In this document: in pieces, positions 1 to 63,228 of the stretch
Layout of the letters: each line of letters begins with the position of its first letter
Numbering within the stretch: the first letter of the stretch is position 1
From: Actinomycetota bacterium
Lineage (GTDB): Bacteria; Actinomycetota; Actinomycetes; Streptosporangiales; Streptosporangiaceae
Length of the DNA: 63,228 bases
Direction: 5' to 3'
NCBI GenBank assembly: GCA_027314515.1
Contig: DAHVAR010000208.1
Location: 1 to 63,228, forward strand
Program-made: the position numbers and the translations under genes
Notes under the pieces: model-generated
Database searches by the model: none
Seen by the model: only the letters and a program-made list of their open reading frames with translations
Told to the model about the DNA's origin: nothing

Positions 1-279
1 ACCGTCGTCTTCGAGGACTACTCCGAGACGGAACTCCTGGAGATCTTTCGACACCTCGCGACAGCCCAAGGGCTCCACGTCGATCCCGCCGCGGAACCGG
101 CCCTGCTGGCCCGCTTCGCGCGCGGACGGACGACGCCAAACTTCGGCAATGGCAGATTCGCTCGAAATCTGCTCGATGAGGCCCGCACGGCAATGGCCCG
201 GCGGCTGCGGGACGTACCGTCGGTCCAGTCCACGTCGGAGCTGACCACGATCACCGCTGCGGACATCGCGGCGGAGTAG
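1..279 (+). CDS. AAA+ ATPase, C-terminal fragment (SpoVK/CbbX/EccA type)
   Basis: The window opens inside a reading frame that starts at base 1 and stops with TAG at 277-279, giving the last 92 residues of a protein. The fragment holds a small helical lid: a segment beginning TVVFEDYSETELLEIF, then GNGRFARNLLDEA with the sensor-2 arginine, then a Thr/Ala-rich tail ending in TAADIAAE. This matches the C-terminal lid of SpoVK/CbbX-type AAA+ ATPases, the family that includes the EccA chaperones of type VII secretion. The Walker motifs would lie upstream of the window, so the exact subfamily and the partner genes cannot be read. The gene converges on the P450 gene. Confidence 0.8.
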   Translation, partial: TVVFEDYSETELLEIFRHLATAQGLHVDPAAEPALLARFARGRTTPNFGNGRFARNLLDEARTAMARRLRDVPSVQSTSELTTITAADIAAE

Positions 280-406
280 TCACGTTGGGATCGGGATCCA
301 CGCCCCGCATGTGGAGACTCGCCGCCGGTCCGCGCGAACCGGCGCGGCCGGCCTGCTGATGATCGCGGCCGGCGGATTCGGGATGCTCGCGCTGCCCGCG
401 AGTCCG

Positions 407-1676
407 TCAGCGCTCCGGCACTTGCGGTTGCCGAGTAGCGCGCACCGGGACGCTCTCGAAGCGGCGCAGCACCAGGAGCGGGCGCCAGCTCGAGTCCCGG
501 GTACCGGCGGGTGAGTTCCTCGACCGCGACGCGGGCCTCGAGGCGGGCGAGCGCGGCGCCGAGGCAGTGGTGGATGCCGGCGGAGAACGCTAGGTGCCGC
601 GAGGCATTCGGCCGGTCGATCCGCAGGCGGTCGGGCTGGTCGAACACGCGGGGATCGCGGTTGGCGCCGCCGATGGCCACGATGATGGTCGCGCCTCGCG
701 GGATCACCGCACCGTCGACTTCGACGTCCTGCGTCGCGACCCGCGAGGTCGCCTGGACCGGGCTGTCGTAGCGGAGAAGTTCCTCGATGGCCGCGGGCAC
801 CAGGGCCGGGTCGTCCCGCAGCCGCTCCCATTGCTCGCGGTCACGCAGCAGCGCGACGGTGCCGTTGCCGATCAGGTTCACGGTCGTCTCGAAGCCGGCC
901 ACGAGGAGTAGCAGCGCCGTGCTGACGAGTTCCGCAGAGCTGAGCCGGTCACCCTCCTCCTCGGCCGCCACGAGCGCGGAAAGCAGGCTGTCGTCGGGAT
1001 CGGCGCGATGCTTGCGCACCAGGTCCCGCAGGTACGCGGTCAGGGCCAGCTCCGACGAGCGCGTCTGGCTCTCGGCACTTGGCGCGGCCGCTGGCTCGAG
1101 GGTGGCAGCCAGGTCATGGCCCCAGGCCCGGAAGCTTTCCTGGTCCTGCGCCGGGACACCGAGAAGGTGGCAGATCACCGCCATGGGGAGCGGGAAAGCC
1201 AGCGCGCCGATGAGGTCGAAGCCCGCCGCGGCGTCCAGCGGGGAGAGGAGCCGGCCGGTGAGGTCACGGATCCACGGCTCGAGGCCGGCTATCGCCCGCG
1301 CGCTGAACGTGCCGGACACTAGCCGCCGCAGCCGGGTGTGGTCGGGCGGGTCCATCGTGAGCAGGCCGGTGGCGGGAAGCTCGGCGCGGGGATCGCCGGC
1401 CGGGTAGGCCGGAGTGCGGTACCCGCGCTGGTGCCGGGGCGAGGAGCTGAACCGCGGATCCCGCAGGACGCTTGCCGCCGTCTCGTGGCTCGCCGTCGCC
1501 CACGATCCAAGCGGGCTGCGGACGAGCCCGCGCTGGCGGAGATCGGCGTAGAGCGGGTACGGGTCGGCCTTCGTGGCGGGCCGCAGCAGCCTGGCGACAG
1601 GGTCGCCGCGCCATTGGCAGAAGCGCACTACCGAGGACTCCGCGACGCGGCGCACCGCCTGCCCTGCGAGGCTCAT
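407..1676 (-). CDS. Cytochrome P450 (frameshifted near its C-terminus)
   Basis: A soluble bacterial P450 monooxygenase. Visible landmarks are the I-helix AGFETT motif, the K-helix ExxR (EELLR), and the heme loop FSAGIHHCLG, with the thiolate ligand at Cys371. The ATG at 1676 follows a GGGTGAAGGGGG stretch. After residue about 395 the frame leaves the family pattern and stays open to position 18, running antisense through the ATPase gene. In another frame, the stretch WRPLLVLRRFESVPVR, a typical P450 C-terminus, continues to a TGA at 407-409. The span 407-1676 is 1270 nt, one base over a multiple of three, so I infer a single-base insertion near 485-505. All heme-binding motifs precede it. Substrate unknown. 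The divergent TetR gene probably regulates it. Confidence 0.85.
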
Positions 1677-1712
1677 GCGCGTCCCCCTTCACCCCGGCGG
1701 CCGACTTCATTT

Positions 1713-1748
1713 GACATACTAACGGTATCTATATGCTGCTGGTATGTC
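1713..1748. promoter_or_regulatory. Inverted-repeat operator between P450 and TetR genes
   Basis: GACATAC (1713-1719) is mirrored by GTATGTC (1742-1748). A second inverted repeat, ATAC-N5-GTAT, lies at 1716-1728. A TTGACA hexamer sits at 1711-1716. The position between two divergent genes, one of them a TetR regulator, fits an operator for that regulator. Inference only. Confidence 0.5.
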
Positions 1749-1760
1749 CAGTGTGGCAGC

Positions 1761-2357
1761 ATGGAATCCGTGGCCAGGATGACGAGAGCGACGGCAAAGG
1801 CGAAGACGCGGCAGCGCCTGCTCGACGAAGCGCAGCGGCTCTTCCGGGAACGCGGCTATGCGGCCACCTCGCTTGAGCAGATCGCGGATGCGGCCGAGGT
1901 GACCAAGGGCGCTATCTACGGGAACTTCTCGAGCAAGGAGGACTTGCTGCTCAGCGCCATCGAGGCCACGCCGACACCGGATTACGGTGCCGTGGTCAAC
2001 GACCGGTCCCGGCCGCTGCGCGAACGGCTGGCAGAATTCGGCCGGGCCATGGCCGTCGACGAGGCCACCACGGACAAAGCCGGGCTCGCGGTGAGCCTGG
2101 AGTTCATTGCTGCCCTGCTGCGCAATCCCGATGCCCGCCAGCGCTACAGCGCCGGCCTCCAGCGGCGCCTGGCGGAGCTAGCGGCGGACGATGACGAGCA
2201 GCCGCTGCCGCCGACTACCCCCGTGCAAGCCTGGGCCATCGGCCACGCGCTGCTCATCGGACTGGATATCTATCAGGGCATCGCCCCGGAGCTCCTCACC
2301 CCGGCAGAGTTCGAGCGCGCCTTCGAACTGCTGGCCGGGCTCTATCCGGAGCCCTGA
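1761..2357 (+). CDS. TetR/AcrR family transcriptional regulator
   Basis: A 198-residue regulator. The N-terminal helix-turn-helix lies at about residues 37-56 (SLEQIADAAEVTKGAIYGNF), followed by the usual SKEDLL segment; the rest is a helical ligand-binding domain. I chose ATG 1761; an in-frame ATG at 1779 is an alternative, and neither has a strong Shine-Dalgarno sequence. The gene is transcribed away from the P450, and the shared intergenic region holds matching inverted repeats, so it most likely represses itself and the P450. Ligand unknown. Confidence 0.9.
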   Translation: MESVARMTRATAKAKTRQRLLDEAQRLFRERGYAATSLEQIADAAEVTKGAIYGNFSSKEDLLLSAIEATPTPDYGAVVNDRSRPLRERLAEFGRAMAVDEATTDKAGLAVSLEFIAALLRNPDARQRYSAGLQRRLAELAADDDEQPLPPTTPVQAWAIGHALLIGLDIYQGIAPELLTPAEFERAFELLAGLYPEP

Positions 2358-2411
2358 GCTTCGGCGCAGGTGCTGGATTGGCCGCAGGTGCTGGCCTGGA
2401 CGCAGCGGAGC

Positions 2412-4610
2412 TCAGCTCGACACCAGCGCGAGGGATAGCCCGCTGACATATCCGGCCCCGTCGGCGCCGATGCCTGCGCTGAACGTCTGCTGTCCCGCTA
2501 CCAGGCCCGTTACCTGCAGTGGCGCGAGCGGGAAGCGGCTCCCCAGCCGTGGCGGGGTGACGTGCACGGCGCCGGCCGGCACGTCGACGTCGAGACCGAG
2601 CACCGCCTGGATCAGCGCGCCGGCCGCGGCCGCGGCCCAGGCCTGCGGCCGGCAGGCAGCCGGGTAGGGTACCGGCGACCCGGTCTGCGCGCGCGCATGA
2701 CCGGAGAACAGCTCCGGCAGCCGCCAGCCGAACGCCGACGCCGCCTCGAGCAGGCCGTCGGCGAGCTCGGCAGCCGTAGCCAGATGACCGCAGCGGGCCA
2801 GGCCCGCGATCGCGATGGCCGTGTCGTGGCTCCAGACCGAGCCGCAGTGATAGCTCAGCGGGGAGTAACCCCCGCTGCGCGCCGACATCGTGCGCAGCCC
2901 GAAGCCGGAGTTCAGGTCGGGACGGCTCAGCCGCCCGGCCACCAGGTCCTGCTCGGCAGCAGTCAGCAGGCCGGTCCCGAGCAGGTGGGCGATGTTGCTG
3001 GTCAGGGCGTCGGCCTGGCGCTTGGCCCGGTCCAGGGCCAGCGCCGGGTAAGGGCCGGCCGGGTCGGCGACCCAGAACGACGCCCGGAATGCGGCCGCGA
3101 GGTTCGCCGCCCAGGCCCGCCATTGCGTGCCGCCCGGCTGCCCGAAGGCGTCGAGCAGGTCGGCGCCGTTCATCGCGGCCTGATAGGCGTAGCCCTGGAC
3201 TTCGCAGAGGGTGACCGGCGGGGTCGCGATCGCGCCATCGGAGAACCGGATAGCGTCCCTGGAATCCTTCCAGCCCTGGTTCGCCAGGCCTTTGCCGCTC
3301 TGGTCGTGGTACTCGAGCAAGCCGTCGCCGTCGGCGTCGCCGTAGTCGCGCATCCAGGCAAGCGCGCCAGTCATGGCCGGCAGCAGCGCCCGCACATCTT
3401 CCGCCGGCATGCCCCATCGCCACGCGTCATGCAGCAGGCAGACCCACAGCGGAGTCGCGTCGATGGTGCCGTAGTACAACGGCGGCAACGCACCGGGAGG
3501 CGCCAGCCCCGGCCGGGCCGCGCGCAGCTCGTGCGGGACCTTGCCGGGAGCCTCACCGGTGAGCGGGTCGACCCTGGTGCCCTGGAACGCGGCCAGTGCG
3601 CGGAGAGTACCGCGGGCAAGCTGCCAGCCGAACGGCAGGAGCATGCGGGCCGCCCAGATGCTGTCGCGCCCGAACAGCGTCAGGTACCACGGCGCGCCCG
3701 CGGCAAGGAACACCTCGTCGGGCGCGCGAGCGGTGACCATGCGAAGCGCGGCGGCGTCGGCGATGGAGCGGGACAGCAGGCGCGGCAGCCTGAGGTCGGC
3801 TGACTCGGCAGCCACCAGTGCCCACTGGCCGGCGCCCGCATCATCGCGCGCCTCGCCCGGCGCCTCGCGCTGCCGCCCGCCCGGCCGCGCGGGCGCGGTG
3901 CCAGCGACCTCGTCGCTAGTCCGTGCCCTGGGAATCTGGACCAGGCTCGGGGCAGCGCGGCGCGGCGCCATCACGACGGCGGCGGCGTCCCGCGCCGACA
4001 GCTGCCAGCCGATCTCCTGCTCGCCGGGCCCGGACAGCCGGACCTGCCAGGTGAGCGAGGCCGTGCCGTCGCTGCCGATCACGGGGGCCGCGGCAGGCGC
4101 GGTCAGCCGCACCCGCAGCCGGCCGTCCCCCCACTGAAATCCCGAGCCGGCCATCGCCATGGGCACCAGCTGGCCCGGCCGGCCGGCCTTGACGTCGGCG
4201 AGCGTCGCGAGGTCGGCGGCGACGCGCAGGGTAACCGGGATGACGGCGCCGATATGCCGGCCGGCCGTCAGTCGCACGACTTCGCGCACGCTGCCGGGGC
4301 GGACTATGCGCTCCCTGGTCAGCCAGACCACCGGATCAGGACCGTCCCCGGCAATTTCCCGCGGAACGGCGGTGAACAATGCCGTCCCCGCGGACGCCAG
4401 GCAAGAACTGACTGCCGCTGGCTCGGCGCCGGCTATCTCCAGGATGGCCTGGCACAGCACGCGGGAATCGGCATGAAACGCGCCCTGTGCGCCTGACCAG
4501 CGCAGCTGCCCGTCCGGCCCGCTGAGCACCATCGTCGGCGCGCTCAGCACCGTGATCAGGCCGTGCAGCCACGGCTGATACGCATCCGCCATCGACCCTG
4601 TCGCTCCCAT
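2412..4610 (-). CDS. Glycogen debranching-type enzyme (GDE N-terminal plus amylo-alpha-1,6-glucosidase domain)
   Basis: A protein of up to 732 residues. The first about 240 residues match the bacterial GDE N-terminal (GDE_N_bis-like) beta domain, with SGPDGQLRWSGAQGAFH and DSRVL. The C-terminal half is an (alpha/alpha)6 barrel like amylo-alpha-1,6-glucosidase, with WYLTLFGRDSIWAARMLLPF, YYGTIDATPLWVCLL and DGDGLLEYHDQSGKGLANQGWKDS (the latter interrupted here only by line layout). Relatives are annotated as glycogen debranching proteins or GH15/GH63-like glucosidases acting on alpha-glucans; the true substrate is not visible. A second in-frame ATG at 4592 begins MADAYQPW, as in relatives, and has a better upstream GGAG/AGGG, so the mature start may be 4592. 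No partner glycogen genes lie nearby. Confidence 0.85.
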   Translation of the reverse strand: MGATGSMADAYQPWLHGLITVLSAPTMVLSGPDGQLRWSGAQGAFHADSRVLCQAILEIAGAEPAAVSSCLASAGTALFTAVPREIAGDGPDPVVWLTRERIVRPGSVREVVRLTAGRHIGAVIPVTLRVAADLATLADVKAGRPGQLVPMAMAGSGFQWGDGRLRVRLTAPAAAPVIGSDGTASLTWQVRLSGPGEQEIGWQLSARDAAAVVMAPRRAAPSLVQIPRARTSDEVAGTAPARPGGRQREAPGEARDDAGAGQWALVAAESADLRLPRLLSRSIADAAALRMVTARAPDEVFLAAGAPWYLTLFGRDSIWAARMLLPFGWQLARGTLRALAAFQGTRVDPLTGEAPGKVPHELRAARPGLAPPGALPPLYYGTIDATPLWVCLLHDAWRWGMPAEDVRALLPAMTGALAWMRDYGDADGDGLLEYHDQSGKGLANQGWKDSRDAIRFSDGAIATPPVTLCEVQGYAYQAAMNGADLLDAFGQPGGTQWRAWAANLAAAFRASFWVADPAGPYPALALDRAKRQADALTSNIAHLLGTGLLTAAEQDLVAGRLSRPDLNSGFGLRTMSARSGGYSPLSYHCGSVWSHDTAIAIAGLARCGHLATAAELADGLLEAASAFGWRLPELFSGHARAQTGSPVPYPAACRPQAWAAAAAGALIQAVLGLDVDVPAGAVHVTPPRLGSRFPLAPLQVTGLVAGQQTFSAGIGADGAGYVSGLSLALVSS

Positions 4611-4732
4611 TAGTAATGATCTGTCACAGCTCCCTGGCGGGCAACCACGAACCGCTCTCGCGTCGTTCGCCAGGGAATCGAGCAGACCACGGTGACGGGG
4701 CGGCCCGGACTCACCCCGGAACCGGCGCCTGG

Positions 4733-5287
4733 CTATGCCGGATGTGCGGCGACGGTCCGGGTTAGCTGATCGAGAAGCCCGGCGAGTTCTTCGGTGGTGA
4801 CTTCCGCGGCGCTGGTCATGGCGTTGAACCTGGCCAGCCGCTCGCGCTGCTGCCAGCGCATCCTTGCAGGCGAGGCATCATGAAGGCCCGCCAGGTGCCG
4901 GTACAAGGGCGGCCGGGCTTGCACCGACCAGTAGCCCAGCGTGTACCGGGCCACTGTGGCCTCAACGTCCGGATGACCAGGCGGATCAGTGATCGCCAGG
5001 ATCAGGAAGCCGCCGTCCCGCTCGGCGCTGACCCGGCTGCCGGTGACCGGATCCGCCAGGACCGCGCCGGCCGGCACGCGCCTGAGCGCTGCCCATAGCT
5101 TCCCGATCAGAACGTCCTGCCGGTGCCGCTCGCGTCCCCGCCGGATGTCCGCTGCCAGCGACATCGCCCCGGCGACGGGAACCAGCGCGATGACGAACGC
5201 GCACGCCATCTCAGCCGCAAGTCCCGGTCCCGTGGCAGGCGCGACGCGCAACGCGCGCGTTACCCGCGGCTTCGTGGTCCGGGTCAT
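4733..5287 (-). CDS. Hypothetical membrane-anchored protein
   Basis: A 184-residue protein I do not recognise. After a basic N-terminus there is one hydrophobic segment at about residues 24-44 (AEMACAFVIALVPVAGAMSL), so it is probably a single-pass inner-membrane protein. The C-terminal about 130 residues are soluble and charged, with a mixed alpha/beta feel (GGFLILAITDPPGHPDVEATV). Codon use matches its neighbours. It is flanked by a debranching enzyme and a DMT permease on the same strand, with gaps of over 100 bp on both sides, so it need not be in an operon. Confidence 0.6.
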   Translation of the reverse strand: MTRTTKPRVTRALRVAPATGPGLAAEMACAFVIALVPVAGAMSLAADIRRGRERHRQDVLIGKLWAALRRVPAGAVLADPVTGSRVSAERDGGFLILAITDPPGHPDVEATVARYTLGYWSVQARPPLYRHLAGLHDASPARMRWQQRERLARFNAMTSAAEVTTEELAGLLDQLTRTVAAHPA

Positions 5288-5483
5288 TGGATTCCTGCCT
5301 CACGCTAGGACGCACTACGCGCGTTCGGCGGCTGGCATTCATCATAATGAAATTGGGCCCGAATTCCGCGCCCGCGACGGGGTTTGTTATCAGAAAATGG
5401 CGCTCGCCGCCTGGCCGTGCCAGCGCGGCCTGGCAATGCCGCAGCCGCGCCGGCCGTGGTCTGGGCAGCTGAGCAGGACCTGG

Positions 5484-6413
5484 TCAGCCAGTACTCGGGC
5501 GTTCCCTGATCGCGCGCGAGTCGGCTGGCTCGCCGACCGGATGAGCGCTCTCCTCGCCGACGATGAGGTGACTGTGGCTCAGCGCCGATACGCCGGCGAC
5601 GAGCAGTGCCAGCGCCAGCGCCTCCAGCGCCAGGTCCTCCGTCGCGGCCTGGAAGTGCTCCCCGAACAGGAAGATGCCGAGCAGGCTGGCGGCCAGCGGA
5701 TCGAGAATGGTGAAACCGGGCTGGGACGCGGCGAGCGGTCCCGCCGCCAGCGCGTGCGAGGCCAGGAGCAAGCTCGCTGCCCCGGCCACGACAAGGACGT
5801 ACACCGACCAGTTCGTGAAGATTCCGGAGACTCCGCCGCCGAGGTGGTCGCTGAATTCCTTGATCACCGCAGCCACGAAGCCCCAGGAGATCCCGGTCAG
5901 CGCGCCGAGTATGGCAGCACGCTGCGACCCCGAGCGTGGTGAGCGGCGCTGCAGGCCGAATGCCACGGCCAGCCCGGCCGCCACCACGCCGAGCGTCAGC
6001 AGGCCTGCCAGCACCCACAGCGATCCCTGCGCATGCTTGCGTCCGCCATACGGTGACGCAGCGAACAGGAACAAGCCGAGCCCGGCGCACATGGCAGCCG
6101 CTGCCAGCCAGTCGCGCCGCCGGACTGTCCGGGACCCCAGGATGGCCATGTAACCGAAGACGAACAGCAGCTCGAGGGCGAGGATCGGCTGGACCAGCGC
6201 GAGCGCGCCGTAATGCAGCGCGGCCACCTGAAAGACGAAGCCCAGGATCATGCTGGCAACGCCGAGCAGCCAGATCGGGCGGCGGGCAAGCCGGAAGACC
6301 AGCCACAGATCCATTCCGGCAGGCTGGCTGTCCCTGGCGCCTAGCCGCTGGCAGACCGAGGATGTGGCGGTGAAGACGCTTGCCAGGAGTGCGAGCGGGA
6401 TTGCTGCTTCCAT
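5484..6413 (-). CDS. DMT superfamily permease (EamA/NIPA-like)
   Basis: A hydrophobic protein of 309 residues with about nine or ten membrane helices and the two-fold internal arrangement of drug/metabolite transporters. The N-terminal part, AAIPLALLASVFTATSSVCQRLGA and LALVQPILALELLFVFGY, resembles the NIPA/EamA group of actinomycetes. ATG 6413 is preceded by AGGAGGAC, an excellent ribosome site, so the longer frame to 6473 is not the start. Substrate unknown. The 270-bp region upstream holds a perfect 16-bp palindrome that may be its operator. Confidence 0.85.
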   Translation of the reverse strand: MEAAIPLALLASVFTATSSVCQRLGARDSQPAGMDLWLVFRLARRPIWLLGVASMILGFVFQVAALHYGALALVQPILALELLFVFGYMAILGSRTVRRRDWLAAAAMCAGLGLFLFAASPYGGRKHAQGSLWVLAGLLTLGVVAAGLAVAFGLQRRSPRSGSQRAAILGALTGISWGFVAAVIKEFSDHLGGGVSGIFTNWSVYVLVVAGAASLLLASHALAAGPLAASQPGFTILDPLAASLLGIFLFGEHFQAATEDLALEALALALLVAGVSALSHSHLIVGEESAHPVGEPADSRAIRERPSTG

Positions 6414-6565
6414 GTCCTCCTGCCGTCGTTCCGTCGCCCCGGCCCGGTTCCTCGCCCGGGGCCTTGCCGCCAAGGGCCGCCCTCACCGGGACGGCGCCAG
6501 CCGCCGCGCCGGGCCTGGACCGGGCTCAGGCACTCGCAATTCGCTGCATGCCAAGAGCTATAACC

Positions 6566-6581
6566 CTGACGTTAACGTCAG
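6566..6581. promoter_or_regulatory. Perfect 16-bp palindrome upstream of the DMT permease
   Basis: CTGACGTTAACGTCAG is a perfect 8+8 palindrome in an AT-richer stretch about 150 bp upstream of the permease start at 6413. The size and symmetry suit a dimeric MerR/TetR/GntR-type operator. No regulator gene is adjacent. Confidence 0.5.
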
Positions 6582-6687
6582 ATTCCCCGATACGGCCAGA
6601 TATTTGCGGCAGCCCCTGCCGTCCCCTTGATGGCGACGTCAGTATTATCCGCCGTCAGGCAGGCGGTTACCAGCGCGGGATGCCCGT

Positions 6688-8745
6688 TCACCCTCCGCGA
6701 ACGCGGTAGCGACCCGAGCCGTCACCCGATCCGGTGCGCGACCCTTGCGCCCCGCGCTGGACGTGCAGCAGGTACTCGTCGCGGTGCAGCGGATTGTGAT
6801 CGGTGCGCGGCCGGACCGGGAAGTCGCCGGTCACCTCCCGGTGGCGGGCAAACGCCGCCTCGAGCACTCCCTCGCCGCTGGTCAGTCCGGGAAGCTGCTG
6901 CCGCAGCTCGTGCACCCGGCCCGCCCGGATCTCGCCGGCGACGACCGTGCCCGTACCGGCCACGCTGGCCGCCTGCCGTGCCGCCCCCATCCGCGCCAGC
7001 GCGGTCAGCACCGCGGTCACGCTGTCCGGCGGGACCTCCAGCCGGAACTTGCAGACCGGCTCGCAGACGACCGTCCCCGCACGCCTGAGCGCGGTCATGG
7101 TGACCAGGGGCGTGAGATGACGGAAGTCTGCGGCGGAGCTTGAGTACTTGCTCCAGCCCCGCGGCGGCGGCGGCACGTAGCCGGAGTTCGTCACCGTGAC
7201 GACGCAGTCCGGCACCTGCCAGCCGTACAGGCCCTCCGCCAGGGTTTGGCGGGCGGCCTCCTCGATTGCCGTGAGGAAGGCCGCGGGCAGCGAGCCGCGC
7301 TCGATCTCCAGCCGGAACCCGAACCCGGCGCCTGGAAGGGCGGGGCTGAGCCGCAGGCCGATCGTCGCCGTGAACGGATTGGCGGGCTCGCCCATGAACT
7401 CTGCGGCCGCGCCGGTGCCGGCCAGCCGTTCGATGCAGATCGTCGTGGTTTCCCGGAAGCCGGCCTGGACGCCGAACTCGGCAGCCAGCGTCGCCTGGAT
7501 CACTTCCTTCTGCACCTCGCCGTACAGCGACACCAGCAGTTCTGCCCCGTCCGCATCCTGACGCAGGTTGATCAGCGGATCCTGCTCGGCCAGCCGGCAG
7601 AGCGCGGCGTGCAAGGCCGGCCGGTCGGCCGCGCGGGCCGGAACAACGACCGCCTCCAGCATCGGCGGGGCGAAGTGAATGCTCAGCGCGCGATCTGACG
7701 TCCGCCGCGTCGCGCTGGCGTCGCCGACGCCGTCGCCGACCCGGACGTCGGTCAGGCCCCACAGCTTGGCGATCTGGCCGGCCCGCACCGCCTGCGCCGG
7801 GCTGGCGGGACCGCCGTTGAACACCTGGATCGCGGTGACCCTGGCGACCTTGCCAGCGCCGTATCGCAGCGGCTGCCGTATTGCCGCTGCACCGGTGAAC
7901 AACCGCGTGTAAGCGATCTTTTCCCCGGCCGGGCCGCGCTCCACCTTGAACACGGTTCCCGTGCAAGGCCCGTTCCCGGTGTCGTGCTGCTCGTCGGTAC
8001 CTGGCAGCAACTCGGCAAGACCAGCGGTCAGCGATCGGATGCCGGCACCGGTGATGGCCGAGCCGAAGTACACCGGATGCGCCAGCGCCTGCCTCGTCTG
8101 GGCGGCGAGCGCGGACAGCAGCCGCTGGCAGGGCAGCGCGCGATCGCCGGAGAGATAGTCCGCCAGCAACGCGTCGTCGTGCACCGTGAGCAGGTCGGTG
8201 AGGCGGCTGGCAAAGCCGGGGTCTGCCGGGGCGTACGGCAGCCAGCCCGCGGCGGCCGTCCCGGGGCTTGTCACCGCGCCCATGGCCGCGATCGCCGGAG
8301 TGAGCCGGGCCGAGATGTCCGCGAGCACGCCTTCGTAACGGGCGCCGCCCCGGTCGATCTTGTTGACGAAGATCAGGGTCGGGATTCGCAGCCGCCGCAG
8401 TGCTCGCATCAGCACCCTGGTCTGTGCCTGCACGCCCTCGACCGCGGAAACGACCAGGATGGCGCCATCCAGTACGCCAAGAGCCCGCTCGACCTCGGCG
8501 ATGAAGTCGGGGTGGCCGGGCGTGTCGATCAGGTTGACGGTGAGGTCGCCGACAGCGAACGAGACGACCGCGGCCTTGATGGTGATGCCGCGCTGGCGCT
8601 CGAGCGCGAGCGAGTCGGTCTGGGTACTGCCGTCATCGACGCGGCCGATCTCGCCGATGACCCCGGCGTCGAACAGCAGGCGCTCGGTCAGGCTTGTCTT
8701 GCCGGCGTCTACATGCGCCAGGATTCCGAGGTTGAGCAGTTGCAC
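6688..8745 (-). CDS. Ribosomal protection-type translational GTPase (OtrA/Tet(M)-like)
   Basis: A 685-residue EF-G-like factor. The G-domain is intact: G1 AHVDAGKT (10-17), G2 RGIT (52-55), G3 DTPGH (74-78), G4 NKID (128-131) and a GSAITG G5 region. EF-G-type domains follow, with a domain IV loop region around SGYVPPPPRGWSKY. This architecture is that of Tet(M)/Tet(W)/OtrA ribosomal protection proteins, which eject tetracycline from the ribosome. In actinomycete chromosomes many such proteins have untested specificity, so I infer resistance or ribosome rescue rather than proven tetracycline resistance. The start is GTG 8745, matching the family N-terminus (LNLGILAHVDAGKTSLTERLL). A 33-codon upstream frame overlaps the start. 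Confidence 0.9.
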   Translation of the reverse strand: MQLLNLGILAHVDAGKTSLTERLLFDAGVIGEIGRVDDGSTQTDSLALERQRGITIKAAVVSFAVGDLTVNLIDTPGHPDFIAEVERALGVLDGAILVVSAVEGVQAQTRVLMRALRRLRIPTLIFVNKIDRGGARYEGVLADISARLTPAIAAMGAVTSPGTAAAGWLPYAPADPGFASRLTDLLTVHDDALLADYLSGDRALPCQRLLSALAAQTRQALAHPVYFGSAITGAGIRSLTAGLAELLPGTDEQHDTGNGPCTGTVFKVERGPAGEKIAYTRLFTGAAAIRQPLRYGAGKVARVTAIQVFNGGPASPAQAVRAGQIAKLWGLTDVRVGDGVGDASATRRTSDRALSIHFAPPMLEAVVVPARAADRPALHAALCRLAEQDPLINLRQDADGAELLVSLYGEVQKEVIQATLAAEFGVQAGFRETTTICIERLAGTGAAAEFMGEPANPFTATIGLRLSPALPGAGFGFRLEIERGSLPAAFLTAIEEAARQTLAEGLYGWQVPDCVVTVTNSGYVPPPPRGWSKYSSSAADFRHLTPLVTMTALRRAGTVVCEPVCKFRLEVPPDSVTAVLTALARMGAARQAASVAGTGTVVAGEIRAGRVHELRQQLPGLTSGEGVLEAAFARHREVTGDFPVRPRTDHNPLHRDEYLLHVQRGAQGSRTGSGDGSGRYRVRGG

Positions 8746-8810
8746 GAGAACGTCATGTCCTTCTGATGGGCGGAAGCTGCCATCGGGGTGAACATGAGCG
8801 CTGCTCGCAT
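8709..8810 (-). CDS. Candidate 33-residue leader peptide overlapping the ribosomal protection gene
   Basis: An ATG at 8810 follows GCAGGAGACAGCG, a much better ribosome site than the main gene has. The 33-codon frame starts MRAALMFTPMAASAHQ and ends in TAG at 8711-8709, 37 bases inside the resistance gene, in a different frame. The main gene's GTG at 8745 therefore lies inside the leader. Ribosomal-protection tet genes are known to be controlled by leader peptides and attenuation; this arrangement suggests translational coupling or drug-induced stalling. Inference from layout only. Confidence 0.45.
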   Translation of the reverse strand: MRAALMFTPMAASAHQKDMTFSCNCSTSESWRM

Positions 8811-9105
8811 CTCGCTGTCTCCTGCGGGTCGTGTGGCGCCTTGCCAGGGCGCGGAGCCAGGGCGGCGCGAATCTCGCAGTGAAGTAGACCAGTGGGCCAG
8901 CGACCGGTGCAACCGGTTATCCGGCGGCCCGCGGCAGCGCGCCGGGGATCGCGATCTCCGGGGAATGGCGCGCCCGGCGTCGGGCCGCGAGGGCTCCGGG
9001 CTTCGCTTTGTCATCGTCTGCCCGAGTTCGCTCTCGGTGAATGTTGATCTGGTGTGGCTATAGCGACAATGGATTCACATCCATGAGGTCCGCCGCGTCG
9101 CCAGC
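8811..9105. other. Intergenic region upstream of the ribosomal protection gene
   Basis: About 295 bp with no convincing gene. It must carry the promoter and untranslated leader of the GTPase gene on the minus strand. It is rich in GC hairpins, for example GCCCG-GCGT-CGGGC at 8972-8985. I see no clear intrinsic terminator with a T-run. Confidence 0.4.
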
Positions 9106-10164
9106 TCAGGAGTAGTCGGCGATAACCCGGCGCGCGGCGCCGTCGACGGTGATGACGCCGCCGTGCGGGATGATCCACTGCGGCCGGGTGTGACCGAACG
9201 GGATCCCGGTGCACACGACGGCCTCGGGGTTGTAGCGGCCGGCGACGTCGACGATGACATCGCGCTGCTCGGCGCGGAGTCCGGCGCGCTCGCCGGCGGG
9301 CGGCCGCCGGGTGAAGTCGGACACCGGCGGGCGGGCTGCCAGGACCGCGCCGGCAGCCGCCAGGATGCCCCGCTCGCCCAGCGACCTGAGGATCCACCCG
9401 ACCTCGCGGGCCGGCGGCAGTTCCTCGGAGGTCTCGATGACGAGCACGCCGCCGTGCAGGACGTCCGGATCGAACGGGAACCGGCCCGCGGCGAGAATCC
9501 ACTGGATCACCTCGATGCAGCCGCCCCAGGTCCGGCCGCTCACCGAGCGGGGCGGGCCGTGCCAGGTCCAGGGCTCGGCCGGCTCGCGCTCACCGAAATG
9601 GGTAAGCGCACGCGGGTCGCCCCAGTCGATGCCGTAATCCTCGGACTCGCCTGGCTCGGTGAGCTCGATCGTCTCGCCGGTCAGCAAGGCCGCGCGCAGC
9701 GACCGGGCGTGGATTTCGTCGACGCCTGGCCCGGGGCCAAGGTGTACCTGGGACGATCCGCCGTAGAAGCTCGCGACGCCGTTCGCCCAGAGCCAGTGGT
9801 GCAGGTTGGTGTTGTCGCTGGTGCCGAGGAAGGGCTTGGGGTCGCGCCTGGCAAGGCTGGCGTCCAGGTGCGGGATGACGGTGATCTGGTCCTCCCCGCC
9901 GATCACCGAGAGGATGGCGCGGATCGCCGGGTCGGCGAAGGCCGCGTTGATGTCGGCGGCCCGTGCCTGCGGGCTCGCGCCCACCTGCCGGGTTGTCGGG
10001 AACTCGACCGGCGTCAGGCCGGTCACCTCGCTGAGCCGGCGCATCGCCTGCTCATGCACTGCGGGGAAGGTTCCTGCGGCCGCGAACGACGGTGACAGGA
10101 CCGCGATGCGTTCGCCCGGACGTGCCTTGGGAGGGTGAACCAGGTCGTGCGGCATGCGCGTCAT
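9106..10164 (-). CDS. S66 family LD-carboxypeptidase / MccF-like serine peptidase
   Basis: A 352-residue protein of peptidase family S66, which trims LD-linked murein tetrapeptides or hydrolyses microcin-C-type aminoacyl nucleotides (MccF self-immunity). The catalytic triad can be placed: the nucleophile Ser116 in LGTSDNTN, Glu244 in IETSEE and His326 in FGHTRPQ. These spacings fit MccF closely. No signal peptide is seen, so it probably acts in the cytoplasm, as LdcA and MccF do. It stands alone, over 350 bp from the next same-strand gene. The immunity role is possible but no microcin-like biosynthetic genes are near. Confidence 0.88.
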   Translation of the reverse strand: MTRMPHDLVHPPKARPGERIAVLSPSFAAAGTFPAVHEQAMRRLSEVTGLTPVEFPTTRQVGASPQARAADINAAFADPAIRAILSVIGGEDQITVIPHLDASLARRDPKPFLGTSDNTNLHHWLWANGVASFYGGSSQVHLGPGPGVDEIHARSLRAALLTGETIELTEPGESEDYGIDWGDPRALTHFGEREPAEPWTWHGPPRSVSGRTWGGCIEVIQWILAAGRFPFDPDVLHGGVLVIETSEELPPAREVGWILRSLGERGILAAAGAVLAARPPVSDFTRRPPAGERAGLRAEQRDVIVDVAGRYNPEAVVCTGIPFGHTRPQWIIPHGGVITVDGAARRVIADYS

Positions 10165-10337
10165 CGAAGCACATTACTCCCGCCGCGCGGGCCGCATTAT
10201 CGGCCGCCCCGCGCTCGTCGCCCTGACTGCCCTGGCTGCGGTTGGCCGGCCCGCCGCGCTGATCGGCCTGCTCGGTGGCTGGCGCGCGAGATCGCGCCGT
10301 GGCTGGCAGGATTGCGCATGTGGTGGCTGGCGATGGC

Positions 10338-10579
10338 ATGGCGGACTGCTTTATCTGCCGCAAGCACCGCGACCCGGGAACGCTGATGCCGGGCGGCCCA
10401 GTTGGCGGGGACGAACTTGTCCTTGTGTCCCGCATCGGCCCGCCGCAGGCACTCCGCGAGAGTTCTGGTGGACCCGCCTTGAGTGGAGGCGCCTCGAGCA
10501 GTGGCCGCAGGCGCGCCGTGGCAGCGCCGCGGAGATCGAGGCATTCGTCCGGGAACTGCGCGCCAGTCTGCCCAGCTAG
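10338..10579 (+). pseudogene. HIT-family hydrolase remnant (internal deletion and frameshift)
   Basis: The frame from ATG 10338 starts MADCFICRKHRD and continues PGGPVGGDELVLVSRI, a clear HIT-family N-terminus with its CxxC. The next segment is out of frame. In another frame the end reads GTPREFWWTRLEW and WPQARRGSAAEIEAFVREL to TAG at 10577-10579, a typical HIT C-terminus in actinomycetes. The core between them, which should carry the HxHxH active site, is missing. The remnant is 242 nt, about half the normal length. Its stop overlaps the stop of the convergent ABC transporter remnant in CTAG at 10576-10579. Confidence 0.65.
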
Positions 10580-11627
10580 CCAGTCGGCCCGTAGCGGTAG
10601 GCCCTGGCCTGCAGATCGAACAGCGCCGCGTACCTGCCGCCGAAATCCATCAGGTCGCTATGGCTGCCCTGCTCGCAGATGCGGCCATCCTGCAGCACCA
10701 GAATCAGGTCGGCCGTCCTGACAGTAGCGAGCCGGTGCGAGACCAGGACGGTAAGCGCGCCGGTTCGCTGTCGGCTCGCACGAGTGGCCTTGGTCCAGCG
10801 GGCAAATAGCTCATGCTCGGCTTCCGCGTCGATGGCCGCCGTCGGCTCGTCGAGCTGCCTGAAGAGCCGCAGTTCGGCCGCGGCGGAGGAGTTCGCGGCC
10901 AGATAGTAGAGCATCTCCGCGCGCCGACTGGGCTCGGCAGCGAGCTCATTGCCCAAGTTGAACAGGCCGGCTGTCTGCCGCGACAGCGCGAGCGCGGGCA
11001 GCCCGAAGAGCGGCATTATCAGCATCAGCGGCGAGATCGAGGCGAGCAGCGCCACTGTGACGGCGACCTGCACTGCGATCGTGATGGCTTCGATCAGTGC
11101 CGGGACAGCCTGCGCGAACTCCCAGGACTCGAGCTGCAGCAACTCCAGCTCGCGAAGGTGGGCCGGAGTCTGGTGAATCGCCAGCGTGGGGGATCGGCCG
11201 ATGATCTCCAGAAGTCTGCGGTTCAGCAGGTACTGCGTCCGGTCGCTGAGCGACATTTTCGTGCGGTTGCCGGCATACTCGACGGCTGCGGCGACGGTCA
11301 GCGATAGTGCGATGGCGAGACCGGCGAGCAGGGCTGGCAGGTAATGGCGGGCCGCCGCGGCGTCGGCGAATGCCCGAAGCCACAGCCCGGCCAGCGAAGC
11401 GGCCACTGCCTGCCCGGTCAGCAGGGCAAACGTCCAGCAGGCAAGCCTGCGGCCGGCCGCCCACGCGAACCTGAGGACGACCCGGTCCCGCGGGTCCGTG
11501 CGGCAGCCAAGCGCGCGACCGTCCTGCTGACGGCGGCGGCCAGCTGAGCTGCCCGGCGGGCCGCGTGGGAGGCGCCCCGAACCGGCTCGCCAGCCTGCGG
11601 AACTGAGTTATCACCCGAACCGTGCAT
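10576..11627 (-). pseudogene. ABC exporter (fused permease-ATPase) remnant lacking Walker A and signature
   Basis: The readable part (from GTG 11406, and in the same frame from about 11520) encodes an ABC exporter transmembrane domain, including LTVAAAVEYAGNRTKMSLSD and MLIMPLFGLPALALSRQT. At AELRLFRQ it jumps directly into the late nucleotide-binding domain: LDEPTAAIDAEAE (Walker B), VLVSHRLATVR (H-loop) and QDGRICEQGSH. Walker A, the Q-loop and the LSGGQ signature, about 200 residues or more, are absent. Upstream, the first about 30 codons lie in another frame (ARRAAQLAAAVSRTVARL near 11418-11627), so a frameshift is also present near 11500. Without Walker A it cannot hydrolyse ATP, so I call it a pseudogene. 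The deletion itself is in frame. Confidence 0.75.
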
Positions 11628-11725
11628 TTGGAAAGCGACTTATCCGGACTATTAGCTCACCGAGGCGCTCGTTTCGAGTGCTATGTCGGGAGCAGCCCAG
11701 CCCAGGTTGCGCGGCATCCTGAAAG

Positions 11726-11740
11726 TGGTTATGGTTTTCA
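11726..11740. promoter_or_regulatory. Zur-box-like site upstream of the metal ABC importer
   Basis: TGGTTATGGTTTTCA matches the actinomycete Zur pattern TGAAAATGATTTTCA at 11 of 15 positions, with the right half well kept. It lies about 100 bp upstream of the metal-binding lipoprotein gene, where a zinc-repressed promoter is expected. Inference from pattern memory and context. Confidence 0.45.
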
Positions 11741-11838
11741 TTAGCACTTCGCGGGTTCCGGTGGCCAGGGACGCGCGCAACCCCTCATCCGAGTAGCCGG
11801 CTGCCCCTCCCAGTCAGTGATCCCCGCTGGAGACCGCT

Positions 11839-12762
11839 ATGCAAGTCCGTCGCATCCTGGCTGCGATGGCTCTGACCGCCACCGCCGGCCTGCTCGCCAC
11901 CGCCTGCTCCGCTAATCCTGCCGGTACCAGTTCCGGCGTTATCGTTGCTGTCGGTGCCGAGAACCAGTACGCGAACGTGATCTCGCAGATCGGCGGGCGC
12001 TACGTGCGAGTCACCGCAGTCGAGAGCAACCCGAACACCGACCCGCATGCTTTCGAGGCCAGCCCGTCGGTGGCCAGCCAAGTCGCAGCCGCCCAGCTGA
12101 TCGTGCAGAACGGAGCCGGTTACGACAGCTACATGAACAAGATCGAGAGCGCGTCATCGGGCTCGGGCCGGAAGGTGATCGTCGTGCAGCAGGTGCTTGG
12201 CTTGCCAGGCACCGTGCCGAACCCGCATCTGTGGTACTCGCCGGGAACCATGCCGAAGGTGGCCGCAGCGATCGCCGCCAGCCTGTCTAAGCTGAGCCCG
12301 GCGCATGCCGCGTACTTCCGCGCCAACGTTGCCACCTTCGACACCTCGCTCCAGCCGTGGCTCACCGCTCTCGCGCAGTTCAGGGCCGCCTACGGGGGCA
12401 CGCCGGTAGCCGTCACCGAGCCAGTCGGCGATTACCTGCTGCAGGCCGCCGGCGCCGACATCATGACCCCGTTCGGGCTGCAGGCCGACATCATGAACGG
12501 CGTCGACCCGTCGCCGCAATACGTGTCCTTGCAGGACAGCCTGCTCGCGCAGCACAAGGTGAAGGTCTTGCTGTACAACCAGCAGGTAACCGACACGCTC
12601 ACCGCCTCGTTCCTGGCGCTAGCTCACCATTACGGCATCCCGGTCGTCGGCGTGTACGAGACCATGCCGACCCCGGGCTACGACTACCAGTCGTGGATGC
12701 TGGCCGAGGTCAGCGCCCTGCGCAAGGCGGTTGCCAGTAAGGTCTCCACGGAGAAGCTCTGA
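11839..12762 (+). CDS. Metal ABC transporter substrate-binding lipoprotein (ZnuA-like)
   Basis: A 307-residue cluster A-I binding protein for Zn2+ or Mn2+. An export signal ends in LLATAC with the lipidated Cys23, so it is tethered outside the membrane. Likely metal ligands are His70 in TDPHAFE, His130 in NPHLWYSP and acidic residues in VTEPVGDYLL and YETMPTPGYDY. The His-rich loop typical of many ZnuA proteins is absent. The gene opens a four-gene operon (binding protein, ATPase, two permeases) and its stop overlaps the ATPase start. Regulation by Zur is suggested by an upstream site. Zinc is more likely than manganese because of that site. Confidence 0.88.
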   Translation: MQVRRILAAMALTATAGLLATACSANPAGTSSGVIVAVGAENQYANVISQIGGRYVRVTAVESNPNTDPHAFEASPSVASQVAAAQLIVQNGAGYDSYMNKIESASSGSGRKVIVVQQVLGLPGTVPNPHLWYSPGTMPKVAAAIAASLSKLSPAHAAYFRANVATFDTSLQPWLTALAQFRAAYGGTPVAVTEPVGDYLLQAAGADIMTPFGLQADIMNGVDPSPQYVSLQDSLLAQHKVKVLLYNQQVTDTLTASFLALAHHYGIPVVGVYETMPTPGYDYQSWMLAEVSALRKAVASKVSTEKL

Positions 12763-13670
12763 TGGCGGTGACGATGACGGCTAGCGGAACTGCGCAGCCA
12801 GGTGAGGTGTCCGGCAAGGTACTGGCCGTCGACAGCGTCAGCGTCCGGCTGGCAGGCCGGCAGGTACTCGACGACGTCAGCTTCACGATCGGGCCCGGCG
12901 AGTTCGTAGGGCTGATCGGATCCAATGGCGCGGGCAAGACGACCCTGCTCCGGGTGATACTCGGCCTCCAGCAGGTGGCCAGCGGGCGCGTCAGCATCGG
13001 CGGCCGGGCCGCTGGCCGTGGGCTCGTCGGCTACGTTCCGCAGAAGATCCAGCTAGACCCGGACATGCCGGTGCGCGCACGGGACCTGATCGGTCTCGGC
13101 CTGGACGGGCACCGGCTCGGCATCCCGTTCCCGTCCCGGCAGCGGCGCCAGCGGGTCGAGGAGATGCTCGAGGCAGTCGACGCGACCAGGTTCGCCAGCC
13201 AGCGGGTGGGCAACCTGTCCGGCGGCGAGCAGCAGCGAGTCATGATCGCGCATGCGCTGATCAGCCAGCCGCGGTTGCTGCTGCTCGACGAGCCGCTGGC
13301 GAACCTGGACATCCGCAGCGCGCAGGAGATCATCGCGCTGCTCGCGGATATCACCAGGCGCCAGCAGGTCTCCGTGCTGATCTCGGCGCATGAGATGAAC
13401 CCGCTGCTGCCGGTGATGGACCGGGTCGTCTACCTGGCCGGCGGCCGGGCTGCCAGCGGCACCACCGACGAGGTGATCCGCGAGGAAGTGCTCAGCGCGC
13501 TGTACGGCCACCACGTGGACGTGCTGAACGTACACGGGCGGCTGCTGGTGGTCGGCCATGCCGGTGACGGATTCGAGATTCTTGCCGGAGACGAGACGGC
13601 GGCCGCGCCCGGCCACCCGGATCATGCCGGGTCGGGCACAGCCATGAGCAGCCTGGACCGACAGCCTTGA
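12762..13670 (+). CDS. Metal ABC transporter ATP-binding protein (ZnuC-like)
   Basis: A 302-residue ATPase that powers the zinc/manganese importer. Walker A GSNGAGKT lies at 53-60, the signature LSGGEQQ at 152-158 and Walker B LLLLDEP at 172-178, with an H-loop in LISAHEMNPLL. The start overlaps the upstream stop (TGATG), so translation is coupled. The last about 30 residues form a variable tail, and the TGA stop lies inside the first copy of a 24-bp tandem repeat (13659-13730), so the C-terminus has probably changed by repeat expansion. Confidence 0.9.
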   Translation: MAVTMTASGTAQPGEVSGKVLAVDSVSVRLAGRQVLDDVSFTIGPGEFVGLIGSNGAGKTTLLRVILGLQQVASGRVSIGGRAAGRGLVGYVPQKIQLDPDMPVRARDLIGLGLDGHRLGIPFPSRQRRQRVEEMLEAVDATRFASQRVGNLSGGEQQRVMIAHALISQPRLLLLDEPLANLDIRSAQEIIALLADITRRQQVSVLISAHEMNPLLPVMDRVVYLAGGRAASGTTDEVIREEVLSALYGHHVDVLNVHGRLLVVGHAGDGFEILAGDETAAAPGHPDHAGSGTAMSSLDRQP

Positions 13671-13730
13671 GCGGCCCCGGAACGACAGCCTTGAGCGGCC
13701 CCGGAACAACAGCCTTGAGCGGCCGGGAGA
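13659..13730 (+). repeat. 24-bp tandem repeat, three copies, spanning a stop codon
   Basis: Copies start at 13659, 13683 and 13707; the first two are identical and the third differs slightly. The core is ACAGCCTTGAGCGGCC. The ATPase stop TGA (13668-13670) is in copy 1, and copies 2 and 3 fill the gap to the next gene. Confidence 0.85.
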
Positions 13731-13737
13731 TGCCGCG

Positions 13738-14610
13738 ATGAACTCACTGCTCCGGCTGCTGTTCGCGCCTGGCTTCTTCGCCAGTTCCCCGGTGCACGTG
13801 GCGCTGGCGGTTGGCGGGATCGCCGCGCTGGTGTCGGGAGTGGTCGGTACCTTCACGGTGCTGCGCGGGCAGTCTTACTCCGGCCACGCGCTCGCCGACC
13901 TTTCGGTCACCGGCGGATCTGCCTCCTTCCTGGCGAGCATCAGTCCGCTATGGGGCTTCGCCGGGACCGGAGTGATCGCGGCTGGCATCATGGAGATGAT
14001 CGGGATCCGGCGGCCACGCGGCCGCGACCTGGCGACCGGGATTGTGCGCGGCGCCGGGCTCGGGGTCGCCGCGTTGTTCCTGTACTGGGACACGACGTCC
14101 ACATCCACCACCGGAGCCACGGTAACGATCCTTTTCGGCTCTATGTTCACGGTCGGCAGCAGCGCCATTCCGCTGGTCCTGGCCTTCGGGTTGCCGGCCC
14201 TGGCCATCATTGCCATCTTGTACCGGCCGCTGCTGCTCAGTTCGGTCAGCGCCGACGTGGCGGCCGCGCGCGGCGTGCGCGTCCGGCTGACCGGTCTGGC
14301 CTGCCTGGTCGCGATCGCGCTGGCCGTGTCATTGGCTGCCGTCACGGTTGGCGCGATCCTGTCGACAGCGCTGCTCGTCGGGCCAGCGGCGATCGCCTTG
14401 CGGTTGACCAGCACGCCCGGCAGGGCCACGGTGACCGCAGCTGTCATCGCGGTCGCGAGTACCTGGATCGGCGTGGTGCTGGCTTACGACAGCTTTACCT
14501 GGCCGCCGAGTCATGACGGCTGGCCGGTGAGTTTCTTCATCGTGGCGCTGATCTTCCTTGGGTTCCTCGCGGCTCAGCTGACTGGGCGGGTCCGCCGGGT
14601 GGGGGGTTAG
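13738..14610 (+). CDS. Metal ABC transporter permease (ZnuB-like)
   Basis: A 290-residue integral membrane protein with about eight or nine helices of the ABC-3 permease family. Family signs are VSGVVGTFTVLRGQSYSGHALAD near the N-terminus and AVTVGAILSTALLVGPAAIA near the C-terminus. The start is ATG 13738 with GGGAG about 10 bases upstream. It follows the ATPase after a short repeat-filled gap and is 6 bases from the second permease, consistent with a heterodimeric channel. Confidence 0.88.
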   Translation: MNSLLRLLFAPGFFASSPVHVALAVGGIAALVSGVVGTFTVLRGQSYSGHALADLSVTGGSASFLASISPLWGFAGTGVIAAGIMEMIGIRRPRGRDLATGIVRGAGLGVAALFLYWDTTSTSTTGATVTILFGSMFTVGSSAIPLVLAFGLPALAIIAILYRPLLLSSVSADVAAARGVRVRLTGLACLVAIALAVSLAAVTVGAILSTALLVGPAAIALRLTSTPGRATVTAAVIAVASTWIGVVLAYDSFTWPPSHDGWPVSFFIVALIFLGFLAAQLTGRVRRVGG

Positions 14611-14616
14611 CCGCCG

Positions 14617-15411
14617 GTGTTTGCCCCGTTCATGGTCAATGCGTGGGTCACGGCGTCGATCGTCGCGGTCATCGCCGGCGTGGTCGGCTTCTTCGTGGTG
14701 CTGCGGGGTGCCGCGTTCGTGGCCGACGCAGTGCCGCAGGGCGCGTTCGCCGGAGCGGCCGGCGCCAGCCTGCTGGGCATCAACACGCTGCTCGGGCTGG
14801 GGCTGTTCGCGCTCGCCGGATCGCTTGGCATCGGCTGGCTGAGCAGGCGTGCCAGGCGTGATGTGGCCACCGCGGTGATCCTGGTCATGATGCTCGGGCT
14901 CGGCGCGCTTTTCCTCAGCTTCACCGTCGAGTACTCCTCGGAGATCTTCGCACTGCTGTTCGGTGAGGTGCTCGGAGTGAGCACGACCGAGATCCTGCCG
15001 ATCGCCATACTCGGCGCTGTCTGCGTGCTAGTGGTCCTGCTGCTGTTCCGGCCGTTGCTGATGACATCGCTGGCACCGGAGTCGAGCGCAGCCGCGGGCA
15101 TCAGCAACGGCCGGATGGAACTGGTCTTCCTGGTCATTGTCGCGCTGGCGACGAGCTTGACGCTGCCGGTCGTCGGCGCGCTGCTGATCTTCAGCCTGAT
15201 GATCGGGCCGCCGGCTGCGGCTCGGTCGCTCACTGCCCGTCCGCTCGCGGCGGTGGGACTGTCAGTAGTCCTGGCGGTGCTGACAGTCTGGGTCGCAATC
15301 GCAGCCTCGTTTGAGACTAACTGGCCGGTCGGCTTCTTCGTCGGCGTCGGCGGCGCGGTGTGCTATGCGGCCGGGCGGCTGCTGGCATGGTTGCGCACAT
15401 CCCGCAGTTAA
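14617..15411 (+). CDS. Second metal ABC transporter permease (ZnuB-like)
   Basis: A 264-residue ABC-3 family permease starting at GTG 14617, just after the previous stop and a GGGGGG run. It shares the family pattern with its neighbour: VVGFFVVLRGAAFVADAVPQ at the N-terminus and TLPVVGALLIFSLMIGPPAAA at the C-terminus. Operons with two different permeases are common in actinomycetes. About eight membrane helices are visible. Confidence 0.87.
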   Translation: MFAPFMVNAWVTASIVAVIAGVVGFFVVLRGAAFVADAVPQGAFAGAAGASLLGINTLLGLGLFALAGSLGIGWLSRRARRDVATAVILVMMLGLGALFLSFTVEYSSEIFALLFGEVLGVSTTEILPIAILGAVCVLVVLLLFRPLLMTSLAPESSAAAGISNGRMELVFLVIVALATSLTLPVVGALLIFSLMIGPPAAARSLTARPLAAVGLSVVLAVLTVWVAIAASFETNWPVGFFVGVGGAVCYAAGRLLAWLRTSRS

Positions 15412-15562
15412 GCGGTATTGGCTAGCTAATTTCCCGCTCATGGTCTGGTCAGTTACTGGTTTACCGCGAGGTACCGGTATCTGCTCGCGAGTTACTGTGG
15501 CACGTGCACACTCTGGTAATAGCTTCGCGGTCGCCAATAGCGACGCGGGCGGCTGGTTCTTG

Positions 15563-17038
15563 ATGGCGCCCGGTGCGCCTGATGTCAGCACGCGCCCGGC
15601 CGGCGCGCGCCCGGCCGGCGCGCACCCGGCCGGCATTGCGACCGGAGGATTGCGGCGCCCGCGGAGGCCAGGGACATGGTTGCTGATCGCGGGCGTTCTT
15701 GCATTCGCGGTCATGATGGCGTGCTACTGCAGCTTCATCCTGACGCATCCGGCCTACCGCTGGCTGGTCCCAGTTGACATGCACGTCTACCGGCTCGGCG
15801 GTGAGGTTGTCGCGCACCAGGCGCCTGCTTACAACGCCAGGCTTGCCGCTCCGCTGTACGACTGGCCAGGGTACGGGCTGAAATTTACCTACACTCCGTT
15901 TGCGGCGGTGGTCTTCACCATTCTCCTGCTGCCGTCCTGGGCCCTTTTGCTGAAACTGTCCATCGCGGTGAATATCGCAGCGCTAGCCGCGACGATCTGG
16001 GTAGCCCTGGGTGGCCTCGGTTACCGGGCCGGATTCGCCCGCCTTGGCGGCACCCTGCTCCTGGCCGCGGCGCTGCTATGGACCGAGCCCGTCCAGCGCA
16101 CGCTCTACCTTGGCCAGGTCGAGCTGGTCCTGATGGCGCTGATCATGTGGGACCTCGGCCAGCCCGACCGGCGGTGGTGGAAGGGAGCCGGCGTCGGCAT
16201 CGCCGCCGGGATCAAGCTGGTACCGCTGGTATTCATCCCGTATCTGCTGCTGACGCGCAGGTACCGGCAGGCGAGTGTGGCGGCCGGGGCGTTTGCCGTC
16301 AGCTTGCTGCTAGGCGCGGTAGTCCTGCCGGCTGATTCGCGCGTGTACTGGCTGCACGGCCTGTTCCTGAAAGGCACTCGCACCGGCTTCCCTGGCTGGG
16401 AGGGCAATCAGTCCCTGCTCGCCCTGCTGACCAGGCTGTCCGGCAGCGTGGCTGGGGCCCAGCCGCTCTGGCTGCTGGCCGCGGCTGTCACCATGATCGT
16501 CGGCACCGTCGCCGCGGCCGCGCTTGACCGCGCCGGGCACCGCACCGTCGGGGTACTGACCTGCGCGCTGACCGGCTTGCTGGTGTCACCGATCAGCTGG
16601 GATCACCACTGGGTCTGGATCGTGCCGGGCGTTACTGCCCTGGTGGTCTACGGCATCCGGGCGCGGGGATCGATCCGGTGGGCATACCTGGCCGGAGCGG
16701 GGCTGCTCGCCGCGGCCTTCGGCGCCTGGCCCGGCTTTCTCTGGAATCAGCCGCTCGACCTCGGCGGCTTCTGGGAGGGCCTGATCTGGATGCCGCCGAA
16801 CACCAACCCCGGCACGTTCGCCAAGCTGGGGGACCGGCCCTGGTATGCCGAGTACCACTGGCATGGCCTTCAGCTGCTTACCGGCAACCTATTCGTGCTG
16901 GCCGGGCTGTTCGTCTTCGTGCAGCTAGCGGTGCTCGCGGTCGCCTGCGAGGCCGTTCGCCGCCGGGAAGCGGCCAGCCCGGCCGGGGCCGCGGACGCTG
17001 CAGATCTTGCCGGTCCCAAGCCGCTAGCCAGCAACTGA
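15563..17038 (+). CDS. GT87-family membrane mannosyltransferase
   Basis: A 491-residue polytopic protein of the glycosyltransferase 87 (DUF2029) family, GT-C fold, which adds alpha-1,2-mannose from polyprenyl-phosphate-mannose to cell-envelope glycans in actinobacteria. Family features are VDMHVYRLGGEVV near the first helix, with the key acidic residue, then GQVELVLMALIMWDL, GIAAGIKLVPLVFIPYLL and SWDHHWVWIVP. About eleven helices are present. The start ATG 15563 lacks a clear ribosome site. The N-terminal tail holds a 15-bp repeat (15591-15635) encoding PAGAR/PAGAH units. It converges on another GT-C protein. Confidence 0.85.
   Translation: MAPGAPDVSTRPAGARPAGAHPAGIATGGLRRPRRPGTWLLIAGVLAFAVMMACYCSFILTHPAYRWLVPVDMHVYRLGGEVVAHQAPAYNARLAAPLYDWPGYGLKFTYTPFAAVVFTILLLPSWALLLKLSIAVNIAALAATIWVALGGLGYRAGFARLGGTLLLAAALLWTEPVQRTLYLGQVELVLMALIMWDLGQPDRRWWKGAGVGIAAGIKLVPLVFIPYLLLTRRYRQASVAAGAFAVSLLLGAVVLPADSRVYWLHGLFLKGTRTGFPGWEGNQSLLALLTRLSGSVAGAQPLWLLAAAVTMIVGTVAAAALDRAGHRTVGVLTCALTGLLVSPISWDHHWVWIVPGVTALVVYGIRARGSIRWAYLAGAGLLAAAFGAWPGFLWNQPLDLGGFWEGLIWMPPNTNPGTFAKLGDRPWYAEYHWHGLQLLTGNLFVLAGLFVFVQLAVLAVACEAVRRREAASPAGAADAADLAGPKPLASN
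15591..15635 (+). repeat. 15-bp tandem repeat, three copies, in the GT87 N-terminus
   Basis: Unit CGCGCCCGGCCGGCG at 15591 and 15606 and a variant copy at 15621. It encodes repeated RPAGA/HPAGI in the cytoplasmic tail before the first membrane helix. Confidence 0.8.
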
Positions 17039-17102
17039 GCGTTCCCGTGGTGGCGCGGCTGCGGGACGTGCGGCTGAGCGCGGGCCTGGCGGCCGGGGGC
17101 GC

Positions 17103-18671
17103 TCAGGATGCGGGGGCGGCGGGTGACAGTTTCCGTCGCCGGTGCAGCAGGCACCCGGCGATCAGGCCGACGACCACTGCAAGCAGCACGATCGGAACCG
17201 CCAGCGTGATGCAGTAGTAGGCGATCTGCGCCATCAGGTGCGACTGCAGCGGCGTCGGGTTGCCGGGCATCAGGGCAATGGTGGCCGCTGTCAGCCGCGT
17301 CATCTCGAGCCAGTCGAGCCAGCTGGCAGGCACCAGGATGAGCAAGCAGATCGCCATCGCGTCGTAGGACGGCAGCTGGTACTGCCAGACGAAGAGCCAG
17401 GCAAGGCTCAGCGCCAGCGCAGCGAAGATCGCTGGCTGCGCACCGCTGCGGCCAGGCAGCCGGGACAGCGTGACAATCGCCAGGCCGACGACGATGACCG
17501 CAGCGACCATGCCCACGTGCTGCATGAGAAAGCCGTGTTTGTCCGGCGTGAAGAGCTGGTAGAAGTTGTCGGCGGTCGTCCGCTCGTCGCGGACCAGGAC
17601 GGCGGTGACAGCCGGCGTTCCGAACCATGCATAGGTCGGCAGCAGCACCGCGAGCATTCCGAAAGCCGCCACAGCACACGAGGCGAGTGACCGCCGCAGC
17701 GTCCAGGCAAGTCCGAGGCCGAAGAGCACAAAGGTGATCTTGATGTCAGCGGCAAGGCCGATGAGCGCGCCGCCGGCGACCAGGCGGCCCAGCCGGGGAT
17801 TCCCGGCAACCGAGCTTCCCGGCCACCCGCCGGCCACTATCAGGCCGAGCATCCCGGCGGCGGCGGCCAGTACGTCCAGGTGAGCGGATGCGATCAGCTG
17901 CCAGATCAGCAGCGGGTTAATGGTCCACAGCAGGTGGGCCCGGAGCCGTGCGGCCGGATCCGGCCGGAGTAGCCGGTCCGCGGTATAGGCGACCAGGCCG
18001 AACGCCAGCGCGTTGGCGAGCTTGAGCCAGAACACGATACGGGCCGCCGAGGTCCCGCCGAGCTTGGCAGCCAGGAACTCCTCGACGGTGGCCGCGGGGC
18101 CATAGAGCGTGGTGTTGCGGCCCCATTCCCAGGGGATGGACTTGCCCACCGGATCATGCATGTGGATGAGATCCCACGGCACCATGACGTACGGGCTATG
18201 GCCGAGTACCACGATCCGGCCGAACGCCATGTAATCGAGGGCATCCGTCGAGCCGACCGGCGGCAGCACGGTGAGGGCGACTACCACGACGCCGGCGGCG
18301 ATGAGCAGCGGCCGCAGTGGCGGCCTGGCCCCGCGCCGGACGGCGATGAGGCCAGCCGTCACGCCGACGCCGCCCGCGATCGCGGACAGCCACAGGATGA
18401 CCGCGACCGCGTCCAGCGGCAGGTGCCAGCTGGTCAGCTCGAACGGCGGACCAACCCGTGGCATGGGCAGAGGCGGACCCATCCAGGATTTCCGCGCCAG
18501 CGAGACGGCAACGAAGCTGATCATTGAGGCGCCGATGCCGCCGACGGCAAGCCAGAGCCAGAACCGCGCTGACCGCTGCTGTCGCGCGGCCACCCCGGAC
18601 GGCGCCGCCACTCGGGTCGGTCCTGACCGTGCTGACTCCAGCTGGGCGTGCCCGTGCACGTCAGAGCTCAT
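17103..18671 (-). CDS. GT-C type membrane glycosyltransferase (MptB-like polyprenol-phosphate-mannose transferase)
   Basis: A 522-residue protein with about twelve or thirteen membrane helices. After the first helices it has GSTDALDYMAFGRIVVLGHSPYV, resembling the acidic catalytic loop of actinobacterial MptB-type alpha-1,6-mannosyltransferases, then WEWGRNTTLYGPAA and LADIKITFVLFGLG (ADIKIT, with a lysine typical of lipid-sugar binding). Polyprenyl-phosphate-mannose as donor is inferred. The ATG at 18671 is close to an upstream hairpin at 18746-18775. It converges with the GT87 gene 64 bp away, so the two may work on the same envelope mannan or lipoglycan. Confidence 0.75.
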   Translation of the reverse strand: MSSDVHGHAQLESARSGPTRVAAPSGVAARQQRSARFWLWLAVGGIGASMISFVAVSLARKSWMGPPLPMPRVGPPFELTSWHLPLDAVAVILWLSAIAGGVGVTAGLIAVRRGARPPLRPLLIAAGVVVVALTVLPPVGSTDALDYMAFGRIVVLGHSPYVMVPWDLIHMHDPVGKSIPWEWGRNTTLYGPAATVEEFLAAKLGGTSAARIVFWLKLANALAFGLVAYTADRLLRPDPAARLRAHLLWTINPLLIWQLIASAHLDVLAAAAGMLGLIVAGGWPGSSVAGNPRLGRLVAGGALIGLAADIKITFVLFGLGLAWTLRRSLASCAVAAFGMLAVLLPTYAWFGTPAVTAVLVRDERTTADNFYQLFTPDKHGFLMQHVGMVAAVIVVGLAIVTLSRLPGRSGAQPAIFAALALSLAWLFVWQYQLPSYDAMAICLLILVPASWLDWLEMTRLTAATIALMPGNPTPLQSHLMAQIAYYCITLAVPIVLLAVVVGLIAGCLLHRRRKLSPAAPAS

Positions 18672-19223
18672 GCGAAACTCAATCTGCCAGAATGAGGAGT
18701 TGGCCGGGCCTTGAACTCAAGGAAGGGCGGTTCTCCGCAGCCCCCGCCGTCAGCCCGCCGCGACCCGGCGGCTGACGTTTACTGAGCCCAAACTTAGCAG
18801 CCGCCGACGGGGATTCTGCCGGGAGGATACCGAAGCGTAATCGAATAAAACGCGCACCTTTCTGCGTCGTTGCCAGACTAGGAAACTTGCGGGTAGAGGC
18901 CCGGTGAGCAGGATCCTGAGATGCCCGCGGCCCGGTAGTGGCTTGCTGGCATGCCGTTTGGGCTAAGGAAAAGATGCGAATTCTTTGACGTCTCTTATAC
19001 CGAGCTGCATGAAATTCATGCGAGCCTCCCGGATGCGTCATCTAAATGCTTGCTATTGGCAAAGTCAAGGTAATGACGAGTAACTGCCTGGACTGAGGGG
19101 CCTGATGACCTCGGGCCAGGCGGATGCGGGGTCTCGGGTCAGCGAGGGCGCCCCCGGTTCCGCGGGGCCCGTGCTGAGCCGGGACCACTTGACTATATCG
19201 AATACACGTTCGATAGTAGTGGA
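18672..19223. other. Intergenic region with hairpin, divergent promoters
   Basis: About 550 bp without a convincing gene. It separates the minus-strand GT-C gene from imuA'. A hairpin at 18746-18775 pairs CGTCAGCC with GGCTGACG and an inner GCCG/CGGC, with no T-run; it could sit in the GT-C leader. The middle (18830-19080) is more AT-rich than its surroundings. The right end carries the SOS promoter. Confidence 0.5.
19189..19217 (+). promoter_or_regulatory. SOS (LexA) promoter of imuA'-imuB
   Basis: TCGAATACACGTTCGA at 19198-19213 matches the actinobacterial LexA box TCGAAC-N4-GTTCGA at 11 of 12 fixed positions. It lies inside a promoter with TTGACT (19189-19194), a 17-bp spacer and GATAGT (19212-19217). 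LexA bound here would block RNA polymerase directly. The expected start of transcription falls at about the ATG at 19224, suggesting a leaderless mRNA. Confidence 0.85.
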
Positions 19224-19931
19224 ATGGAAACGGGGCTAGCTCAGGTCATCTCGCTTTCCCCGGCGCGCCACCGGGACGATGTGCTGACTGGCGCGGGCCT
19301 GCTGCCCGTCCTCCCGGCTTTGCGAGAGCTGTTGCCGGGCGGGCTGCAGCGCGGCTCGGTGGTGACATCGGGGGGATGGGGGCTGCTGTCGCTGTCACTA
19401 GCGGCTGGCGCGGTGGCCGACGGTGCGTGGTGCGCGATCGTAGGAGTTCCGGCCGCCGGCCTGCGGGCAGCGGCACAGGCTGGGCTGGAGCCGGACCGGC
19501 TCCTGCTGGTCGCCGAGCCCGGCCCCGGCTGGGCGCAGGTGGTGGCGTCGTTGCTGGACGGGTTCGACATCGTGCTGCTGCGCCCGCCAGGGCAGCCGTC
19601 GGCTCAGTTGCGGCGCAAGCTGGAGGCGGCAGCTCGCCGTTACGGCAGCGTGCTCCTCGTCGCCGGGGACTGGCCCGGCGCGCAGTCCCGGCTGCTGGTG
19701 ACGGACGCGGAGTGGACCGGGATCGGCCTCGGGCACGGGCGGTTGCGCGCGCGCAAGGCGCAGGTGATCGCGTCCGGACGCGGGGCGGGGGAGCGGCCGC
19801 GTTTGGCGTGGCTGTGGCTGCCGGGTCCGGACGGTGCCGTCACGGCCGCCGCTGCGCCTGCTGGCGTCGCCGTGGCCGGCCCGCAGGGCGACTACGCCGG
19901 CGCAGCCGAGCCGCTAGCGAGCAGCGGATGA
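19224..19931 (+). CDS. imuA': ImuA' SOS mutagenesis accessory protein
   Basis: A 235-residue RecA-like but degenerate protein, first in an SOS operon. The segment LRELLPGGLQRGSVVTSGGWGLLSLSLAAGAVADGAWCAIVGVPAAGL follows the fold of the ImuA/RecA core, but the P-loop lysine is missing (TSGGWGLLS), so ATP binding is unlikely. In mycobacteria ImuA' works with ImuB and DnaE2 for damage-induced mutagenic translesion synthesis. Its stop overlaps the imuB start (ATGA), so the two are coupled. The LexA box begins 26 bp upstream of the start codon. Confidence 0.85.
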   Translation: METGLAQVISLSPARHRDDVLTGAGLLPVLPALRELLPGGLQRGSVVTSGGWGLLSLSLAAGAVADGAWCAIVGVPAAGLRAAAQAGLEPDRLLLVAEPGPGWAQVVASLLDGFDIVLLRPPGQPSAQLRRKLEAAARRYGSVLLVAGDWPGAQSRLLVTDAEWTGIGLGHGRLRARKAQVIASGRGAGERPRLAWLWLPGPDGAVTAAAAPAGVAVAGPQGDYAGAAEPLASSG

Positions 19932-21307
19932 CGGGCCAGGCCACCTCGCGCCGGGTGCTCGTGCTGCGCTGCCCGGACTGGCTCGATCGCGACAGTGTTG
20001 GCGGCGACAGTGTTGGCGCGCGTGCCTTCGAGTCAGTAGTTGCCATCGTCGGGGAATTCTGCCCGCAGGTTGAGGTGCTGCGGCCGGGGATCTGCGCGAT
20101 CGGGACCCGTGGTCCGGCGCGTTACTTCGGCGGCGAAGCCGAACTGGCCAGGAAGCTGACCGAGGCGGTCGGCCGGGGCGGGTTCGCCTGTCAGGCCGGG
20201 GTGGCTGACGGCCTGTTCGCCGCCGGGCTGGCAGCGCGCGCCGGACCGGCCGGCCTGCTCGTGCGGCCGGGGGAGACGCCGGAGTTCCTGGCCGGGCTGC
20301 CGGTGTACGCGCTGGACATGCCCGAGCTCTGCGAACTGCTGCCCCGGCTGGGTATCGAGACGCTGGGGCAGCTTGCCGCGCTACCGCCGGCCGAGGCCGC
20401 CAGCCGGTTCGGGCCGCCCGGCAAGCTCGCCAGCCGGCTGGCCCGCGGGCTCGACCCGCGGCCGCTGATCCCGCGACGGCCGGCTGCCGACCTGTCCGTG
20501 CAGCTGGAATTCGACCCGCCTGCCGAGCAATCGGAGCCGGTCATCTTCGCGGCCAAGGCGCTGGCCGACCAGATGCATGACCGGCTGGCGGCCGCCGGGC
20601 TTGCCTGCGTGCGAGTCCAGGTGCAGGTGCGCTGCGCTGATGGCCAGGAGCTGAGCCGGCTGTGGCGGCATGACGGGCTGCTGTCGGCGCTGGCAGTGGC
20701 CGAGCGCGTTCGCTGGCAGCTCGATGGCTGGCGCGGTGCGGCCGGGATCACGCTGCTACGGCTGGTCCCGGATCAGCTAGTTCGCGCTACCGGGCGGCAG
20801 CTAGCGCTGTGGGGCGACTCGGTGCCCAGCGACCGGGTAGCCCGTGCGGCAATCAGGGTGCAGGCGATGCTCGGCCACGACCGGGTGACCCGGCCGGTGC
20901 TGGCCGGCGGCCGCAGGCCGGCCGAGCAGGTACTGCTCGTGCCGTTCGGCGATGCGGCGGTGCCGCAGCGGCCGGCCGGCCAGCCCTGGCCTGGTCAGGT
21001 CCCGCCGCCGGCGCCCGCAACCGTGTTCGGCGTGCCGCTGCCGGCCAGCGTGGCGGATGACTCCGGCAACGAGGTGACGGTCAGCGGACGGGCCCAGCCG
21101 TCCGCGCCGCCGGCCTCGCTGGCAGTAGCCGGCCGTCCGGCCAGTACAGTCATTGCCTGGGCCGGCCCGTGGCCGGTCACCGAACGGTGGTGGGATCCGC
21201 GGCATGCCCGGCGCCAGGCCAGGTTCCAGCTGGTTACTGAAGACGGGGCTGCCTGGCTGGCCGCCTTGCAGGATGGTCGCTGGCTGATCGAGGCCCGATA
21301 CGACTGA
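19928..21307 (+). CDS. imuB: ImuB, inactive Y-family polymerase-like mutasome protein
   Basis: A 459-residue Y-family DNA polymerase homologue. The N-terminus VLVLRCPDWLDRDSVG replaces the usual DxDxFFASVE motif, and the second acidic motif (SxDE) is not seen around AIGTRGPARYFGGE. It thus lacks the catalytic carboxylates, as ImuB of mycobacteria does, where it serves as the hub linking ImuA', DnaE2 and the beta clamp. The little-finger and C-terminal regions follow (LLRLVPDQLVRATGRQLALWG, then a Pro/Ala-rich linker and GPWPVTERWWD). A small duplication encodes DSVGGDSVGA near residue 22. The ATGA start overlaps imuA'. Confidence 0.88.
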   Translation: MTGQATSRRVLVLRCPDWLDRDSVGGDSVGARAFESVVAIVGEFCPQVEVLRPGICAIGTRGPARYFGGEAELARKLTEAVGRGGFACQAGVADGLFAAGLAARAGPAGLLVRPGETPEFLAGLPVYALDMPELCELLPRLGIETLGQLAALPPAEAASRFGPPGKLASRLARGLDPRPLIPRRPAADLSVQLEFDPPAEQSEPVIFAAKALADQMHDRLAAAGLACVRVQVQVRCADGQELSRLWRHDGLLSALAVAERVRWQLDGWRGAAGITLLRLVPDQLVRATGRQLALWGDSVPSDRVARAAIRVQAMLGHDRVTRPVLAGGRRPAEQVLLVPFGDAAVPQRPAGQPWPGQVPPPAPATVFGVPLPASVADDSGNEVTVSGRAQPSAPPASLAVAGRPASTVIAWAGPWPVTERWWDPRHARRQARFQLVTEDGAAWLAALQDGRWLIEARYD

Positions 21308-21364
21308 GCAGGGGCAGTCCGTGCTCGCAGATCGTTCTGTCGCTGCCGTAGCCTGCCTGCTGCC

Positions 21365-22051
21365 TCAGGCCGTCTTCCCGGCCCCGCGCAGCATGCGAGT
21401 GAGTCCGATCACCGCGAGGATGCAGCCGGCCGCGGCGAGGAGGACTGCGGCAGTCCAGCTGCCATCGACCCAGAGGCAACGGCTCGCCGCCATGCCAGAG
21501 GCGCCCTGGGCGAGCTCGCCCATCGTGCTGGTGCAGATCCCGTGCATTCGGGACAGGGTCAAAGCGGCACCCGAGCCAGCCCGCCAGGACCAGACCCACG
21601 TGCGGGTCAGCGTCGCGCGTGCGGCGAGGACGAACACGGCTCCGATAATGAGCAATCCGGCGTCCGCCAGGCTGCCGGTGTCCTGGGCATTGGCTGCGCC
21701 GGCGGTCCGCCACTCGCCAGCCTGTGCGTGCTGAGCCTGTGCGTGCTGAACCTGTGCGTGCTGAGCCTGTGCGTGCTGAACCTGTGCGTGCTGAACCTGT
21801 GCGTGCTGAACCTGCTGACCGGGCTTGGTGCCGGGCAGCGGCCTTCGCGGCGGCGGGTGAAACGTCAGCAGGATGACGGGCCGCGGCGGCGTGGCCGGGA
21901 TCGGGAGCGACAGCAGATGAGGCCGGGGAAGTTGCGCTGGCCGCCGCTGCTCGTCAGCGCCCTGCTGGCTGGCGCACACGGCTCCTCCCGGCGGGGACTC
22001 AGGGCCCAGGATGCGTGGCCTCGGTGATTCGAGCACCGGCAGCCACGACAC
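21365..22051 (-). CDS. Hypothetical membrane protein with a Gln/His/Ala repeat
   Basis: A 228-residue frame from GTG 22051. The first 80 residues are Pro-rich. Then comes a six-copy pentapeptide repeat of the type QVQHA/QAQHA, encoded by 15-bp repeats at 21721-21810. Two hydrophobic helices follow (LLIIGAVFVLAARATL and AAVLLAAAGCILAVIGL), as in small actinomycete membrane proteins. I recognise no family. Upstream, another frame has ATG 22135 with a strong AGGAGA ribosome site and a signal-like start (MRARLAGTLLLAVVPK), so the true start may involve a frameshift. The C-terminal membrane part is the better supported region. Confidence 0.45.
   Translation of the reverse strand: MSWLPVLESPRPRILGPESPPGGAVCASQQGADEQRRPAQLPRPHLLSLPIPATPPRPVILLTFHPPPRRPLPGTKPGQQVQHAQVQHAQVQHAQAQHAQVQHAQAQHAQAGEWRTAGAANAQDTGSLADAGLLIIGAVFVLAARATLTRTWVWSWRAGSGAALTLSRMHGICTSTMGELAQGASGMAASRCLWVDGSWTAAVLLAAAGCILAVIGLTRMLRGAGKTA
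21721..21810. repeat. 15-bp tandem repeat, six copies
   Basis: Six copies of CCTGTGCGTGCTGA(G/A) in a row. On the minus strand they encode a QHAQ-rich pentapeptide repeat in the membrane protein. The unit is a multiple of three, so copy changes keep the frame. Confidence 0.9.
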
Positions 22052-22062
22052 CGGCGGCTGCG

Positions 22063-22110
22063 CAGCTTCGGCACCACGGCTAGCAGCAGCTTCGGCACCA
22101 CGGCTAGCAG
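22063..22110. repeat. 24-bp direct repeat, two copies
   Basis: Two perfect copies start at 22063 and 22087, core CAGCTTCGGCACCACGGCT. They lie just upstream of the start of the repeat-containing membrane protein gene. Confidence 0.85.
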
Positions 22111-22275
22111 TAGTGTTCCCGCCAATCTGGCCCGCATGACCGATCTCCTGGTCTCCTGGTGACGGTCACACGCTCGCCGGCGGCCCGCTGGCATCGGCGC
22201 TGCCGAAGCCACGCCAGCGATTACCTCCTGGTATGTTTCGGTCCGGGAACGCCCCGCCGCCGGGCCGGGAGGATC

Positions 22276-22872
22276 ATGAGTAGCTCGCCGCTTGACTGGC
22301 TTCCAGCCAGGTCCTCGACAAGGATCGTGATCGCGCTCTGCCTCGCCGTCGTCATTGCGATAACGATGGTGTTCCTATTCAGGGGCCCAAGCAGGTCAGC
22401 CAGTGCGGCGAGCAGCGAAACCCCGGTCGGGATCGGCTTTACCCGGCTGGATGCCGCGGCACCGCAATTCGACCTGCCGTTGCTTCAGCAGAAGGGCCAG
22501 GTTGAGCTCAGCAAGCTTGCTGGACTGCCGATAGTCCTGAACTTGTGGGCATCCTATTGCGACATATGCAAGCAGGAATCTCCCGCCATCGCGAAAGTCT
22601 CGCGCGAGGTGGGCGGCAAGGTTCGCTTCCTTGGTGTCGACACGCTAGACGAGCGTGCGGCGGCGATAAAGTTCGTGGAGCGCTACCGGCTGCCATTCCC
22701 GGTGGCTTACGACAGTGCTGGGGTAGTCGCGGCCAAGTACCGGGTGCCAGGACTGCCGGTGACGTTCTTCATCTCCAAGACTGGCACCAGAATCCTGGGC
22801 GTCAACATAGGCGCACTCACTGCCGGGCGGCTCGCCCATATCCTGCACCAGCTCTACGACGTCAGCACGTGA
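22276..22872 (+). CDS. TlpA/ResA-like membrane-anchored thiol-disulfide protein
   Basis: A 198-residue protein. One N-terminal membrane segment at about 16-35 (RIVIALCLAVVIAITMVFLF) anchors a thioredoxin-like domain outside the membrane. The redox motif is WASYCDICKQE with Cys95 and Cys98; the cis-proline loop is GLPVTFF. Relatives reduce or oxidise thiols in exported proteins or cytochrome c maturation. ATG 22276 follows GGGAGGATC, a good ribosome site; the longer open frame from 22159 has none. No cytochrome genes are near. Confidence 0.85.
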   Translation: MSSSPLDWLPARSSTRIVIALCLAVVIAITMVFLFRGPSRSASAASSETPVGIGFTRLDAAAPQFDLPLLQQKGQVELSKLAGLPIVLNLWASYCDICKQESPAIAKVSREVGGKVRFLGVDTLDERAAAIKFVERYRLPFPVAYDSAGVVAAKYRVPGLPVTFFISKTGTRILGVNIGALTAGRLAHILHQLYDVST

Positions 22873-23113
22873 GGCTCCTGCCGCGGGCATGATCCTCGCG
22901 GCGACGCGATGCGGCTGGCCTACCCGCGGTCGGCCAGGTTGACGGGCTGGTCCCTGGCGATCAATTCGCGGCCGCCGTCCCTGGGCCGGACGAGCGGTGT
23001 GACCTGGGTTCGGCGGAGCCTTGGCAAGAACCATACGTCCGTGACACGACGTAAGTGCGCCAATCGCGAAGTTCTATGGGTTTCCGCCGATTAGCCCTGG
23101 CGCCACCAGCTGG

Positions 23114-23914
23114 CTAACCCGTGCAGTGCCGCAGGATCGTGTCGAGCACCAGCCTTGGCTCACGTACGGTCGGGTAATGATCGACACCGGGCATCCGGAT
23201 CAGTTCGCAGCCGGGTATCCGGGCTGCTGCCGCCTCGTTGCTCGCGATGAGACCGGGCTCGTCCTTATCTCCGACCAGCAGCACCGTCGGCACGCGCAAC
23301 TCGCCCAGCCGGTCGTAGGTCGGCTCGCCCGCTTGCTCGAACTCTTCCTCGCCGGCCCAGGCCCGCAGAGCAGCCCGCATCATGTCCGTCACCAGCGGAT
23401 CTGGGCCCGCCGCAGCCCACTGCTGCAGGCTCAGGCGGAGCAGGCCGTCCTGGTCACCAGCCGCGGCAAGCGCCTCGTACTGGGCTTCGAGTTCCGGCTG
23501 CTCCGGATAGGGATAGCCGCCGATACCCGGAGCCAGCAGTACGAGGGCGCGCACCCGGTCGGGCTGGGCCAGCGCGAACTCGAGCGCGGTGAGTCCGCCC
23601 ATGCTGCACCCGGCGACGTGGCAGCTGCCGACGCCGAGCTGGTCGAGCACGGACTGCGCATCCGCGAGCAAGGTGAACTTCTCAGACGGTTCCGGCGAGC
23701 GCCCGAACCCGCGCACCTCGTACCGGATCGCGCGGAAGCTAGCCGTCAGCTCGTCCCAGATCGGATCCCACATCCGGGCATCCCCGACGCCCTCGTGTAG
23801 CAGGAGCAGCGGAGGCTGCGAGCCGCCAGAGTCCTCAGCCCAGATTTTGTCGGCACCTACCCTCAGCATGGTCTGCATGGTCCGACCGTAACCTGTGCCG
23901 GCTGGCCGGCTCAT
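23114..23914 (-). CDS. Alpha/beta-fold hydrolase
   Basis: A protein of up to 266 residues with the alpha/beta-hydrolase core. The nucleophile is Ser104 in AGCSMGG, the acid is in VGDKDEPG and the base is in GVDHYPTV. The oxyanion strand is LLLLHEGVGDARMW. Relatives cleave esters, lactones (3-oxoadipate enol-lactonase-like) or other small substrates; specificity cannot be read. In-frame starts at 23878 and 23869 (MQTMLRV) are alternatives. It diverges from the nucleotidyltransferase-like gene. Confidence 0.85.
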   Translation of the reverse strand: MSRPAGTGYGRTMQTMLRVGADKIWAEDSGGSQPPLLLLHEGVGDARMWDPIWDELTASFRAIRYEVRGFGRSPEPSEKFTLLADAQSVLDQLGVGSCHVAGCSMGGLTALEFALAQPDRVRALVLLAPGIGGYPYPEQPELEAQYEALAAAGDQDGLLRLSLQQWAAAGPDPLVTDMMRAALRAWAGEEEFEQAGEPTYDRLGELRVPTVLLVGDKDEPGLIASNEAAAARIPGCELIRMPGVDHYPTVREPRLVLDTILRHCTG

Positions 23915-23934
23915 CTCTATTCAGGAGGCCGTCG

Positions 23935-24540
23935 ATGTCGCGGGATGTGCATTTTTGCCCGGGGCCGCAGCCCGGTGAGGCCATGCGGCTGACAGCGTTG
24001 CTGCTGGGCGAACCCTGGTTCGCGCGGGCGCTCGACGCGGTCGCGGCAAGCGGGCTGCCAGATGCCTGGATCGGCGCCGGGGCCGTCCGTGACGTGGTCT
24101 GGGGCCACCTGCACGGCAGGTTTCACGCCGACTCGGTCCGGGACGTCGACGTCGCCTACTTCGACCCGGCTGATCTCAGCGCGAGGCGCGACCGGGCGGC
24201 GCAGCACGACCTGGCAAGGCTGGCCGATCTGCCCTTCGAGGCGACCAACCAGGCCGCCGTGCACACCTGGTATCACCAGTACTTCGGCGGCCCGCCAGTC
24301 GATGCGTTCAGCTGCGTGCATGACGCCGTCGCGACCTGGCCCGAGACGGCTACCTGCGTCGCGGTCCGGCGCACGGCGGGCGGACTTGAGGTATGCGCGC
24401 CGCACGGGCTGGCAGATCTGCTCGGCGGAGTGTGGCGGGTCAACCCGGTCCGGGTGACGCCCGAGGTCTCCCGCGAGCGGCTGGCGAGGCAGGGCGCTGC
24501 GGACAGATGGCCGGGGGTGACGGTCGTGCCGCCTGCCTAA
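23935..24540 (+). CDS. Nucleotidyltransferase family protein (PF06042-like)
   Basis: A 201-residue protein matching the family often named nucleotidyltransferase family / DUF925. It has WIGAGAVRDVVWGHLHG (GAG-type binding loop), then the metal-binding pair in RDVDVAYFDPADLS, and VDAFSCVHDAVATWPET as seen in relatives. The reaction of the family is not established. ATG 23935 follows TTCAGGAGGCCG, a strong ribosome site. It diverges from the hydrolase gene by 20 bp. Confidence 0.8.
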   Translation: MSRDVHFCPGPQPGEAMRLTALLLGEPWFARALDAVAASGLPDAWIGAGAVRDVVWGHLHGRFHADSVRDVDVAYFDPADLSARRDRAAQHDLARLADLPFEATNQAAVHTWYHQYFGGPPVDAFSCVHDAVATWPETATCVAVRRTAGGLEVCAPHGLADLLGGVWRVNPVRVTPEVSRERLARQGAADRWPGVTVVPPA

Positions 24541-24601
24541 ATGCCCCGTTCCCGCCCTTAAGGAAACGCGCTCTCTACGGCGAGTCTGTCAAACTGCGCG
24601 A

Positions 24602-24888
24602 ATGCCCGATTCCGCGAACAGCATCGAGGAACTGACCCGGCAGGGCCTGGCGGCCGCGGTGAGGCTGGCCCGCAGGCTCGGGCTCCCTGCCGACGATCTG
24701 GTGATCTTGTCAAGCCGAGGCAACCTGCTGGCCAGTTTGCGCCCGCGCCCGTCGTAGCCAGGGTTGCCACGGCGAGTGCCTGGTCGCGCAGCGACCCGAG
24801 CGCCTGGCTTGCCAGAGAAGTGGCGGTAGCGAGTTACGTCGCCGGGCGTGGCGGACCTGCGTGGCCCGGCGGTATGGGACCTAGCTAG
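24602..24888 (+). pseudogene. Aminoglycoside phosphotransferase-like gene, N-terminal remnant
   Basis: ATG 24602 opens 51 codons (MPDSANSIEELTRQG, LARRLGLPADDLVIL) and stops at 24757. In the next frame the sequence continues as APVVARVATASAWSRSDPSAW and LAREVAVASYVAGRGG before a stop at 24888. Together these match the N-terminal lobe of actinomycete aminoglycoside phosphotransferase family proteins (the VARVAT and WLAREVAV blocks). The catalytic HGD and DxD regions are absent downstream. A frameshift near 24740 and a truncation make this a remnant. Confidence 0.6.
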
Positions 24889-25172
24889 CGACGCTGGCCG
24901 GCCGCTACGCTGCTCGCGCAGACCCTTCCTGCCGGTGTGCTTGGGCGTGGCGACTAGCCGTGGGAGGTGGTCACGGCGGCGGTCGCGGGCCGGTGATCTA
25001 GGGTTGGTGCATAGGTACTCGCGAGGTGCCCCGGTCCCGGCCGAGGCTCTGCCGCGAGCGCCCAGGGCAGTCGGCCGCGGGGACCGCCGCGTCAGCGCAT
25101 CACCCTGGAAGTGCACCTAAGCCAGCGGCCGAGCCTGGCTTCAATCCTCAGTCTTCACGCGGAGAGGGCTCC

Positions 25173-26024
25173 ATGAGCAAGAGCGCAGCAGCAGCAGGCA
25201 CGATCGACATCGGCGGCGACCTCACGGTTAACCGGATGGGGTTCGGAGCCATGCGGATCACTGGCGAGGGGATCTGGGGGCCGCCGCTGGACCGGGATAA
25301 GGCGAAGGCGGCTCTGCGGCGGGCAGTCGAGCTGGGCGTGAACTTCATCGACACTGCCGACTCCTACGGCCCGGCTGTCAGCGAGGAACTGATCGCCGAG
25401 ACGCTGCATCCGTATCCTGACGACCTGGTGATAGCAACCAAGGGCGGCATGCTCAGGCCGGGTCCGGGGCAGTGGGAGCCAGACGGCCGGCCAGAGCACC
25501 TGCGGGAGGCGTGCGAGGGCAGCCTGCGGAGGCTGAAGCTCGACCAGATACCGCTGTACCAGTTCCACCGGCCTGACCCGAGGGTACCGATTGCCGAGTC
25601 CGTCGGGGTGCTGACGGAACTCAAGAAGGAAGGCAAGATCCGCCACATTGGCGTCTCCAACGTGTCGGAGGATCAGCTCCGGGAGGCGCAGAAGCTGACC
25701 GCGGTGGTGTCGGTGCAGAACCGCTACAACCTGACCGACCGGTCGTCGGAGGCGATGGTGGATCTGTGTGACGCCGAGGGCATCGTGTTCCTGCCCTGGG
25801 CGCCAATCCAGCAGGCCGGCGAGCTGATCCCGGTCGTGACCGCGGCTCGGCGGCTCGGCGTGAGCACCCGCCAGGTCGCGCTCGCATGGCTGCTGGGCAG
25901 GTCGCCGCAGCTACTGCCGATCCCTGGCTCGGGGTCGCCCGAGCACATCGCCGACAATGTCGCGGCAGCGTCGGTAGAGCTCACGAACGAAGAGGCGAAC
26001 GCCATCTCCGCGCTATCGCAGTAG
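25173..26024 (+). CDS. Aldo/keto reductase family oxidoreductase
   Basis: A 283-residue NADPH-dependent reductase of carbonyl compounds. The catalytic tetrad is visible: Asp60 and Tyr65 in FIDTADSYG, Lys90 in IATKGG and His132 in YQFHRPD. NADPH-binding parts are GVSNVSEDQL and PIPGSGSPEHIADN. ATG 25173 is preceded by GGAGAGGG. The longer open frame from 25026 lacks family similarity. It is followed by a strong inverted repeat (26078-26133), a likely terminator. Substrate unknown. Confidence 0.9.
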   Translation: MSKSAAAAGTIDIGGDLTVNRMGFGAMRITGEGIWGPPLDRDKAKAALRRAVELGVNFIDTADSYGPAVSEELIAETLHPYPDDLVIATKGGMLRPGPGQWEPDGRPEHLREACEGSLRRLKLDQIPLYQFHRPDPRVPIAESVGVLTELKKEGKIRHIGVSNVSEDQLREAQKLTAVVSVQNRYNLTDRSSEAMVDLCDAEGIVFLPWAPIQQAGELIPVVTAARRLGVSTRQVALAWLLGRSPQLLPIPGSGSPEHIADNVAAASVELTNEEANAISALSQ

Positions 26025-26077
26025 GCCAGGCGGGCGGCCATCGGTGGCCGGCTGCCTGTGCACGTTTGGTGCTTTTT

Positions 26078-26133
26078 CATGATCGTTGTGAGTTCACTGC
26101 TGCTATAGCAACCGTGAACTCACAACGATCATG
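26078..26133. terminator. Perfect 20-bp inverted repeat, likely terminator
   Basis: The arm CATGATCGTTGTGAGTTCAC (26078-26097) is mirrored perfectly at 26114-26133 around a 16-nt loop. TTTTT precedes the left arm and CTTT follows the right arm. It sits 53 bp after the aldo/keto reductase stop. The stem is long and AT-richer than the surroundings; it could also be a protein-binding site or a repeated genomic element. Confidence 0.65.
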
Positions 26134-26263
26134 CTTTCTGCGCTAGTAATTCGAACTTAGCTGCGGCTATGAGCCAAGGATGTCGGAGCCTATCGTTACG
26201 ATAATCGAGTAGGTTGGAGCGGTCGAGAGCGTTTGGCCGGCCCGGAGTACGGAGGGCAGAGGC

Positions 26264-29200
26264 GTGGGCTGGGACAATCCGCCGGTGCCGTGGCGGGAGT
26301 TCGAGCGCCGCCTGTCCTGGGGCAAGGGCACTGGCCAGGCGCCGGCGGGGGACAGCGCGCCGGCGGGGGACAGCGCGGCTGCCAAGCACGAGGAGCTGCG
26401 CCAGCCGGTGACCCGCCTGCCAGTCGGGCTGCAGTCCGAGGCTGCCAGGGAGGCCAGGGAGGCCAGCCGGGTGGTTGCCGGAGCGGAGCTGCACTGCCAC
26501 TCCTCCTATAGCTTCCTTGACGGCGCTTCGAGCCCCGCTGACCTGGTATGCGAGGCAGCGGCACGCGGCCTGGCCGCACTGGCGATCACCGACCACGACG
26601 GCATGTACGGGGTACCGCAGTTCGCCCAGGCGGCGGCGCGGCTGCGGGACGGCGGCATCAGGCTCGGCACCGTGTTCGGCGCCGAGCTCAGCCTGGATCT
26701 GGCCAACCGGGCAGTGCTGGCCGGTAACCGCCCCGGAGTCCGCCGCGCCATCCGGCCTGCCGGGACGCCCAGGGCGGGCGTTCCCGACCCGGCAGGCAGG
26801 CACCTTCTCGTCCTCGCTCGCGACCCGGAGGGGTACCGGCGGCTCTGCCGGGTCATCAGTGCCGCGCAACTGGCTGGGGGAGAGAAGGGCCTGCCGGTCT
26901 ACGACGAGCCGGCGCTCGCCGATGCGCACGACGGGCACTGGGTGGTCCTTACCGGCTGCCGCAAGGGCGCGGTCCGGGCGGCACTGGCGGCGCATGGCCC
27001 CGATGCGGCTGCGCGCGAACTGGCCAGGCTGATCGACGCGTTCGGCCGGGAGAATGTCAAGGTCGAGCTCACGGTCGGCAACCAGCCAGCCGACGACGAG
27101 CGCAACGACGCGCTGACGGCGCTGGCGGCAGCGGCTGGCCTGGACACCATTGCCACCGGGAACGTGCACTACGCCGCCCCCCAGGACGCGAGGCTGGCGC
27201 AAGCGCTTGCCGCCATCAGGGCCCGGTTCAGCCTGGACGAGATGGACGGCTGGCTGGCCGCGTCCGGCGGCAGTTACCTGCGCTCAGCCGCGGAGATGGC
27301 CGCCCGGCTGGACCGCTACCCCGGCGTCGCTGAGCGGACGGCGGAGCTAGCCGCCGGCTGCGGGTTCGACTTCCACGTCATCGCGCCGAAACTGCCGGAC
27401 TTCGACGTCCCTGACGGCCACGGCGAGGCTAGCTGGCTGCGCGAGCTGGTCACCAGGAAGGCGCCCGACCGCTACGGCACCCCGGATGCGGAGCGCGTCG
27501 CGGGTGCTTATGCGCAGATCAGCCGTGAGCTGGGCGTCATCGAGCAGCTGGGCTTCCCCGGCTACTTCCTGATCGTGCACGAGATCGTGGAGTTCTGCGA
27601 GAGCAACGGCATCTTGTGCCAGGGCCGCGGCTCGGCGGCAAACTCGGCGGTCTGCTACGCGCTCGGGATCACCAGCGTCGATCCGGTGCGGCACGGGCTG
27701 CTGTTCGAGCGGTTCCTGTCCGCGGGCCGGGACGGGCCGCCGGACATCGACCTGGACATCGAGCACCGGCGCCGCGAGGAAGTCATCCAGCACGTCTACT
27801 CCAGGTACGGCCGCCAGAATGCCGCCCAGGTGGCAAACGTGATCAGCTACCGGCCGCGGATGGCCATCAGGGACGCAGGGCGCGCGCTCGGCTATGAGCC
27901 GGCGCAGCAGAACGAGTGGTCCCGGCAGGTCGGCCCGCGGCAGTACGGGCCCGGGCAGCCAGTTCCCCCGGACGCGGGCGTTCCCGACTCGGTTGTGGAG
28001 CTGGCAGGCCGGATGCAGCGGTTGCCTCGGCACCTCGGCATTCACTCCGGCGGGATGGTGATCTGCGACCGTCCAGTGGGAGAGGTGTGCCCGGTGGAGT
28101 GGGCGCGGATGCGCAACCGCAGCGTGCTGCAGTGGGACAAGGACGACTGCGCGTACGCGGGCCTGGTCAAGTTCGACCTGCTGGGCCTCGGCATGCTGAC
28201 CGCGCTGCGGGACTGCTTCGAACTCGTGGAGCAGGCGCACGGGGTGCGCTGGACGCTGGCCTCGATCCCGCAGGAGGATCCGGGCGTCTACGCGATGCTG
28301 CAGAAGGCTGACACCGTCGGGGTGTTCCAGGTCGAATCGCGGGCTCAGATGGCGACGCTGCCGCGGCTGCGGCCGGAGGAGTTTTACGACCTGGTCGTGG
28401 AGGTGGCGCTGATCCGGCCGGGCCCGATCCAGGGCGGCTCGGTGCATCCGTACATGCGCCGCCGGCACGGCGACGAGCAGCCGGACCTGCCCCATCCGCT
28501 GATGGAGCATGCGCTCGGCAAGACGCTCGGCGTTCCGCTGTTCCAGGAGCAGATGATGCAGATTGCCATCGACTGCGCCGGGTTCAGCCCGACCGAGGCC
28601 GACCGGCTGCGCCAGGCGATGAGCTCCAAGCGCGCGCCGGAACGGATCGAGGAACTGCGCGAGCGGTTGCTGGCCGGGATGGCCGAGCGCGGTATCTCGC
28701 TCGAGGTCGCGGAAGACATCTACGGCAAGATCCTGGCGTTCTCCAGCTACGGATTCCCGGAGTCACACGCGATCAGCTTCGCCTACCTGGTCTACGCCAG
28801 CGCCTGGCTGAAGTGCTATTACCCGGCCGCGTTCACCGCTGCGCTGCTACGCGCCCAGCCGATGGGCTTCTACGCGCCTGCCAGCCTCATCAGCGACGTC
28901 CGCCGGCACGGCGTCACTGTCCGCGGCGTGGACGTGAACGCCAGTGGCGTGCTGGCGACCTTGGAAAAGAACGAAGAATCCGGGAACGGGCTCATGCCAG
29001 CCGATGTTCCCGGCGGCGGGCTGCCTGCCGGGGGCCAGCCGGTGATCAGGCTCGGCCTGGCTGAGGTCCGTAACCTGGGCACCAGGGCAGCGGGGGAGAT
29101 CGTGGCCGGCCAGCCGTATGCGGACCTGGAGGATTTTGCCCGCCGTACCACGGTGCCGGTCGCCGCGCTGGAGGCGCTGGCCATGGGCGGCGCGTTCGGC

Positions 29201-29725
29201 TGCTTCGGCGTGAGCAGGCGTGCGGCGCTATGGGCGGCTGGCGCGGCGGCCACCGTCCGGGCGGATCAGCTGCCCGGCACGACGCTGGGCATGACCGCTC
29301 CGCCGCTGCCGGCGATGACGGCAGCGCAGGAGACTTTTGCCGACCTGTGGGCGACCGGGACTTACGGAACGCACCCGATCGAGCACATCAGGGCCATGCT
29401 CGATGAACGGGGGGCGCTGCCTGCCGCTCACCTGGCGAGCGCGGGGAACGGCCGGAACGTGCTCGTCGGCGGGCTGGTCACGCACCGCCAGCAGCCAGGC
29501 ACCGCACGTGGCGTGGTCTTCCTCAGCCTGGAGGATGAGACCGGGATGGCGAACATTATCTGCCCGCCGGATGTATGGCAGCGGTTCCGCAAGATCGGGG
29601 TAGCCGCCAGCGCGCTGCTCATTCACGGCCGGGTCGAGCGGCTGGACGGTGCCGTCAGCCTGCTCGCCACCAGGCTCGAGCGGCTCCGCGTTGTCGCGGC
29701 CGCGCGCAGCCGCGACTTCCGCTAG
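26264..29725 (+). CDS. dnaE2: DnaE2, error-prone DNA polymerase
   Basis: A 1153-residue C-family polymerase that copies damaged DNA with ImuA' and ImuB. Order: PHP domain (ELHCHSSYSFLDGASSP, about 75-340), palm with the catalytic carboxylates in PDIDLD (Asp494, Asp496), fingers, then a C-terminal OB fold (VLVGGLVTHRQQPGTARG, about 1065 onward). It lacks the long C-terminal tau-binding part of the replicative DnaE1. GTG 26264 follows GGAGGGCAGAGGC, and the N-terminus MGWDNPPVPW matches mycobacterial DnaE2. An 18-bp duplication encodes PAGDSAPAGDSA near residue 26. It is 5 kb from imuB, and I found no full LexA box in front of it. Confidence 0.93.
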   Translation: MGWDNPPVPWREFERRLSWGKGTGQAPAGDSAPAGDSAAAKHEELRQPVTRLPVGLQSEAAREAREASRVVAGAELHCHSSYSFLDGASSPADLVCEAAARGLAALAITDHDGMYGVPQFAQAAARLRDGGIRLGTVFGAELSLDLANRAVLAGNRPGVRRAIRPAGTPRAGVPDPAGRHLLVLARDPEGYRRLCRVISAAQLAGGEKGLPVYDEPALADAHDGHWVVLTGCRKGAVRAALAAHGPDAAARELARLIDAFGRENVKVELTVGNQPADDERNDALTALAAAAGLDTIATGNVHYAAPQDARLAQALAAIRARFSLDEMDGWLAASGGSYLRSAAEMAARLDRYPGVAERTAELAAGCGFDFHVIAPKLPDFDVPDGHGEASWLRELVTRKAPDRYGTPDAERVAGAYAQISRELGVIEQLGFPGYFLIVHEIVEFCESNGILCQGRGSAANSAVCYALGITSVDPVRHGLLFERFLSAGRDGPPDIDLDIEHRRREEVIQHVYSRYGRQNAAQVANVISYRPRMAIRDAGRALGYEPAQQNEWSRQVGPRQYGPGQPVPPDAGVPDSVVELAGRMQRLPRHLGIHSGGMVICDRPVGEVCPVEWARMRNRSVLQWDKDDCAYAGLVKFDLLGLGMLTALRDCFELVEQAHGVRWTLASIPQEDPGVYAMLQKADTVGVFQVESRAQMATLPRLRPEEFYDLVVEVALIRPGPIQGGSVHPYMRRRHGDEQPDLPHPLMEHALGKTLGVPLFQEQMMQIAIDCAGFSPTEADRLRQAMSSKRAPERIEELRERLLAGMAERGISLEVAEDIYGKILAFSSYGFPESHAISFAYLVYASAWLKCYYPAAFTAALLRAQPMGFYAPASLISDVRRHGVTVRGVDVNASGVLATLEKNEESGNGLMPADVPGGGLPAGGQPVIRLGLAEVRNLGTRAAGEIVAGQPYADLEDFARRTTVPVAALEALAMGGAFGCFGVSRRAALWAAGAAATVRADQLPGTTLGMTAPPLPAMTAAQETFADLWATGTYGTHPIEHIRAMLDERGALPAAHLASAGNGRNVLVGGLVTHRQQPGTARGVVFLSLEDETGMANIICPPDVWQRFRKIGVAASALLIHGRVERLDGAVSLLATRLERLRVVAAARSRDFR

Positions 29726-29890
29726 CGCGTTCAGCAGGGCCCCTGCCTGTGGCTTCGGCCGGCGACTTCGCTGGGATAGCGAGTCAATTTGTATGTCGGT
29801 GCGGGAAGATGGTCGACTACGGGAGGTGGTTAGTCCCTGGTCCCACAGCTAAGGACTACCGACAACAAGCGACCCATCGCGAGGAGAACC

Positions 29891-32557
29891 ATGCCCTTCG
29901 ATGTTGCCCGCACGTTCGCGGAGCGGTCCGGGGAGAACTTCGCCCTGCACGAGCGGTTCATGAACAGCCAGCTTGCCAGGACGCTGCGGACGCTCGGGTT
30001 CGACCGCAACTACGTTCGCGGCGAGGGCTGTTACCTATACGACGATGCCGGCCAGCGGTATCTTGACTTTCTGTCGGGTTTCGGGGTTTATGCCCTGGGT
30101 CGCAGCCACCCGGCCGTCAAGGCCGCGCTTCACCAGGCACTAGACCTGGACCTGCCCAACATGGTGCAGATGGACTGCGCGCTGCTGCCCGGCCTGCTGG
30201 CCGAGCAACTCGTCGCCCGCGCGCACGCCGGCATCAACCGCGTGTTCTTCTGCAACTCCGGGGCGGAGTCGATCGAGGCCGCGATCAAGTTCGCCCGGCA
30301 CTTCACGCAGCGGTCCAGGATCCTGCACGCCGACCACTCCTTCCACGGCCTGACCACCGGTGCCCTCGCGCTGAACGGCGGCAAGGAGTTCCGCACGGGC
30401 TTCGGCACGCTGCTGGAGAGCGCGGCCGTCCCGTTCGGCGACCTGACCGCGCTGGAGCAGCAACTGCGCGCGGGCGACGTCGCCGCGTTCATCGTCGAGC
30501 CGATCCAGGGCAAGGGCGTCTACTGCGCGCCCGGCGAGTACTGGCGGGCAGCCCAGGAACTCTGCCGCCGGCACGGCACCCTGCTGGTCACCGACGAGGT
30601 GCAGACGGGGCTCGGCCGCAGCGGCAAGTTCCTCTGCCACGAGCACTGGGGCCTGGAGCCCGACATCATCACGATCTCGAAGGCGCTGTCCGGTGGCTAC
30701 GTTCCGGTCGGCGCCATGCTGACCACCGACAAGATCTTCGCGAGCGTCCATCACTCGATGGAGGACGCGCTCAAGCACTCCACGACGTTCGGTCGCAATC
30801 AGCTGGCCATGGTCGCCGGTCTGGCCACGCTCGCGGCGTTCGACGACGAGGACATCGTCGGGCGCGCCGAGCGCACCGGTGCCGACCTGCAGGGCAAGCT
30901 GCGCGGGCTGGCCGCCAAGCACGACCTGATCCACGACATCCGCGGCATCGGGATGATGATCGGAATCGAGTTCGGCGAACCGCGGCCGGGGTCTGCCGCT
31001 CGCCGGTTCCGCGCCATGGAGCGGCTGCGGACCGGCATGTTCTCGCAGATGGTCGTCGTCCCGCTGTTCCACCGGCACCGGATCATCACGCAGGTGGCGG
31101 CGGACAACGTGAACATCGTCAAGCTGCTGCCGCCGCTGATCTCCGGGCCGGAAGAGGTCGACTACTTCATCGCAGCGCTGGACGACGTCCTCACGGACGC
31201 ACAGCGCGGCCTCGGGCTCACCTACGAGTTCGGCTGCACCATGGCCCGCGGCCTCATCCGCCGCAAGTCGCCGCGCAGCATCGCCAGCCCTCATCCGGTG
31301 ACCGGCCCAGCTGCGGGCGTTCCCCGCCATGACGGCGGCGCGGCCAGCACGCCACCGCAGGCAGCCGCGGATGACGCGGGCGCGGGTCCGGCCGCCACGG
31401 CAACAGTCCGGGAACGCCCGGTGGCCGGGACTCGCCCGGCCGGGGAAGCGCGGCAGCGGGCCGACCGGGCCGATGGCGCCAGCGCCGATGCGGGATACAG
31501 CCCGGCTGTGGCGCCGATCGAGCCCGGCGACCGGGTAGTCATCACCGGCGCGAGCGGATTCATCGGGTCGGCCGTGACCCGCGCGGTGCTGGCCAAGGGG
31601 GCGCAGGTGGTCGCCGTTACCGAGCCAGGCGGCCAGGACGCCAACCTCGATGGCCTCGAGCTGGAACGTGCCGTCGTCGATATCCGCGACGCCGCGGCGG
31701 TCCGGTCGGCGGTCGCCGGCGCGCGGTATGTCTTTCACCTGGCCGCCGTCTACCGGTTCTGGGCTCGCGATCCGCGGATCTTTCACGAGGTTAACGTCGG
31801 CGGCACGCTGAACGTCCTCGACGCCGTGCGGGCGGCCGGCGCTGAGCGCCTGGTGTACACCTCCACAGTTGGCGTTCTCGGCCTCGGCCGTACCCGGCAT
31901 GGTCAGCCAGCGGACGAGACCTGCTATGCCGATGTCGGCCACCTGTTCGGCCACTACAAGCGCACGAAGTTCGCGGCGGAGCACGAGGTGCTGCGCGCGG
32001 CCGGCGAAGGCCTCAACGTCACGGTGGTGCTGCCGACATTCCCGCTCGGCCCTGGTGACCGGGCGCCGACCCCGACCGGCAAGGTAGTGGCCGACTTCCT
32101 CAATGGCCGGATGCCCGGCTTCGTGGACACTGCCCTGAACGTGTGCCATGTGGATGATCTCGCGCTCGGTCACGTCGCGGCGCTCGAGCACGGGCGTCAG
32201 GGCCGCAGCTACATCCTCGGCGGCGAGAACATGACGATGCGCGAGCTCCTGCAGACGCTCGCCGACGGCTGCGGCCTGCCCATGCCTCGCTTTGCGGTAC
32301 CGCGACGGGTCGTCGCGGCTGCCGGGCTGGTCTCCGATCTCGTCGAGGGCAGGCTGCTGCGCCGCGAACCGCACGTGCCGCTCGAGGCGGCGCGCATGTC
32401 GACGACGAAGATGATTTTCAGTGACGACCGGGCTCGTGCCGAGATCGGTCATAAGTCGCGGCCAGCGCGGCTGGCAATCGAGGACTCGGCGCAATGGTTC
32501 GCCGAGAACGGCTACGTGTCAGCCGACCGGCTGCGAGCCATCAGGTGGCAGCGGTAG
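29891..32557 (+). CDS. Fusion: class III aminotransferase (HpnO-like) plus HpnA-like sugar epimerase
   Basis: An 888-residue two-enzyme protein. Residues about 1-450 are a PLP class III aminotransferase: NSGAESIEAAIKFAR, TDEVQTGLGRSG and the PLP lysine Lys264 in ISKALSGG. Residues about 455-545 form a Pro/Ala-rich linker. Residues about 548-880 are an extended SDR with ITGASGFIG (551 onward) and Tyr689-x3-Lys693. The SDR half closely follows the hopanoid-associated epimerase HpnA: GHYKRTKFAAEHEVL, PTPTGKVVADFLNGRMP, YILGGENMTMREL and WFAENGYV. The aminotransferase half resembles HpnO-type enzymes, which make aminated hopanoids. A role in bacteriohopanepolyol decoration is inferred. ATG follows GCGAGGAGAACC. 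No squalene-hopene cyclase lies in the window. Confidence 0.85.
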   Translation: MPFDVARTFAERSGENFALHERFMNSQLARTLRTLGFDRNYVRGEGCYLYDDAGQRYLDFLSGFGVYALGRSHPAVKAALHQALDLDLPNMVQMDCALLPGLLAEQLVARAHAGINRVFFCNSGAESIEAAIKFARHFTQRSRILHADHSFHGLTTGALALNGGKEFRTGFGTLLESAAVPFGDLTALEQQLRAGDVAAFIVEPIQGKGVYCAPGEYWRAAQELCRRHGTLLVTDEVQTGLGRSGKFLCHEHWGLEPDIITISKALSGGYVPVGAMLTTDKIFASVHHSMEDALKHSTTFGRNQLAMVAGLATLAAFDDEDIVGRAERTGADLQGKLRGLAAKHDLIHDIRGIGMMIGIEFGEPRPGSAARRFRAMERLRTGMFSQMVVVPLFHRHRIITQVAADNVNIVKLLPPLISGPEEVDYFIAALDDVLTDAQRGLGLTYEFGCTMARGLIRRKSPRSIASPHPVTGPAAGVPRHDGGAASTPPQAAADDAGAGPAATATVRERPVAGTRPAGEARQRADRADGASADAGYSPAVAPIEPGDRVVITGASGFIGSAVTRAVLAKGAQVVAVTEPGGQDANLDGLELERAVVDIRDAAAVRSAVAGARYVFHLAAVYRFWARDPRIFHEVNVGGTLNVLDAVRAAGAERLVYTSTVGVLGLGRTRHGQPADETCYADVGHLFGHYKRTKFAAEHEVLRAAGEGLNVTVVLPTFPLGPGDRAPTPTGKVVADFLNGRMPGFVDTALNVCHVDDLALGHVAALEHGRQGRSYILGGENMTMRELLQTLADGCGLPMPRFAVPRRVVAAAGLVSDLVEGRLLRREPHVPLEAARMSTTKMIFSDDRARAEIGHKSRPARLAIEDSAQWFAENGYVSADRLRAIRWQR

Positions 32558-32636
32558 CAGGAGCGGAGAGTGCATATCGACACCGCTCGCGCGCGGCTGC
32601 CAGACCGTGCGCCCATGCCCGTCGGGAGTCCGCGCC

Positions 32637-33302
32637 ATGACTGACAGCTTCAGCGCCGAGTTGCGGGGCGGGATTGCCGGCATCTACGCCGCGATCCTGG
32701 ACCACCCGTTTGTCACCGGTCTCGGCGACGGCAGCCTGCCGCGTGAGTCGTTCGAGTTCTACGTCATCCAGGACGCGCTGTACTTGCGGAAGTACGCGCA
32801 AGCCCTGGCAGCGGTGGCCAGCCGGGCCGCCGTTCCCGCGGAGACGGAGATGTTCGCGCGCCATGCCGCAGGCGTGGTCGCTGTCGAGATGAGCCTGCAC
32901 GAGTCGCTGCTGGCCGACCTTGACATCGATCCCGGTGTGGCCGCCGCAGCGGATGAAGCGCCCACCACTCTGGCCTACACCAGTTACCTGCTGGCCGCCG
33001 CTGGCGAGTCTTACGGCGACGGCGTCGGCGCCGTGCTGCCCTGCTACTGGATCTACTGGGAGGTAGGCAAGCACCTGCTTCAACAGGGCTCGCCCGATCC
33101 TAGGTACCAGCGCTGGATCGACACCTACGCGGCCGAAGAGTTCGGCGCTGAGGTGCGCGAGGTGATCGCCGTCACCGACCGGCTCGGCCAGCAGGTCGCA
33201 GTTGCGGAGCGCGAGCGCATTCAGCGCCGCTTCCGCGCGACCAGTCGCTACGAGTGGATGTTCTGGGAGATGGGCTACCGGCGGGAAACCTGGCCGGTCT
33301 GA
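32637..33302 (+). CDS. tenA: TenA family protein (thiaminase II / aminopyrimidine aminohydrolase-like)
   Basis: A 221-residue all-helical protein of the TenA family, which hydrolyses aminopyrimidines in thiamine salvage. Typical stretches are LDHPFVTGLGDGSLPRESFEFY (start), YVIQDALYLRKYAQALA, TSYLLAAAGE, CYWIYWEVG and SRYEWMFWEMGY; Tyr and Glu residues in these positions form the active site in relatives. ATG 32637 is 80 bp after the fusion gene and on the same strand. No thiamine riboswitch is visible and no thi genes are near, so a different amine substrate is possible. Confidence 0.85.
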   Translation: MTDSFSAELRGGIAGIYAAILDHPFVTGLGDGSLPRESFEFYVIQDALYLRKYAQALAAVASRAAVPAETEMFARHAAGVVAVEMSLHESLLADLDIDPGVAAAADEAPTTLAYTSYLLAAAGESYGDGVGAVLPCYWIYWEVGKHLLQQGSPDPRYQRWIDTYAAEEFGAEVREVIAVTDRLGQQVAVAERERIQRRFRATSRYEWMFWEMGYRRETWPV

Positions 33303-33366
33303 GGCCCCTTTGACGCTAGCTGCGCCAGATCGCGCAGCCCTCGCGCCACGGCTTGCAGGGACGGGC

Positions 33367-33684
33367 TTACCGGCCCGGCAGCCTTGGCCCTGGATGCGAG
33401 GCCAGCCAGTCGCTTACGGCAGCCCGTTCGCGGCGCCTGTTAAGCCGGTGACTGCGAACACCCGCATCGATGATCACGCCGAGGGTCCAGGGAGCGAGCG
33501 TAACGAGGTCATGGGCCCGCAGCGCGAGCAGCAGCGCCGCCCCGGCCAGCCAGATGCCGGCGCTCAGGCACCATATCCCGATGTGACTAGCAGGCTTCCG
33601 CCGGATAACCCGCGCTATCCAGCCCGGCCCGTGTCGCAGTGTCGCATTGTCGCAGTGTCGCAGGGCGGGCGGCGGCGATGTCAC
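33367..33684 (-). CDS. Hypothetical small membrane protein
   Basis: A 105-residue frame from GTG 33684 with two adjacent hydrophobic stretches (IGIWCLSAGIWLAGAALLLAL and LVTLAPWTLGVIID) between basic ends, so a small two-helix membrane protein. No family recognised. Its N-terminus is encoded by an 8-bp tandem repeat (33631-33662); a change of one unit would alter the frame. Supported only by length, hydrophobicity and codon bias. Confidence 0.4.
   Translation of the reverse strand: MTSPPPALRHCDNATLRHGPGWIARVIRRKPASHIGIWCLSAGIWLAGAALLLALRAHDLVTLAPWTLGVIIDAGVRSHRLNRRRERAAVSDWLASHPGPRLPGR
33631..33662. repeat. 8-bp tandem repeat, four copies
   Basis: GTGTCGCA repeated four times with one base change (TTGTCGCA in copy 3). 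It lies in the first 25 codons of the small membrane protein on the minus strand. Unlike the other repeats in the window, the unit is not a multiple of three. Confidence 0.8.
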
Positions 33685-33739
33685 ACGTGAAGGCTAACGC
33701 GCTGCGCATCGTCAGGCGATAGTCGAACAGCCGCACCGG

Positions 33740-34099
33740 CTACGCGGCATCGGCGGGTTCGAGGAATTCAAGCCTGTTGCCGTGCGGGTCGCTGGTGTAG
33801 AAGCGGCGCATGCCCGGGAAGCCGTCGTCGAAGCTGGCGGGGTAACCCGCCGTCGTCAGCCGCGCCGCCCACTCGTCGATCCCGGATACCAGCAGCGCCG
33901 GGTGCGCTTTACGGGCCGGACGGAAATCGGCTTCCACGCCAAGGTGCAACTCGACACCGTGGCCACGGAACCAACACCCGCCCCTGGCCGCGAGCGCCGG
34001 CGGCTTGGCGACCTCAGCCAGCCCGAGCACACCGGAGTAGAACGCGCGCGAGGAGTCCTCGGACCCGGCCGGACAGGCCAGTTGCACATGGTGAATCAC
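33740..34099 (-). CDS. VOC family (glyoxalase/bleomycin resistance-like) protein
   Basis: A 119-residue single-domain VOC protein. Family marks are IHHVQLACPAGSEDSSRAFY at the start and FYTSDPHGNRLEFLEP at the end, with metal-ligand positions at the first His and the final Glu. GTG 34099 has GAGGTG eight bases upstream; the longer frame to 34174 would read across an operator-like palindrome. The reaction is unknown. The palindrome at 34112-34141 just upstream suggests tight regulation. Confidence 0.82.
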   Translation of the reverse strand: MIHHVQLACPAGSEDSSRAFYSGVLGLAEVAKPPALAARGGCWFRGHGVELHLGVEADFRPARKAHPALLVSGIDEWAARLTTAGYPASFDDGFPGMRRFYTSDPHGNRLEFLEPADAA

Positions 34100-34111
34100 G
34101 ACTATGCACCT

Positions 34112-34141
34112 CGATATGTATCTCGACGTCGAGAGATATCG
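34112..34141. promoter_or_regulatory. Operator-like palindrome upstream of the VOC gene
   Basis: A perfect 14-bp core TCTCGACGTCGAGA (34121-34134) is flanked by CGATAT (34112-34117) and ATATCG (34136-34141), an outer inverted repeat. It lies 13-42 bp upstream of the VOC start. The pattern suits a PadR/MarR/TetR-type dimer site; no such regulator is adjacent. Confidence 0.6.
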
Positions 34142-34236
34142 TAGGGGAACGGGCCGGCTCGCCGCCAGTCGCATTCGGTCGCCGGCTTCCGCCCGCCGGG
34201 CAATCAGGCGGTTAGGACCGATAGGGTGTGTCGGCT

Positions 34237-35895
34237 ATGGGCGTAATTAACGACATCGCAGAGCAGTATGTGGTCCGGATGACCGACCTCGACCCGGTTC
34301 TCGCCACCGGCGTCGGGATCGCCGGCCACGATCATCAGCTGACCGACCTTAGCCCCGACGGGTTTGCCGCCAGGGCCGGGCTGGACCGGACGACTGTCGC
34401 CGCGCTGACCGCGGCAAAGACCGAGACCGAGCGGGAGCGGGTCGCCCGGGCGGCGATGCTGGAACGGCTCGGCCTGGCCGTCGAGCTCTATGACGCCGGC
34501 GAGACCGCGAGCGAACTCAACGTGATCGCGAGCTGGGTCCAGGGAGTGCGTCAGGTCTTCGACCTGATGCCGACCGAGGGGGAGGAAGCGCAGCGCAACA
34601 TCGCAGCCCGGATGGCCGCGGTTCCTGCCGCCTACGCCGACTTGCGGCAGACCTATGCCGAGGCGGCGGTTCGCGGCCGGGTGGCCGCGCGCCGTCAGGT
34701 CATCGAGTGCGCCCGGCAATGCGCGCAGTGGTCGGCGCCCGGTGCGGGCTTCTACCACGGTCTGGTTGATCGCACGGGCGCCACCGGAGCGCTGCTGGCG
34801 GACCTGAGGGTGGCCGCCGACGCCGCCAGCGCGGCGACTGCTGAGCTCGGCAAGTTCCTGGAGACTGAGCTGCTGCCGCTCGCGCCGGAGCGTGATGCCG
34901 TCGGCCGGGACAGGTACGCGCTCGCATCACGCAGCTTTCTCGGTGCGGTGATCGATCTGGACGAGGCATACACCTGGGGCTGGGGCGAGGTAATCCGGCT
35001 CGAGGCCGAGATGGCGCGAGTCGCCGGCCTCATCGTGCCGGGCGGCAGCGTCGAAGAGGCGACCGCGCACCTGGACGGCGATCCTGCCCGGCAGATCACC
35101 GGCGCACAGAACCTCAGGTCCTGGATGCAGGATTTCGCTGACAGCACCATTGCCGCGCTGCACGGGACGCACTTCGACATCCCGGAGCCGGCCCGGCGGA
35201 TCGAGGCGATGATCGCCCCGACCAGCGATGGCGGGATCTACTACACCGGCCCCAGCGAGGACTGGACCAGGCCAGGGCGGATGTGGTGGACCGTGCCGGA
35301 CGGAGTCGGGCAGTTCTCCACCTGGAAAGAGATCACCACGATCTATCACGAGGGCGTGCCCGGACATCACCTGCAGGTCAGTCAGCAGGTCTTCGAGAAG
35401 CAGTCGCTGAACCGCTGGCAGCGGCTGCTGTGCTGGGTGTCCGGGCATGGCGAGGGCTGGGCGCTGTACGCGGAGCGGCTGATGGCGGAACTCGGTTACC
35501 TGGCTGATCCGGGGGCCATGCTCGGCATGCTGGACGCCCAGCTGCTGCGCGCGGCCCGGGTGGTCGTCGACCTCGGCGTGCATCTGGAACTGCCGATCCC
35601 GGCGGGCAGCCGCTGGCACCCGGGCGAGACCTGGACCGCCGAGCTGGCCTGGGAGTTCCTGCACAACCGGGTGCACATGGACGAGGAGATGCTGCGGTTC
35701 GAGCTGAACCGGTACCTGGGCTGGCCGGGACAGGCCCCCGCGTACAAGCTCGGCGAGCGGATCTGGCTGCAGGCCAGGGATGAGGCCCGGCAGCGCAAGG
35801 GCGCGGAGTTCAGCCTGAAGGACTTCCACAGCCAGGCACTGGCGCTGGGAGCGCTGGGCCTGGATCCGCTGCGGGATGCGCTGGCCAGGCTCTGA
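34237..35895 (+). CDS. DUF885 family zinc-dependent hydrolase
   Basis: A 552-residue protein of the DUF885 family, all-helical putative metallopeptidases. The signature HEGVPGHH lies at 371-378 (HExxH-like, with His371, His377 and His378), and a likely third ligand is in GHGEGWALYAERL. No signal peptide is seen, so it is probably cytoplasmic. ATG 34237 begins MGVINDIAEQYV; a GTG at 34228 is an alternative. Members have rarely been studied and the substrate is open. The gene is isolated: the next gene is broken. Confidence 0.85.
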   Translation: MGVINDIAEQYVVRMTDLDPVLATGVGIAGHDHQLTDLSPDGFAARAGLDRTTVAALTAAKTETERERVARAAMLERLGLAVELYDAGETASELNVIASWVQGVRQVFDLMPTEGEEAQRNIAARMAAVPAAYADLRQTYAEAAVRGRVAARRQVIECARQCAQWSAPGAGFYHGLVDRTGATGALLADLRVAADAASAATAELGKFLETELLPLAPERDAVGRDRYALASRSFLGAVIDLDEAYTWGWGEVIRLEAEMARVAGLIVPGGSVEEATAHLDGDPARQITGAQNLRSWMQDFADSTIAALHGTHFDIPEPARRIEAMIAPTSDGGIYYTGPSEDWTRPGRMWWTVPDGVGQFSTWKEITTIYHEGVPGHHLQVSQQVFEKQSLNRWQRLLCWVSGHGEGWALYAERLMAELGYLADPGAMLGMLDAQLLRAARVVVDLGVHLELPIPAGSRWHPGETWTAELAWEFLHNRVHMDEEMLRFELNRYLGWPGQAPAYKLGERIWLQARDEARQRKGAEFSLKDFHSQALALGALGLDPLRDALARL

Positions 35896-35956
35896 CGGCG
35901 GCCGCAACCGGCGCTGGTTACCTGCTTAGCTCTGTCTGCCGTGATCGGATGGCGTC

Positions 35957-36777
35957 ATGAAGGTTCGCATCGGCATCGGCATCGGCCTCGGTCCGTTCGC
36001 GACGCCCGGCGGGCTCGCAGCCGCGATCGGCCCGATCGAAGCCGCTGGCATCGACTCGCTGTGGCTCAGCGAGGTTGTCTACGGCGACCTGGTCGCTCCG
36101 CTGGCCGGGATGGCGTACACGCTGGCCAGGACGAGCCGGCTCAAGGTCGGCACGGGTGTCGCGGTGCTGCCTGGCCGGCACCCGGTGCTGGTGGCAAAGG
36201 AACTGGCCTCGCTCGCGGCGCTGGCGCCGCGTCGTGTGCTGCCCGTGTTCGGCCTGCGCCGCCGTGTTCGACGAATCGCTGGAGTTGCTGAAGCTGCTGC
36301 TGACCCAGCAGAACGTGTCCTTCTCCGGCAGGTTCTTCACCGTGACGGGGGCGAGCGTCGGGCCGCTGCCGGCCAGGCCGCTCGACATCTGGCTGGGCGG
36401 CAGCGCGCCGGAAGGGCTGCGCCGGGCCGGCAAGTACGGCGACGGCTGGCTCGGCAGTTACCTGACCCCGGCAGAGGCGCGGGCGGCGCGCGAGCAGATT
36501 CAGGCAGCGGCCGCGGCGGCCGGGCGCGAGATCGACCCGGACCATTTCGGCGTCAGCCTCGCGGTCGGCGAGATCACGCCGGACCTCGCCAGGGCTATCG
36601 AGCGCCGGCGGCCCGGCGACGCTGGCGCCGGCGGGCTGGGCGCAGGCGCGCCACATGATCGAGGCGTACGTCGATGCCGGGCTGAGCAAGTTCGTGGTCA
36701 GGCCCGCCGCGGCCGCACCGGGCGCGGACCGGTTCATCGGCGAATTCGCCGACCAGCTGCTCCCGCTGGAGAACTGA
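35957..36777 (+). pseudogene. LLM-class flavin-dependent oxidoreductase, broken
   Basis: Three frames are needed to read it. ATG 35957 opens MKVRIGIGIGLGPFATPGG through VGTGVAVLPGRHPVLVAKEL to LPVFGLR. The frame then changes near 36255 to AAVFDESLELLKLLLTQQNVSF, PARPLDIWLGG and RRAGKYGDGWLGSYLTP. It changes again near 36610 to ARHMIEAYVDAGLSKFVVRP and a stop at 36775-36777. The first junction also lacks roughly 15-20 residues expected in relatives. F420- or FMN-dependent luciferase-like monooxygenases have this pattern. As written it cannot make a full protein. Confidence 0.75.
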
Positions 36778-36819
36778 GCCGCCACGGTATGGGCGATGTC
36801 GCCGAGGCGGGTGGCGCCG

Positions 36820-37455
36820 TCACCGGGCCAGCGCGGAGTCACCGGCTGCTCCCGACGCCATGGTGGCGCTCTGGAAGCTGCTCAGGAGCAGGTCAAGCAT
36901 CTGAACCTGACGCTGCGGGGTTATCCGGTCCGGATACAGGACGCGCTCGGCGCTGAGCCCGTCGATGAGCACGACCAGCTGGTGGGTCGCCAGCTCCGGG
37001 TCGCAGCCGTCGGCTAGTTCACCGAGTGCGGCCGCCTCCTCGATGTGGCCGCGCAGCCGGTCGCAGAGCCGGTCGAACTCGGTGTGCTGCAAGTCCCGCA
37101 TCGCCAGGTTACCGAGTGCCCGGCCCCAGAAGCTGATCTCGATCTGCGCTTCGAGATCACGCCGGTCATCCAGCGGCAATGCTTCCAGCATGACGGCCCG
37201 CAGCGCGGCAAGCCCGGTCAGCCCCCTGGCCGCCGCCCCCATCCGGGCGCCTACCCGCCGGTGCGAGTGCACGAGGGCTGAGCTGAGGATATCGGCCTTG
37301 TCATCGAAGTAATGGCCGAGGATCCCGCGCGAGCAGTTCGCTTCCCTGGCAATCGCGCGAATGGTCGCGCCAGCGATCCCGTCGCGGGCGATCACCCGCC
37401 AGGTGGCCAGGAGGATCTCGTCCCGCCGCTCATCCCAGTCAACGATCTTGGGCAT
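36820..37455 (-). CDS. TetR/AcrR family regulator (BetI-like), divergent from the aldolase operon
   Basis: A 211-residue regulator. The HTH is at about 25-46 (GATIRAIAREANCSRGILGHYF), followed by DDKADIL, a pattern of BetI-like TetR proteins. The C-terminal helical domain is complete. ATG 37455 (MPKIVDWDERR) is chosen over the longer frame because the family motif starts there. It diverges from the four-gene aldolase-kinase-aminotransferase-permease operon with an 86-bp gap that holds several GTCCG/ATCCG half-sites, so it probably controls that operon. Confidence 0.88.
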   Translation of the reverse strand: MPKIVDWDERRDEILLATWRVIARDGIAGATIRAIAREANCSRGILGHYFDDKADILSSALVHSHRRVGARMGAAARGLTGLAALRAVMLEALPLDDRRDLEAQIEISFWGRALGNLAMRDLQHTEFDRLCDRLRGHIEEAAALGELADGCDPELATHQLVVLIDGLSAERVLYPDRITPQRQVQMLDLLLSSFQSATMASGAAGDSALAR

Positions 37456-37515
37456 CGCACATCCGCTCGGAGGTCTGACATTCGTCCGCCAGCACATTAC
37501 CGTCTGTTTTTTTGT

Positions 37516-37525
37516 CGGACGTCCG
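37516..37525. promoter_or_regulatory. Palindrome in the TetR/aldolase intergenic region
   Basis: CGGACGTCCG is a perfect 10-bp palindrome 16 bp upstream of the aldolase start, with further CATCCG and CGTCCG half-sites at 37531 and about 37487. A plausible operator for the divergent TetR protein. Confidence 0.4.
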
Positions 37526-37541
37526 TCTAACATCCGTTCTA

Positions 37542-38201
37542 ATGCATGGCAACGCTGACCTGCAAACCGCCCGCGAGCAGCTGGTGAGCTACTGCGGGCG
37601 GATGGTCGCGGACGGGCTGGCCGTCGGCGCGGCGGGGAACCTGAGCGTGCGGGCGGGCGACCTGGTGGCGATCACCCCGTCCGGGGTGAGCTATGCCGAC
37701 CTGGTCCCGGCCGACATCTGCGTCACGACGCTGACTGGCGAGGAAGTCGACGCGCCGGAAACTCCGTCCAGCGAGCTGCCGATGCACCTGGCGGTCTACG
37801 CGGCCACCGGTGCGGCGGCAGTGGTGCACACGCATTCAGCCGAGGTGATCGCGGTGTCGGCCACCTCGGCCGAACTGCCGGCCGTGCACTACGCGATCAC
37901 CGGGCTCGGTGGCCCGGTGCGGGTGGCTGCCTACGCCAGGTTCGGCTCGGCCGGGCTGGCCGAGGCTGCCGTGGCCGCGCTGGCCGGGCGCAGCGCCGCG
38001 ATCCTGCAGAACCACGGGGCGGTCTGCTACGGCCGGACCCTGCCGGAGGCCTACGACCGGGCGGTGCTGCTGGAGTGGCTGGCCAGGGTGTACCGGCTTG
38101 CCTGCGCTCACGGCGTGCCGAGGATCTTGTCCCAGGCCGAGCTGGACGACGTCGCCGCCGAAGCGCGACGGCGCCACTACGGGCAACGGCGGCAGCGATG
38201 A
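37542..38201 (+). CDS. Class II aldolase/adducin family protein (FucA-like)
   Basis: A 219-residue metal-dependent aldolase of the fuculose/rhamnulose-phosphate aldolase family. Active-site parts are visible: NLSVRAGD and TPSGVSYADL (phosphate binding), Glu78 in SSELPMH, and zinc ligands His96 and His98 in VVHTHSAEV with His158 in LQNHGAV. It would cleave a sugar-phosphate-like substrate into DHAP, or a related ketone, and an aldehyde. ATG 37542 has no clear ribosome site, so the mRNA may be leaderless. First gene of a four-gene operon; its stop overlaps the kinase start (ATGA). Confidence 0.87.
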   Translation: MHGNADLQTAREQLVSYCGRMVADGLAVGAAGNLSVRAGDLVAITPSGVSYADLVPADICVTTLTGEEVDAPETPSSELPMHLAVYAATGAAAVVHTHSAEVIAVSATSAELPAVHYAITGLGGPVRVAAYARFGSAGLAEAAVAALAGRSAAILQNHGAVCYGRTLPEAYDRAVLLEWLARVYRLACAHGVPRILSQAELDDVAAEARRRHYGQRRQR

Positions 38202-39217
38202 CCGCCGGGCCGGCGCACGGCGCTGGCGCGCCGCGCAGGATAGCGGTCATCGGGCCGCACATCCTGGACGTGCTCGGCCGTCCGGTCGAATCGATACCGG
38301 CCGGGCAGGGCAGCGTCAGGCTCACCGAGATCCGGGCCACCGCGGCCGGAACCGCCGCCGGCACGGCCGTCGACCTGGCCAAGCTCGGCAACAGCGTGTT
38401 CGCGATCGGAGCAGTCGGAACCGACCTGCTGGCCGACATCCTCATCGCCGCACTGGCCGCTCATGGCGTCGACACCGGCGGCATCGTCAGGACAACGGCA
38501 GCCCAGACGTCCGCTACCATCCTGCCGGTCAGGCCGAATGGCGAGCGTCCTGCCCTGCACGTGCCCGGCGCCACCAGGCTGCTCCGGATCGGCGACATCG
38601 ACCTGGCCGCACTGGCCGGATTCGATGCGGTACTGCTCGGCGGTCCCGACGCGCTGTCCGGCCTGTCCGGCGCCGACCTGGCGGCCGTCGTCACGGCGGC
38701 AAAAGAGGGCGGCGCGCTGGTCGCGATCGACGTCCTGCATCCGGGCAGCGAGCGGGACTTCGCGCGGATCAGCGCCGCGCTCGGCGGCGCGGACTGGTTC
38801 TGGCCGAACGCCGATCAGCTTCTCGCCCTGACCGGCCGCGCGCACCTGGAGCTAGCGATCGCTGACGTGCTCGCACGTGGCGCCGGCGGCGTGGCGGTGA
38901 CGCTTGGTGCGGACGGTTGCCTGGTTACGGCCAGGCGTGGTGGCGCCGGCAGCGCCTTTGACCTGATCCACCTCCCGGCGCCCGCGGTGGCCGTGGTCGA
39001 TACCACCGGCTGTGGCGACGGGTTCGACGCGGGCATGCTGACCGGCCTGCTGCTCGGCTGCGACCCCGTCGACGCTGCCCGGCTGGGCGTTGCCTGTGGT
39101 GCGCTGGTGGCGACAGGACTCGGCTCTGACGCGGGCCTGCAGAGCCTCGGTCAGGTACTCGATTTCCTGACCGGCGCAAGCACAACGGCAATCAGCACAG
39201 CGGAGCGAACGGCATGA
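38198..39217 (+). CDS. PfkB family carbohydrate kinase
   Basis: A 339-residue ribokinase-fold enzyme that phosphorylates a sugar or sugar-like alcohol with ATP. Signs are GTAAGTAVDLAKLGNSVFAIGAVG (substrate site GG-type loop), WPNADQLLALTG, VTLGADGCL and the signature Asp268-TTGCG-Asp274 with the catalytic base Asp274. The usual DTxGAGD is here DTTGCGD. It overlaps the aldolase stop and the aminotransferase start by four bases each, so all three should be made in fixed proportion. It most likely makes the phosphate that the aldolase cleaves. Confidence 0.88.
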   Translation: MTAGPAHGAGAPRRIAVIGPHILDVLGRPVESIPAGQGSVRLTEIRATAAGTAAGTAVDLAKLGNSVFAIGAVGTDLLADILIAALAAHGVDTGGIVRTTAAQTSATILPVRPNGERPALHVPGATRLLRIGDIDLAALAGFDAVLLGGPDALSGLSGADLAAVVTAAKEGGALVAIDVLHPGSERDFARISAALGGADWFWPNADQLLALTGRAHLELAIADVLARGAGGVAVTLGADGCLVTARRGGAGSAFDLIHLPAPAVAVVDTTGCGDGFDAGMLTGLLLGCDPVDAARLGVACGALVATGLGSDAGLQSLGQVLDFLTGASTTAISTAERTA

Positions 39218-40512
39218 CGGATCAGCTAGTCCGAGCGGACAACCGGGACTTCAGGCCGCGGAACGCGGATGAGCAACTGCGCCGCAGGGCCAGGGCGGTG
39301 ATTCCCGGCGGGATGTACGGGCATCAGTCGGCGGGCCCGCTGCCGCCGGAATACCCCCAGTTCATGCGGGCGGGACGCGGTGCGCGCGTCTGCGACGTCG
39401 ATGGCAACGAGTACGTCGACCTGATGTGCAGCTACGGCCCGGTCGTGCTCGGGCACCGGCATCCCGCCGTCGAGGCCGCCGCGGCCGCGCAAGCGGAACT
39501 CGCCGACTGCCAGAACGGGCCCGGACCGGTAATGGTCGAGCTCGCCGAGTTGCTTGTCGGCACTGTGCGGCACGCGGACTGGGCGATGTTCGCCAAGAAT
39601 GGCACGGACGCGACGACGATGTGCGCCACGATTGCCCGGGCGCATTCCGGCCGGTCGCAGATTCTGGTGGCCAAGGGCGCTTACCACGGTGCCGCGCCCT
39701 GGTGCACCCCCCGCCTCGCGGGCGTTACCGCGGCGGACCGCGCCAACCTTGGCTACTACACGTTTAACGACCTGGCCTCGGTCACGGTGGCAGCCGAGGA
39801 GGCCGGGCAGGACCTGGCGGGCATCGTGGTCAGCCCGTTCAAGCACGATGCGGGCTTCGACCAGGAACTCGTGGACCCGGCGTTCGCCGTCGGCTTGCGC
39901 GAGCTGTGCACGCGGACCGGCGCCGCGCTGATCCTGGACGACGTGCGCTGCGGCTTCCGGCTGCACCTCGGGTCGAGCTGGGAGCCCATCGGCGTGCTGC
40001 CGGACCTGTCGGCCTGGAGCAAGGCCATCGCCAACGGTCATCCGCTTGCCGCCGTCCTCGGCTGCGGCGGTTACGCCGACGCGGCCGCCAGCATCTTCGC
40101 GACCGGCTCCTTCTGGTTCTCGGCCGTGGCGATGGCCGCGGCGATCGCCACTATCGGCGCGCTGCGCGCCGAGGGTGCCATCGAGGCGATGGACCGGACC
40201 GGAAGAGCGCTGCGCGCCGGGATCCTGCAGCAGGCCGCGGCGCGCGGCATCGAGATCAACTACACCGGGCCCGCGGCCATGCCGTACCTGACCTTCGCGG
40301 GAGACCGCGGTCACGACCTGGCCGGCACGTTCGCGGCGGCGGCCATCCGGGCCGGGGCATACCTGCATCCGCGCCACAACTGGTTCATCTCTGCGGCGAT
40401 GACCGGCGCAGATCTGGCCAAGGTCCTCGCCGCGACCGACGAGGCCTTTGCCGCCGTGCAGCTACGACAAAACGAAGGCCGGGCACGACAACACGAAGGC
40501 GGGACCACATGA
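39214..40512 (+). CDS. Class III aminotransferase (glutamate-1-semialdehyde aminomutase-like)
   Basis: A 432-residue PLP enzyme. Family marks are VIPGGMYGHQSAGPLPPE (the GSAM-like PGG start), MFAKNGTDATTMCATIARAH (phosphate cup), LILDDVRCGFRLHLG (Asp of DxVR in place of DEV) and the PLP lysine Lys270 in WSKAIANGHPL. It could remove or move an amino group on the imported compound. It is not likely to be HemL: it sits in a catabolic operon and lacks heme genes nearby. ATGA overlaps both neighbours. Confidence 0.87.
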   Translation: MTDQLVRADNRDFRPRNADEQLRRRARAVIPGGMYGHQSAGPLPPEYPQFMRAGRGARVCDVDGNEYVDLMCSYGPVVLGHRHPAVEAAAAAQAELADCQNGPGPVMVELAELLVGTVRHADWAMFAKNGTDATTMCATIARAHSGRSQILVAKGAYHGAAPWCTPRLAGVTAADRANLGYYTFNDLASVTVAAEEAGQDLAGIVVSPFKHDAGFDQELVDPAFAVGLRELCTRTGAALILDDVRCGFRLHLGSSWEPIGVLPDLSAWSKAIANGHPLAAVLGCGGYADAAASIFATGSFWFSAVAMAAAIATIGALRAEGAIEAMDRTGRALRAGILQQAAARGIEINYTGPAAMPYLTFAGDRGHDLAGTFAAAAIRAGAYLHPRHNWFISAAMTGADLAKVLAATDEAFAAVQLRQNEGRARQHEGGTT

Positions 40513-42008
40513 GCACTGACGAATCGGCCAGGCGGGCCGGAGCAGCCGTGGCGGCCGGCAACGGCCCGGAGGCCATCCTGGCCAAGGCGGGCTACAAGCC
40601 TGAGCTGCGCAGATCGCTGCGCTTCTTCTCGATGTTCGCCATCGCCTTCTCGATCATCTCGATCACGACCGGGATCTTCCTCAACTACAGCGCCGGGCTG
40701 AAGTACTGGGGGCCGGCGTCGATCTGGACCTGGCCGATCGTCGGCGTGGGCAACATCATGATCGCGCTCGTCGTCGCCGAACTCGGCACCCGGATCCCGC
40801 TAGCCGGATACGCCTACCAGTGGAGCGGCCGGCTGGTGAACTCCACCTACGGCTGGTTCGTGGGGTTCGCCGGCCTGCTCTACATGAGCGTGGGCGGCGG
40901 CGCGATCATGCTCGGCGTCGCCTCGCCGCTGCTGCTCAGCGAATTCGGCGTGAATACGCCGAGCGCGCGTCTGGTCCTGGCGGTGGCACTGATCCTGATG
41001 GTGCTGCCGGTAATCATCAACATCATCAGCATCCAGGTAGCCGCACGGGTGAACAACGTCGCCGTGTTCACCGAGATCATCGGGACCGTCGTCTTCGGCA
41101 TCCTGCTGCTGGTGCTCTGGGGGCTCAAGACCAAGCCAGCACCGTATGGCGCGAGCATCCTTACTAACACGACCGCCTTGCTGCACAATCCGACCATCTA
41201 CGCGTTCGCGCTCGCTGGCCTCATGGGGGCGTTCACGCTGGTCGGCTTCGAACTCGCCGCCGACATGTCCGAGGATGCCGTCGATCCGCGGCGGAGCGTG
41301 CCGCGCGGAGTCATCCTGGCGGTGGTCGGGTCCGCCGTGCTCGGCATGATCGCGCTGATCGGGTTCACCATCGCGATCCCGGACCTGAAGGCCGTGGAAA
41401 CCGCGCCGCTGCCGCTGCTGGCGATCGCCGGATACTGGCTGCCGGGCTGGCTCGTCAAGGTGTTCATCGCGTTCGTCATCTTCTCGATGTTCGCGATCCT
41501 CGTGGTCGGCGCGGGCGCGCAGGCGCGACTGGCGTACTCGATGGCGCGCGACAACATGCTGCCGTTCAGCAAGCAGCTGCGGAAGGTGAACGCCAGCAGC
41601 CAGACGCCGATCGTGGCACTGCTTGTCTTCGCCGTCGTCGACATCGGCGTGACCTGGTACGGCTACCTGCAGGCCAGCGCGTTCAACACGCTGGTCGGGG
41701 CGACCGCGGTCATCCCGTACATCATCTACTTCCTCATCACGGCCGGCTATGCCTACAGGCGGCGGGCGCTGGACTCGATCCCCGGCGCGTTCTCGCTGGG
41801 CCGGTGGGCCTGGCCGGTGATCATCTTCGTGCTGCTGTACAGCGCGCTGATCATCTTCGTCCTGTCGGTACCCGGACCGTTCCACGCTGCTGACAAGGTC
41901 GTGGCCTACGGAGCGGGCCTGGCGCTGCTGTGGTACGTAGCTGCGCTGTTCTGGCGCCTGCGTCGCGGGACCGCCGGGGTGAAGCCGGTCGAGGAACTCC
42001 TCGACTGA
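40509..42008 (+). CDS. APC superfamily amino acid/amine permease
   Basis: A 499-residue permease with about twelve membrane helices. The N-terminus LRRSLRFFSMFAIAFSIISITTGIFLNY is the typical APC first helix with the unwound substrate site. Further APC marks are AELGTRIPLAGYAYQW and AGLMGAFTLVGFELAADMSEDAVDPRRSVPRG. Relatives carry GABA, choline, ethanolamine and other amines. Its ATGA overlap with the aminotransferase implies it imports the operon's substrate. Confidence 0.9.
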   Translation: MSTDESARRAGAAVAAGNGPEAILAKAGYKPELRRSLRFFSMFAIAFSIISITTGIFLNYSAGLKYWGPASIWTWPIVGVGNIMIALVVAELGTRIPLAGYAYQWSGRLVNSTYGWFVGFAGLLYMSVGGGAIMLGVASPLLLSEFGVNTPSARLVLAVALILMVLPVIINIISIQVAARVNNVAVFTEIIGTVVFGILLLVLWGLKTKPAPYGASILTNTTALLHNPTIYAFALAGLMGAFTLVGFELAADMSEDAVDPRRSVPRGVILAVVGSAVLGMIALIGFTIAIPDLKAVETAPLPLLAIAGYWLPGWLVKVFIAFVIFSMFAILVVGAGAQARLAYSMARDNMLPFSKQLRKVNASSQTPIVALLVFAVVDIGVTWYGYLQASAFNTLVGATAVIPYIIYFLITAGYAYRRRALDSIPGAFSLGRWAWPVIIFVLLYSALIIFVLSVPGPFHAADKVVAYGAGLALLWYVAALFWRLRRGTAGVKPVEELLD

Positions 42009-42247
42009 CCGGCCGGCCGGGGGCGGGACGGGCTCCGGGCAGGCGAATGCCGCTTCCGGCTATCCGCGGCGCGGCGTGAACCAGGCCGGGCAGGTGCCCG
42101 ACCGGCTACCGCGGCTAACGGCCACGCTGACCCAGACGCGGACTCCCGCTGGCGCGTTACGCACGCCATCGGGAATGCTGGCCAGGCCGCGCGCGCTCGA
42201 CCGCACTGTCCGGCGGCGGTTCCCGGTCCTGACGTGCGCGACCGTCG

Positions 42248-43141
42248 TCACCTGGCCCGGCTCGCGGTGCGCACGAGCACGTCGGTCGTCGAGTGGTCGG
42301 CCAGGTGAGGCTGGCTCGTGACGGCATGGGACGCCAGGCGGCCAGCGACGCTGACGGAAAACGACTTTGTCGCCAGGCTCGCGCCACCGTTCCACAGCTC
42401 GAAGCCCGCCTCCACGTCGATCAGGTACCACGAACGGCTGATGTAGCCGCGGCGCACCGCGTCGGCTACCAGCGCCCGCAGGTCCAGGTTGCTGATCGAG
42501 GTGGCGGGGGTGGTGAGCGTGTAGGAGACGGTGTTCCAGCCCTGGTTGCCGAACCACACGTTGTAGCTGCGGCCGCCGATGACGACGTTGCCGGCGACTT
42601 CCGAGCCGTAAGGCCGCACATGGCCGTGGTGGTTCAGCCAGATCATCAGCTCGGCGCCGTCAGGCTGGCCGCCGGTGGTCGGCGTCCGGTTGAACCAGAT
42701 GTCATACGCCACGTTGTAGACACTGCTGCCGCCGGGCTGGGCGGTGCTCCAACTGGTCGTCATCGTGCCGGCCCTGATGTTCGATACCTGGATCGGAAGT
42801 CCGCTGCCGGGCGTGCACGCGCCCCAGTGACAGCCCTTGTAGATGGCCGGATAGCCGCCCGGCCCGCTGTGCTGCGAGCTAACGATCGAGGAGTTCGCCA
42901 CCCTGAAATCAGCGTTGCCGTTGGTGGTGATGCATTCGCGCGCACTCGAGCCCCACTCGTTGTTCTCAACCGTGTACGCGCCGCCGTCGACCGGAGCGGT
43001 CTGCGAGTGGCACAGCCTCGTGGTGCCGACTGCCGCCGAGGTGATTGCAGGCAGTCCCACCGACAGCAGTCCGCCCGCCAGCAGTCCGCCCGCCACCAGC
43101 AGCGCGGCAGGTAGGGCGAGGGTACGTGCGAGCGGGTTCAT
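42248..43141 (-). CDS. Secreted GH12 endoglucanase
   Basis: A 297-residue secreted cellulase of glycoside hydrolase family 12. A signal peptide with a long hydrophobic core (about 8-36) ends near AITSAAV. The beta-jelly-roll domain runs from about 45 to 255: YTVENNEWGS, the nucleophile Glu164 in DGAELMIWLNHHG, and the acid/base Glu248 in EAGFELWNGG. A short tail follows, with no cellulose-binding module. It cuts internal beta-1,4-glucan bonds. It stands alone, so regulation is unclear. Confidence 0.9.
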   Translation of the reverse strand: MNPLARTLALPAALLVAGGLLAGGLLSVGLPAITSAAVGTTRLCHSQTAPVDGGAYTVENNEWGSSARECITTNGNADFRVANSSIVSSQHSGPGGYPAIYKGCHWGACTPGSGLPIQVSNIRAGTMTTSWSTAQPGGSSVYNVAYDIWFNRTPTTGGQPDGAELMIWLNHHGHVRPYGSEVAGNVVIGGRSYNVWFGNQGWNTVSYTLTTPATSISNLDLRALVADAVRRGYISRSWYLIDVEAGFELWNGGASLATKSFSVSVAGRLASHAVTSQPHLADHSTTDVLVRTASRAR

Positions 43142-43388
43142 TCGCGCCTTCCGGGACGGGGGTGCAGCCGAGCGTGCGTGAGGGAGCGCGGTGACTCCTA
43201 AGGGTGCGGATAAGTCGAGAGGTTATGGAGGAGCCACGCTGAATACACCGTACGTTCGGTTGAGCTTCGGCTCTGCCAGTTGCGCGGCTTTTTTGTACCG
43301 CAATCGGAGTAGGAAGGGCCAGTCATGGGCAGCGGCGGAAGGGCGCGTCCGTCGCGCCCGCTAGCATCTCCGTCGTGCGCAATTGCGG

Positions 43389-44228
43389 GTGCCCGTGACG
43401 ATAACCGTCCTCGATCACGTCTCCATCGGGACCGGTGCGGTTGGCGACGGCTGGAAACTGTTCGGCGGCCTGCTCGGCGGCAGGTGGGTCTACGGCGGCA
43501 ACTCACCGGGCTTCTGGTGGGGGCAGTTGCGCTACCGCACTGGCCCTAAGATCGAGCTGATCACGCCGACACCGGGGCCGGACTCGGCCTTCCTCGATCG
43601 GTTCCTCGCGGCCAGGGGTCCGGGCCCGCATCACCTGAACTTCATCGTCAGCGACATCACCCGGACCCTGCGCCGGATCGCGGCGCTCGGCATCGAGCCG
43701 GTCCAGGTCAGGCTCGATGATCCGGGCTGGAAGGAGGCGTTCCTGCGCCCTCGGGACGCCTTCGGCATCGTGATCCAGGTCGCCGAGCAGTCCGGTCCGC
43801 CGCCCCGGCTGCCGGCCCCGGCCGAACTCGGCCCGGCCGGCCAGCCCTCGGCATTCACCCTGGTCGAGTACTACGTGGACGACCTCGCCGCCGCGACCCG
43901 GCTGTTCGAGTCGGCGCTGGAGGGCGAGGTGGTCTGCCAGGGTGGCCCAAAAGCCCGCTCGGTGGCAGAGCTGACCTGGCCGAACGGGGCGCGGCTGCGC
44001 CTGGTGGCAGTCGGCGGACTCGCGGCGGCCAGCGGGCTCGCGGCGGCCGGCGGACTTGCGGCGGCCGGCGGACTTGCGGCGGCCGGCGGGCAGGTGGCTC
44101 AGGGCAGCGGGGGCGCGGCGGGCGCGCTGCACTTCAGCCGCGATGACGAGCCGTTCAGTCCCGCCGAACTTAGCCGCGCGGCGGGCCTGTCGCGCCTGCT
44201 CGGGGTCTCGCTCGCGCTTCACAGCTGA
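43389..44228 (+). CDS. Two-domain VOC family protein
   Basis: About 279 residues with two VOC-like modules. The first starts VTITVLDHVSIGTGAVGDGWKLFG and has HHLNFIVSDITRTLRRIAALG, resembling methylmalonyl-CoA epimerase-type VOC proteins. The second starts FTLVEYYVDDLAAATRLFESAL. Between its strands, an 18-bp repeat (44015-44086) encodes four GLAAA(S/G) units, so a surface loop has expanded. Start codon uncertain: TTG 43383, GTG 43389 or GTG 43395, none with a good ribosome site. Reaction unknown. Confidence 0.75.
   Translation: MPVTITVLDHVSIGTGAVGDGWKLFGGLLGGRWVYGGNSPGFWWGQLRYRTGPKIELITPTPGPDSAFLDRFLAARGPGPHHLNFIVSDITRTLRRIAALGIEPVQVRLDDPGWKEAFLRPRDAFGIVIQVAEQSGPPPRLPAPAELGPAGQPSAFTLVEYYVDDLAAATRLFESALEGEVVCQGGPKARSVAELTWPNGARLRLVAVGGLAAASGLAAAGGLAAAGGLAAAGGQVAQGSGGAAGALHFSRDDEPFSPAELSRAAGLSRLLGVSLALHS
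44015..44086 (+). repeat. 18-bp tandem repeat, four copies
   Basis: Copies start at 44015, 44033, 44051 and 44069; unit close to CGGACTTGCGGCGGCCGG. It encodes a repeated Gly-Leu-Ala-rich hexapeptide in the second VOC domain. Confidence 0.88.
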
Positions 44229-44379
44229 ACCTGCTGCCATCGGCATTTCCAGTGGCCGCAGGTCAGGGCCGGTGCCGTCACGTTCACCGTCTCCGCAGCC
44301 GTGGCGTGGTGTTGCGCGGCCGCTCTGCGGACGGCTACGCCGCGAACTCGCTGCTGGCGTTCGCGTTCGCCGCGGTGCG

Positions 44380-44772
44380 CTAGGCGGGAGCAGCCCCTGG
44401 ATGCCGCCAGGCCTCGGGCCAGAACGGGCGGACCTCGAGCATCCCGAACGCGGCCGCGGGGTGAAGCGCGGCAAGTTCGACGGCGTCAGCCATGCTGGCA
44501 CACTCGATCACGTCGAAGCCGGCCATCCACTCCTTCGTCTCGGCGAAGGGTCCGTCGCTGACGATCACCTCGCCATTTCGGACGCGCACCGTGGCGGCAC
44601 TGGCCGGATGGCTGACCTCGCTGCCGATAAGCCTGCTGCCGCGCTTGCCGATCTCGGCAAACCACTGGCGGATGTCGTCGTCGTCGCCCGCTTCGCGACG
44701 GGCGATGTCCTCCTCAGTCTCAAGCGTCGGGTCGGGCGGCTGCTCCATGCAGACCAGTAGCAGGAACTTCAT
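44380..44772 (-). CDS. YCII/DGPF domain protein
   Basis: A 130-residue YciI-like protein. It starts MKFLLLVCMEQPP and carries the DGPFAETKE motif (73-81) of the DGPF subfamily, with the His/Asp pair of YCII domains (Asp73 visible). Such proteins often neighbour ECF sigma factors of the SigJ type, but none is adjacent here. Function unproven. ATG 44772 has AGCTAGC upstream, a weak ribosome site. Confidence 0.87.
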   Translation of the reverse strand: MKFLLLVCMEQPPDPTLETEEDIARREAGDDDDIRQWFAEIGKRGSRLIGSEVSHPASAATVRVRNGEVIVSDGPFAETKEWMAGFDVIECASMADAVELAALHPAAAFGMLEVRPFWPEAWRHPGAAPA

Positions 44773-44928
44773 TGCTAGCTCCCCGGCTAGATCGGTGACT
44801 GTCTCCGTGACTACGACGAACCGGAACGGGCTTCATGGACACCCGGCACCTGGCACGCGCGCGGCTTGCTGGCGAACTGCTGGCGGATGCGCTTCGGGCG
44901 TGCCGCCACGACGGCTAGTGTAGGCGCG

Positions 44929-45792
44929 GTGCGGGTCGCTACCTGGAACGTGAACTCGGTCAGGCAACGGGTACCAAGATTGCTGCCGTGGCTGGACGAG
45001 CGCCAGCCGGACATCGTCTGCCTGCAGGAGACCAAGCTCGCCGATGACGCCTTCACCGAGTTGCTCGGCGCGGATCTCGAAGAACGCGGCTATCAGGCGG
45101 CCGTCTACGGCGAGCCGCGCTGGAACGGCGTGGCGATCCTGTCCAGGGTCGGGCTGACCGAGGTGGAGCGCGGGCTGGCCGGGGCTCCCGGCTTCCCCGA
45201 TCCTGAGGCTCGCGCGGTCGCGGCGACCTGCGGCGGGATCCGGGTGCACTCGGTATACGTGCCGAACGGCCGGATCCCCGACTCAGATCATTACCGTTAC
45301 AAGCTGGCCTGGCTCGCCGCGCTCGAGCAGGCGGTCCGGGCAGGCCCGGATGCGGCCATCGTGGCCGGGGACATGAACATCGCCCCGGCCGACAGCGACG
45401 TCTTCGACCCGGCGGCCTATGTCGGGCAGACTCACGTTACCGAGCCGGAGCGGGCAGCACTGGCCAGCCTGCTGTCGGCCGGCCTGCGCGACATGGTCCG
45501 CGAGCGATGGCCCAGCCAGCGGGTGTTCACCTACTGGGACTACCGGGCCGGGATGTTCCACCAGGATCTCGGCATGCGGATCGATCTGGTGCTGGGCACC
45601 GGCAGCGTGGCCAGCCGGGTCCGGGCGGCCTGGGTCGACCGGCAGGCAAGGAAGGGCGCCGGCCCGAGTGACCACGCACCGGTGATCGTCGACCTGGACG
45701 AGGCTCCGGACGGTGACATCGGTCCGGTCGTGCCGCCGCCGTCCGCGGCCGGCAGCCGGAAGGGCCCGGTCAAGCTGCCCCAGTCGCGATGA
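44929..45792 (+). CDS. xthA: Exodeoxyribonuclease III (AP endonuclease)
   Basis: A 287-residue exonuclease III / AP endonuclease of base excision repair. Family motifs are VATWNVNSVRQR, Glu34 in LQETK, GDMNIAPADSDVFDP, TYWDYRAGMFHQDLGMRIDLVL and the final SDHAPVIVDL with the catalytic Asp-His. GTG 44929 begins VRVATWNVNS exactly where the family starts. A 25-residue Pro-rich tail follows the fold. The stop overlaps the next gene by four bases (ATGA). Confidence 0.93.
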   Translation: MRVATWNVNSVRQRVPRLLPWLDERQPDIVCLQETKLADDAFTELLGADLEERGYQAAVYGEPRWNGVAILSRVGLTEVERGLAGAPGFPDPEARAVAATCGGIRVHSVYVPNGRIPDSDHYRYKLAWLAALEQAVRAGPDAAIVAGDMNIAPADSDVFDPAAYVGQTHVTEPERAALASLLSAGLRDMVRERWPSQRVFTYWDYRAGMFHQDLGMRIDLVLGTGSVASRVRAAWVDRQARKGAGPSDHAPVIVDLDEAPDGDIGPVVPPPSAAGSRKGPVKLPQSR

Positions 45793-46463
45793 CCGCGCCG
45801 CAGGAACCCATTGCATTCCGGCAGCAGCGGTATGCAGTGCCGCCGGGAGCAACGGATCTGCTGCTGGTGCGGCATGGTGCTTCCGAGGCATACCTGGACG
45901 GGACGCTGTTCCCGCTGGTGGACGGACATGGCGATCCGCCGCTGTCAGCGGAGGGCAAGGACCAGGCGGAGCGGGTCTGCGACCGGCTCGCTGGGGCCGG
46001 GGTAGCCGCCGTCTACGTCACCAACCTGCGCCGGACCGCGCAGACGGCAGCGCCACTGGCCGGGCTGCTCGGCCTGCAACCGCTGGTGGAAGCCGACCTT
46101 CGCGAGGTCTACCTGGGCGAATGGGAGGGCGGGATCTTCCGGAAGATGGTCGCGGAAGCCCATCCCATCAGCCTTCGGATGGCTGCCGAGGAGCGGTGGG
46201 ACGTGATTCCCGGCGCTGAGTCCGCGGTTAGGCTGGCAAGCCGGGTCCGGGGCGCGATCGAGCGGCTGGCGGCAGCTCATCCGGGTCAGCGGATTGCCGC
46301 GGTCACGCACGGCGGGGTGATCGGCCAGGCGCTGGCGCTGGCAAGCGGATCCCGGCCGTTCGCGTTTCTCGGTGCGGAGAACGCGTCGATCTCCCGCATC
46401 GTGGTCACCGCGGACCGCTGGATCGTCCGGGGCTTCAACGACACCGCTCACCTCGATGGATAG
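45789..46463 (+). CDS. Histidine phosphatase (phosphoglycerate mutase-like) family protein
   Basis: A 224-residue phosphatase. The phosphohistidine motif is LLLVRHGAS (Arg28, His29), the second histidine is in AAVTHGGVIGQALA, and NLRRTAQTAAPLA and LREVYLGEWEGG supply further active-site residues. The ATGA overlap with xthA indicates one operon, although the link between the two functions is unclear. Substrate unknown. Confidence 0.9.
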   Translation: MTAPQEPIAFRQQRYAVPPGATDLLLVRHGASEAYLDGTLFPLVDGHGDPPLSAEGKDQAERVCDRLAGAGVAAVYVTNLRRTAQTAAPLAGLLGLQPLVEADLREVYLGEWEGGIFRKMVAEAHPISLRMAAEERWDVIPGAESAVRLASRVRGAIERLAAAHPGQRIAAVTHGGVIGQALALASGSRPFAFLGAENASISRIVVTADRWIVRGFNDTAHLDG

Positions 46464-46779
46464 GAGACGAACGCGAATCGGCCGGAATCGGACTCCAGCT
46501 GTTGACGTTGATCGTGCCCTGCCCGCCGAACGGCGGCACGTGCGCCAGCGGCCTTGACCGCCGCCACGTCCGCGTGGGCACCCGAGGCGAGCGTTCGCGC
46601 GGCGCCGGAGTCGGTGCGGGCCGCCCACATGACGCTTGTCTGGTTGTGGCGCTGCGATTCACCCGCGCGCTGCATGGCTACCTCCAGCGCCACCCCGGCA
46701 CCGGGCCCGCCCTCCCGGTAGCCGCATGACCATTACGCATCGTAACCGGGAACCAGCAAAGGACTTGCGGTGCGCTGCA
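46464..46779. other. Intergenic region between convergent genes
   Basis: About 316 bp between the ends of the phosphatase (plus) and the MoxR-VWA gene (minus). An 81-codon minus-strand frame (46448-46693) exists but overlaps the phosphatase end and shows no family likeness. I see no clear terminator with a T-run. Confidence 0.35.
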
Positions 46780-48780
46780 CTAGCGACCGGACAGCAGCGG
46801 GGTCAGCACGGCCGGGATGTCACTGAGCGTCCGGACTGGCTGGGCGACTCCGCCGCCTAGCCGGGCCAGGCGCTCAGCGGCAGCGGCCGAATCCGGGTCC
46901 GTTTCAGTGCCGGCCGGCCGCGGGCAGAGCACATCGAGACGGTCGATCCCGGCCAGCGCGGCCGCCGGATCGCCGCCGGCCGTGCGCTGGCAGTCCGACA
47001 AGAGGATGACGCACCGCTCGGCCGGCCCGCCGGCGGGCGCGCCCGGCCGAAGGCCAGTACCGGAGACCGGGCCCGCGCCGGACAGCAGGACCGCCGCGGC
47101 CCGCAACGCCGCCGCGATGTCGGTCACGCCGTGCCCGCGCAAGCCGAGCAGCCGGCCGACGATCTCTTCCGGCGGCCGACGTGCGCTTGGCGCCTGCAGC
47201 ACCGTGACCGTGCCGGCGAAGGCGGCAGCCCCGGTGTCCACCCGCCCGTCTGCGGCCAGCAGCACGCTGGCGGTGGCGACCGCGGCCATGGCGAGCGCGA
47301 GGCCGGACATCGAGCCGCTGCAGTCCACCAGCAGGCACACCGACCGGCGGTGCGCCTGCCACGACCTGGTCACGAGGTCGTCGGCCGACGGCGGCCAGCC
47401 GCCGCTCAGCCGGTCCAGCGTCCGGTCCAGGTCGATGTCTCCGTCCCCGCGCAGCACCGAGGAGATGCGGCGCGGGCTGCCTCGGCGCGGTTGCCGCCCG
47501 GCCGCGCCGAGCTGGATGAAAACCCTGGCGGCCAGCTGCCGGGCGATCGCGCGAAGCGGTTCGTCGGTTGCCTGGCTCAGGTCGGCCAGCAGCGCGGCGG
47601 CGGCGAGCGGGTCGGCAGCGAGCAGCGCGGCCACCGCATCGGCGTCGAGCTCTCCGGGTCCGGGAGAGATGCCGGTGAAGGCCTGATGCCTGCTGGCGAG
47701 CTCGGCCCGGCCGACCGTCCGGCGCGCGGGGCCGTGCGTCCGCTCGCGGCGCAGGCTCGAGCCCGATACCTGCTGCGGGCCGGCGGCCGGATGGCCAGCG
47801 CCCGGCTGGGTAAGGCCCGCGTCCGGCCGCGGGCCGTCAGCTTTTCCCTGGCCGCCCGGCGAGCCGTCAGCGGACGGCTCGGGCTCGTCGGCGGGAGCGC
47901 GCGGCCCGGCCGCGTCCTGCGGCCAGAGCTCGCCGAGGATCTCGTCAAGGACCGACTCGGGGCTGCGCTCGCAGCCGTCGGCAATCCTGATCCGGCCGGA
48001 CAGGGCAGCGCACGCGGCATCGCGCGCGGTCAGCCGTGTCATCGCGGCCTCGCCGCGCAGCCGGGTCAGCCCGTCGATCAGCAGCACCAGATCGATCGCG
48101 CCGCGTACCGATGCGCCCATCCGCACGTCCCGGTGCGAGCGAGTGGCGCGAGTGAACTCGACCGCGAACGGCACGACCGCCCCGTCGCGGCCGGTGATGG
48201 CCCCGACGATGGACCGCTCGGCGGCGGCGTCCTGGTAGCCGAGCACGACCCGGCAGATCCGGTCGGCGATGGCCTGGCTGACCCGCGCGGTGCCGATCGC
48301 GTCGAACGGGTTCATCGCCGCGATCAGCCGGAACTGGGGATCCGCCCGCACGGCCCCGAACCGTGGCACCGCGATCTCGCCCTCGGTGAGCACGGTGATG
48401 AGTACGTTCAGCGTTTCTTCCGGCACCCGGTTGAACTCCTCCAGGTACAGCAGCGCGCCGGCGCGCATCGCCTGCAGCAGGGGTCCGTCGGCAAAGCTCG
48501 ACGGCAAGTACCCGTCGGTGAGCACCTGCGCGGGGTCGTACTGGCCGATCAGCCGGGCTGGCGTCAGCTCGGCGTTCCCCTCGACGAAGACCACCGCCTG
48601 ACCGAGATCGCGGGCGATCGACCGGAGCAGCGTCGACTTGCCGGTCCCTGGCGGGCCTTCCAGCACGACGTGCCTGGCTGCCTGCAGCGCGACGGTGAGG
48701 ACCTCGCGTTCCCGGCGCAGGCCGATGACCGGCGTGCCGCCACTCACCTGCACTGCGCGGGGAGCGGACTCAGCTGCCAT
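46780..48780 (-). CDS. MoxR AAA+ ATPase fused to a VWA domain
   Basis: A 666-residue protein joining two units that are usually separate. Residues about 15-290 are a MoxR-type ATPase with Walker A GPPGTGKST (42-50), Walker B LLYLEEFNR, sensor AAMNPFDAIGTARVS and a lid domain. A Pro/Gly-rich linker (about 295-360) follows. Residues about 420-660 include a VWA domain with an intact MIDAS, DCSGSM (486-491). This layout recalls CoxD+CoxE or Mg-chelatase I+D, which insert metals or remodel oxidoreductases. It starts 11 bases inside the alcohol dehydrogenase gene, so maturation of that enzyme is an attractive but unproven role. Confidence 0.87.
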   Translation of the reverse strand: MAAESAPRAVQVSGGTPVIGLRREREVLTVALQAARHVVLEGPPGTGKSTLLRSIARDLGQAVVFVEGNAELTPARLIGQYDPAQVLTDGYLPSSFADGPLLQAMRAGALLYLEEFNRVPEETLNVLITVLTEGEIAVPRFGAVRADPQFRLIAAMNPFDAIGTARVSQAIADRICRVVLGYQDAAAERSIVGAITGRDGAVVPFAVEFTRATRSHRDVRMGASVRGAIDLVLLIDGLTRLRGEAAMTRLTARDAACAALSGRIRIADGCERSPESVLDEILGELWPQDAAGPRAPADEPEPSADGSPGGQGKADGPRPDAGLTQPGAGHPAAGPQQVSGSSLRRERTHGPARRTVGRAELASRHQAFTGISPGPGELDADAVAALLAADPLAAAALLADLSQATDEPLRAIARQLAARVFIQLGAAGRQPRRGSPRRISSVLRGDGDIDLDRTLDRLSGGWPPSADDLVTRSWQAHRRSVCLLVDCSGSMSGLALAMAAVATASVLLAADGRVDTGAAAFAGTVTVLQAPSARRPPEEIVGRLLGLRGHGVTDIAAALRAAAVLLSGAGPVSGTGLRPGAPAGGPAERCVILLSDCQRTAGGDPAAALAGIDRLDVLCPRPAGTETDPDSAAAAERLARLGGGVAQPVRTLSDIPAVLTPLLSGR

Positions 48781-49885
48781 GCAGGATGAGGCCCCTGATG
48801 TTCTTGCCGTCCAGCATGTCCTGGTAGCCCTGGTTGATCTCGTCGAGGCGGTAGGTGGTGGTGATCAGCTCGTCCAGCTTCAGGTCGCCGGACCGGTAGA
48901 GCTGGATCATCAGCGGGATGTCGTGGAACGGGTCTCCGGAGCCGAACAGGCTGCCCTGGAGCCGCTTCTCCATCAGCGTCAACATCGAGCTGTTGATCTG
49001 GATGTTGTTCGACACCAGGTCGCCGAGGCCGGTCACCACCACGGTGCCGCCCTTGCGGATGGTGTTGAACGCATCCGTGACGACCTCAGTGGTTACCACG
49101 CCGACCGTGACGATTGCCTTGTCGGCCATCACGCCGCGGGTCAGCTCATGGATCAGCAGCGCCGCTTCGCCGGCGGTCGCGCAGCTGTGCGTGGCGCCGA
49201 GTTGCTCCGCCACCTCGCGCTTCTTGGCGACCGGGTCGATCGCGATCACGTTCCTGGCCCCGGCCAGCGCGGCGCCCTGTACCGAGTTGATGCCGATGCC
49301 GCCGATGCCATAGATCGCGATCGTGTCGCCGGGCTCTACCGCGGCGGCATGCACGGCCGAGCCCCAGCCGGTCGGGACGCCGCAGCCGATCAGGGCTACC
49401 TTGTCGAGCGGCACGTCGTCGTCGACCTTGACGCAGGACAGCTCGGACACGGTCGCGTACTCCGAGAACGTGCCCAGCATGCACATCCCGCCCACGTCCT
49501 CGCCATCGGCGGTGTGGAACCGGTAGGTGCCATCGGGCAGGCAGCCGTCCAGGATGGTCGCGCCCAGGTCGCACAGGTTGGAGTGACCGGTCGAGCACCA
49601 GCGGCAGTGGCCGCAGACCGGCAGGAACGAGCAGACGATGTGGTCGCCGGCCTTCAGCCTGGTGACGCCGGGCCCGACCTCCTCGACAACGCCGGCGCCC
49701 TCGTGGCCGCCCACGATCGGGAACCGGGGGGTGAGGTCGCCGGTGCGGATGTGCTCGTCGGAATGGCACAGACCGGATGCCACGTACCTGATCAGGACCT
49801 CGCCGACCTTCGGGGGATCAAGCTCGAGCTCGGTGACCTCCCAGTCCTTGCCTGTCGCACGCATGATCGCTGCCCTGGTCTTCAT
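48770..49885 (-). CDS. NDMA-dependent (mycofactocin-type) zinc alcohol dehydrogenase
   Basis: A 371-residue medium-chain dehydrogenase. Catalytic zinc ligands are Cys40 and His61/Glu62 (GGHEG); structural zinc uses Cys91, Cys94, Cys97 and Cys105 in CGHCRWC and HSNLC. The Rossmann motif is AIYGIGGIGINSVQGA. The C-terminal block GSLFGSGDPFHDIPLMIQLYRSGDL matches the NDMA-dependent family, whose members hold NAD tightly and are tied to the peptide cofactor mycofactocin. ATG 49885 lies 11 bases after GGAG. No mycofactocin genes are in the window. It is in an operon with an amidohydrolase and a MoxR-VWA protein. Confidence 0.9.
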   Translation of the reverse strand: MKTRAAIMRATGKDWEVTELELDPPKVGEVLIRYVASGLCHSDEHIRTGDLTPRFPIVGGHEGAGVVEEVGPGVTRLKAGDHIVCSFLPVCGHCRWCSTGHSNLCDLGATILDGCLPDGTYRFHTADGEDVGGMCMLGTFSEYATVSELSCVKVDDDVPLDKVALIGCGVPTGWGSAVHAAAVEPGDTIAIYGIGGIGINSVQGAALAGARNVIAIDPVAKKREVAEQLGATHSCATAGEAALLIHELTRGVMADKAIVTVGVVTTEVVTDAFNTIRKGGTVVVTGLGDLVSNNIQINSSMLTLMEKRLQGSLFGSGDPFHDIPLMIQLYRSGDLKLDELITTTYRLDEINQGYQDMLDGKNIRGLILHGS

Positions 49886-49965
49886 GCACACACTCCCGAA
49901 GAGTCTCCTGAAACAACCTTTGTCGTAACACTAGGACCGCAGGCAGGTGGTCGGCTAGCGTCAGC

Positions 49966-50832
49966 TCACCGCTCGGCCAGCCGGAAGATCTGCCGGGCAT
50001 TGCCGCCGAGTGCCAGCGCCACCTGGCCGGCGGTGGCTCCCGCGGCCAGCAGCACCTGCTCGAGCGCGCGGGCGTTGCGCTGCACTCCGGGCACGCCCGG
50101 CCAGTCGGTGCCGAACACCATCTTGGCTGCCAGCCGGGACAGTGACTTGCCGTAGTAATCGGGCAGCCGGGCCGGCGGCAGCCCGGACACCTCGAGCCAG
50201 ACGCTGGGCCGCATCAGCGCCAGGAACGCGGCCTGGTCATACCACCAGCCGCGGCCGCCGTGCGCGAGCACGACGGTCAGGTCAGGGAAGTCGCGGAAGA
50301 CCGGGTCGAGCAGGGCCGGCTCGCCAAGGGCGCTGGCCGACCCTGAGAACGTCGACGTGCCGCAATGCACGATCACCGGAATGCCCCGTTCCTCGCAGAA
50401 CGCGTAGGCCGGGTACAGCATCCGGTCAGCGGCCTCGAATCCGCCGTGAACCGGGTGGATCTTGCAGGCCACCGCGCCGAGGCCGACCTGCCGGCCCAGT
50501 TCGGCCTTCACCGGGTAGTGCACATGCGGGTTGATGTTGGCGACGGGGTGGAAGCGGTCAGGATTGTGCTCGACCACGGGCAGCACGTCCTCGATGGGCT
50601 GGATCCCCGTCGACTTCGGGCTGTACTCGGAGAAGAGCAGGACGTGATCGGCCCCCTCGGCGGCAAAGTACTCATCGATCGCCGCGGGCAGCGGCACGCC
50701 GTCGGCGTCGTACAACTCGCTGATGGGGATGCCGCCGCCGAAGGCCTTCACCCACGCCTGCCAGTCCGCTGACAGCGTTGGCAGCCTCGCCACGTGCACG
50801 TGGGCATCTACCAGCAACCGATCGTCAAGCAC
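49966..50832 (-). CDS. Amidohydrolase-2 family metal-dependent hydrolase
   Basis: A 288-residue TIM-barrel hydrolase. The metal motif HVH is at 11-13 (VDAHVHV), further ligands in KIHPVHGGF and VIVHCGTSTFSG, and a catalytic Asp in FGTDWPG. Relatives in the ACMSD group decarboxylate or hydrolyse aromatic acids. GTG 50832 follows GGAGGTGCCCTG. It overlaps the upstream membrane-protein gene by 25 bases and precedes the alcohol dehydrogenase by 80 bases, so it probably acts in the same pathway. Substrate unknown. Confidence 0.85.
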   Translation of the reverse strand: MLDDRLLVDAHVHVARLPTLSADWQAWVKAFGGGIPISELYDADGVPLPAAIDEYFAAEGADHVLLFSEYSPKSTGIQPIEDVLPVVEHNPDRFHPVANINPHVHYPVKAELGRQVGLGAVACKIHPVHGGFEAADRMLYPAYAFCEERGIPVIVHCGTSTFSGSASALGEPALLDPVFRDFPDLTVVLAHGGRGWWYDQAAFLALMRPSVWLEVSGLPPARLPDYYGKSLSRLAAKMVFGTDWPGVPGVQRNARALEQVLLAAGATAGQVALALGGNARQIFRLAER

Positions 50833-51545
50833 CAGGGCACCTCCGCCAGACCCAGGCCCGGGGCCGGGCGTGGCCGCCCTGCCCCGCCAAGGATCGCATG
50901 GCGGGGCCGGGAGCCGGCGGCGGGTGCTGGACCGCGGGCCCTGGTTAGCCCGTGCTGAGGTAACCGGCGCCGGGGTGGCCGGCGTTCGGTCTCCTGCGGC
51001 TCAGGCAGCCGCTCCGGCCGCAGCCCGAAGAACATCCCGAACATCACGACCAGGTCGAGGATGGCGATCAGGCCGCCGATGTACGGGCCAGGGCCGCCGA
51101 GCCAGGCCAGGTAGCCGCAGAACGACAGGACGATGACCAGCGCGCCGAGCGCGCGCGGCCGGCCCGACTGCGCCAGCCGTTCTGGTACCTCATAGGGTGC
51201 CCGCTCGACGTAGTTCTCGGTCGCGGCCTTGTCTTTGGCGATCTTCAGCCACAGGTCGTACATCTCCGGCGCTTGCTCGCGGAGCGCGATCGCCTGGTCG
51301 ACCGAGTTGATGCTGGGCTGCCGGGCTGGCTGCCCGGCGGGCCCGCGGCCGTCGGTGACCTTGTCGCCGATCCGGTCGAGCACGGCGTCGGCGATCTCGC
51401 TGGCGCCGGGCTGCGCGGCGGACGGCTGGCAGGGGATTTGCTGGCTGGGGGATTGCTGGCTGGGGGATTGCGCCTGCGCGGCCGGGCTGGCCTGGTACTG
51501 CGGACTGGCCCCAGCAGACATCGGCGCGCGGTTGATGTCGGCCAT
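50808..51545 (-). CDS. DUF2335-like membrane protein
   Basis: A 245-residue protein. The N-terminus is Gln/Ser/Pro-rich, with a 15-bp repeat (about 51432-51470) encoding QQSPS. A helical part (APEMYDLWLKIAKDKAATENYVERAPYEV) and two membrane helices (ALGALVIVLSFCGYLAWLG and IGGLIAILDLVVMFGMFFG) follow, as in DUF2335 proteins. The last 60 residues are Arg/Pro-rich and may be poorly conserved. ATG 51545 lies 5' to the amidohydrolase and overlaps it, so it belongs to the same transcript. Function unknown. Confidence 0.6.
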   Translation of the reverse strand: MADINRAPMSAGASPQYQASPAAQAQSPSQQSPSQQIPCQPSAAQPGASEIADAVLDRIGDKVTDGRGPAGQPARQPSINSVDQAIALREQAPEMYDLWLKIAKDKAATENYVERAPYEVPERLAQSGRPRALGALVIVLSFCGYLAWLGGPGPYIGGLIAILDLVVMFGMFFGLRPERLPEPQETERRPPRRRLPQHGLTRARGPAPAAGSRPRHAILGGAGRPRPAPGLGLAEVPWCLTIGCW

Positions 51546-51775
51546 GCGACTAACGTCTCACCGCTCTCATCACGCGCACGACCGGCCGCCTCGCGATGGG
51601 CGGACATGATCGTGCTCATCGCCGAGCCGAACGGATCCTGATCGTCGGCGCGCGGCGGACTGGGCGGAAGGACTGGACGCATCGTGCGGTAAACGGTCAT
51701 GCCCGTCAGGTCGAAAATCGCCGCGATGCCCATCGCGATGGAGAGCACCCGGCGAGCGGACCTGTCCGTCGGCAT
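51245..51775 (-). CDS. Hypothetical small membrane protein (end uncertain)
   Basis: ATG 51775 opens a frame with a single hydrophobic segment (VLSIAMGIAAIFDLTGMTVY), then DDQDPFGSAMSTIMSAHREA, which resembles short actinomycete membrane proteins I know only as hypothetical. After about 85 residues the sequence turns into low-complexity Arg/Pro that runs antiparallel in frame with the DUF2335-like gene. The true gene probably ends near 51540, perhaps by a frameshift. Only the first third is supported. Confidence 0.3.
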   Translation of the reverse strand: MPTDRSARRVLSIAMGIAAIFDLTGMTVYRTMRPVLPPSPPRADDQDPFGSAMSTIMSAHREAAGRARDESGETLVAWPTSTARRCLLGPVRSTRPARPRRRNPPASNPPASKSPASRPPRSPAPARSPTPCSTGSATRSPTAAGPPGSQPGSPASTRSTRRSRSASKRRRCTTCG

Positions 51776-51957
51776 GTCAGTTTTGGTGCCCGGTCAGGAA
51801 CCGGTCAAACGCTCGCCGGTGGCAAAACGGATGTTCTGGGCATTCGGCGGCGTATGTTCGCGCGCGCACCATTTCTGTAGGCCGCTGGCGATCCCCGGTC
51901 CGGCGGTCTGCGCCAGGCACCGGCCGAAGTAGAGTCAAGGGAGGCGCCTACGGGCGC

Positions 51958-52007
51958 GAGCGCAATCTAGATCGCTCAGGCCGGGCCAGGGCTCTAGACT
52001 TGCGCTC
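51958..52007 (+). promoter_or_regulatory. Hairpin in the proS leader
   Basis: GAGCGCAATCTAGA (51958-51971) pairs with TCTAGA-C-TTGCGCTC (51993-52007) with one bulged base, giving a 14-bp stem and a 21-nt loop, 70 bp upstream of proS. The T-box sequence motif is not present and there is no T-run after the stem. It could regulate proS by attenuation or stabilise its mRNA. Confidence 0.5.
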
Positions 52008-52076
52008 CTCCGCAACTATCCCTGGCGCCGGTCCTGGCGCGCGCAACCCGCCGATACGACGAGAAGGCCTGTACCC

Positions 52077-53801
52077 ATGCGCTGGTCACAGCTGCACATC
52101 CCGACCCTGCGAGAGGATCCGGCGGACGCCGATGCGGCCAGTCACCGGCTGCTGCTGCGGGCCGGCTTCATCCGCCAGCTCATGGCAGGTCACTACTCGA
52201 TGCTGCCGCTCGGAATGCGGGTGCGCGCCAAGATCATCGAAATCATCCGCGAGGAGATGAACGCGATCGGCGCGCAGGAGTTCCTGCTGCCCTGCATGCA
52301 CCCGGCGGAGATCTGGGAGCGGACCGGCCGGCTGGGGACGGTTGACGTCATGTTCCGGCTGAAAGACCGCAAGGGCACGGACCTGGTGCTCGGCTTCACC
52401 CACGAGGAGATCTTCACGACCGTGGCGGCCGAGCTTGCCTCCTACCGCGAGCTGCCGCAATTCTGGTACCAGTTCCAGACCAAGTTCCGGGACGAGGCGC
52501 GGCCGAAGAGCGGCCTGCTGCGGGTGCGCGAGTTCACCATGAAGGACTCCTACAGCTTCGACGTGGACGATGCCGGGCTGGACAAGTCATTCGACGCGCA
52601 CCGGGGCGCCTACGAGCGGATCTTCGCCCGCCTCGGCATCCCGGCTATCGCCGCCGAGGCATCGAACGGCACAATGGGCGGGAAGGACTCGCTGGAGTTC
52701 ATGTGCCCGTCGCAGGCCGGCGAGGACCTCGTCGCGATCTGCCCGAACTGCGACTATGCTGCCAACCTCGAGCGGGCGACCGCCGCGCTGCCGCCTGTCG
52801 ATGACGAGCCGGGCCCGGCCGCGCCGGCGCGGCTGGACACGCCCGGCGTGCGCACCATCGAGGACCTCGCGATCAAGCACGGCCTGGCCGCCGACCGGCA
52901 GCTCAAGACCCTCGTGCAGGTGATGAACGGCCAGCTCACGCTCGTCCTGCTGCGTGGTGACCATCAGCTGCAGGACCAGAAGCTGATCGACGCCACCGGG
53001 GTGAGCGACATCCGCCCGGCGCAGCCGGACGAGATCCGGGCGGCCCTGCGCGCGCTGCCCGGCAGCCTAGGTGCCGTCGGTGTCAGCGACCTGCCGGTCA
53101 TCGCTGACGTGGCCCTGCGCGGCCGTCGCAACATGGCCACCGGCGCGAACACCGACGACGTCCACCTGACCGGCGTCGACGTCGACCGCGATATCCGGGT
53201 CGGTACCTGGGCCGACCTGCGCGAGGTATCGGCCGGCGAGCCGTGCCCGCGATGCGGAGCGGCGCTGCAGCTCATCCGGGCCATCGAGGTCGGTCATATC
53301 TTCAAGCTCGGCCGCAGGTTCACGACCGCGCTCGGCGCATCGGTACTCGGCCCGGACGGCACGCCGATCGTGCCGATCATGGGCAGCTACGGCATCGGCG
53401 TCGAGCGCGCGATGGCCGTCATCGCGCAGGTGCACCACGACGAGGCCGGCCTCAAGTGGCCGGTCCAGGTAGCGCCGGCCGAGGTCACGGTGACCATGGT
53501 GTCGGTCAGGGACGAGGCGGTCCGGCTAACTGCCGAATCGATCTACGCTGAGCTGCTGGCGGCCGGGGCCGATGTCCTGCTGGACGACCGCGACGAGCGG
53601 CCCGGCGTCAAGTTCAAGGACGCCGAGCTGATCGGATCACCAGTCCGGATCAGCGTCGGCAGCCGGGACCTCGCTGACGGCCTGGTCGAGGTGGTTAGCC
53701 GCGGTACCGGGGAGCGCGAGCGAGTGCCGACTGACCAGGCCGTCAAGCACGTCCAGTCGCTGCTGGCACAGGCGCGGCGGGCACAGGCGCGGCGGGCATA
53801 G
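52077..53801 (+). CDS. proS: Prolyl-tRNA synthetase (bacterial type with editing insertion)
   Basis: A 574-residue class II synthetase that charges tRNA-Pro. It begins MRWSQLHIPTLREDPADAD as in bacterial ProRS. Motif 2 lies in REFTMKDSYSFD, and motif 3 is GSYGIGVERAMAV. The long insertion at about 225-385 is the cis-editing domain for mis-charged alanine (QLKTLVQVMNGQLTLVLLRGDHQL). The C-terminal anticodon-binding domain is complete. The last residues are encoded by a 15-bp repeat in which CAG has become the TAG stop. Upstream hairpin noted separately. Confidence 0.95.
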   Translation: MRWSQLHIPTLREDPADADAASHRLLLRAGFIRQLMAGHYSMLPLGMRVRAKIIEIIREEMNAIGAQEFLLPCMHPAEIWERTGRLGTVDVMFRLKDRKGTDLVLGFTHEEIFTTVAAELASYRELPQFWYQFQTKFRDEARPKSGLLRVREFTMKDSYSFDVDDAGLDKSFDAHRGAYERIFARLGIPAIAAEASNGTMGGKDSLEFMCPSQAGEDLVAICPNCDYAANLERATAALPPVDDEPGPAAPARLDTPGVRTIEDLAIKHGLAADRQLKTLVQVMNGQLTLVLLRGDHQLQDQKLIDATGVSDIRPAQPDEIRAALRALPGSLGAVGVSDLPVIADVALRGRRNMATGANTDDVHLTGVDVDRDIRVGTWADLREVSAGEPCPRCGAALQLIRAIEVGHIFKLGRRFTTALGASVLGPDGTPIVPIMGSYGIGVERAMAVIAQVHHDEAGLKWPVQVAPAEVTVTMVSVRDEAVRLTAESIYAELLAAGADVLLDDRDERPGVKFKDAELIGSPVRISVGSRDLADGLVEVVSRGTGERERVPTDQAVKHVQSLLAQARRAQARRA

Positions 53802-53810
53802 GCGCGGCGG
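53766..53810 (+). repeat. 15-bp tandem repeat, three copies, creating the proS stop
   Basis: GCACAGGCGCGGCGG at 53766 and 53781; in the third copy (53796) GCACAG reads GCATAG and supplies the stop codon of proS at 53799-53801. Confidence 0.9.
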
Positions 53811-53827
53811 GCCGGAGCAGCGCGCGG

Positions 53828-54076
53828 CTAGGCAGCGCCAGCGACCAGCCGCATGCCCGCGCTGGCGTGACCTCCGCCGGCCTGGCCCGACCCGCTAGGC
53901 CGGAAATCCGGATCGCTGCCGTCGACCAGCCGTTCGCGCTGGCTGGCCAGTGCGGCCCACCGGGTAAGGCCAGGTCCGGATGGGCCGCCGGTCAAGACTG
54001 CAGCCGGGTCGTCCTGCGGTACGACGCGCTCGTTCTTACTGGAGAGTTCGGCCCACCGACCGTCACTGCCCGCCAT
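53828..54076 (-). CDS. Hypothetical small protein
   Basis: ATG 54076 is preceded by CTGGGAGGAACG, an excellent ribosome site, and opens an 82-residue hydrophilic protein starting MAGSDGRWAELSSKNERV. It has no membrane segment or recognised domain, and a Gly/Ser-rich tail. The ribosome site and the independent gap (54077-54249) before the next gene support it as a real but unknown small protein. Confidence 0.5.
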   Translation of the reverse strand: MAGSDGRWAELSSKNERVVPQDDPAAVLTGGPSGPGLTRWAALASQRERLVDGSDPDFRPSGSGQAGGGHASAGMRLVAGAA

Positions 54077-54249
54077 CGTTCCTCCCAGCTGCGCGCGGCC
54101 CGACGATCGCCCCTGCTGCACCGCCTGGCCCCTCACCTCTTAGACACGATTACGGAGCAGTTTGGTTAGCTCCACGGCGGTTACAACTGCATAACTTCGC
54201 CAGCGGCGGGCATGGCGATGGGCACGGTGCCCAGTGCGGCGCCGGGCGC

Positions 54250-55638
54250 TCAGACCTTCGTCCACGCCTCGGTGAGGACCGCCCGCAGGATCTGCTCCAT
54301 CTCGTCGAAGTGCTCCTGCGTGCAGGTCAGCGGCGGGGCCAGCTGGATGACCGGGTCCCCGCGGTCGTCGGCCCGGCAGATCAGCCCGGCATCGAAGAGC
54401 GCGTGCGACAGGAAGCCGCGAAGCAGCCGCTCGGACTCGTCGTCGTCGAAGGTCTCCCTGGTGGCCTTGTCCTTGACCAGTTCGATGCCGTAGAAGTAGC
54501 CGTCCCCCCGGACGTTACCGACGATCGGCAGGTCGTTCAGCTTCTCCAGGGTGGAGCGGAACGCGCCCTCGTGCGCACGCACGTTGCCGAGCAAGTCCTC
54601 TTTCTCGAACACGTCGAGGTTGGCCATGGCGACAGCGCAGGAAACCGGGTGCCCCGCGAACGTCACGCCGTGCAGGAAGGTCGACTGGCCGTGATTGAAC
54701 GGCTCCATCAGCGCGTCCCGGACGAGCATTCCGCCCAGCGGGGCGTAGCCGGAGGTGACCCCCTTGGCAAAGGTGATGATGTCCGGCTGGTAGCCGTACC
54801 GTTCGGACCCGAAGTAGTAGCCCAGCCTCCCGAAGGCGCAGATCACCTCGTCGGAAACCAGCAGCACCCCGTACCGGTCGCAGATCTCCCGCACCCGCTG
54901 GAAGTAGCCGGGCGGCGGTGGGAAGCAGCCGCCGGAGTTCTGCAACGGCTCCAGGAACACGGCGGCGACCGAGTCCTCGCCCTCGCGCTGGATGGCCCGC
55001 TCGATCTCGTCGGCCGCCCACAGCCCGAACGCAGTCAGGTCGTCCGCGACGAACTGCGGCGCACGGTAGAAGTTGGTGTTCGGCACCCGGACTCCGCCCG
55101 GCGGCAGCGGCTCGAACGGCTCCTTGATATCCGGCAAGCCGGTGATCGCGAGGGCCCCCATCGAGGTGCCGTGGTAGGCGATGGACCGGCTCAGCACCTT
55201 GTACCGTCCTGGCTGGCCGATCGCCTTGAAGTACTGCTTGGCGAGCTTCCAGGCCGACTCGACGGCCTCGGATCCGCTGCTGGTGAAAAAGACCCGGTTG
55301 AGGTCACCCGGCGCGACGGCAGACAACCTCTCGGCGAGCTGAATCGCCTGGGGATGCGCGTACGACCAGAGCGGGAAGTAGGCAAGCTCGGCGGCCTGGC
55401 GGGCGCCTGCCTCGGCGACCTCGGTGCGGCCGTGCCCGATCTGGCTGACGAACAACCCGGCCAGGCCGTCCAGGTACCGCTTGCCGTGCTGGTCAAAGAC
55501 GTACTGCCCCTCGCCACGGACGATGACGGGGACGTCGCTGTCGGCGTAAGACGACATCCTGGTGAAGTGCAGCCACAGGTGGCGCTTCGCCTTCTCCTGC
55601 AGCGCCGCGATCTCGTCGTTGCTGTACGCCGTACTCAT
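54250..55638 (-). CDS. Class III omega-aminotransferase (putrescine/GABA-type)
   Basis: A 462-residue PLP aminotransferase. Marks are SSGSEAVESAWKLAKQY, VSDEVICAFGRLGYY and the PLP lysine Lys292 in TFAKGVTSGYAPLGG. The N-terminus HLWLHFTRMSSYADSDVPVIVRGEG is shared with omega-amino acid:pyruvate and putrescine transaminases. ATG 55638 overlaps the Lrp stop (ATGA) and has GGGGGA upstream. Within a polyamine cluster, its likely job is to deaminate a diamine or GABA. Pyruvate is the likely acceptor. Confidence 0.88.
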   Translation of the reverse strand: MSTAYSNDEIAALQEKAKRHLWLHFTRMSSYADSDVPVIVRGEGQYVFDQHGKRYLDGLAGLFVSQIGHGRTEVAEAGARQAAELAYFPLWSYAHPQAIQLAERLSAVAPGDLNRVFFTSSGSEAVESAWKLAKQYFKAIGQPGRYKVLSRSIAYHGTSMGALAITGLPDIKEPFEPLPPGGVRVPNTNFYRAPQFVADDLTAFGLWAADEIERAIQREGEDSVAAVFLEPLQNSGGCFPPPPGYFQRVREICDRYGVLLVSDEVICAFGRLGYYFGSERYGYQPDIITFAKGVTSGYAPLGGMLVRDALMEPFNHGQSTFLHGVTFAGHPVSCAVAMANLDVFEKEDLLGNVRAHEGAFRSTLEKLNDLPIVGNVRGDGYFYGIELVKDKATRETFDDDESERLLRGFLSHALFDAGLICRADDRGDPVIQLAPPLTCTQEHFDEMEQILRAVLTEAWTKV

Positions 55639-56159
55639 CTGGTCCCCCAGCTGTAGGTCTGCTTGCAGAGTTTCAGGTACACGAATGTCTCGGTCGCCGT
55701 CACGCTCGGAATCGAGCGAACCCGGCCAAGGATTTCCAGCAGCTGGTCGTCGTCCTCGCACACGACCTCGATGAGCAGGTCGAACGAGCCCGCGGTGATG
55801 ACGACGTAGTCGATCTCCTGCATGCCCGCCAGATGATCGGCCACCCGCCCGAGGTCGCCGCCGCAGCGGATGCCGACCATCGTCTGGCGCGGGAAGCCGA
55901 GCGTCAGCGGGTCGGTGACCGCCACGATCTGCATGGCACCGACATCGATGAGCCGCTGAACCCGCTGCCGGACGGCAGCTTCAGACAGCCCGACCGCCTT
56001 GCCGATGGCCGCGTACGAGCGCCTGCCGTCCTGCTGAAGCTGCTCGATAATTCGCTTCGACAGGTCGTCAAGCACGATCTTGCTGTCTGGTTCGCGGCCG
56101 CTTGCCGCGCCCCGGTTTCGTGCGCCCGAGGCGATCGGCGTCACTGGCGTGTGCGCCAT
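55635..56159 (-). CDS. Lrp/AsnC family transcriptional regulator
   Basis: A 174-residue regulator. The HTH lies at about 46-66 (SYAAIGKAVGLSEAAVRQRVQRL), and the RAM/effector domain follows (VGIRCGGDLGRVADHL, then VITAGSFDLLIEVVCEDDDQLL). ATG 56159 (MAHTPV) is preferred to 56204. It is coupled to the aminotransferase by an ATGA overlap and diverges from the aldehyde dehydrogenase, so it probably controls both arms of the cluster in response to an amino compound. Confidence 0.9.
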   Translation of the reverse strand: MAHTPVTPIASGARNRGAASGREPDSKIVLDDLSKRIIEQLQQDGRRSYAAIGKAVGLSEAAVRQRVQRLIDVGAMQIVAVTDPLTLGFPRQTMVGIRCGGDLGRVADHLAGMQEIDYVVITAGSFDLLIEVVCEDDDQLLEILGRVRSIPSVTATETFVYLKLCKQTYSWGTR

Positions 56160-56318
56160 CTGCGGCCTCCTTCGCAACCCATCGTGCCATGCTATCGGTA
56201 TCAAATCAACTGATTCCGTCGGCTCCAGGGCTATCTATCACTGATTCGCTTGTGCGGTAACTTGTTCTCTGCCAGTGTTCGTACCCGGCTCAAGGATGGC
56301 TTTACCAGGAGGATCGTC

Positions 56319-57785
56319 GTGGAAGTAGCCGAGGCGGAAGCGGCACAGCCCGGCCGCCAGCAGGTGCTAGCCAACTTCATCGCAGGCGACTACCGGCCGT
56401 CGCAGGATGGCAGGACCAGCAACGTCGTCGACCCGAGCACTGGCGAGACATATCTGCAGGCGCCGGTCTCCGGGCCGGCCGACGTGGCGGCGGCGCTGCA
56501 GGCGGCAGCAGCGGCCTTCGAGACCTGGCGCGACACCACGCCGGCCGAGCGGAGCCTCGCGCTGCTGCGGTTCGCCAACGCGATCGAGGCAAGGGCCGAG
56601 GACCTGGTCGAAGCGGAGTCCCGGAACACCGGCAAGCCGGTGGCGCTGACGCGCTCCGACGAGGTGCCGCCGCTCGCCGACGAACTGCGGTTCTTCGCCG
56701 GCGCCGCCCGGATGCTGGACGGCAAGTCCGCGGGCGAGTACCTGCGCGGGCACACCTCGATGATCCGGCGTGAGCCGGTCGGGGTGTGCGCTCAGGTAGC
56801 GCCGTGGAACTACCCCATGATGATGGCGGTCTGGAAATTCGCCCCGGCGATCGCGGCCGGGAACACCGTCGTGCTGAAGCCGTCCGATACGACTCCGGTC
56901 TCGACGTTGCTGCTGGCTGAGATCGCCGCCGAATTCGTCCCGCCGGGCGTGCTCAACGTCATCTGCGGCGACCGTGACACCGGCCGGGCGCTGGTGTCCC
57001 ATGAGATCCCGCAGATGGTCTCGATTACCGGCTCGGTCCGGGCCGGCATCGAGGTCGCCCAGGCGGCCGCCGTCGGCCTGAAGCGGGTGCACCTGGAACT
57101 CGGCGGCAAGGCGCCGGTCATCGTGTTCGATGACGCGGACGTGCAGCAGGCAGTCCAGGGCATTGTGGATGCCGGGTACTACAACGCGGGCCAGGACTGC
57201 ACGGCCGCTACCCGGGTGCTGGCCGGCCCCGGCATTGCCGCGGAGCTGAGCGACGCGCTGATCGCGAAGGCAGCGACGGTCAGGACCGGCGGGCGCGAGG
57301 TGCCCGATGCCTACTACGGACCGCTGAACAACCCCTCGCAGCTGGCTAGGGTGCAGGGCTTCCTGGAGCGAGTTCCTGCCCATGCCGCTATCGCCACCGG
57401 CGGGCACCGGGTCGGCTCGCGCGGATTCTGTTTCGCGCCGACTGTCGTGACCGGGCTGCACCAGGATGACGAGATGATCCAGGACGAGGTCTTCGGGCCG
57501 GTCGTCACCGTGCAGCGGTTCGGATCCGAGGACGAGGCGGTGCGCTCCGCCAACGGCGTCGAGTACGGCCTGGCGGCCAGCGTCTGGACCCGGGACCATG
57601 GCCGCGCCCTGCGGGTGGCGCGGCAACTGGACTTCGGCGCCGTGTGGATCAACACTCACATCCCGTTCGTCTCGGAGATGCCGCACGGCGGCTTCAAGCA
57701 CTCCGGCTACGGCAAGGACCTGTCCGGCTACGGGTTCGATGACTACACCAGGATCAAGCACGTGATGAGTAACATCGGCGCGTGA
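56319..57785 (+). CDS. Gamma-aminobutyraldehyde dehydrogenase-like aldehyde dehydrogenase
   Basis: A 488-residue NAD-dependent aldehyde dehydrogenase. Key parts: VAPWNYPMMMAVWKFAPA, ITGSVRAG, the catalytic Glu in HLELGGKAP and the catalytic Cys in NAGQDCTAATRV (the QDC-T/A pattern of aminobutyraldehyde dehydrogenases). GTG 56319 follows AGGAGGATCGTC, a strong ribosome site. It would oxidise 4-aminobutanal from putrescine to GABA. It diverges from the Lrp gene and starts a plus-strand run of cluster genes. Confidence 0.9.
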   Translation: MEVAEAEAAQPGRQQVLANFIAGDYRPSQDGRTSNVVDPSTGETYLQAPVSGPADVAAALQAAAAAFETWRDTTPAERSLALLRFANAIEARAEDLVEAESRNTGKPVALTRSDEVPPLADELRFFAGAARMLDGKSAGEYLRGHTSMIRREPVGVCAQVAPWNYPMMMAVWKFAPAIAAGNTVVLKPSDTTPVSTLLLAEIAAEFVPPGVLNVICGDRDTGRALVSHEIPQMVSITGSVRAGIEVAQAAAVGLKRVHLELGGKAPVIVFDDADVQQAVQGIVDAGYYNAGQDCTAATRVLAGPGIAAELSDALIAKAATVRTGGREVPDAYYGPLNNPSQLARVQGFLERVPAHAAIATGGHRVGSRGFCFAPTVVTGLHQDDEMIQDEVFGPVVTVQRFGSEDEAVRSANGVEYGLAASVWTRDHGRALRVARQLDFGAVWINTHIPFVSEMPHGGFKHSGYGKDLSGYGFDDYTRIKHVMSNIGA

Positions 57786-57905
57786 TGCCGGCTGGCGGGC
57801 GCCGGCTCGATTTAGCGGCAAAGCCCGGCATGTCTGATCCGGTTTCTGCGAGGATCAGTGGATTCAGCGAGGTTCTGGTGCCGCTGCGCCGAGGAGGACC
57901 GCCCT

Positions 57906-59246
57906 ATGGCCCGACCGTCAGCCAGGCGGATAACCGCCCGGAGCGCGCGGCCCGCGGACGTCGACCTGCCGATCTGGCGTGGCCTGACCAGCCGCCGCGT
58001 CACGCGCCGTGACGTGCTGCGCGGTGGCCTGGCTGGCGGCGCGGCCGCACTGGCGGGCGCGCTCGGCGTCGGGAGCCTGGCCGGCTGCGGCGCCGGGCAG
58101 GCCGCGCCGGTGGCGTCGGACGCGGTCGGCACCGTGGCCTGGTGGCAGCGGCAGAAGTTGCACCACACTGTCAACTTCGCGAACTGGCCCGATTACATCG
58201 ACGTGCTGAACAACGCGCACCCGACGTTGCAGCACTTCACCCAGCTGACCGGCATCCGGGTGAATTACAGCGAGCCGATCTCCGAGAACCAGCCGTTCTA
58301 CAACGCGATCAGGCCGTCCCTGAAGCGCAAGCAGTACACCGGCTACGACATCATCGTCTCGACGAACAGCGATCCGCCGCTCAGCGAGATGATGAACAGC
58401 GGCTGGCTCATCCCGCTGGACCAGTCCATGATGAACAATTTCCGCGCCTACGCCGGCTCGCTGGTTCGCAACCCGCCGTGGGACCCCGGCAACACCTACA
58501 CGATGGCCTGGCAGTCCGGCTGGACGGCGATCGGTTACAACGCCGCGAAGGTCACCGATCCGGGCGACAGCGTGGGGATCCTGTTCGACAAGCGGTACGC
58601 CGGCCGGGTCGGGATGATGTCTGATCCGTACGAGCTTGGCAGCGTCGGCCTGCTGGCCATCGGCGTCAACCCGGCCACCTCGACGGAAGCGGACTGGCAC
58701 CGGGCGGCCACGCTGCTGCGGAAGCAGAAGAGCGACGGAATCGTCCGCGGCTACTACAACCAGGACTACATCGACAACCTGAAGAGCGGTGAGATCCTCA
58801 TCTCGCAGGCCTTCTCCGGCGACATCTTCCAGGCCAACCTGCAGCAGCAGTACAAGGACCTGCGGCTGCTGATGCCGGCCGAGGGCGGGATGTTCTGGAC
58901 CGACAACATGTGCATCCCGGCGTACGCGCAGAACCCCAAGGATGCCATGACCCTGATGGACTACTTCTACCAGCCGCAGGTCGAGGCCGTCGTCGAGTAC
59001 TACAACGACTACGTCTGCCCGGTGCCCGACGCCCGGCTGGTGCTCCTGCACCCGGTAGGCTGGGCAGCGGGGGAGTTGGCCGCCATGCGGCACGAAGTCG
59101 GCGAGCCGCCGTCGTACACCGCCGATTCGCCGCTGGTGTTCCCGTCGGCGGAGTACCGGGCTCGCTCGAAGGACTACCGTCAGTTCCAGAATGCCGAGGA
59201 GCAGGCACTATGGGTCAAGCTGTTCGGGTCGATCCCGGCCAGCTGA
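57906..59246 (+). CDS. PotD-like extracellular solute-binding lipoprotein (polyamine)
   Basis: A 446-residue binding protein. The N-terminus has a twin-arginine pattern (SRRVTRRDVLRGGLAGG) and a lipobox GSLAGC, so it is probably Tat-exported and lipidated. The mature part resembles spermidine/putrescine-binding PotD: VNFANWPDYIDV, GYDIIVSTNSDPPLSEM, LIPLDQSMMNNF and MPAEGGMFWTDNMCIPA. ATG 57906 follows GAGGAGGACC. Its ABC permease and ATPase partners are not in the window. It sits between the dehydrogenase and the FAD oxidase. Confidence 0.88.
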   Translation: MARPSARRITARSARPADVDLPIWRGLTSRRVTRRDVLRGGLAGGAAALAGALGVGSLAGCGAGQAAPVASDAVGTVAWWQRQKLHHTVNFANWPDYIDVLNNAHPTLQHFTQLTGIRVNYSEPISENQPFYNAIRPSLKRKQYTGYDIIVSTNSDPPLSEMMNSGWLIPLDQSMMNNFRAYAGSLVRNPPWDPGNTYTMAWQSGWTAIGYNAAKVTDPGDSVGILFDKRYAGRVGMMSDPYELGSVGLLAIGVNPATSTEADWHRAATLLRKQKSDGIVRGYYNQDYIDNLKSGEILISQAFSGDIFQANLQQQYKDLRLLMPAEGGMFWTDNMCIPAYAQNPKDAMTLMDYFYQPQVEAVVEYYNDYVCPVPDARLVLLHPVGWAAGELAAMRHEVGEPPSYTADSPLVFPSAEYRARSKDYRQFQNAEEQALWVKLFGSIPAS

Positions 59247-59273
59247 CGGGGGCCGAGACACCGATGGGCGAGC

Positions 59274-60728
59274 ATGACCGGCGTTGAGGCTGCCCGTGCG
59301 CTGGCTGCTGCCCGCCCGGTGCCGTTCTGGCTTGACCAGCCCGACGCGGCACGGCCGGCTGCCGAGCCGGCGCTGTCCGGGCGCGCGTCCGCCGGCCTCG
59401 CGGTTGTCGGCGGGGGATTCACCGGGCTGTGGACCGCGCTGCAGGCGAAGGAGGCCGACCCCGGCCGGGACGTGGTCCTGCTCGAAGGCCGTCGCATCGC
59501 CTGGGCGGGAACCGGCCGGAACGGCGGCTTCTGCTCGGCCAGCCTGACCCACGGCCTGGCGAACGGCCGCGACCGGTTTCCCGCTGAGCTGCCGGATCTG
59601 GAGCGCCTCGGTCACCAGAACCTGGCCGAGATCGAGAAGACGGTCGCGCGCTATCAGATCGACTGCGATTTCGTCAGGTCCGGAGAGCTGGCGGTGGCGA
59701 CTCAGCCGTGGCAGGCCGAGAGCTTGCGCGAGGCTGCGGCAGCCGCCGGCCAGCCCGGCACCAGCCTGCGACTGCTTTCCGCGGATGCGGTGCGCGCCGA
59801 GCTGAACTCGCCCGGCTACCTGGCCGGGCTGTGGGACACCGATGGCTGCGCGACCGTCGACCCGGCCCGGCTGGCGTGGGGTCTGCGCCGGGCTTGCCTC
59901 GAAGCTGGCGTCCGGATCTACGAGCACACCCCGGTCCTCGCGGTTAGCGACGATGCGGGCCGGTCGGGCCCGCTCACGCTGGCAACGCCGGGAGGCAGCG
60001 TCAGCGCTCGCCGGGTGGCCCTGGCCAGCGGAGCGTTCTCGCCGCTGCTGCGGCGGCTCAGGTACTACCTGCTGCCGGTGTACGACTACGTGCTGATGAC
60101 CGAGCCGCTGACAGCCGCCCAGCTGGCGAGCATCGGCTGGCAGCACCGGCAAGGCGTCGGCGACAGCGGGAACCAGTTCCACTATTACCGTCTCACCGCC
60201 GACAAGAGGATCTTGTGGGGCGGCTATGACGCGATCTACTACTTCGGCGGCAAGATCACCGCTGCCCAGGATCAGCGCCCGGCGACCTTCACCCGGCTTG
60301 CCGAGCATTTCTTCGCCACCTTCCCGCAGCTCGAGGGCGTGTCGTTCAGCCACAAGTGGGGCGGAGTGATCGACACCTGCTCCCGGTTCTGCGCGTTCTT
60401 CGGGACAGCGCGGGCCGGTCGGCTCGCCTACGCGGCCGGCTATACCGGGCTCGGCGTCGGCGCCAGCCGGTTTGGCGCCCGCGCCCTGCTCGACCTGCTC
60501 GGCGGCGCGCCGACCGAGCTGACCGAGCTGGAGATGGTGCGCACCAGGCCGGTCCCGTTCCCGCCCGAGCCGGCGCGGTCGGCGGGCGTGCAGCTCACCC
60601 GGTGGTCCCTGGCCAGGGCAGACGAGCACGACGGCCGCCGCAACCTGTGGCTGCGCGCCCTTGACCGGGTCGGCCTGGGCTTCGACTCCTGGCCCTGCCT
60701 GAATGGCTCTCAGCACAAGCGCGTGTGA
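59274..60728 (+). CDS. FAD-dependent amine oxidoreductase (DAO/PuuB-like)
   Basis: A 484-residue flavoprotein. The dinucleotide motif is LAVVGGGFTGLWTALQAKE (about 43-61); a further FAD contact is WAGTGRNGGFCSASLTHG, and the C-terminal GGVIDTCSRFCAFFG and YAAGYTGLGVG blocks match the gamma-glutamylputrescine oxidase group. It would release an aldehyde and ammonia from a polyamine-type substrate. Its stop overlaps the sigma factor start (GTGA), an unusual link to a regulator. Confidence 0.88.
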   Translation: MTGVEAARALAAARPVPFWLDQPDAARPAAEPALSGRASAGLAVVGGGFTGLWTALQAKEADPGRDVVLLEGRRIAWAGTGRNGGFCSASLTHGLANGRDRFPAELPDLERLGHQNLAEIEKTVARYQIDCDFVRSGELAVATQPWQAESLREAAAAAGQPGTSLRLLSADAVRAELNSPGYLAGLWDTDGCATVDPARLAWGLRRACLEAGVRIYEHTPVLAVSDDAGRSGPLTLATPGGSVSARRVALASGAFSPLLRRLRYYLLPVYDYVLMTEPLTAAQLASIGWQHRQGVGDSGNQFHYYRLTADKRILWGGYDAIYYFGGKITAAQDQRPATFTRLAEHFFATFPQLEGVSFSHKWGGVIDTCSRFCAFFGTARAGRLAYAAGYTGLGVGASRFGARALLDLLGGAPTELTELEMVRTRPVPFPPEPARSAGVQLTRWSLARADEHDGRRNLWLRALDRVGLGFDSWPCLNGSQHKRV

Positions 60729-61233
60729 TAGGCCCGCTCCGCGAGCAGTACCGGAGTGCGGCCGACGTGGTCGCCGGCCTCTACCAGGCAGACGGCTTGG
60801 CCCTGGTCCGGACCGCGATGATGCTCGTCGGCGATAAGCCGACCGCTGAGGACGTCGTGCAGGAGGCGTTCATCGGGCTGTATCGGGCGGTGCCAAGGCT
60901 CAGCGACAGTGACAAGGCCCTGGCTTACCTGCGCGCGTCGGTCGTCAACGGCTGCCGGTCGGTGCACCGGGCCCGGCAGCGGGCGTTCAGTCGGCCGGTA
61001 CAGCATGCCCCGGCGGTCTGGTCCGCTGAATCGGCTGCGATGCAACGCGAGGAAAGCCGGCTGGCTTTGCAGGCCGTCTCGAGGCTGCCGGCGCGCGCCA
61101 GGGAGGTGCTCACCTTGCGTTACTACCTGGACCTGCCCGATACGCAGATCGCTGCCGTCCTCGGCATCAGCCGGGGCAGTGTCTCGTCGACCGCGTCACG
61201 CGCGCTGGCCGTGCTGGCCCGCGAGAAATGTAA
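60725..61233 (+). CDS. ECF RNA polymerase sigma factor (SigE-like), 3' end frameshifted
   Basis: A sigma-70 family protein of about 169 residues. Region 2 is LVRTAMMLVGDKPTAEDVVQEAFIGLYRAV, and region 4 is LPARAREVLTLRYYLDLPDTQIAAVLG followed by ISRGSVSSTASRALAVLARE. GTG 60725 overlaps the amine oxidase stop. In the given sequence the frame has no stop after LARE and runs on to 62182 through the next gene out of frame. The expected stop TAA is at 61231-61233 in another frame, directly abutting the next ATG. One extra A in GAGAAATG (61226-61228) would restore it, so an indel or sequencing error is likely. Confidence 0.8.
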
Positions 61234-62702
61234 TGCCTGCAGACCTGCGCCGGCTCGAAGACAGGCTGCGCGCTGCCTATGCCGAGGCCGCCGCCGCCGC
61301 TGTCCGGCCGGACGACATCAGCGAACGCGTGCCGCCGGTGACAAGCCCGCTGCGGAGGCGTGGCGCGGTAATGGCCGGAAGCCGGCGCGCCACCGCGCTG
61401 GCTACCGCCGCGGCCGTGCTGCTCATCGTCATCACCGCGACGGTGATCCCGCAAGCGCTGCAGTCCGGAACACGCCACCGCCGCGGCGGTCCGGCGGCAG
61501 CCCGGCACTTGCCGCCCTCGCATATGGCCTTCGTAGTGTCGAGCTCGGCTGGCTCAGGCAATGTGCCCAGCCTGCTGATCCCCGTCAACCTGGCCACCGG
61601 CACGACGCTGAAGCCGATCCCCCTCGGCGTCAAGGGCCGCGAGGGCGGGATAGCGATCTTGCCCGACGGCACGACGGTGTACGTCCTGAACATGCGCGGC
61701 CGGCTAATTCCGGTCGATGTCAGGACCGGCAAGGTAGAGAAGCCGATCAACTTCGGTGGCCGTCCACAGCAGCTCGTGACGACTCCCGATGGCAAGACGG
61801 CATATGTACTGGAATCGTACGGCGTCGCGGTGGTCGACCTTGCCACCCGTACCGCGCTCGGGTTCATCAAGATCCACGACCCCGGCAGCTTCGCCCTGAC
61901 ACCCGACGGGAAGGCGCTCTACGTGCTCGGCTTGGACACGACCCAGGTCGGCCAGATTCTGACCCTGACCGCGATCGATACGGCCACGAACACGACAATC
62001 GCCACAATCGGGCTGGAAGGGCCGCAGATCATGGACCGCGCCACTGCGTGGTCGCTGGCGATGGCTCCCGACGGCAAGACCGTCTACACCGTATTCGGGC
62101 TCGTTCCCCGCAGCAGTGTGCCCAGTGTCATACGCTCCGTGCCCAGTGTCATACGCTCCGCCGACGAGATCATCCCGGTTGACGTGGCCAGCAACACCGA
62201 GCAGAAGCCCATCGTTTCCGGCACTGTGCCGGGCAGTCTCTTTCGTTTTGGCCTCAATGAGGGCCTCACGATCAGCCCGGACAGCCAGACGGGCTACCTG
62301 CAGCAAAGCCAGTGGCTCATCCCGGTTGACCTCCGCACCGGGGCCGTAGGCGCGCCAATCCCGCTGCCGTCGGCCGTCTCTCATCGCTATGACCTCACGT
62401 TCTCGCCCGACGGCCAGCGGCTCTACGTGATCGGGAACCTCACCGACTCGGAAGTGATCCCGATCGACACCGCTACCGGCACCCAGCTGCCGCCAATCCA
62501 GCTAGCCGCGCCAGGCTGGGACACCTGGGGGGACGTCTTCGCGCTGGGCGGCAACACGCTCTACATCCTGAGTTATGGCTTGGACTCCAGAAACGTCCGG
62601 TTCCTCGGCAGCCGGATAACGCCGGTCGACACCGCCACCGCATACCTGACCGCTAAGCCCCCGTCCCCCGGTGGATTAGCCAGCCGCGCTGCTTTCCGTT
62701 AA
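61233..62702 (+). CDS. Membrane-anchored YncE-like beta-propeller protein
   Basis: A 489-residue protein. An N-terminal cytoplasmic part (about 1-45, MPADLRRLEDRLRAAYAEA) is followed by one membrane helix (ATALATAAAVLLIVITATVI) and an extracytoplasmic beta-propeller of about seven units with repeated TPDGKTAYVL / APDGKTVYTV / SPDGQRLYVI motifs, as in YncE/lactonase folds. It starts at the last base of the expected sigma-factor stop. Such a pair suggests an anti-sigma or co-sensor, though the N-terminus lacks the ZAS motif (HxxxCxxC). A 21-bp duplication (62118-62159) repeats SVPSVIR. Confidence 0.82.
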   Translation: MPADLRRLEDRLRAAYAEAAAAAVRPDDISERVPPVTSPLRRRGAVMAGSRRATALATAAAVLLIVITATVIPQALQSGTRHRRGGPAAARHLPPSHMAFVVSSSAGSGNVPSLLIPVNLATGTTLKPIPLGVKGREGGIAILPDGTTVYVLNMRGRLIPVDVRTGKVEKPINFGGRPQQLVTTPDGKTAYVLESYGVAVVDLATRTALGFIKIHDPGSFALTPDGKALYVLGLDTTQVGQILTLTAIDTATNTTIATIGLEGPQIMDRATAWSLAMAPDGKTVYTVFGLVPRSSVPSVIRSVPSVIRSADEIIPVDVASNTEQKPIVSGTVPGSLFRFGLNEGLTISPDSQTGYLQQSQWLIPVDLRTGAVGAPIPLPSAVSHRYDLTFSPDGQRLYVIGNLTDSEVIPIDTATGTQLPPIQLAAPGWDTWGDVFALGGNTLYILSYGLDSRNVRFLGSRITPVDTATAYLTAKPPSPGGLASRAAFR

Positions 62703-62860
62703 GTTTCCGGTCAGCCGCAGACTAGGCCACGCTCGGCCGCCGGGAAACACAGGCCCGGCCGCAGCCCCGCGCTCGGGCCCGTAACACTGGGGACGGCTGG
62801 ATCGCTTCGCTCCTGAACATGGACAGCCCCGATCCCGGGGCTCGACCTCGAAGGAGACTC

Positions 62861-63228
62861 ATGCGCGCAACACGAGCGTCCTTGCTGGCCCGGGCCGGCT
62901 CGGCCGCCGCAGTGGCCATCCTGGCAGGCGGCGGCGTGGTCGCCAGCACGGCGGCCGCCGACGCCGCCACCGGCCACCACCACCACGCACTGGCGCCGAC
63001 AACGCTGTCGATCAGGAACAGGTCGATCGCGCACGCACGGCATCATGCGGACGCGCTGACCGGCGTGCTCAGGTCACGCCGCAGGGACGTCGCTGGCGAG
63101 ACCATCGTCCTGGACAGCCGGACCGGCAGGAAGCCCAGGTGGGTTGTGGTAGGGACCGGCACCACCGGATCGAACGGCGCGGTCACGTTCATGGTGGCGC
63201 CCACCATGCGGACCCAGTACAAGATGAT
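62861..63228 (+). CDS. Secreted protein, 5' part
   Basis: ATG 62861 follows AAGGAGACTC. The first about 36 residues are a signal peptide (LARAGSAAAVAILAGGGVV, cleavage near ADAA). The mature start is His-rich (TGHHHHALAP), then a basic stretch and a beta-rich region (AGETIVLDSRTGRKPRWVVV) that looks like an Ig-like or adhesin repeat. The frame is open at the window end, so only 122 residues are seen. Function unknown. Confidence 0.75.
   Translation, partial: MRATRASLLARAGSAAAVAILAGGGVVASTAAADAATGHHHHALAPTTLSIRNRSIAHARHHADALTGVLRSRRRDVAGETIVLDSRTGRKPRWVVVGTGTTGSNGAVTFMVAPTMRTQYKM

What the first reader, a model, noticed from the sequence alone, without database searches (positions are those of the whole stretch)
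37455..42008. A four-gene, fully overlapping operon that looks like an undescribed amino-compound degradation pathway
A class II aldolase, a PfkB kinase, a GSAM-like class III aminotransferase and an APC permease are each joined by ATGA overlaps, with a BetI-like TetR regulator opposite. The catalytic residues are intact in all (aldolase His96/98/158, kinase Asp274, PLP Lys270). The logic is import, deamination, phosphorylation, then aldol cleavage. The set does not match fucose, rhamnose, deoxyribose-phosphate or ethanolamine pathways that I know: there is no isomerase, and the importer is an amino-compound permease.
Basis: partly seen in the sequence, partly recalled or inferred. Interest (0 to 1): 0.68.

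Follow-up and report, generated by a model that had tools for sequence, protein, structure and literature searches.

The report
Transaminase-first route for amino polyols
Four joined genes and a repressor in a soil actinobacterium look like one switchable route that imports an amino-polyol-like compound, swaps its amino group for a keto group, adds a phosphate and splits it into a glycolysis intermediate and an aldehyde; the amino-removing enzyme belongs with one known for destroying the mould toxin fumonisin.

Summary
In detail: aldolase, PfkB kinase, class III aminotransferase (AT) and APC permease are joined by three ATGA overlaps (38198-38201, 39214-39217, 40509-40512), with a divergent TetR gene. 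The AT is not GSAM: its nearest solved relative is FumI, which deaminates hydrolysed fumonisin B1 (E 8e-132 against 8e-45 for GSAM; model Z 55 against 46). AT, PfkB and aldolase lie together in 44 of 80 related loci; kinase and AT are fused in one. A promoter with an embedded CGGACGTCCG-type site precedes whichever module gene comes first and matches once exactly in the genome. Elsewhere an OtnK or FGGY kinase, or a split transketolase, takes over. All fit one AT product type, HOCH2-CO-CHOH-R. Best explanation: import, transamination, C1 phosphorylation, retro-aldol cleavage to DHAP plus an aldehyde. R is not determined; transporters favour a small soluble amine, FumI kinship keeps phytosphingosine-like lipids open. 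No step is assayed. No matching paper was found in the searches made. A new variant of ketose-1-phosphate aldolase pathways, with a transaminase instead of the isomerase.

The parts
36820..37455 (-). TetR-family repressor (TetR_N + BetI-type C-terminal domain)
   Evidence: TetR relative within 8.5 kb of the AT in 43 of 80 loci; its sequence distances track those of the AT (Mantel r 0.89, 40 loci)
37503..37535 (+). Putative promoter with embedded operator: site TCGGACGTCCGTCTA at 37515-37529 (palindrome CGGACGTCCG at 37516-37525), -10-like TAACAT at 37528-37533; start codon 12 bases after the 15-base site, so the transcript may be leaderless
37542..38201 (+). Class II (FucA-type, zinc) aldolase, 219 aa; proposed to cleave a ketose-1-phosphate-like compound to DHAP + aldehyde
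38198..39217 (+). PfkB-family kinase, 339 aa; proposed to phosphorylate the C1 hydroxyl next to the keto group
39214..40512 (+). Class III aminotransferase of the FumI (aminopentol aminotransferase) group, 432 aa
40509..42008 (+). APC-superfamily amine/amino-acid permease, 499 aa; proposed importer
   Evidence: relative of this permease within 8.5 kb of the AT in 21 of 80 loci

Best explanation
The operon is one TetR-repressed catabolic unit for a 2-amino-polyol-like compound, HOCH2-CH(NH2)-CH(OH)-CH(OH)-R. The APC permease imports the free amine. The FumI-type transaminase turns the C2 amine into a ketone, giving a 2-ketose-like HOCH2-CO-CH(OH)-CH(OH)-R without any isomerase. The PfkB kinase phosphorylates the C1 hydroxyl. 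The FucA-type zinc aldolase splits C3-C4 into dihydroxyacetone phosphate (to glycolysis) and the aldehyde R-CHO. The TetR protein sits on CGGACGTCCG between the promoter elements and leaves when a pathway compound binds. Shown by sequence: gene families, intact catalytic residues, overlaps, conserved promoter site, recurrent association. Inferred: every reaction, the order, the repressor's ligand and site. Not determined: R. I think a small soluble amine more likely than a long-chain base.
For: AT: best solved relative FumI, which transfers the 2-amino group of a 2-amino-3-ol to pyruvate (PMC2933618, Background section); at 38 chosen positions window and FumI differ at 4. Kinase: nearest folds are YdjH (3in1, 3h49) and then YihV (7ag6); YihV makes sulfofructose-1-phosphate, which an aldolase splits into DHAP + aldehyde (PMC12890257, passages). 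Aldolase: aligned to FucA (1fua) with Zn histidines, Glu, Asn, Ser and Tyr kept. Replacement logic: OtnK-type kinase above the 3-oxo-tetronate kinase cut-off (372 against 350 bits) beside a FucA-like, not OtnC-like, aldolase in L133; FGGY xylulokinase-like kinase directly after the AT in L080 in a genome without a PfkB relative (G107); transketolase relatives within 8.5 kb in 20 of 80 loci, one such genome without a PfkB relative (G109); a 2-oxoacid/acetoin-dehydrogenase-type E1 in L127 and L132. Unit: AT, PfkB and Ald together in 44 of 80 loci; Mantel r 0.945 (kinase), 0.908 (aldolase), 0 of 2000 permutations as high; kinase and AT form one uninterrupted 712-aa reading frame in Nonomuraea maritima (L081, 1 of 12 Nonomuraea-type loci compared). 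In 8 of 8 family genomes with PfkB-AT but no adjacent aldolase, one of 48-53% identity is encoded elsewhere. Operator: 38 hits in 80 loci, 36 placed by script just upstream of a module gene, a 37th (L035) in the tetR-aldolase gap by eye, 1 stray; reversed pattern 1 hit. Transporters: AT-APC5 pairs without kinase or aldolase in 8 mycobacterial loci; weakly PotD-like binding protein in L102.
Against: No assay, no expression data. FumI sits on a long branch (1.42 changes per column) and its own substrate lacks a C1 hydroxyl, so its specificity may not carry over. G005/L034 keeps aldolase and AT but has no kinase orthologue (best 33%, E 1e-17; draft 88% complete). L033, L038, L039 have PfkB-AT-APC without an adjacent aldolase, and in those genomes only weaker (43-44%) or partial (62% over 144 residues) aldolases were found; L071 also lacks one but its contig ends there. 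22 of 80 loci show neither kinase, aldolase nor transketolase within 8.5 kb, some because contigs end. No operator was found (up to 2 mismatches) where the aldolase lies elsewhere. An OtnK-type kinase is compatible with a four-carbon acid instead.
Confidence: 0.55

Rival explanations
1. The substrate is a long-chain sphingoid base, above all phytosphingosine from fungal and plant ceramides: 2-amino-1,3,4-triol to 2-keto-1,3,4-triol, 1-phosphate, then DHAP + pentadecanal.
For: FumI deaminates a sphinganine analogue. Phytosphingosine has exactly the 2-amino-1,3,4-triol head (PMC7711896, passage). A true S1P-lyase family gene (E 1.4e-180 to 5k1r) lies about 5 kb upstream of the AT in one relative (L038), and PLP decarboxylase-fold relatives (Pyridoxal_deC) open the Blastococcus operons L065, L068, L095. 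Amide hydrolases or cyclase-family genes lie near the AT in 24 of 80 loci, as a ceramide route would need.
Against: Transporters are of small-amine or peptide type (APC, Opp-like, PotD-like). Neutral ceramidase PF04734 is absent from the window's genome; 2 of 20 genomes with the AT (G011 weakly, G023) have a match against 11 of 80 without it. The best S1P-lyase relative in the own genome is 28% identical. L080 puts the AT among sugar-isomerase-like genes.
Confidence: 0.17
2. The AT acts on a carboxylated amine (3-amino-2,4-dihydroxybutanoate-like); the kinase makes 3-oxo-tetronate 4-phosphate and the class II enzyme decarboxylates it to DHAP + CO2, as in the OtnK/OtnC route.
For: OtnK-type kinases beside the AT in L133, L127, L132; L133's reaches the curated 3-oxo-tetronate kinase cut-off. 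OtnC and FucA share a superfamily.
Against: The class II partners score far below the OtnC cut-off (window 91, L133 111, L127 106 against 250 bits) and higher with FucA-type and ribulose-1-phosphate aldolase models, though below those cut-offs too. No such amino acid is known to me as a common natural compound (recall).
Confidence: 0.12
3. The operon is biosynthetic or reversed: aldolase joins DHAP and an aldehyde and the AT aminates the product to make an amino polyol.
For: Aldolases and transaminases are reversible (general knowledge).
Against: An ATP kinase does not run backwards in practice (general knowledge); a permease closes the operon; amide hydrolases and importers recur.
Confidence: 0.06
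4. A loose genomic habit: AT plus permease is the real unit and kinase and aldolase serve another sugar under the same regulator.
For: AT-APC5 pairs without kinase or aldolase in 8 mycobacterial loci, of which only L073, L082 and L092 hold 8 kb on both sides; 3 of 4 of the genomes searched (G102, G103, G105) have no PfkB relative at E 1e-15. Separate losses of kinase or aldolase.
Against: 44 of 80 loci hold all three and their evolution is correlated; ATGA overlaps; a kinase-AT fusion in L081; an aldolase elsewhere in 8 of 8 genomes that lack it locally.
Confidence: 0.1

Closest known systems
FumI, aminopentol (hydrolysed fumonisin B1) aminotransferase of Sphingopyxis sp. MTA144 (PDB 6hbs, 6hbv)
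   Same: About 50% identity, near-identical fold (Z 55, rmsd 1.2 over 407 residues), shared active-site residues
   Different: FumI acts in fumonisin degradation on a substrate without a C1 hydroxyl; I know of no kinase or aldolase in that cluster (recall, its sequence was not examined); FumI is a long single branch in the tree
Sulfoglycolytic EMP pathway (YihS-YihV-YihT) and its transketolase variant (sulfo-TK, SqwGH)
   Same: Ketose, C1 kinase related to this one, aldolase to DHAP + aldehyde; and the same kinase+aldolase versus transketolase alternatives (PMC12890257, passages)
   Different: Entry is an isomerase there and a transaminase here; YihT is a class I aldolase, this one FucA-type; sulfonate genes were not looked for
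L-fucose, L-rhamnose and ribulose-1-phosphate aldolase pathways
   Same: FucA-type class II aldolase giving DHAP from a ketose 1-phosphate (recall)
   Different: Isomerase and FGGY or other kinases there (recall); no curated FucA or ribulose-1-phosphate aldolase cut-off reached
OtnI/OtnK/OtnC four-carbon acid sugar route
   Same: Kinase + class II enzyme of the same superfamily; OtnK-like kinases take the place of PfkB in some relatives
   Different: No OtnC-level score, PfkB kinase in the window, a transaminase instead of dehydrogenase and isomerase

Membership tests
FumI-type aminotransferase group | Closest solved relative by sequence and by fold | tested here: met
   E 7.9e-132, next family 7.8e-45; Z 55.2 against 45.9 for the next entry
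FumI-type aminotransferase group | Active-site residues shared with FumI (MYGH, W123, KNG, W163, VRxGxR, W256, SFWF, HxxHN) | tested here: met
   window and FumI agree at these positions (34 of 38 chosen); L002 and L004 (own-genome paralogues) differ at most of them; read off the same alignment, so descriptive
FumI-type aminotransferase group | Nests with FumI in a tree | tested here: inconclusive
   FumI is a single long branch at a midpoint root; no second outgroup was used
FumI-type aminotransferase group | Deaminates hydrolysed fumonisin B1 | not testable with these tools
   needs an assay
Glutamate-1-semialdehyde aminomutase (HemL) | Curated HemL score | tested here: not met
   208.2 against 398 bits and 184.6 against 527.3 bits
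Class II aldolase / FucA superfamily | Pfam Aldolase_II and zinc histidines | tested here: met
   158.9 against 22.2 bits; H96, H98, H158 in 53 of 53
L-fuculose-phosphate aldolase (FucA equivalog) | Curated equivalog score | tested here: not met
   104.8 against 400.25; 168 against 264 bits
Ribulose-1-phosphate aldolase (haloarchaeal equivalog) | Curated equivalog score | tested here: not met
   172.1 against 300 bits
3-oxo-tetronate 4-phosphate decarboxylase (OtnC) | Curated equivalog score | tested here: not met
   91.4 against 250 bits
PfkB carbohydrate kinases | Pfam PfkB and catalytic Asp in the GxGD motif | tested here: met
   145.5 against 25.8 bits; D274 in 64 of 64
Ribokinase / IolC / other named PfkB equivalogs | Curated equivalog score | tested here: not met
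   best 86.0 against 300 bits
BetI choline repressor | Curated BetI score | tested here: not met
   63.5 against 201.3 and 64.5 against 118 bits
TetR regulator with BetI-type C-terminal domain | TetR_N and TetR_C_6 domains | tested here: met
   40.8 against 24 and 73.5 against 27 bits
Ketose-1-phosphate aldolase catabolic pathways (as in sulfo-EMP) | Aldose-ketose isomerase entry | tested here: not met
   no isomerase among the operon genes; the rest of the genome was not searched for one
Ketose-1-phosphate aldolase catabolic pathways (as in sulfo-EMP) | Phosphorylation at C1 and DHAP formed | not testable with these tools
   inferred from the nearest kinase folds and the aldolase residues

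The most novel reading that the evidence does not exclude
A widespread, still undescribed soil pathway funnels amino polyols (or their N-acyl forms) into glycolysis by transamination straight to a ketose; its core has been rebuilt with three unrelated kinases or a transketolase, and the fumonisin-detoxifying transaminase FumI was recruited from this older aminopolyol or sphingoid-base metabolism.
Probability: 0.3. Interest if true: 0.7.

Novelty: new variant of a known kind. Interest (0 to 1): 0.52.

Why it matters
It would give a natural role to the enzyme group that mycotoxin work draws on for fumonisin detoxification, and add a transaminase entry to the ketose-1-phosphate aldolase pathways. 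The conserved operator makes regulation and inducer directly testable, and the enzyme set is small enough to assay in one tube (DHAP read-out).

Tried and rejected
Paper searches (open-access library only) for the gene combination, sphingosine or phytosphingosine catabolism by bacteria, chloramphenicol routes, aminopentol + aldolase, and fuculose + class III aminotransferase listed nothing that describes this operon, judged from titles and abstracts' beginnings; YdjH/YdjI papers listed looked off-topic by title. FumI's enzymology paper is not held. Two sections of a paper on further FumI-like transaminases (PMC9858248) gave no natural substrate. Chloramphenicol-type aryl serinols were considered and dropped: a 2-keto-1,3-diol has no beta-hydroxyl for a retro-aldol (own reasoning). 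Neutral ceramidase as a co-occurring marker failed. The kinase has Gly at 55 in 63 of 64 sequences, where I recall an Asn in many PfkB sugar kinases; first read as a hydrophobic pocket, then dropped, because I recall that YihV lacks that Asn too. Operator search for other regulon members: one 2-mismatch site in the own genome (C172), inside the start of an unrelated 1017-aa gene, and exact matches to a looser pattern in G029 and G067, which lack the AT, beside unrelated genes: taken as chance. The first ORF clustering was spoiled by antisense ORFs and replaced by codon-scored gene calling, which itself misses some genes: L055 and L106 have no called AT and were left out of the operon-chain count, hence 78. 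Comparison rows L003, L005 and L008 were the wrong frame or poorly aligned and are not used. The called L035 aldolase start overlaps tetR; L035 was left out of alignment A3. The ABC transporter near the aldolase in L188 looked sugar-type by eye, but Pfam confirmed only a generic permease and nothing for the binding protein.
Full report
The observation. The window lies in an unnamed 280-contig draft genome of 5.86 Mb; several close relatives are labelled Streptosporangiaceae, and Trebonia kvetii is near. The four genes run in one direction and overlap by ATGA at 38198-38201, 39214-39217 and 40509-40512; the TetR gene is divergent. The aldolase start is most likely ATG 37542: the alternative TTG 37512 lies inside a conserved promoter-like stretch.

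What the enzymes are. By Pfam the set is Aldolase_II, PfkB, Aminotran_3 and AA_permease_2, with TetR_N + TetR_C_6 for the regulator; none of the five proteins reaches a curated NCBIfam cut-off among the rows shown (the table shows 25 of 30 families for the aldolase and 25 of 66 for the AT). The AT is closest to FumI (6hbs, E 7.9e-132; the next hit is a GSAM at 7.8e-45). The AlphaFold model (mean pLDDT 90) superposes on FumI with Z 55, rmsd 1.2 over 407 residues, against Z 46 for the next entries. FumI transfers the 2-amino group of hydrolysed fumonisin B1 to pyruvate (PMC2933618, Background section read). In one search window AT and FumI agree at 34 of 38 chosen positions, while the two usable paralogues of the own genome (L002, L004) differ at most of them. 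In the tree FumI is a long single branch, so the kinship is at group level and substrate transfer is not safe.

The kinase model (pLDDT 90) is nearest to E. coli YdjH (3in1, 3h49) and then YihV (7ag6). YihV forms sulfofructose-1-phosphate, which is cleaved into DHAP and sulfolactaldehyde (PMC12890257, passages read). The aldolase aligns with FucA (1fua and variants) along most of its length: H96, H98, H158 and Y131 are kept in 53 of 53 sequences, E78, N33 and S76 in 52 of 52; that their FucA counterparts bind zinc or phosphate or act in catalysis is recalled. It scores far below the curated 3-oxo-tetronate-phosphate decarboxylase cut-off (91 against 250 bits).

How the set travels. AT relatives were fetched from 80 loci (the best 80 of 364 relatives found). 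Within 8.5 kb of the AT: PfkB + aldolase 33, PfkB + aldolase + transketolase 11, transketolase only 9, PfkB only 4, aldolase only 1, none 22. Some 'none', 'PfkB only' and 'transketolase only' are cut by contig ends or by distance: in the L102 genome aldolase and PfkB lie on the same contig next to ABC-transporter genes, beyond that radius. AT distances correlate with those of kinase (r 0.945, 48 loci), aldolase (0.908, 45) and TetR (0.892, 40), with 0 of 2000 permutations as high; relatedness of the hosts contributes to this. In Nonomuraea maritima (L081) kinase and AT are one uninterrupted reading frame of 712 codons, kinase part residues 3-306, AT part 307-710; the 11 other Nonomuraea-type loci looked at have two genes. 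A sequencing error cannot be excluded for a single case. Of 100 genomes sampled around the window, its own included, 20 have the AT at E <= 1e-60. In eight of these (G017, G023, G030, G034, G035, G040, G045, G051) PfkB-AT stands without an adjacent aldolase, but 8 of 8 encode an aldolase of 48-53% identity elsewhere; there it lies near a DUF885 gene in L188, L189 and L193, and near ABC-transporter-like genes in at least these three. Exceptions stay: G005/L034 has no kinase orthologue; the L033, L038 and L039 genomes have no good full-length aldolase (43-44%, or partial).

Replacement of parts. On plasmids of Shinella, Agrobacterium and Pseudoroseomonas the AT sits by an OtnK-type kinase and a class II aldolase; of the two kinases scored, the Pseudoroseomonas one passes the curated 3-oxo-tetronate kinase cut-off (372 against 350) and Shinella's does not (281), and both aldolases are FucA-like rather than OtnC-like. 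In Novosphingobium capsulatum the AT sits between aldolase and a PfkB-type kinase, with a TetR gene and a TonB receptor near. In Variovorax it is followed, after a GntR gene, by split transketolase, amidase and penicillin acylase. In L080 an FGGY kinase (xylulokinase-like, 290 against 380 bits) follows directly. No PfkB relative was found at E <= 1e-15 in the L080 genome (G107) nor in the genome of L069, a transketolase locus (G109); but the L060 and L102 transketolase genomes do have one (G108, G110). Transketolases use 2-ketoses with a C1 hydroxyl; a C1 kinase needs the same hydroxyl; acetoin-dehydrogenase-type E1 enzymes (a relative stands in L127 and L132) cleave ketols. These are general biochemical facts, and together they point to an AT product HOCH2-CO-CH(OH)-R. 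For a FucA-type retro-aldol a hydroxyl on the next carbon is needed as well, hence the proposed 2-amino-1,3,4-polyol.

What the substrate might be. For a small soluble amine: the APC permease (best NCBIfam relatives: urea-carboxylase-system permease and TIGR00907, both below cut-off), AT-APC5 pairs in 8 mycobacterial loci without kinase or aldolase (only L073, L082 and L092 hold 8 kb on both sides), a weakly PotD-like binding protein (L102, 60 against 582 bits), Opp/Dpp-like importers, sugar-isomerase-like genes in L080. For an N-acyl precursor: amidase, penicillin acylase, GGT, DMFase-like or cyclase genes in 24 of 80 loci (Pfam confirmed for one representative each; cyclases PF04199 are only loosely amide hydrolases). 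For a sphingoid base: FumI kinship and an S1P-lyase gene about 5 kb from the AT in one close relative. Against it: neutral ceramidase is missing from the own genome and does not follow the AT (2 of 20 with the AT, 11 of 80 without), and the best S1P-lyase relative in the own genome is 28% identical. R stays open.

Regulation. Between tetR and the operon lies TTTTTTTGTCGGACGTCCGTCTAACATCC; related forms stand in Nonomuraea and Acidimicrobia. A 15-base pattern with up to one mismatch hits 38 times in the 80 loci (1.18 Mb): 17 before the aldolase, 13 before PfkB, 5 before the permease (all in mycobacteria, where tetR is the last gene), 1 before the fused kinase-AT gene of L081, 1 in L035, unassigned by the script because the called aldolase start overlaps tetR, and 1 stray (L064); the reversed pattern hits once. 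The pattern was written after seeing some of these sites, so its count is descriptive; the move to the permease gene in mycobacteria was not built in. In the own genome there is one exact match to a 16-base form, and one more at two mismatches. The site therefore moves with the head of the operon, which supports joint regulation by the linked TetR protein; binding is not shown. No site was seen by the distant aldolase genes.

Verdict. A real, conserved, probably co-regulated catabolic module. Each family is known; the combination (transaminase entry, ketose-1-kinase, FucA-type aldolase) was not found in print in the searches named. I call it a new variant of a known kind, with confidence 0.55 in the scheme and much less in any one substrate.

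Noticed in passing
window 35957-36775 (+): A luciferase-like monooxygenase gene is spread over three reading frames in the window, while the close relative L029 has an uninterrupted 291-aa gene (Bac_luciferase) between the same neighbours. Assembly error or decay, not decided.
   Followed up: partly
L081:7083-9221: Kinase and AT fused into one reading frame in Nonomuraea maritima; direct evidence of a functional link if the sequence is right.
   Followed up: partly
window 34228-35895 (+): DUF885 protein upstream of the operon; DUF885 genes are also near the aldolase in Nonomuraea loci and in L188, L189 and L193. The own genome has two DUF885 genes, so the link may be chance.
   Followed up: partly
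L065, L068, L095: Blastococcus operons combine a PLP decarboxylase-fold protein, amidases, GGT, AT, aldolase, cyclase-family protein, PfkB and TetR in one strand run, with a penicillin acylase too in L065 and L095: the richest version of the module.
   Followed up: partly
L058 and L082 (Mycolicibacterium sp. P1-18): One genome holds two AT paralogues, one with permease-kinase-aldolase-TetR, one with only an APC permease.
   Followed up: no
L080:1233-10687: Operon-like run with L-fucose-isomerase-like, GPI-cupin and shikimate-dehydrogenase-like genes, a second class III AT, APC, the FumI-like AT and an FGGY kinase: a possible key to the substrate.
   Followed up: partly
window 42248-43141 (-): Glycosyl hydrolase family 12 protein next to the operon.
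   Followed up: no
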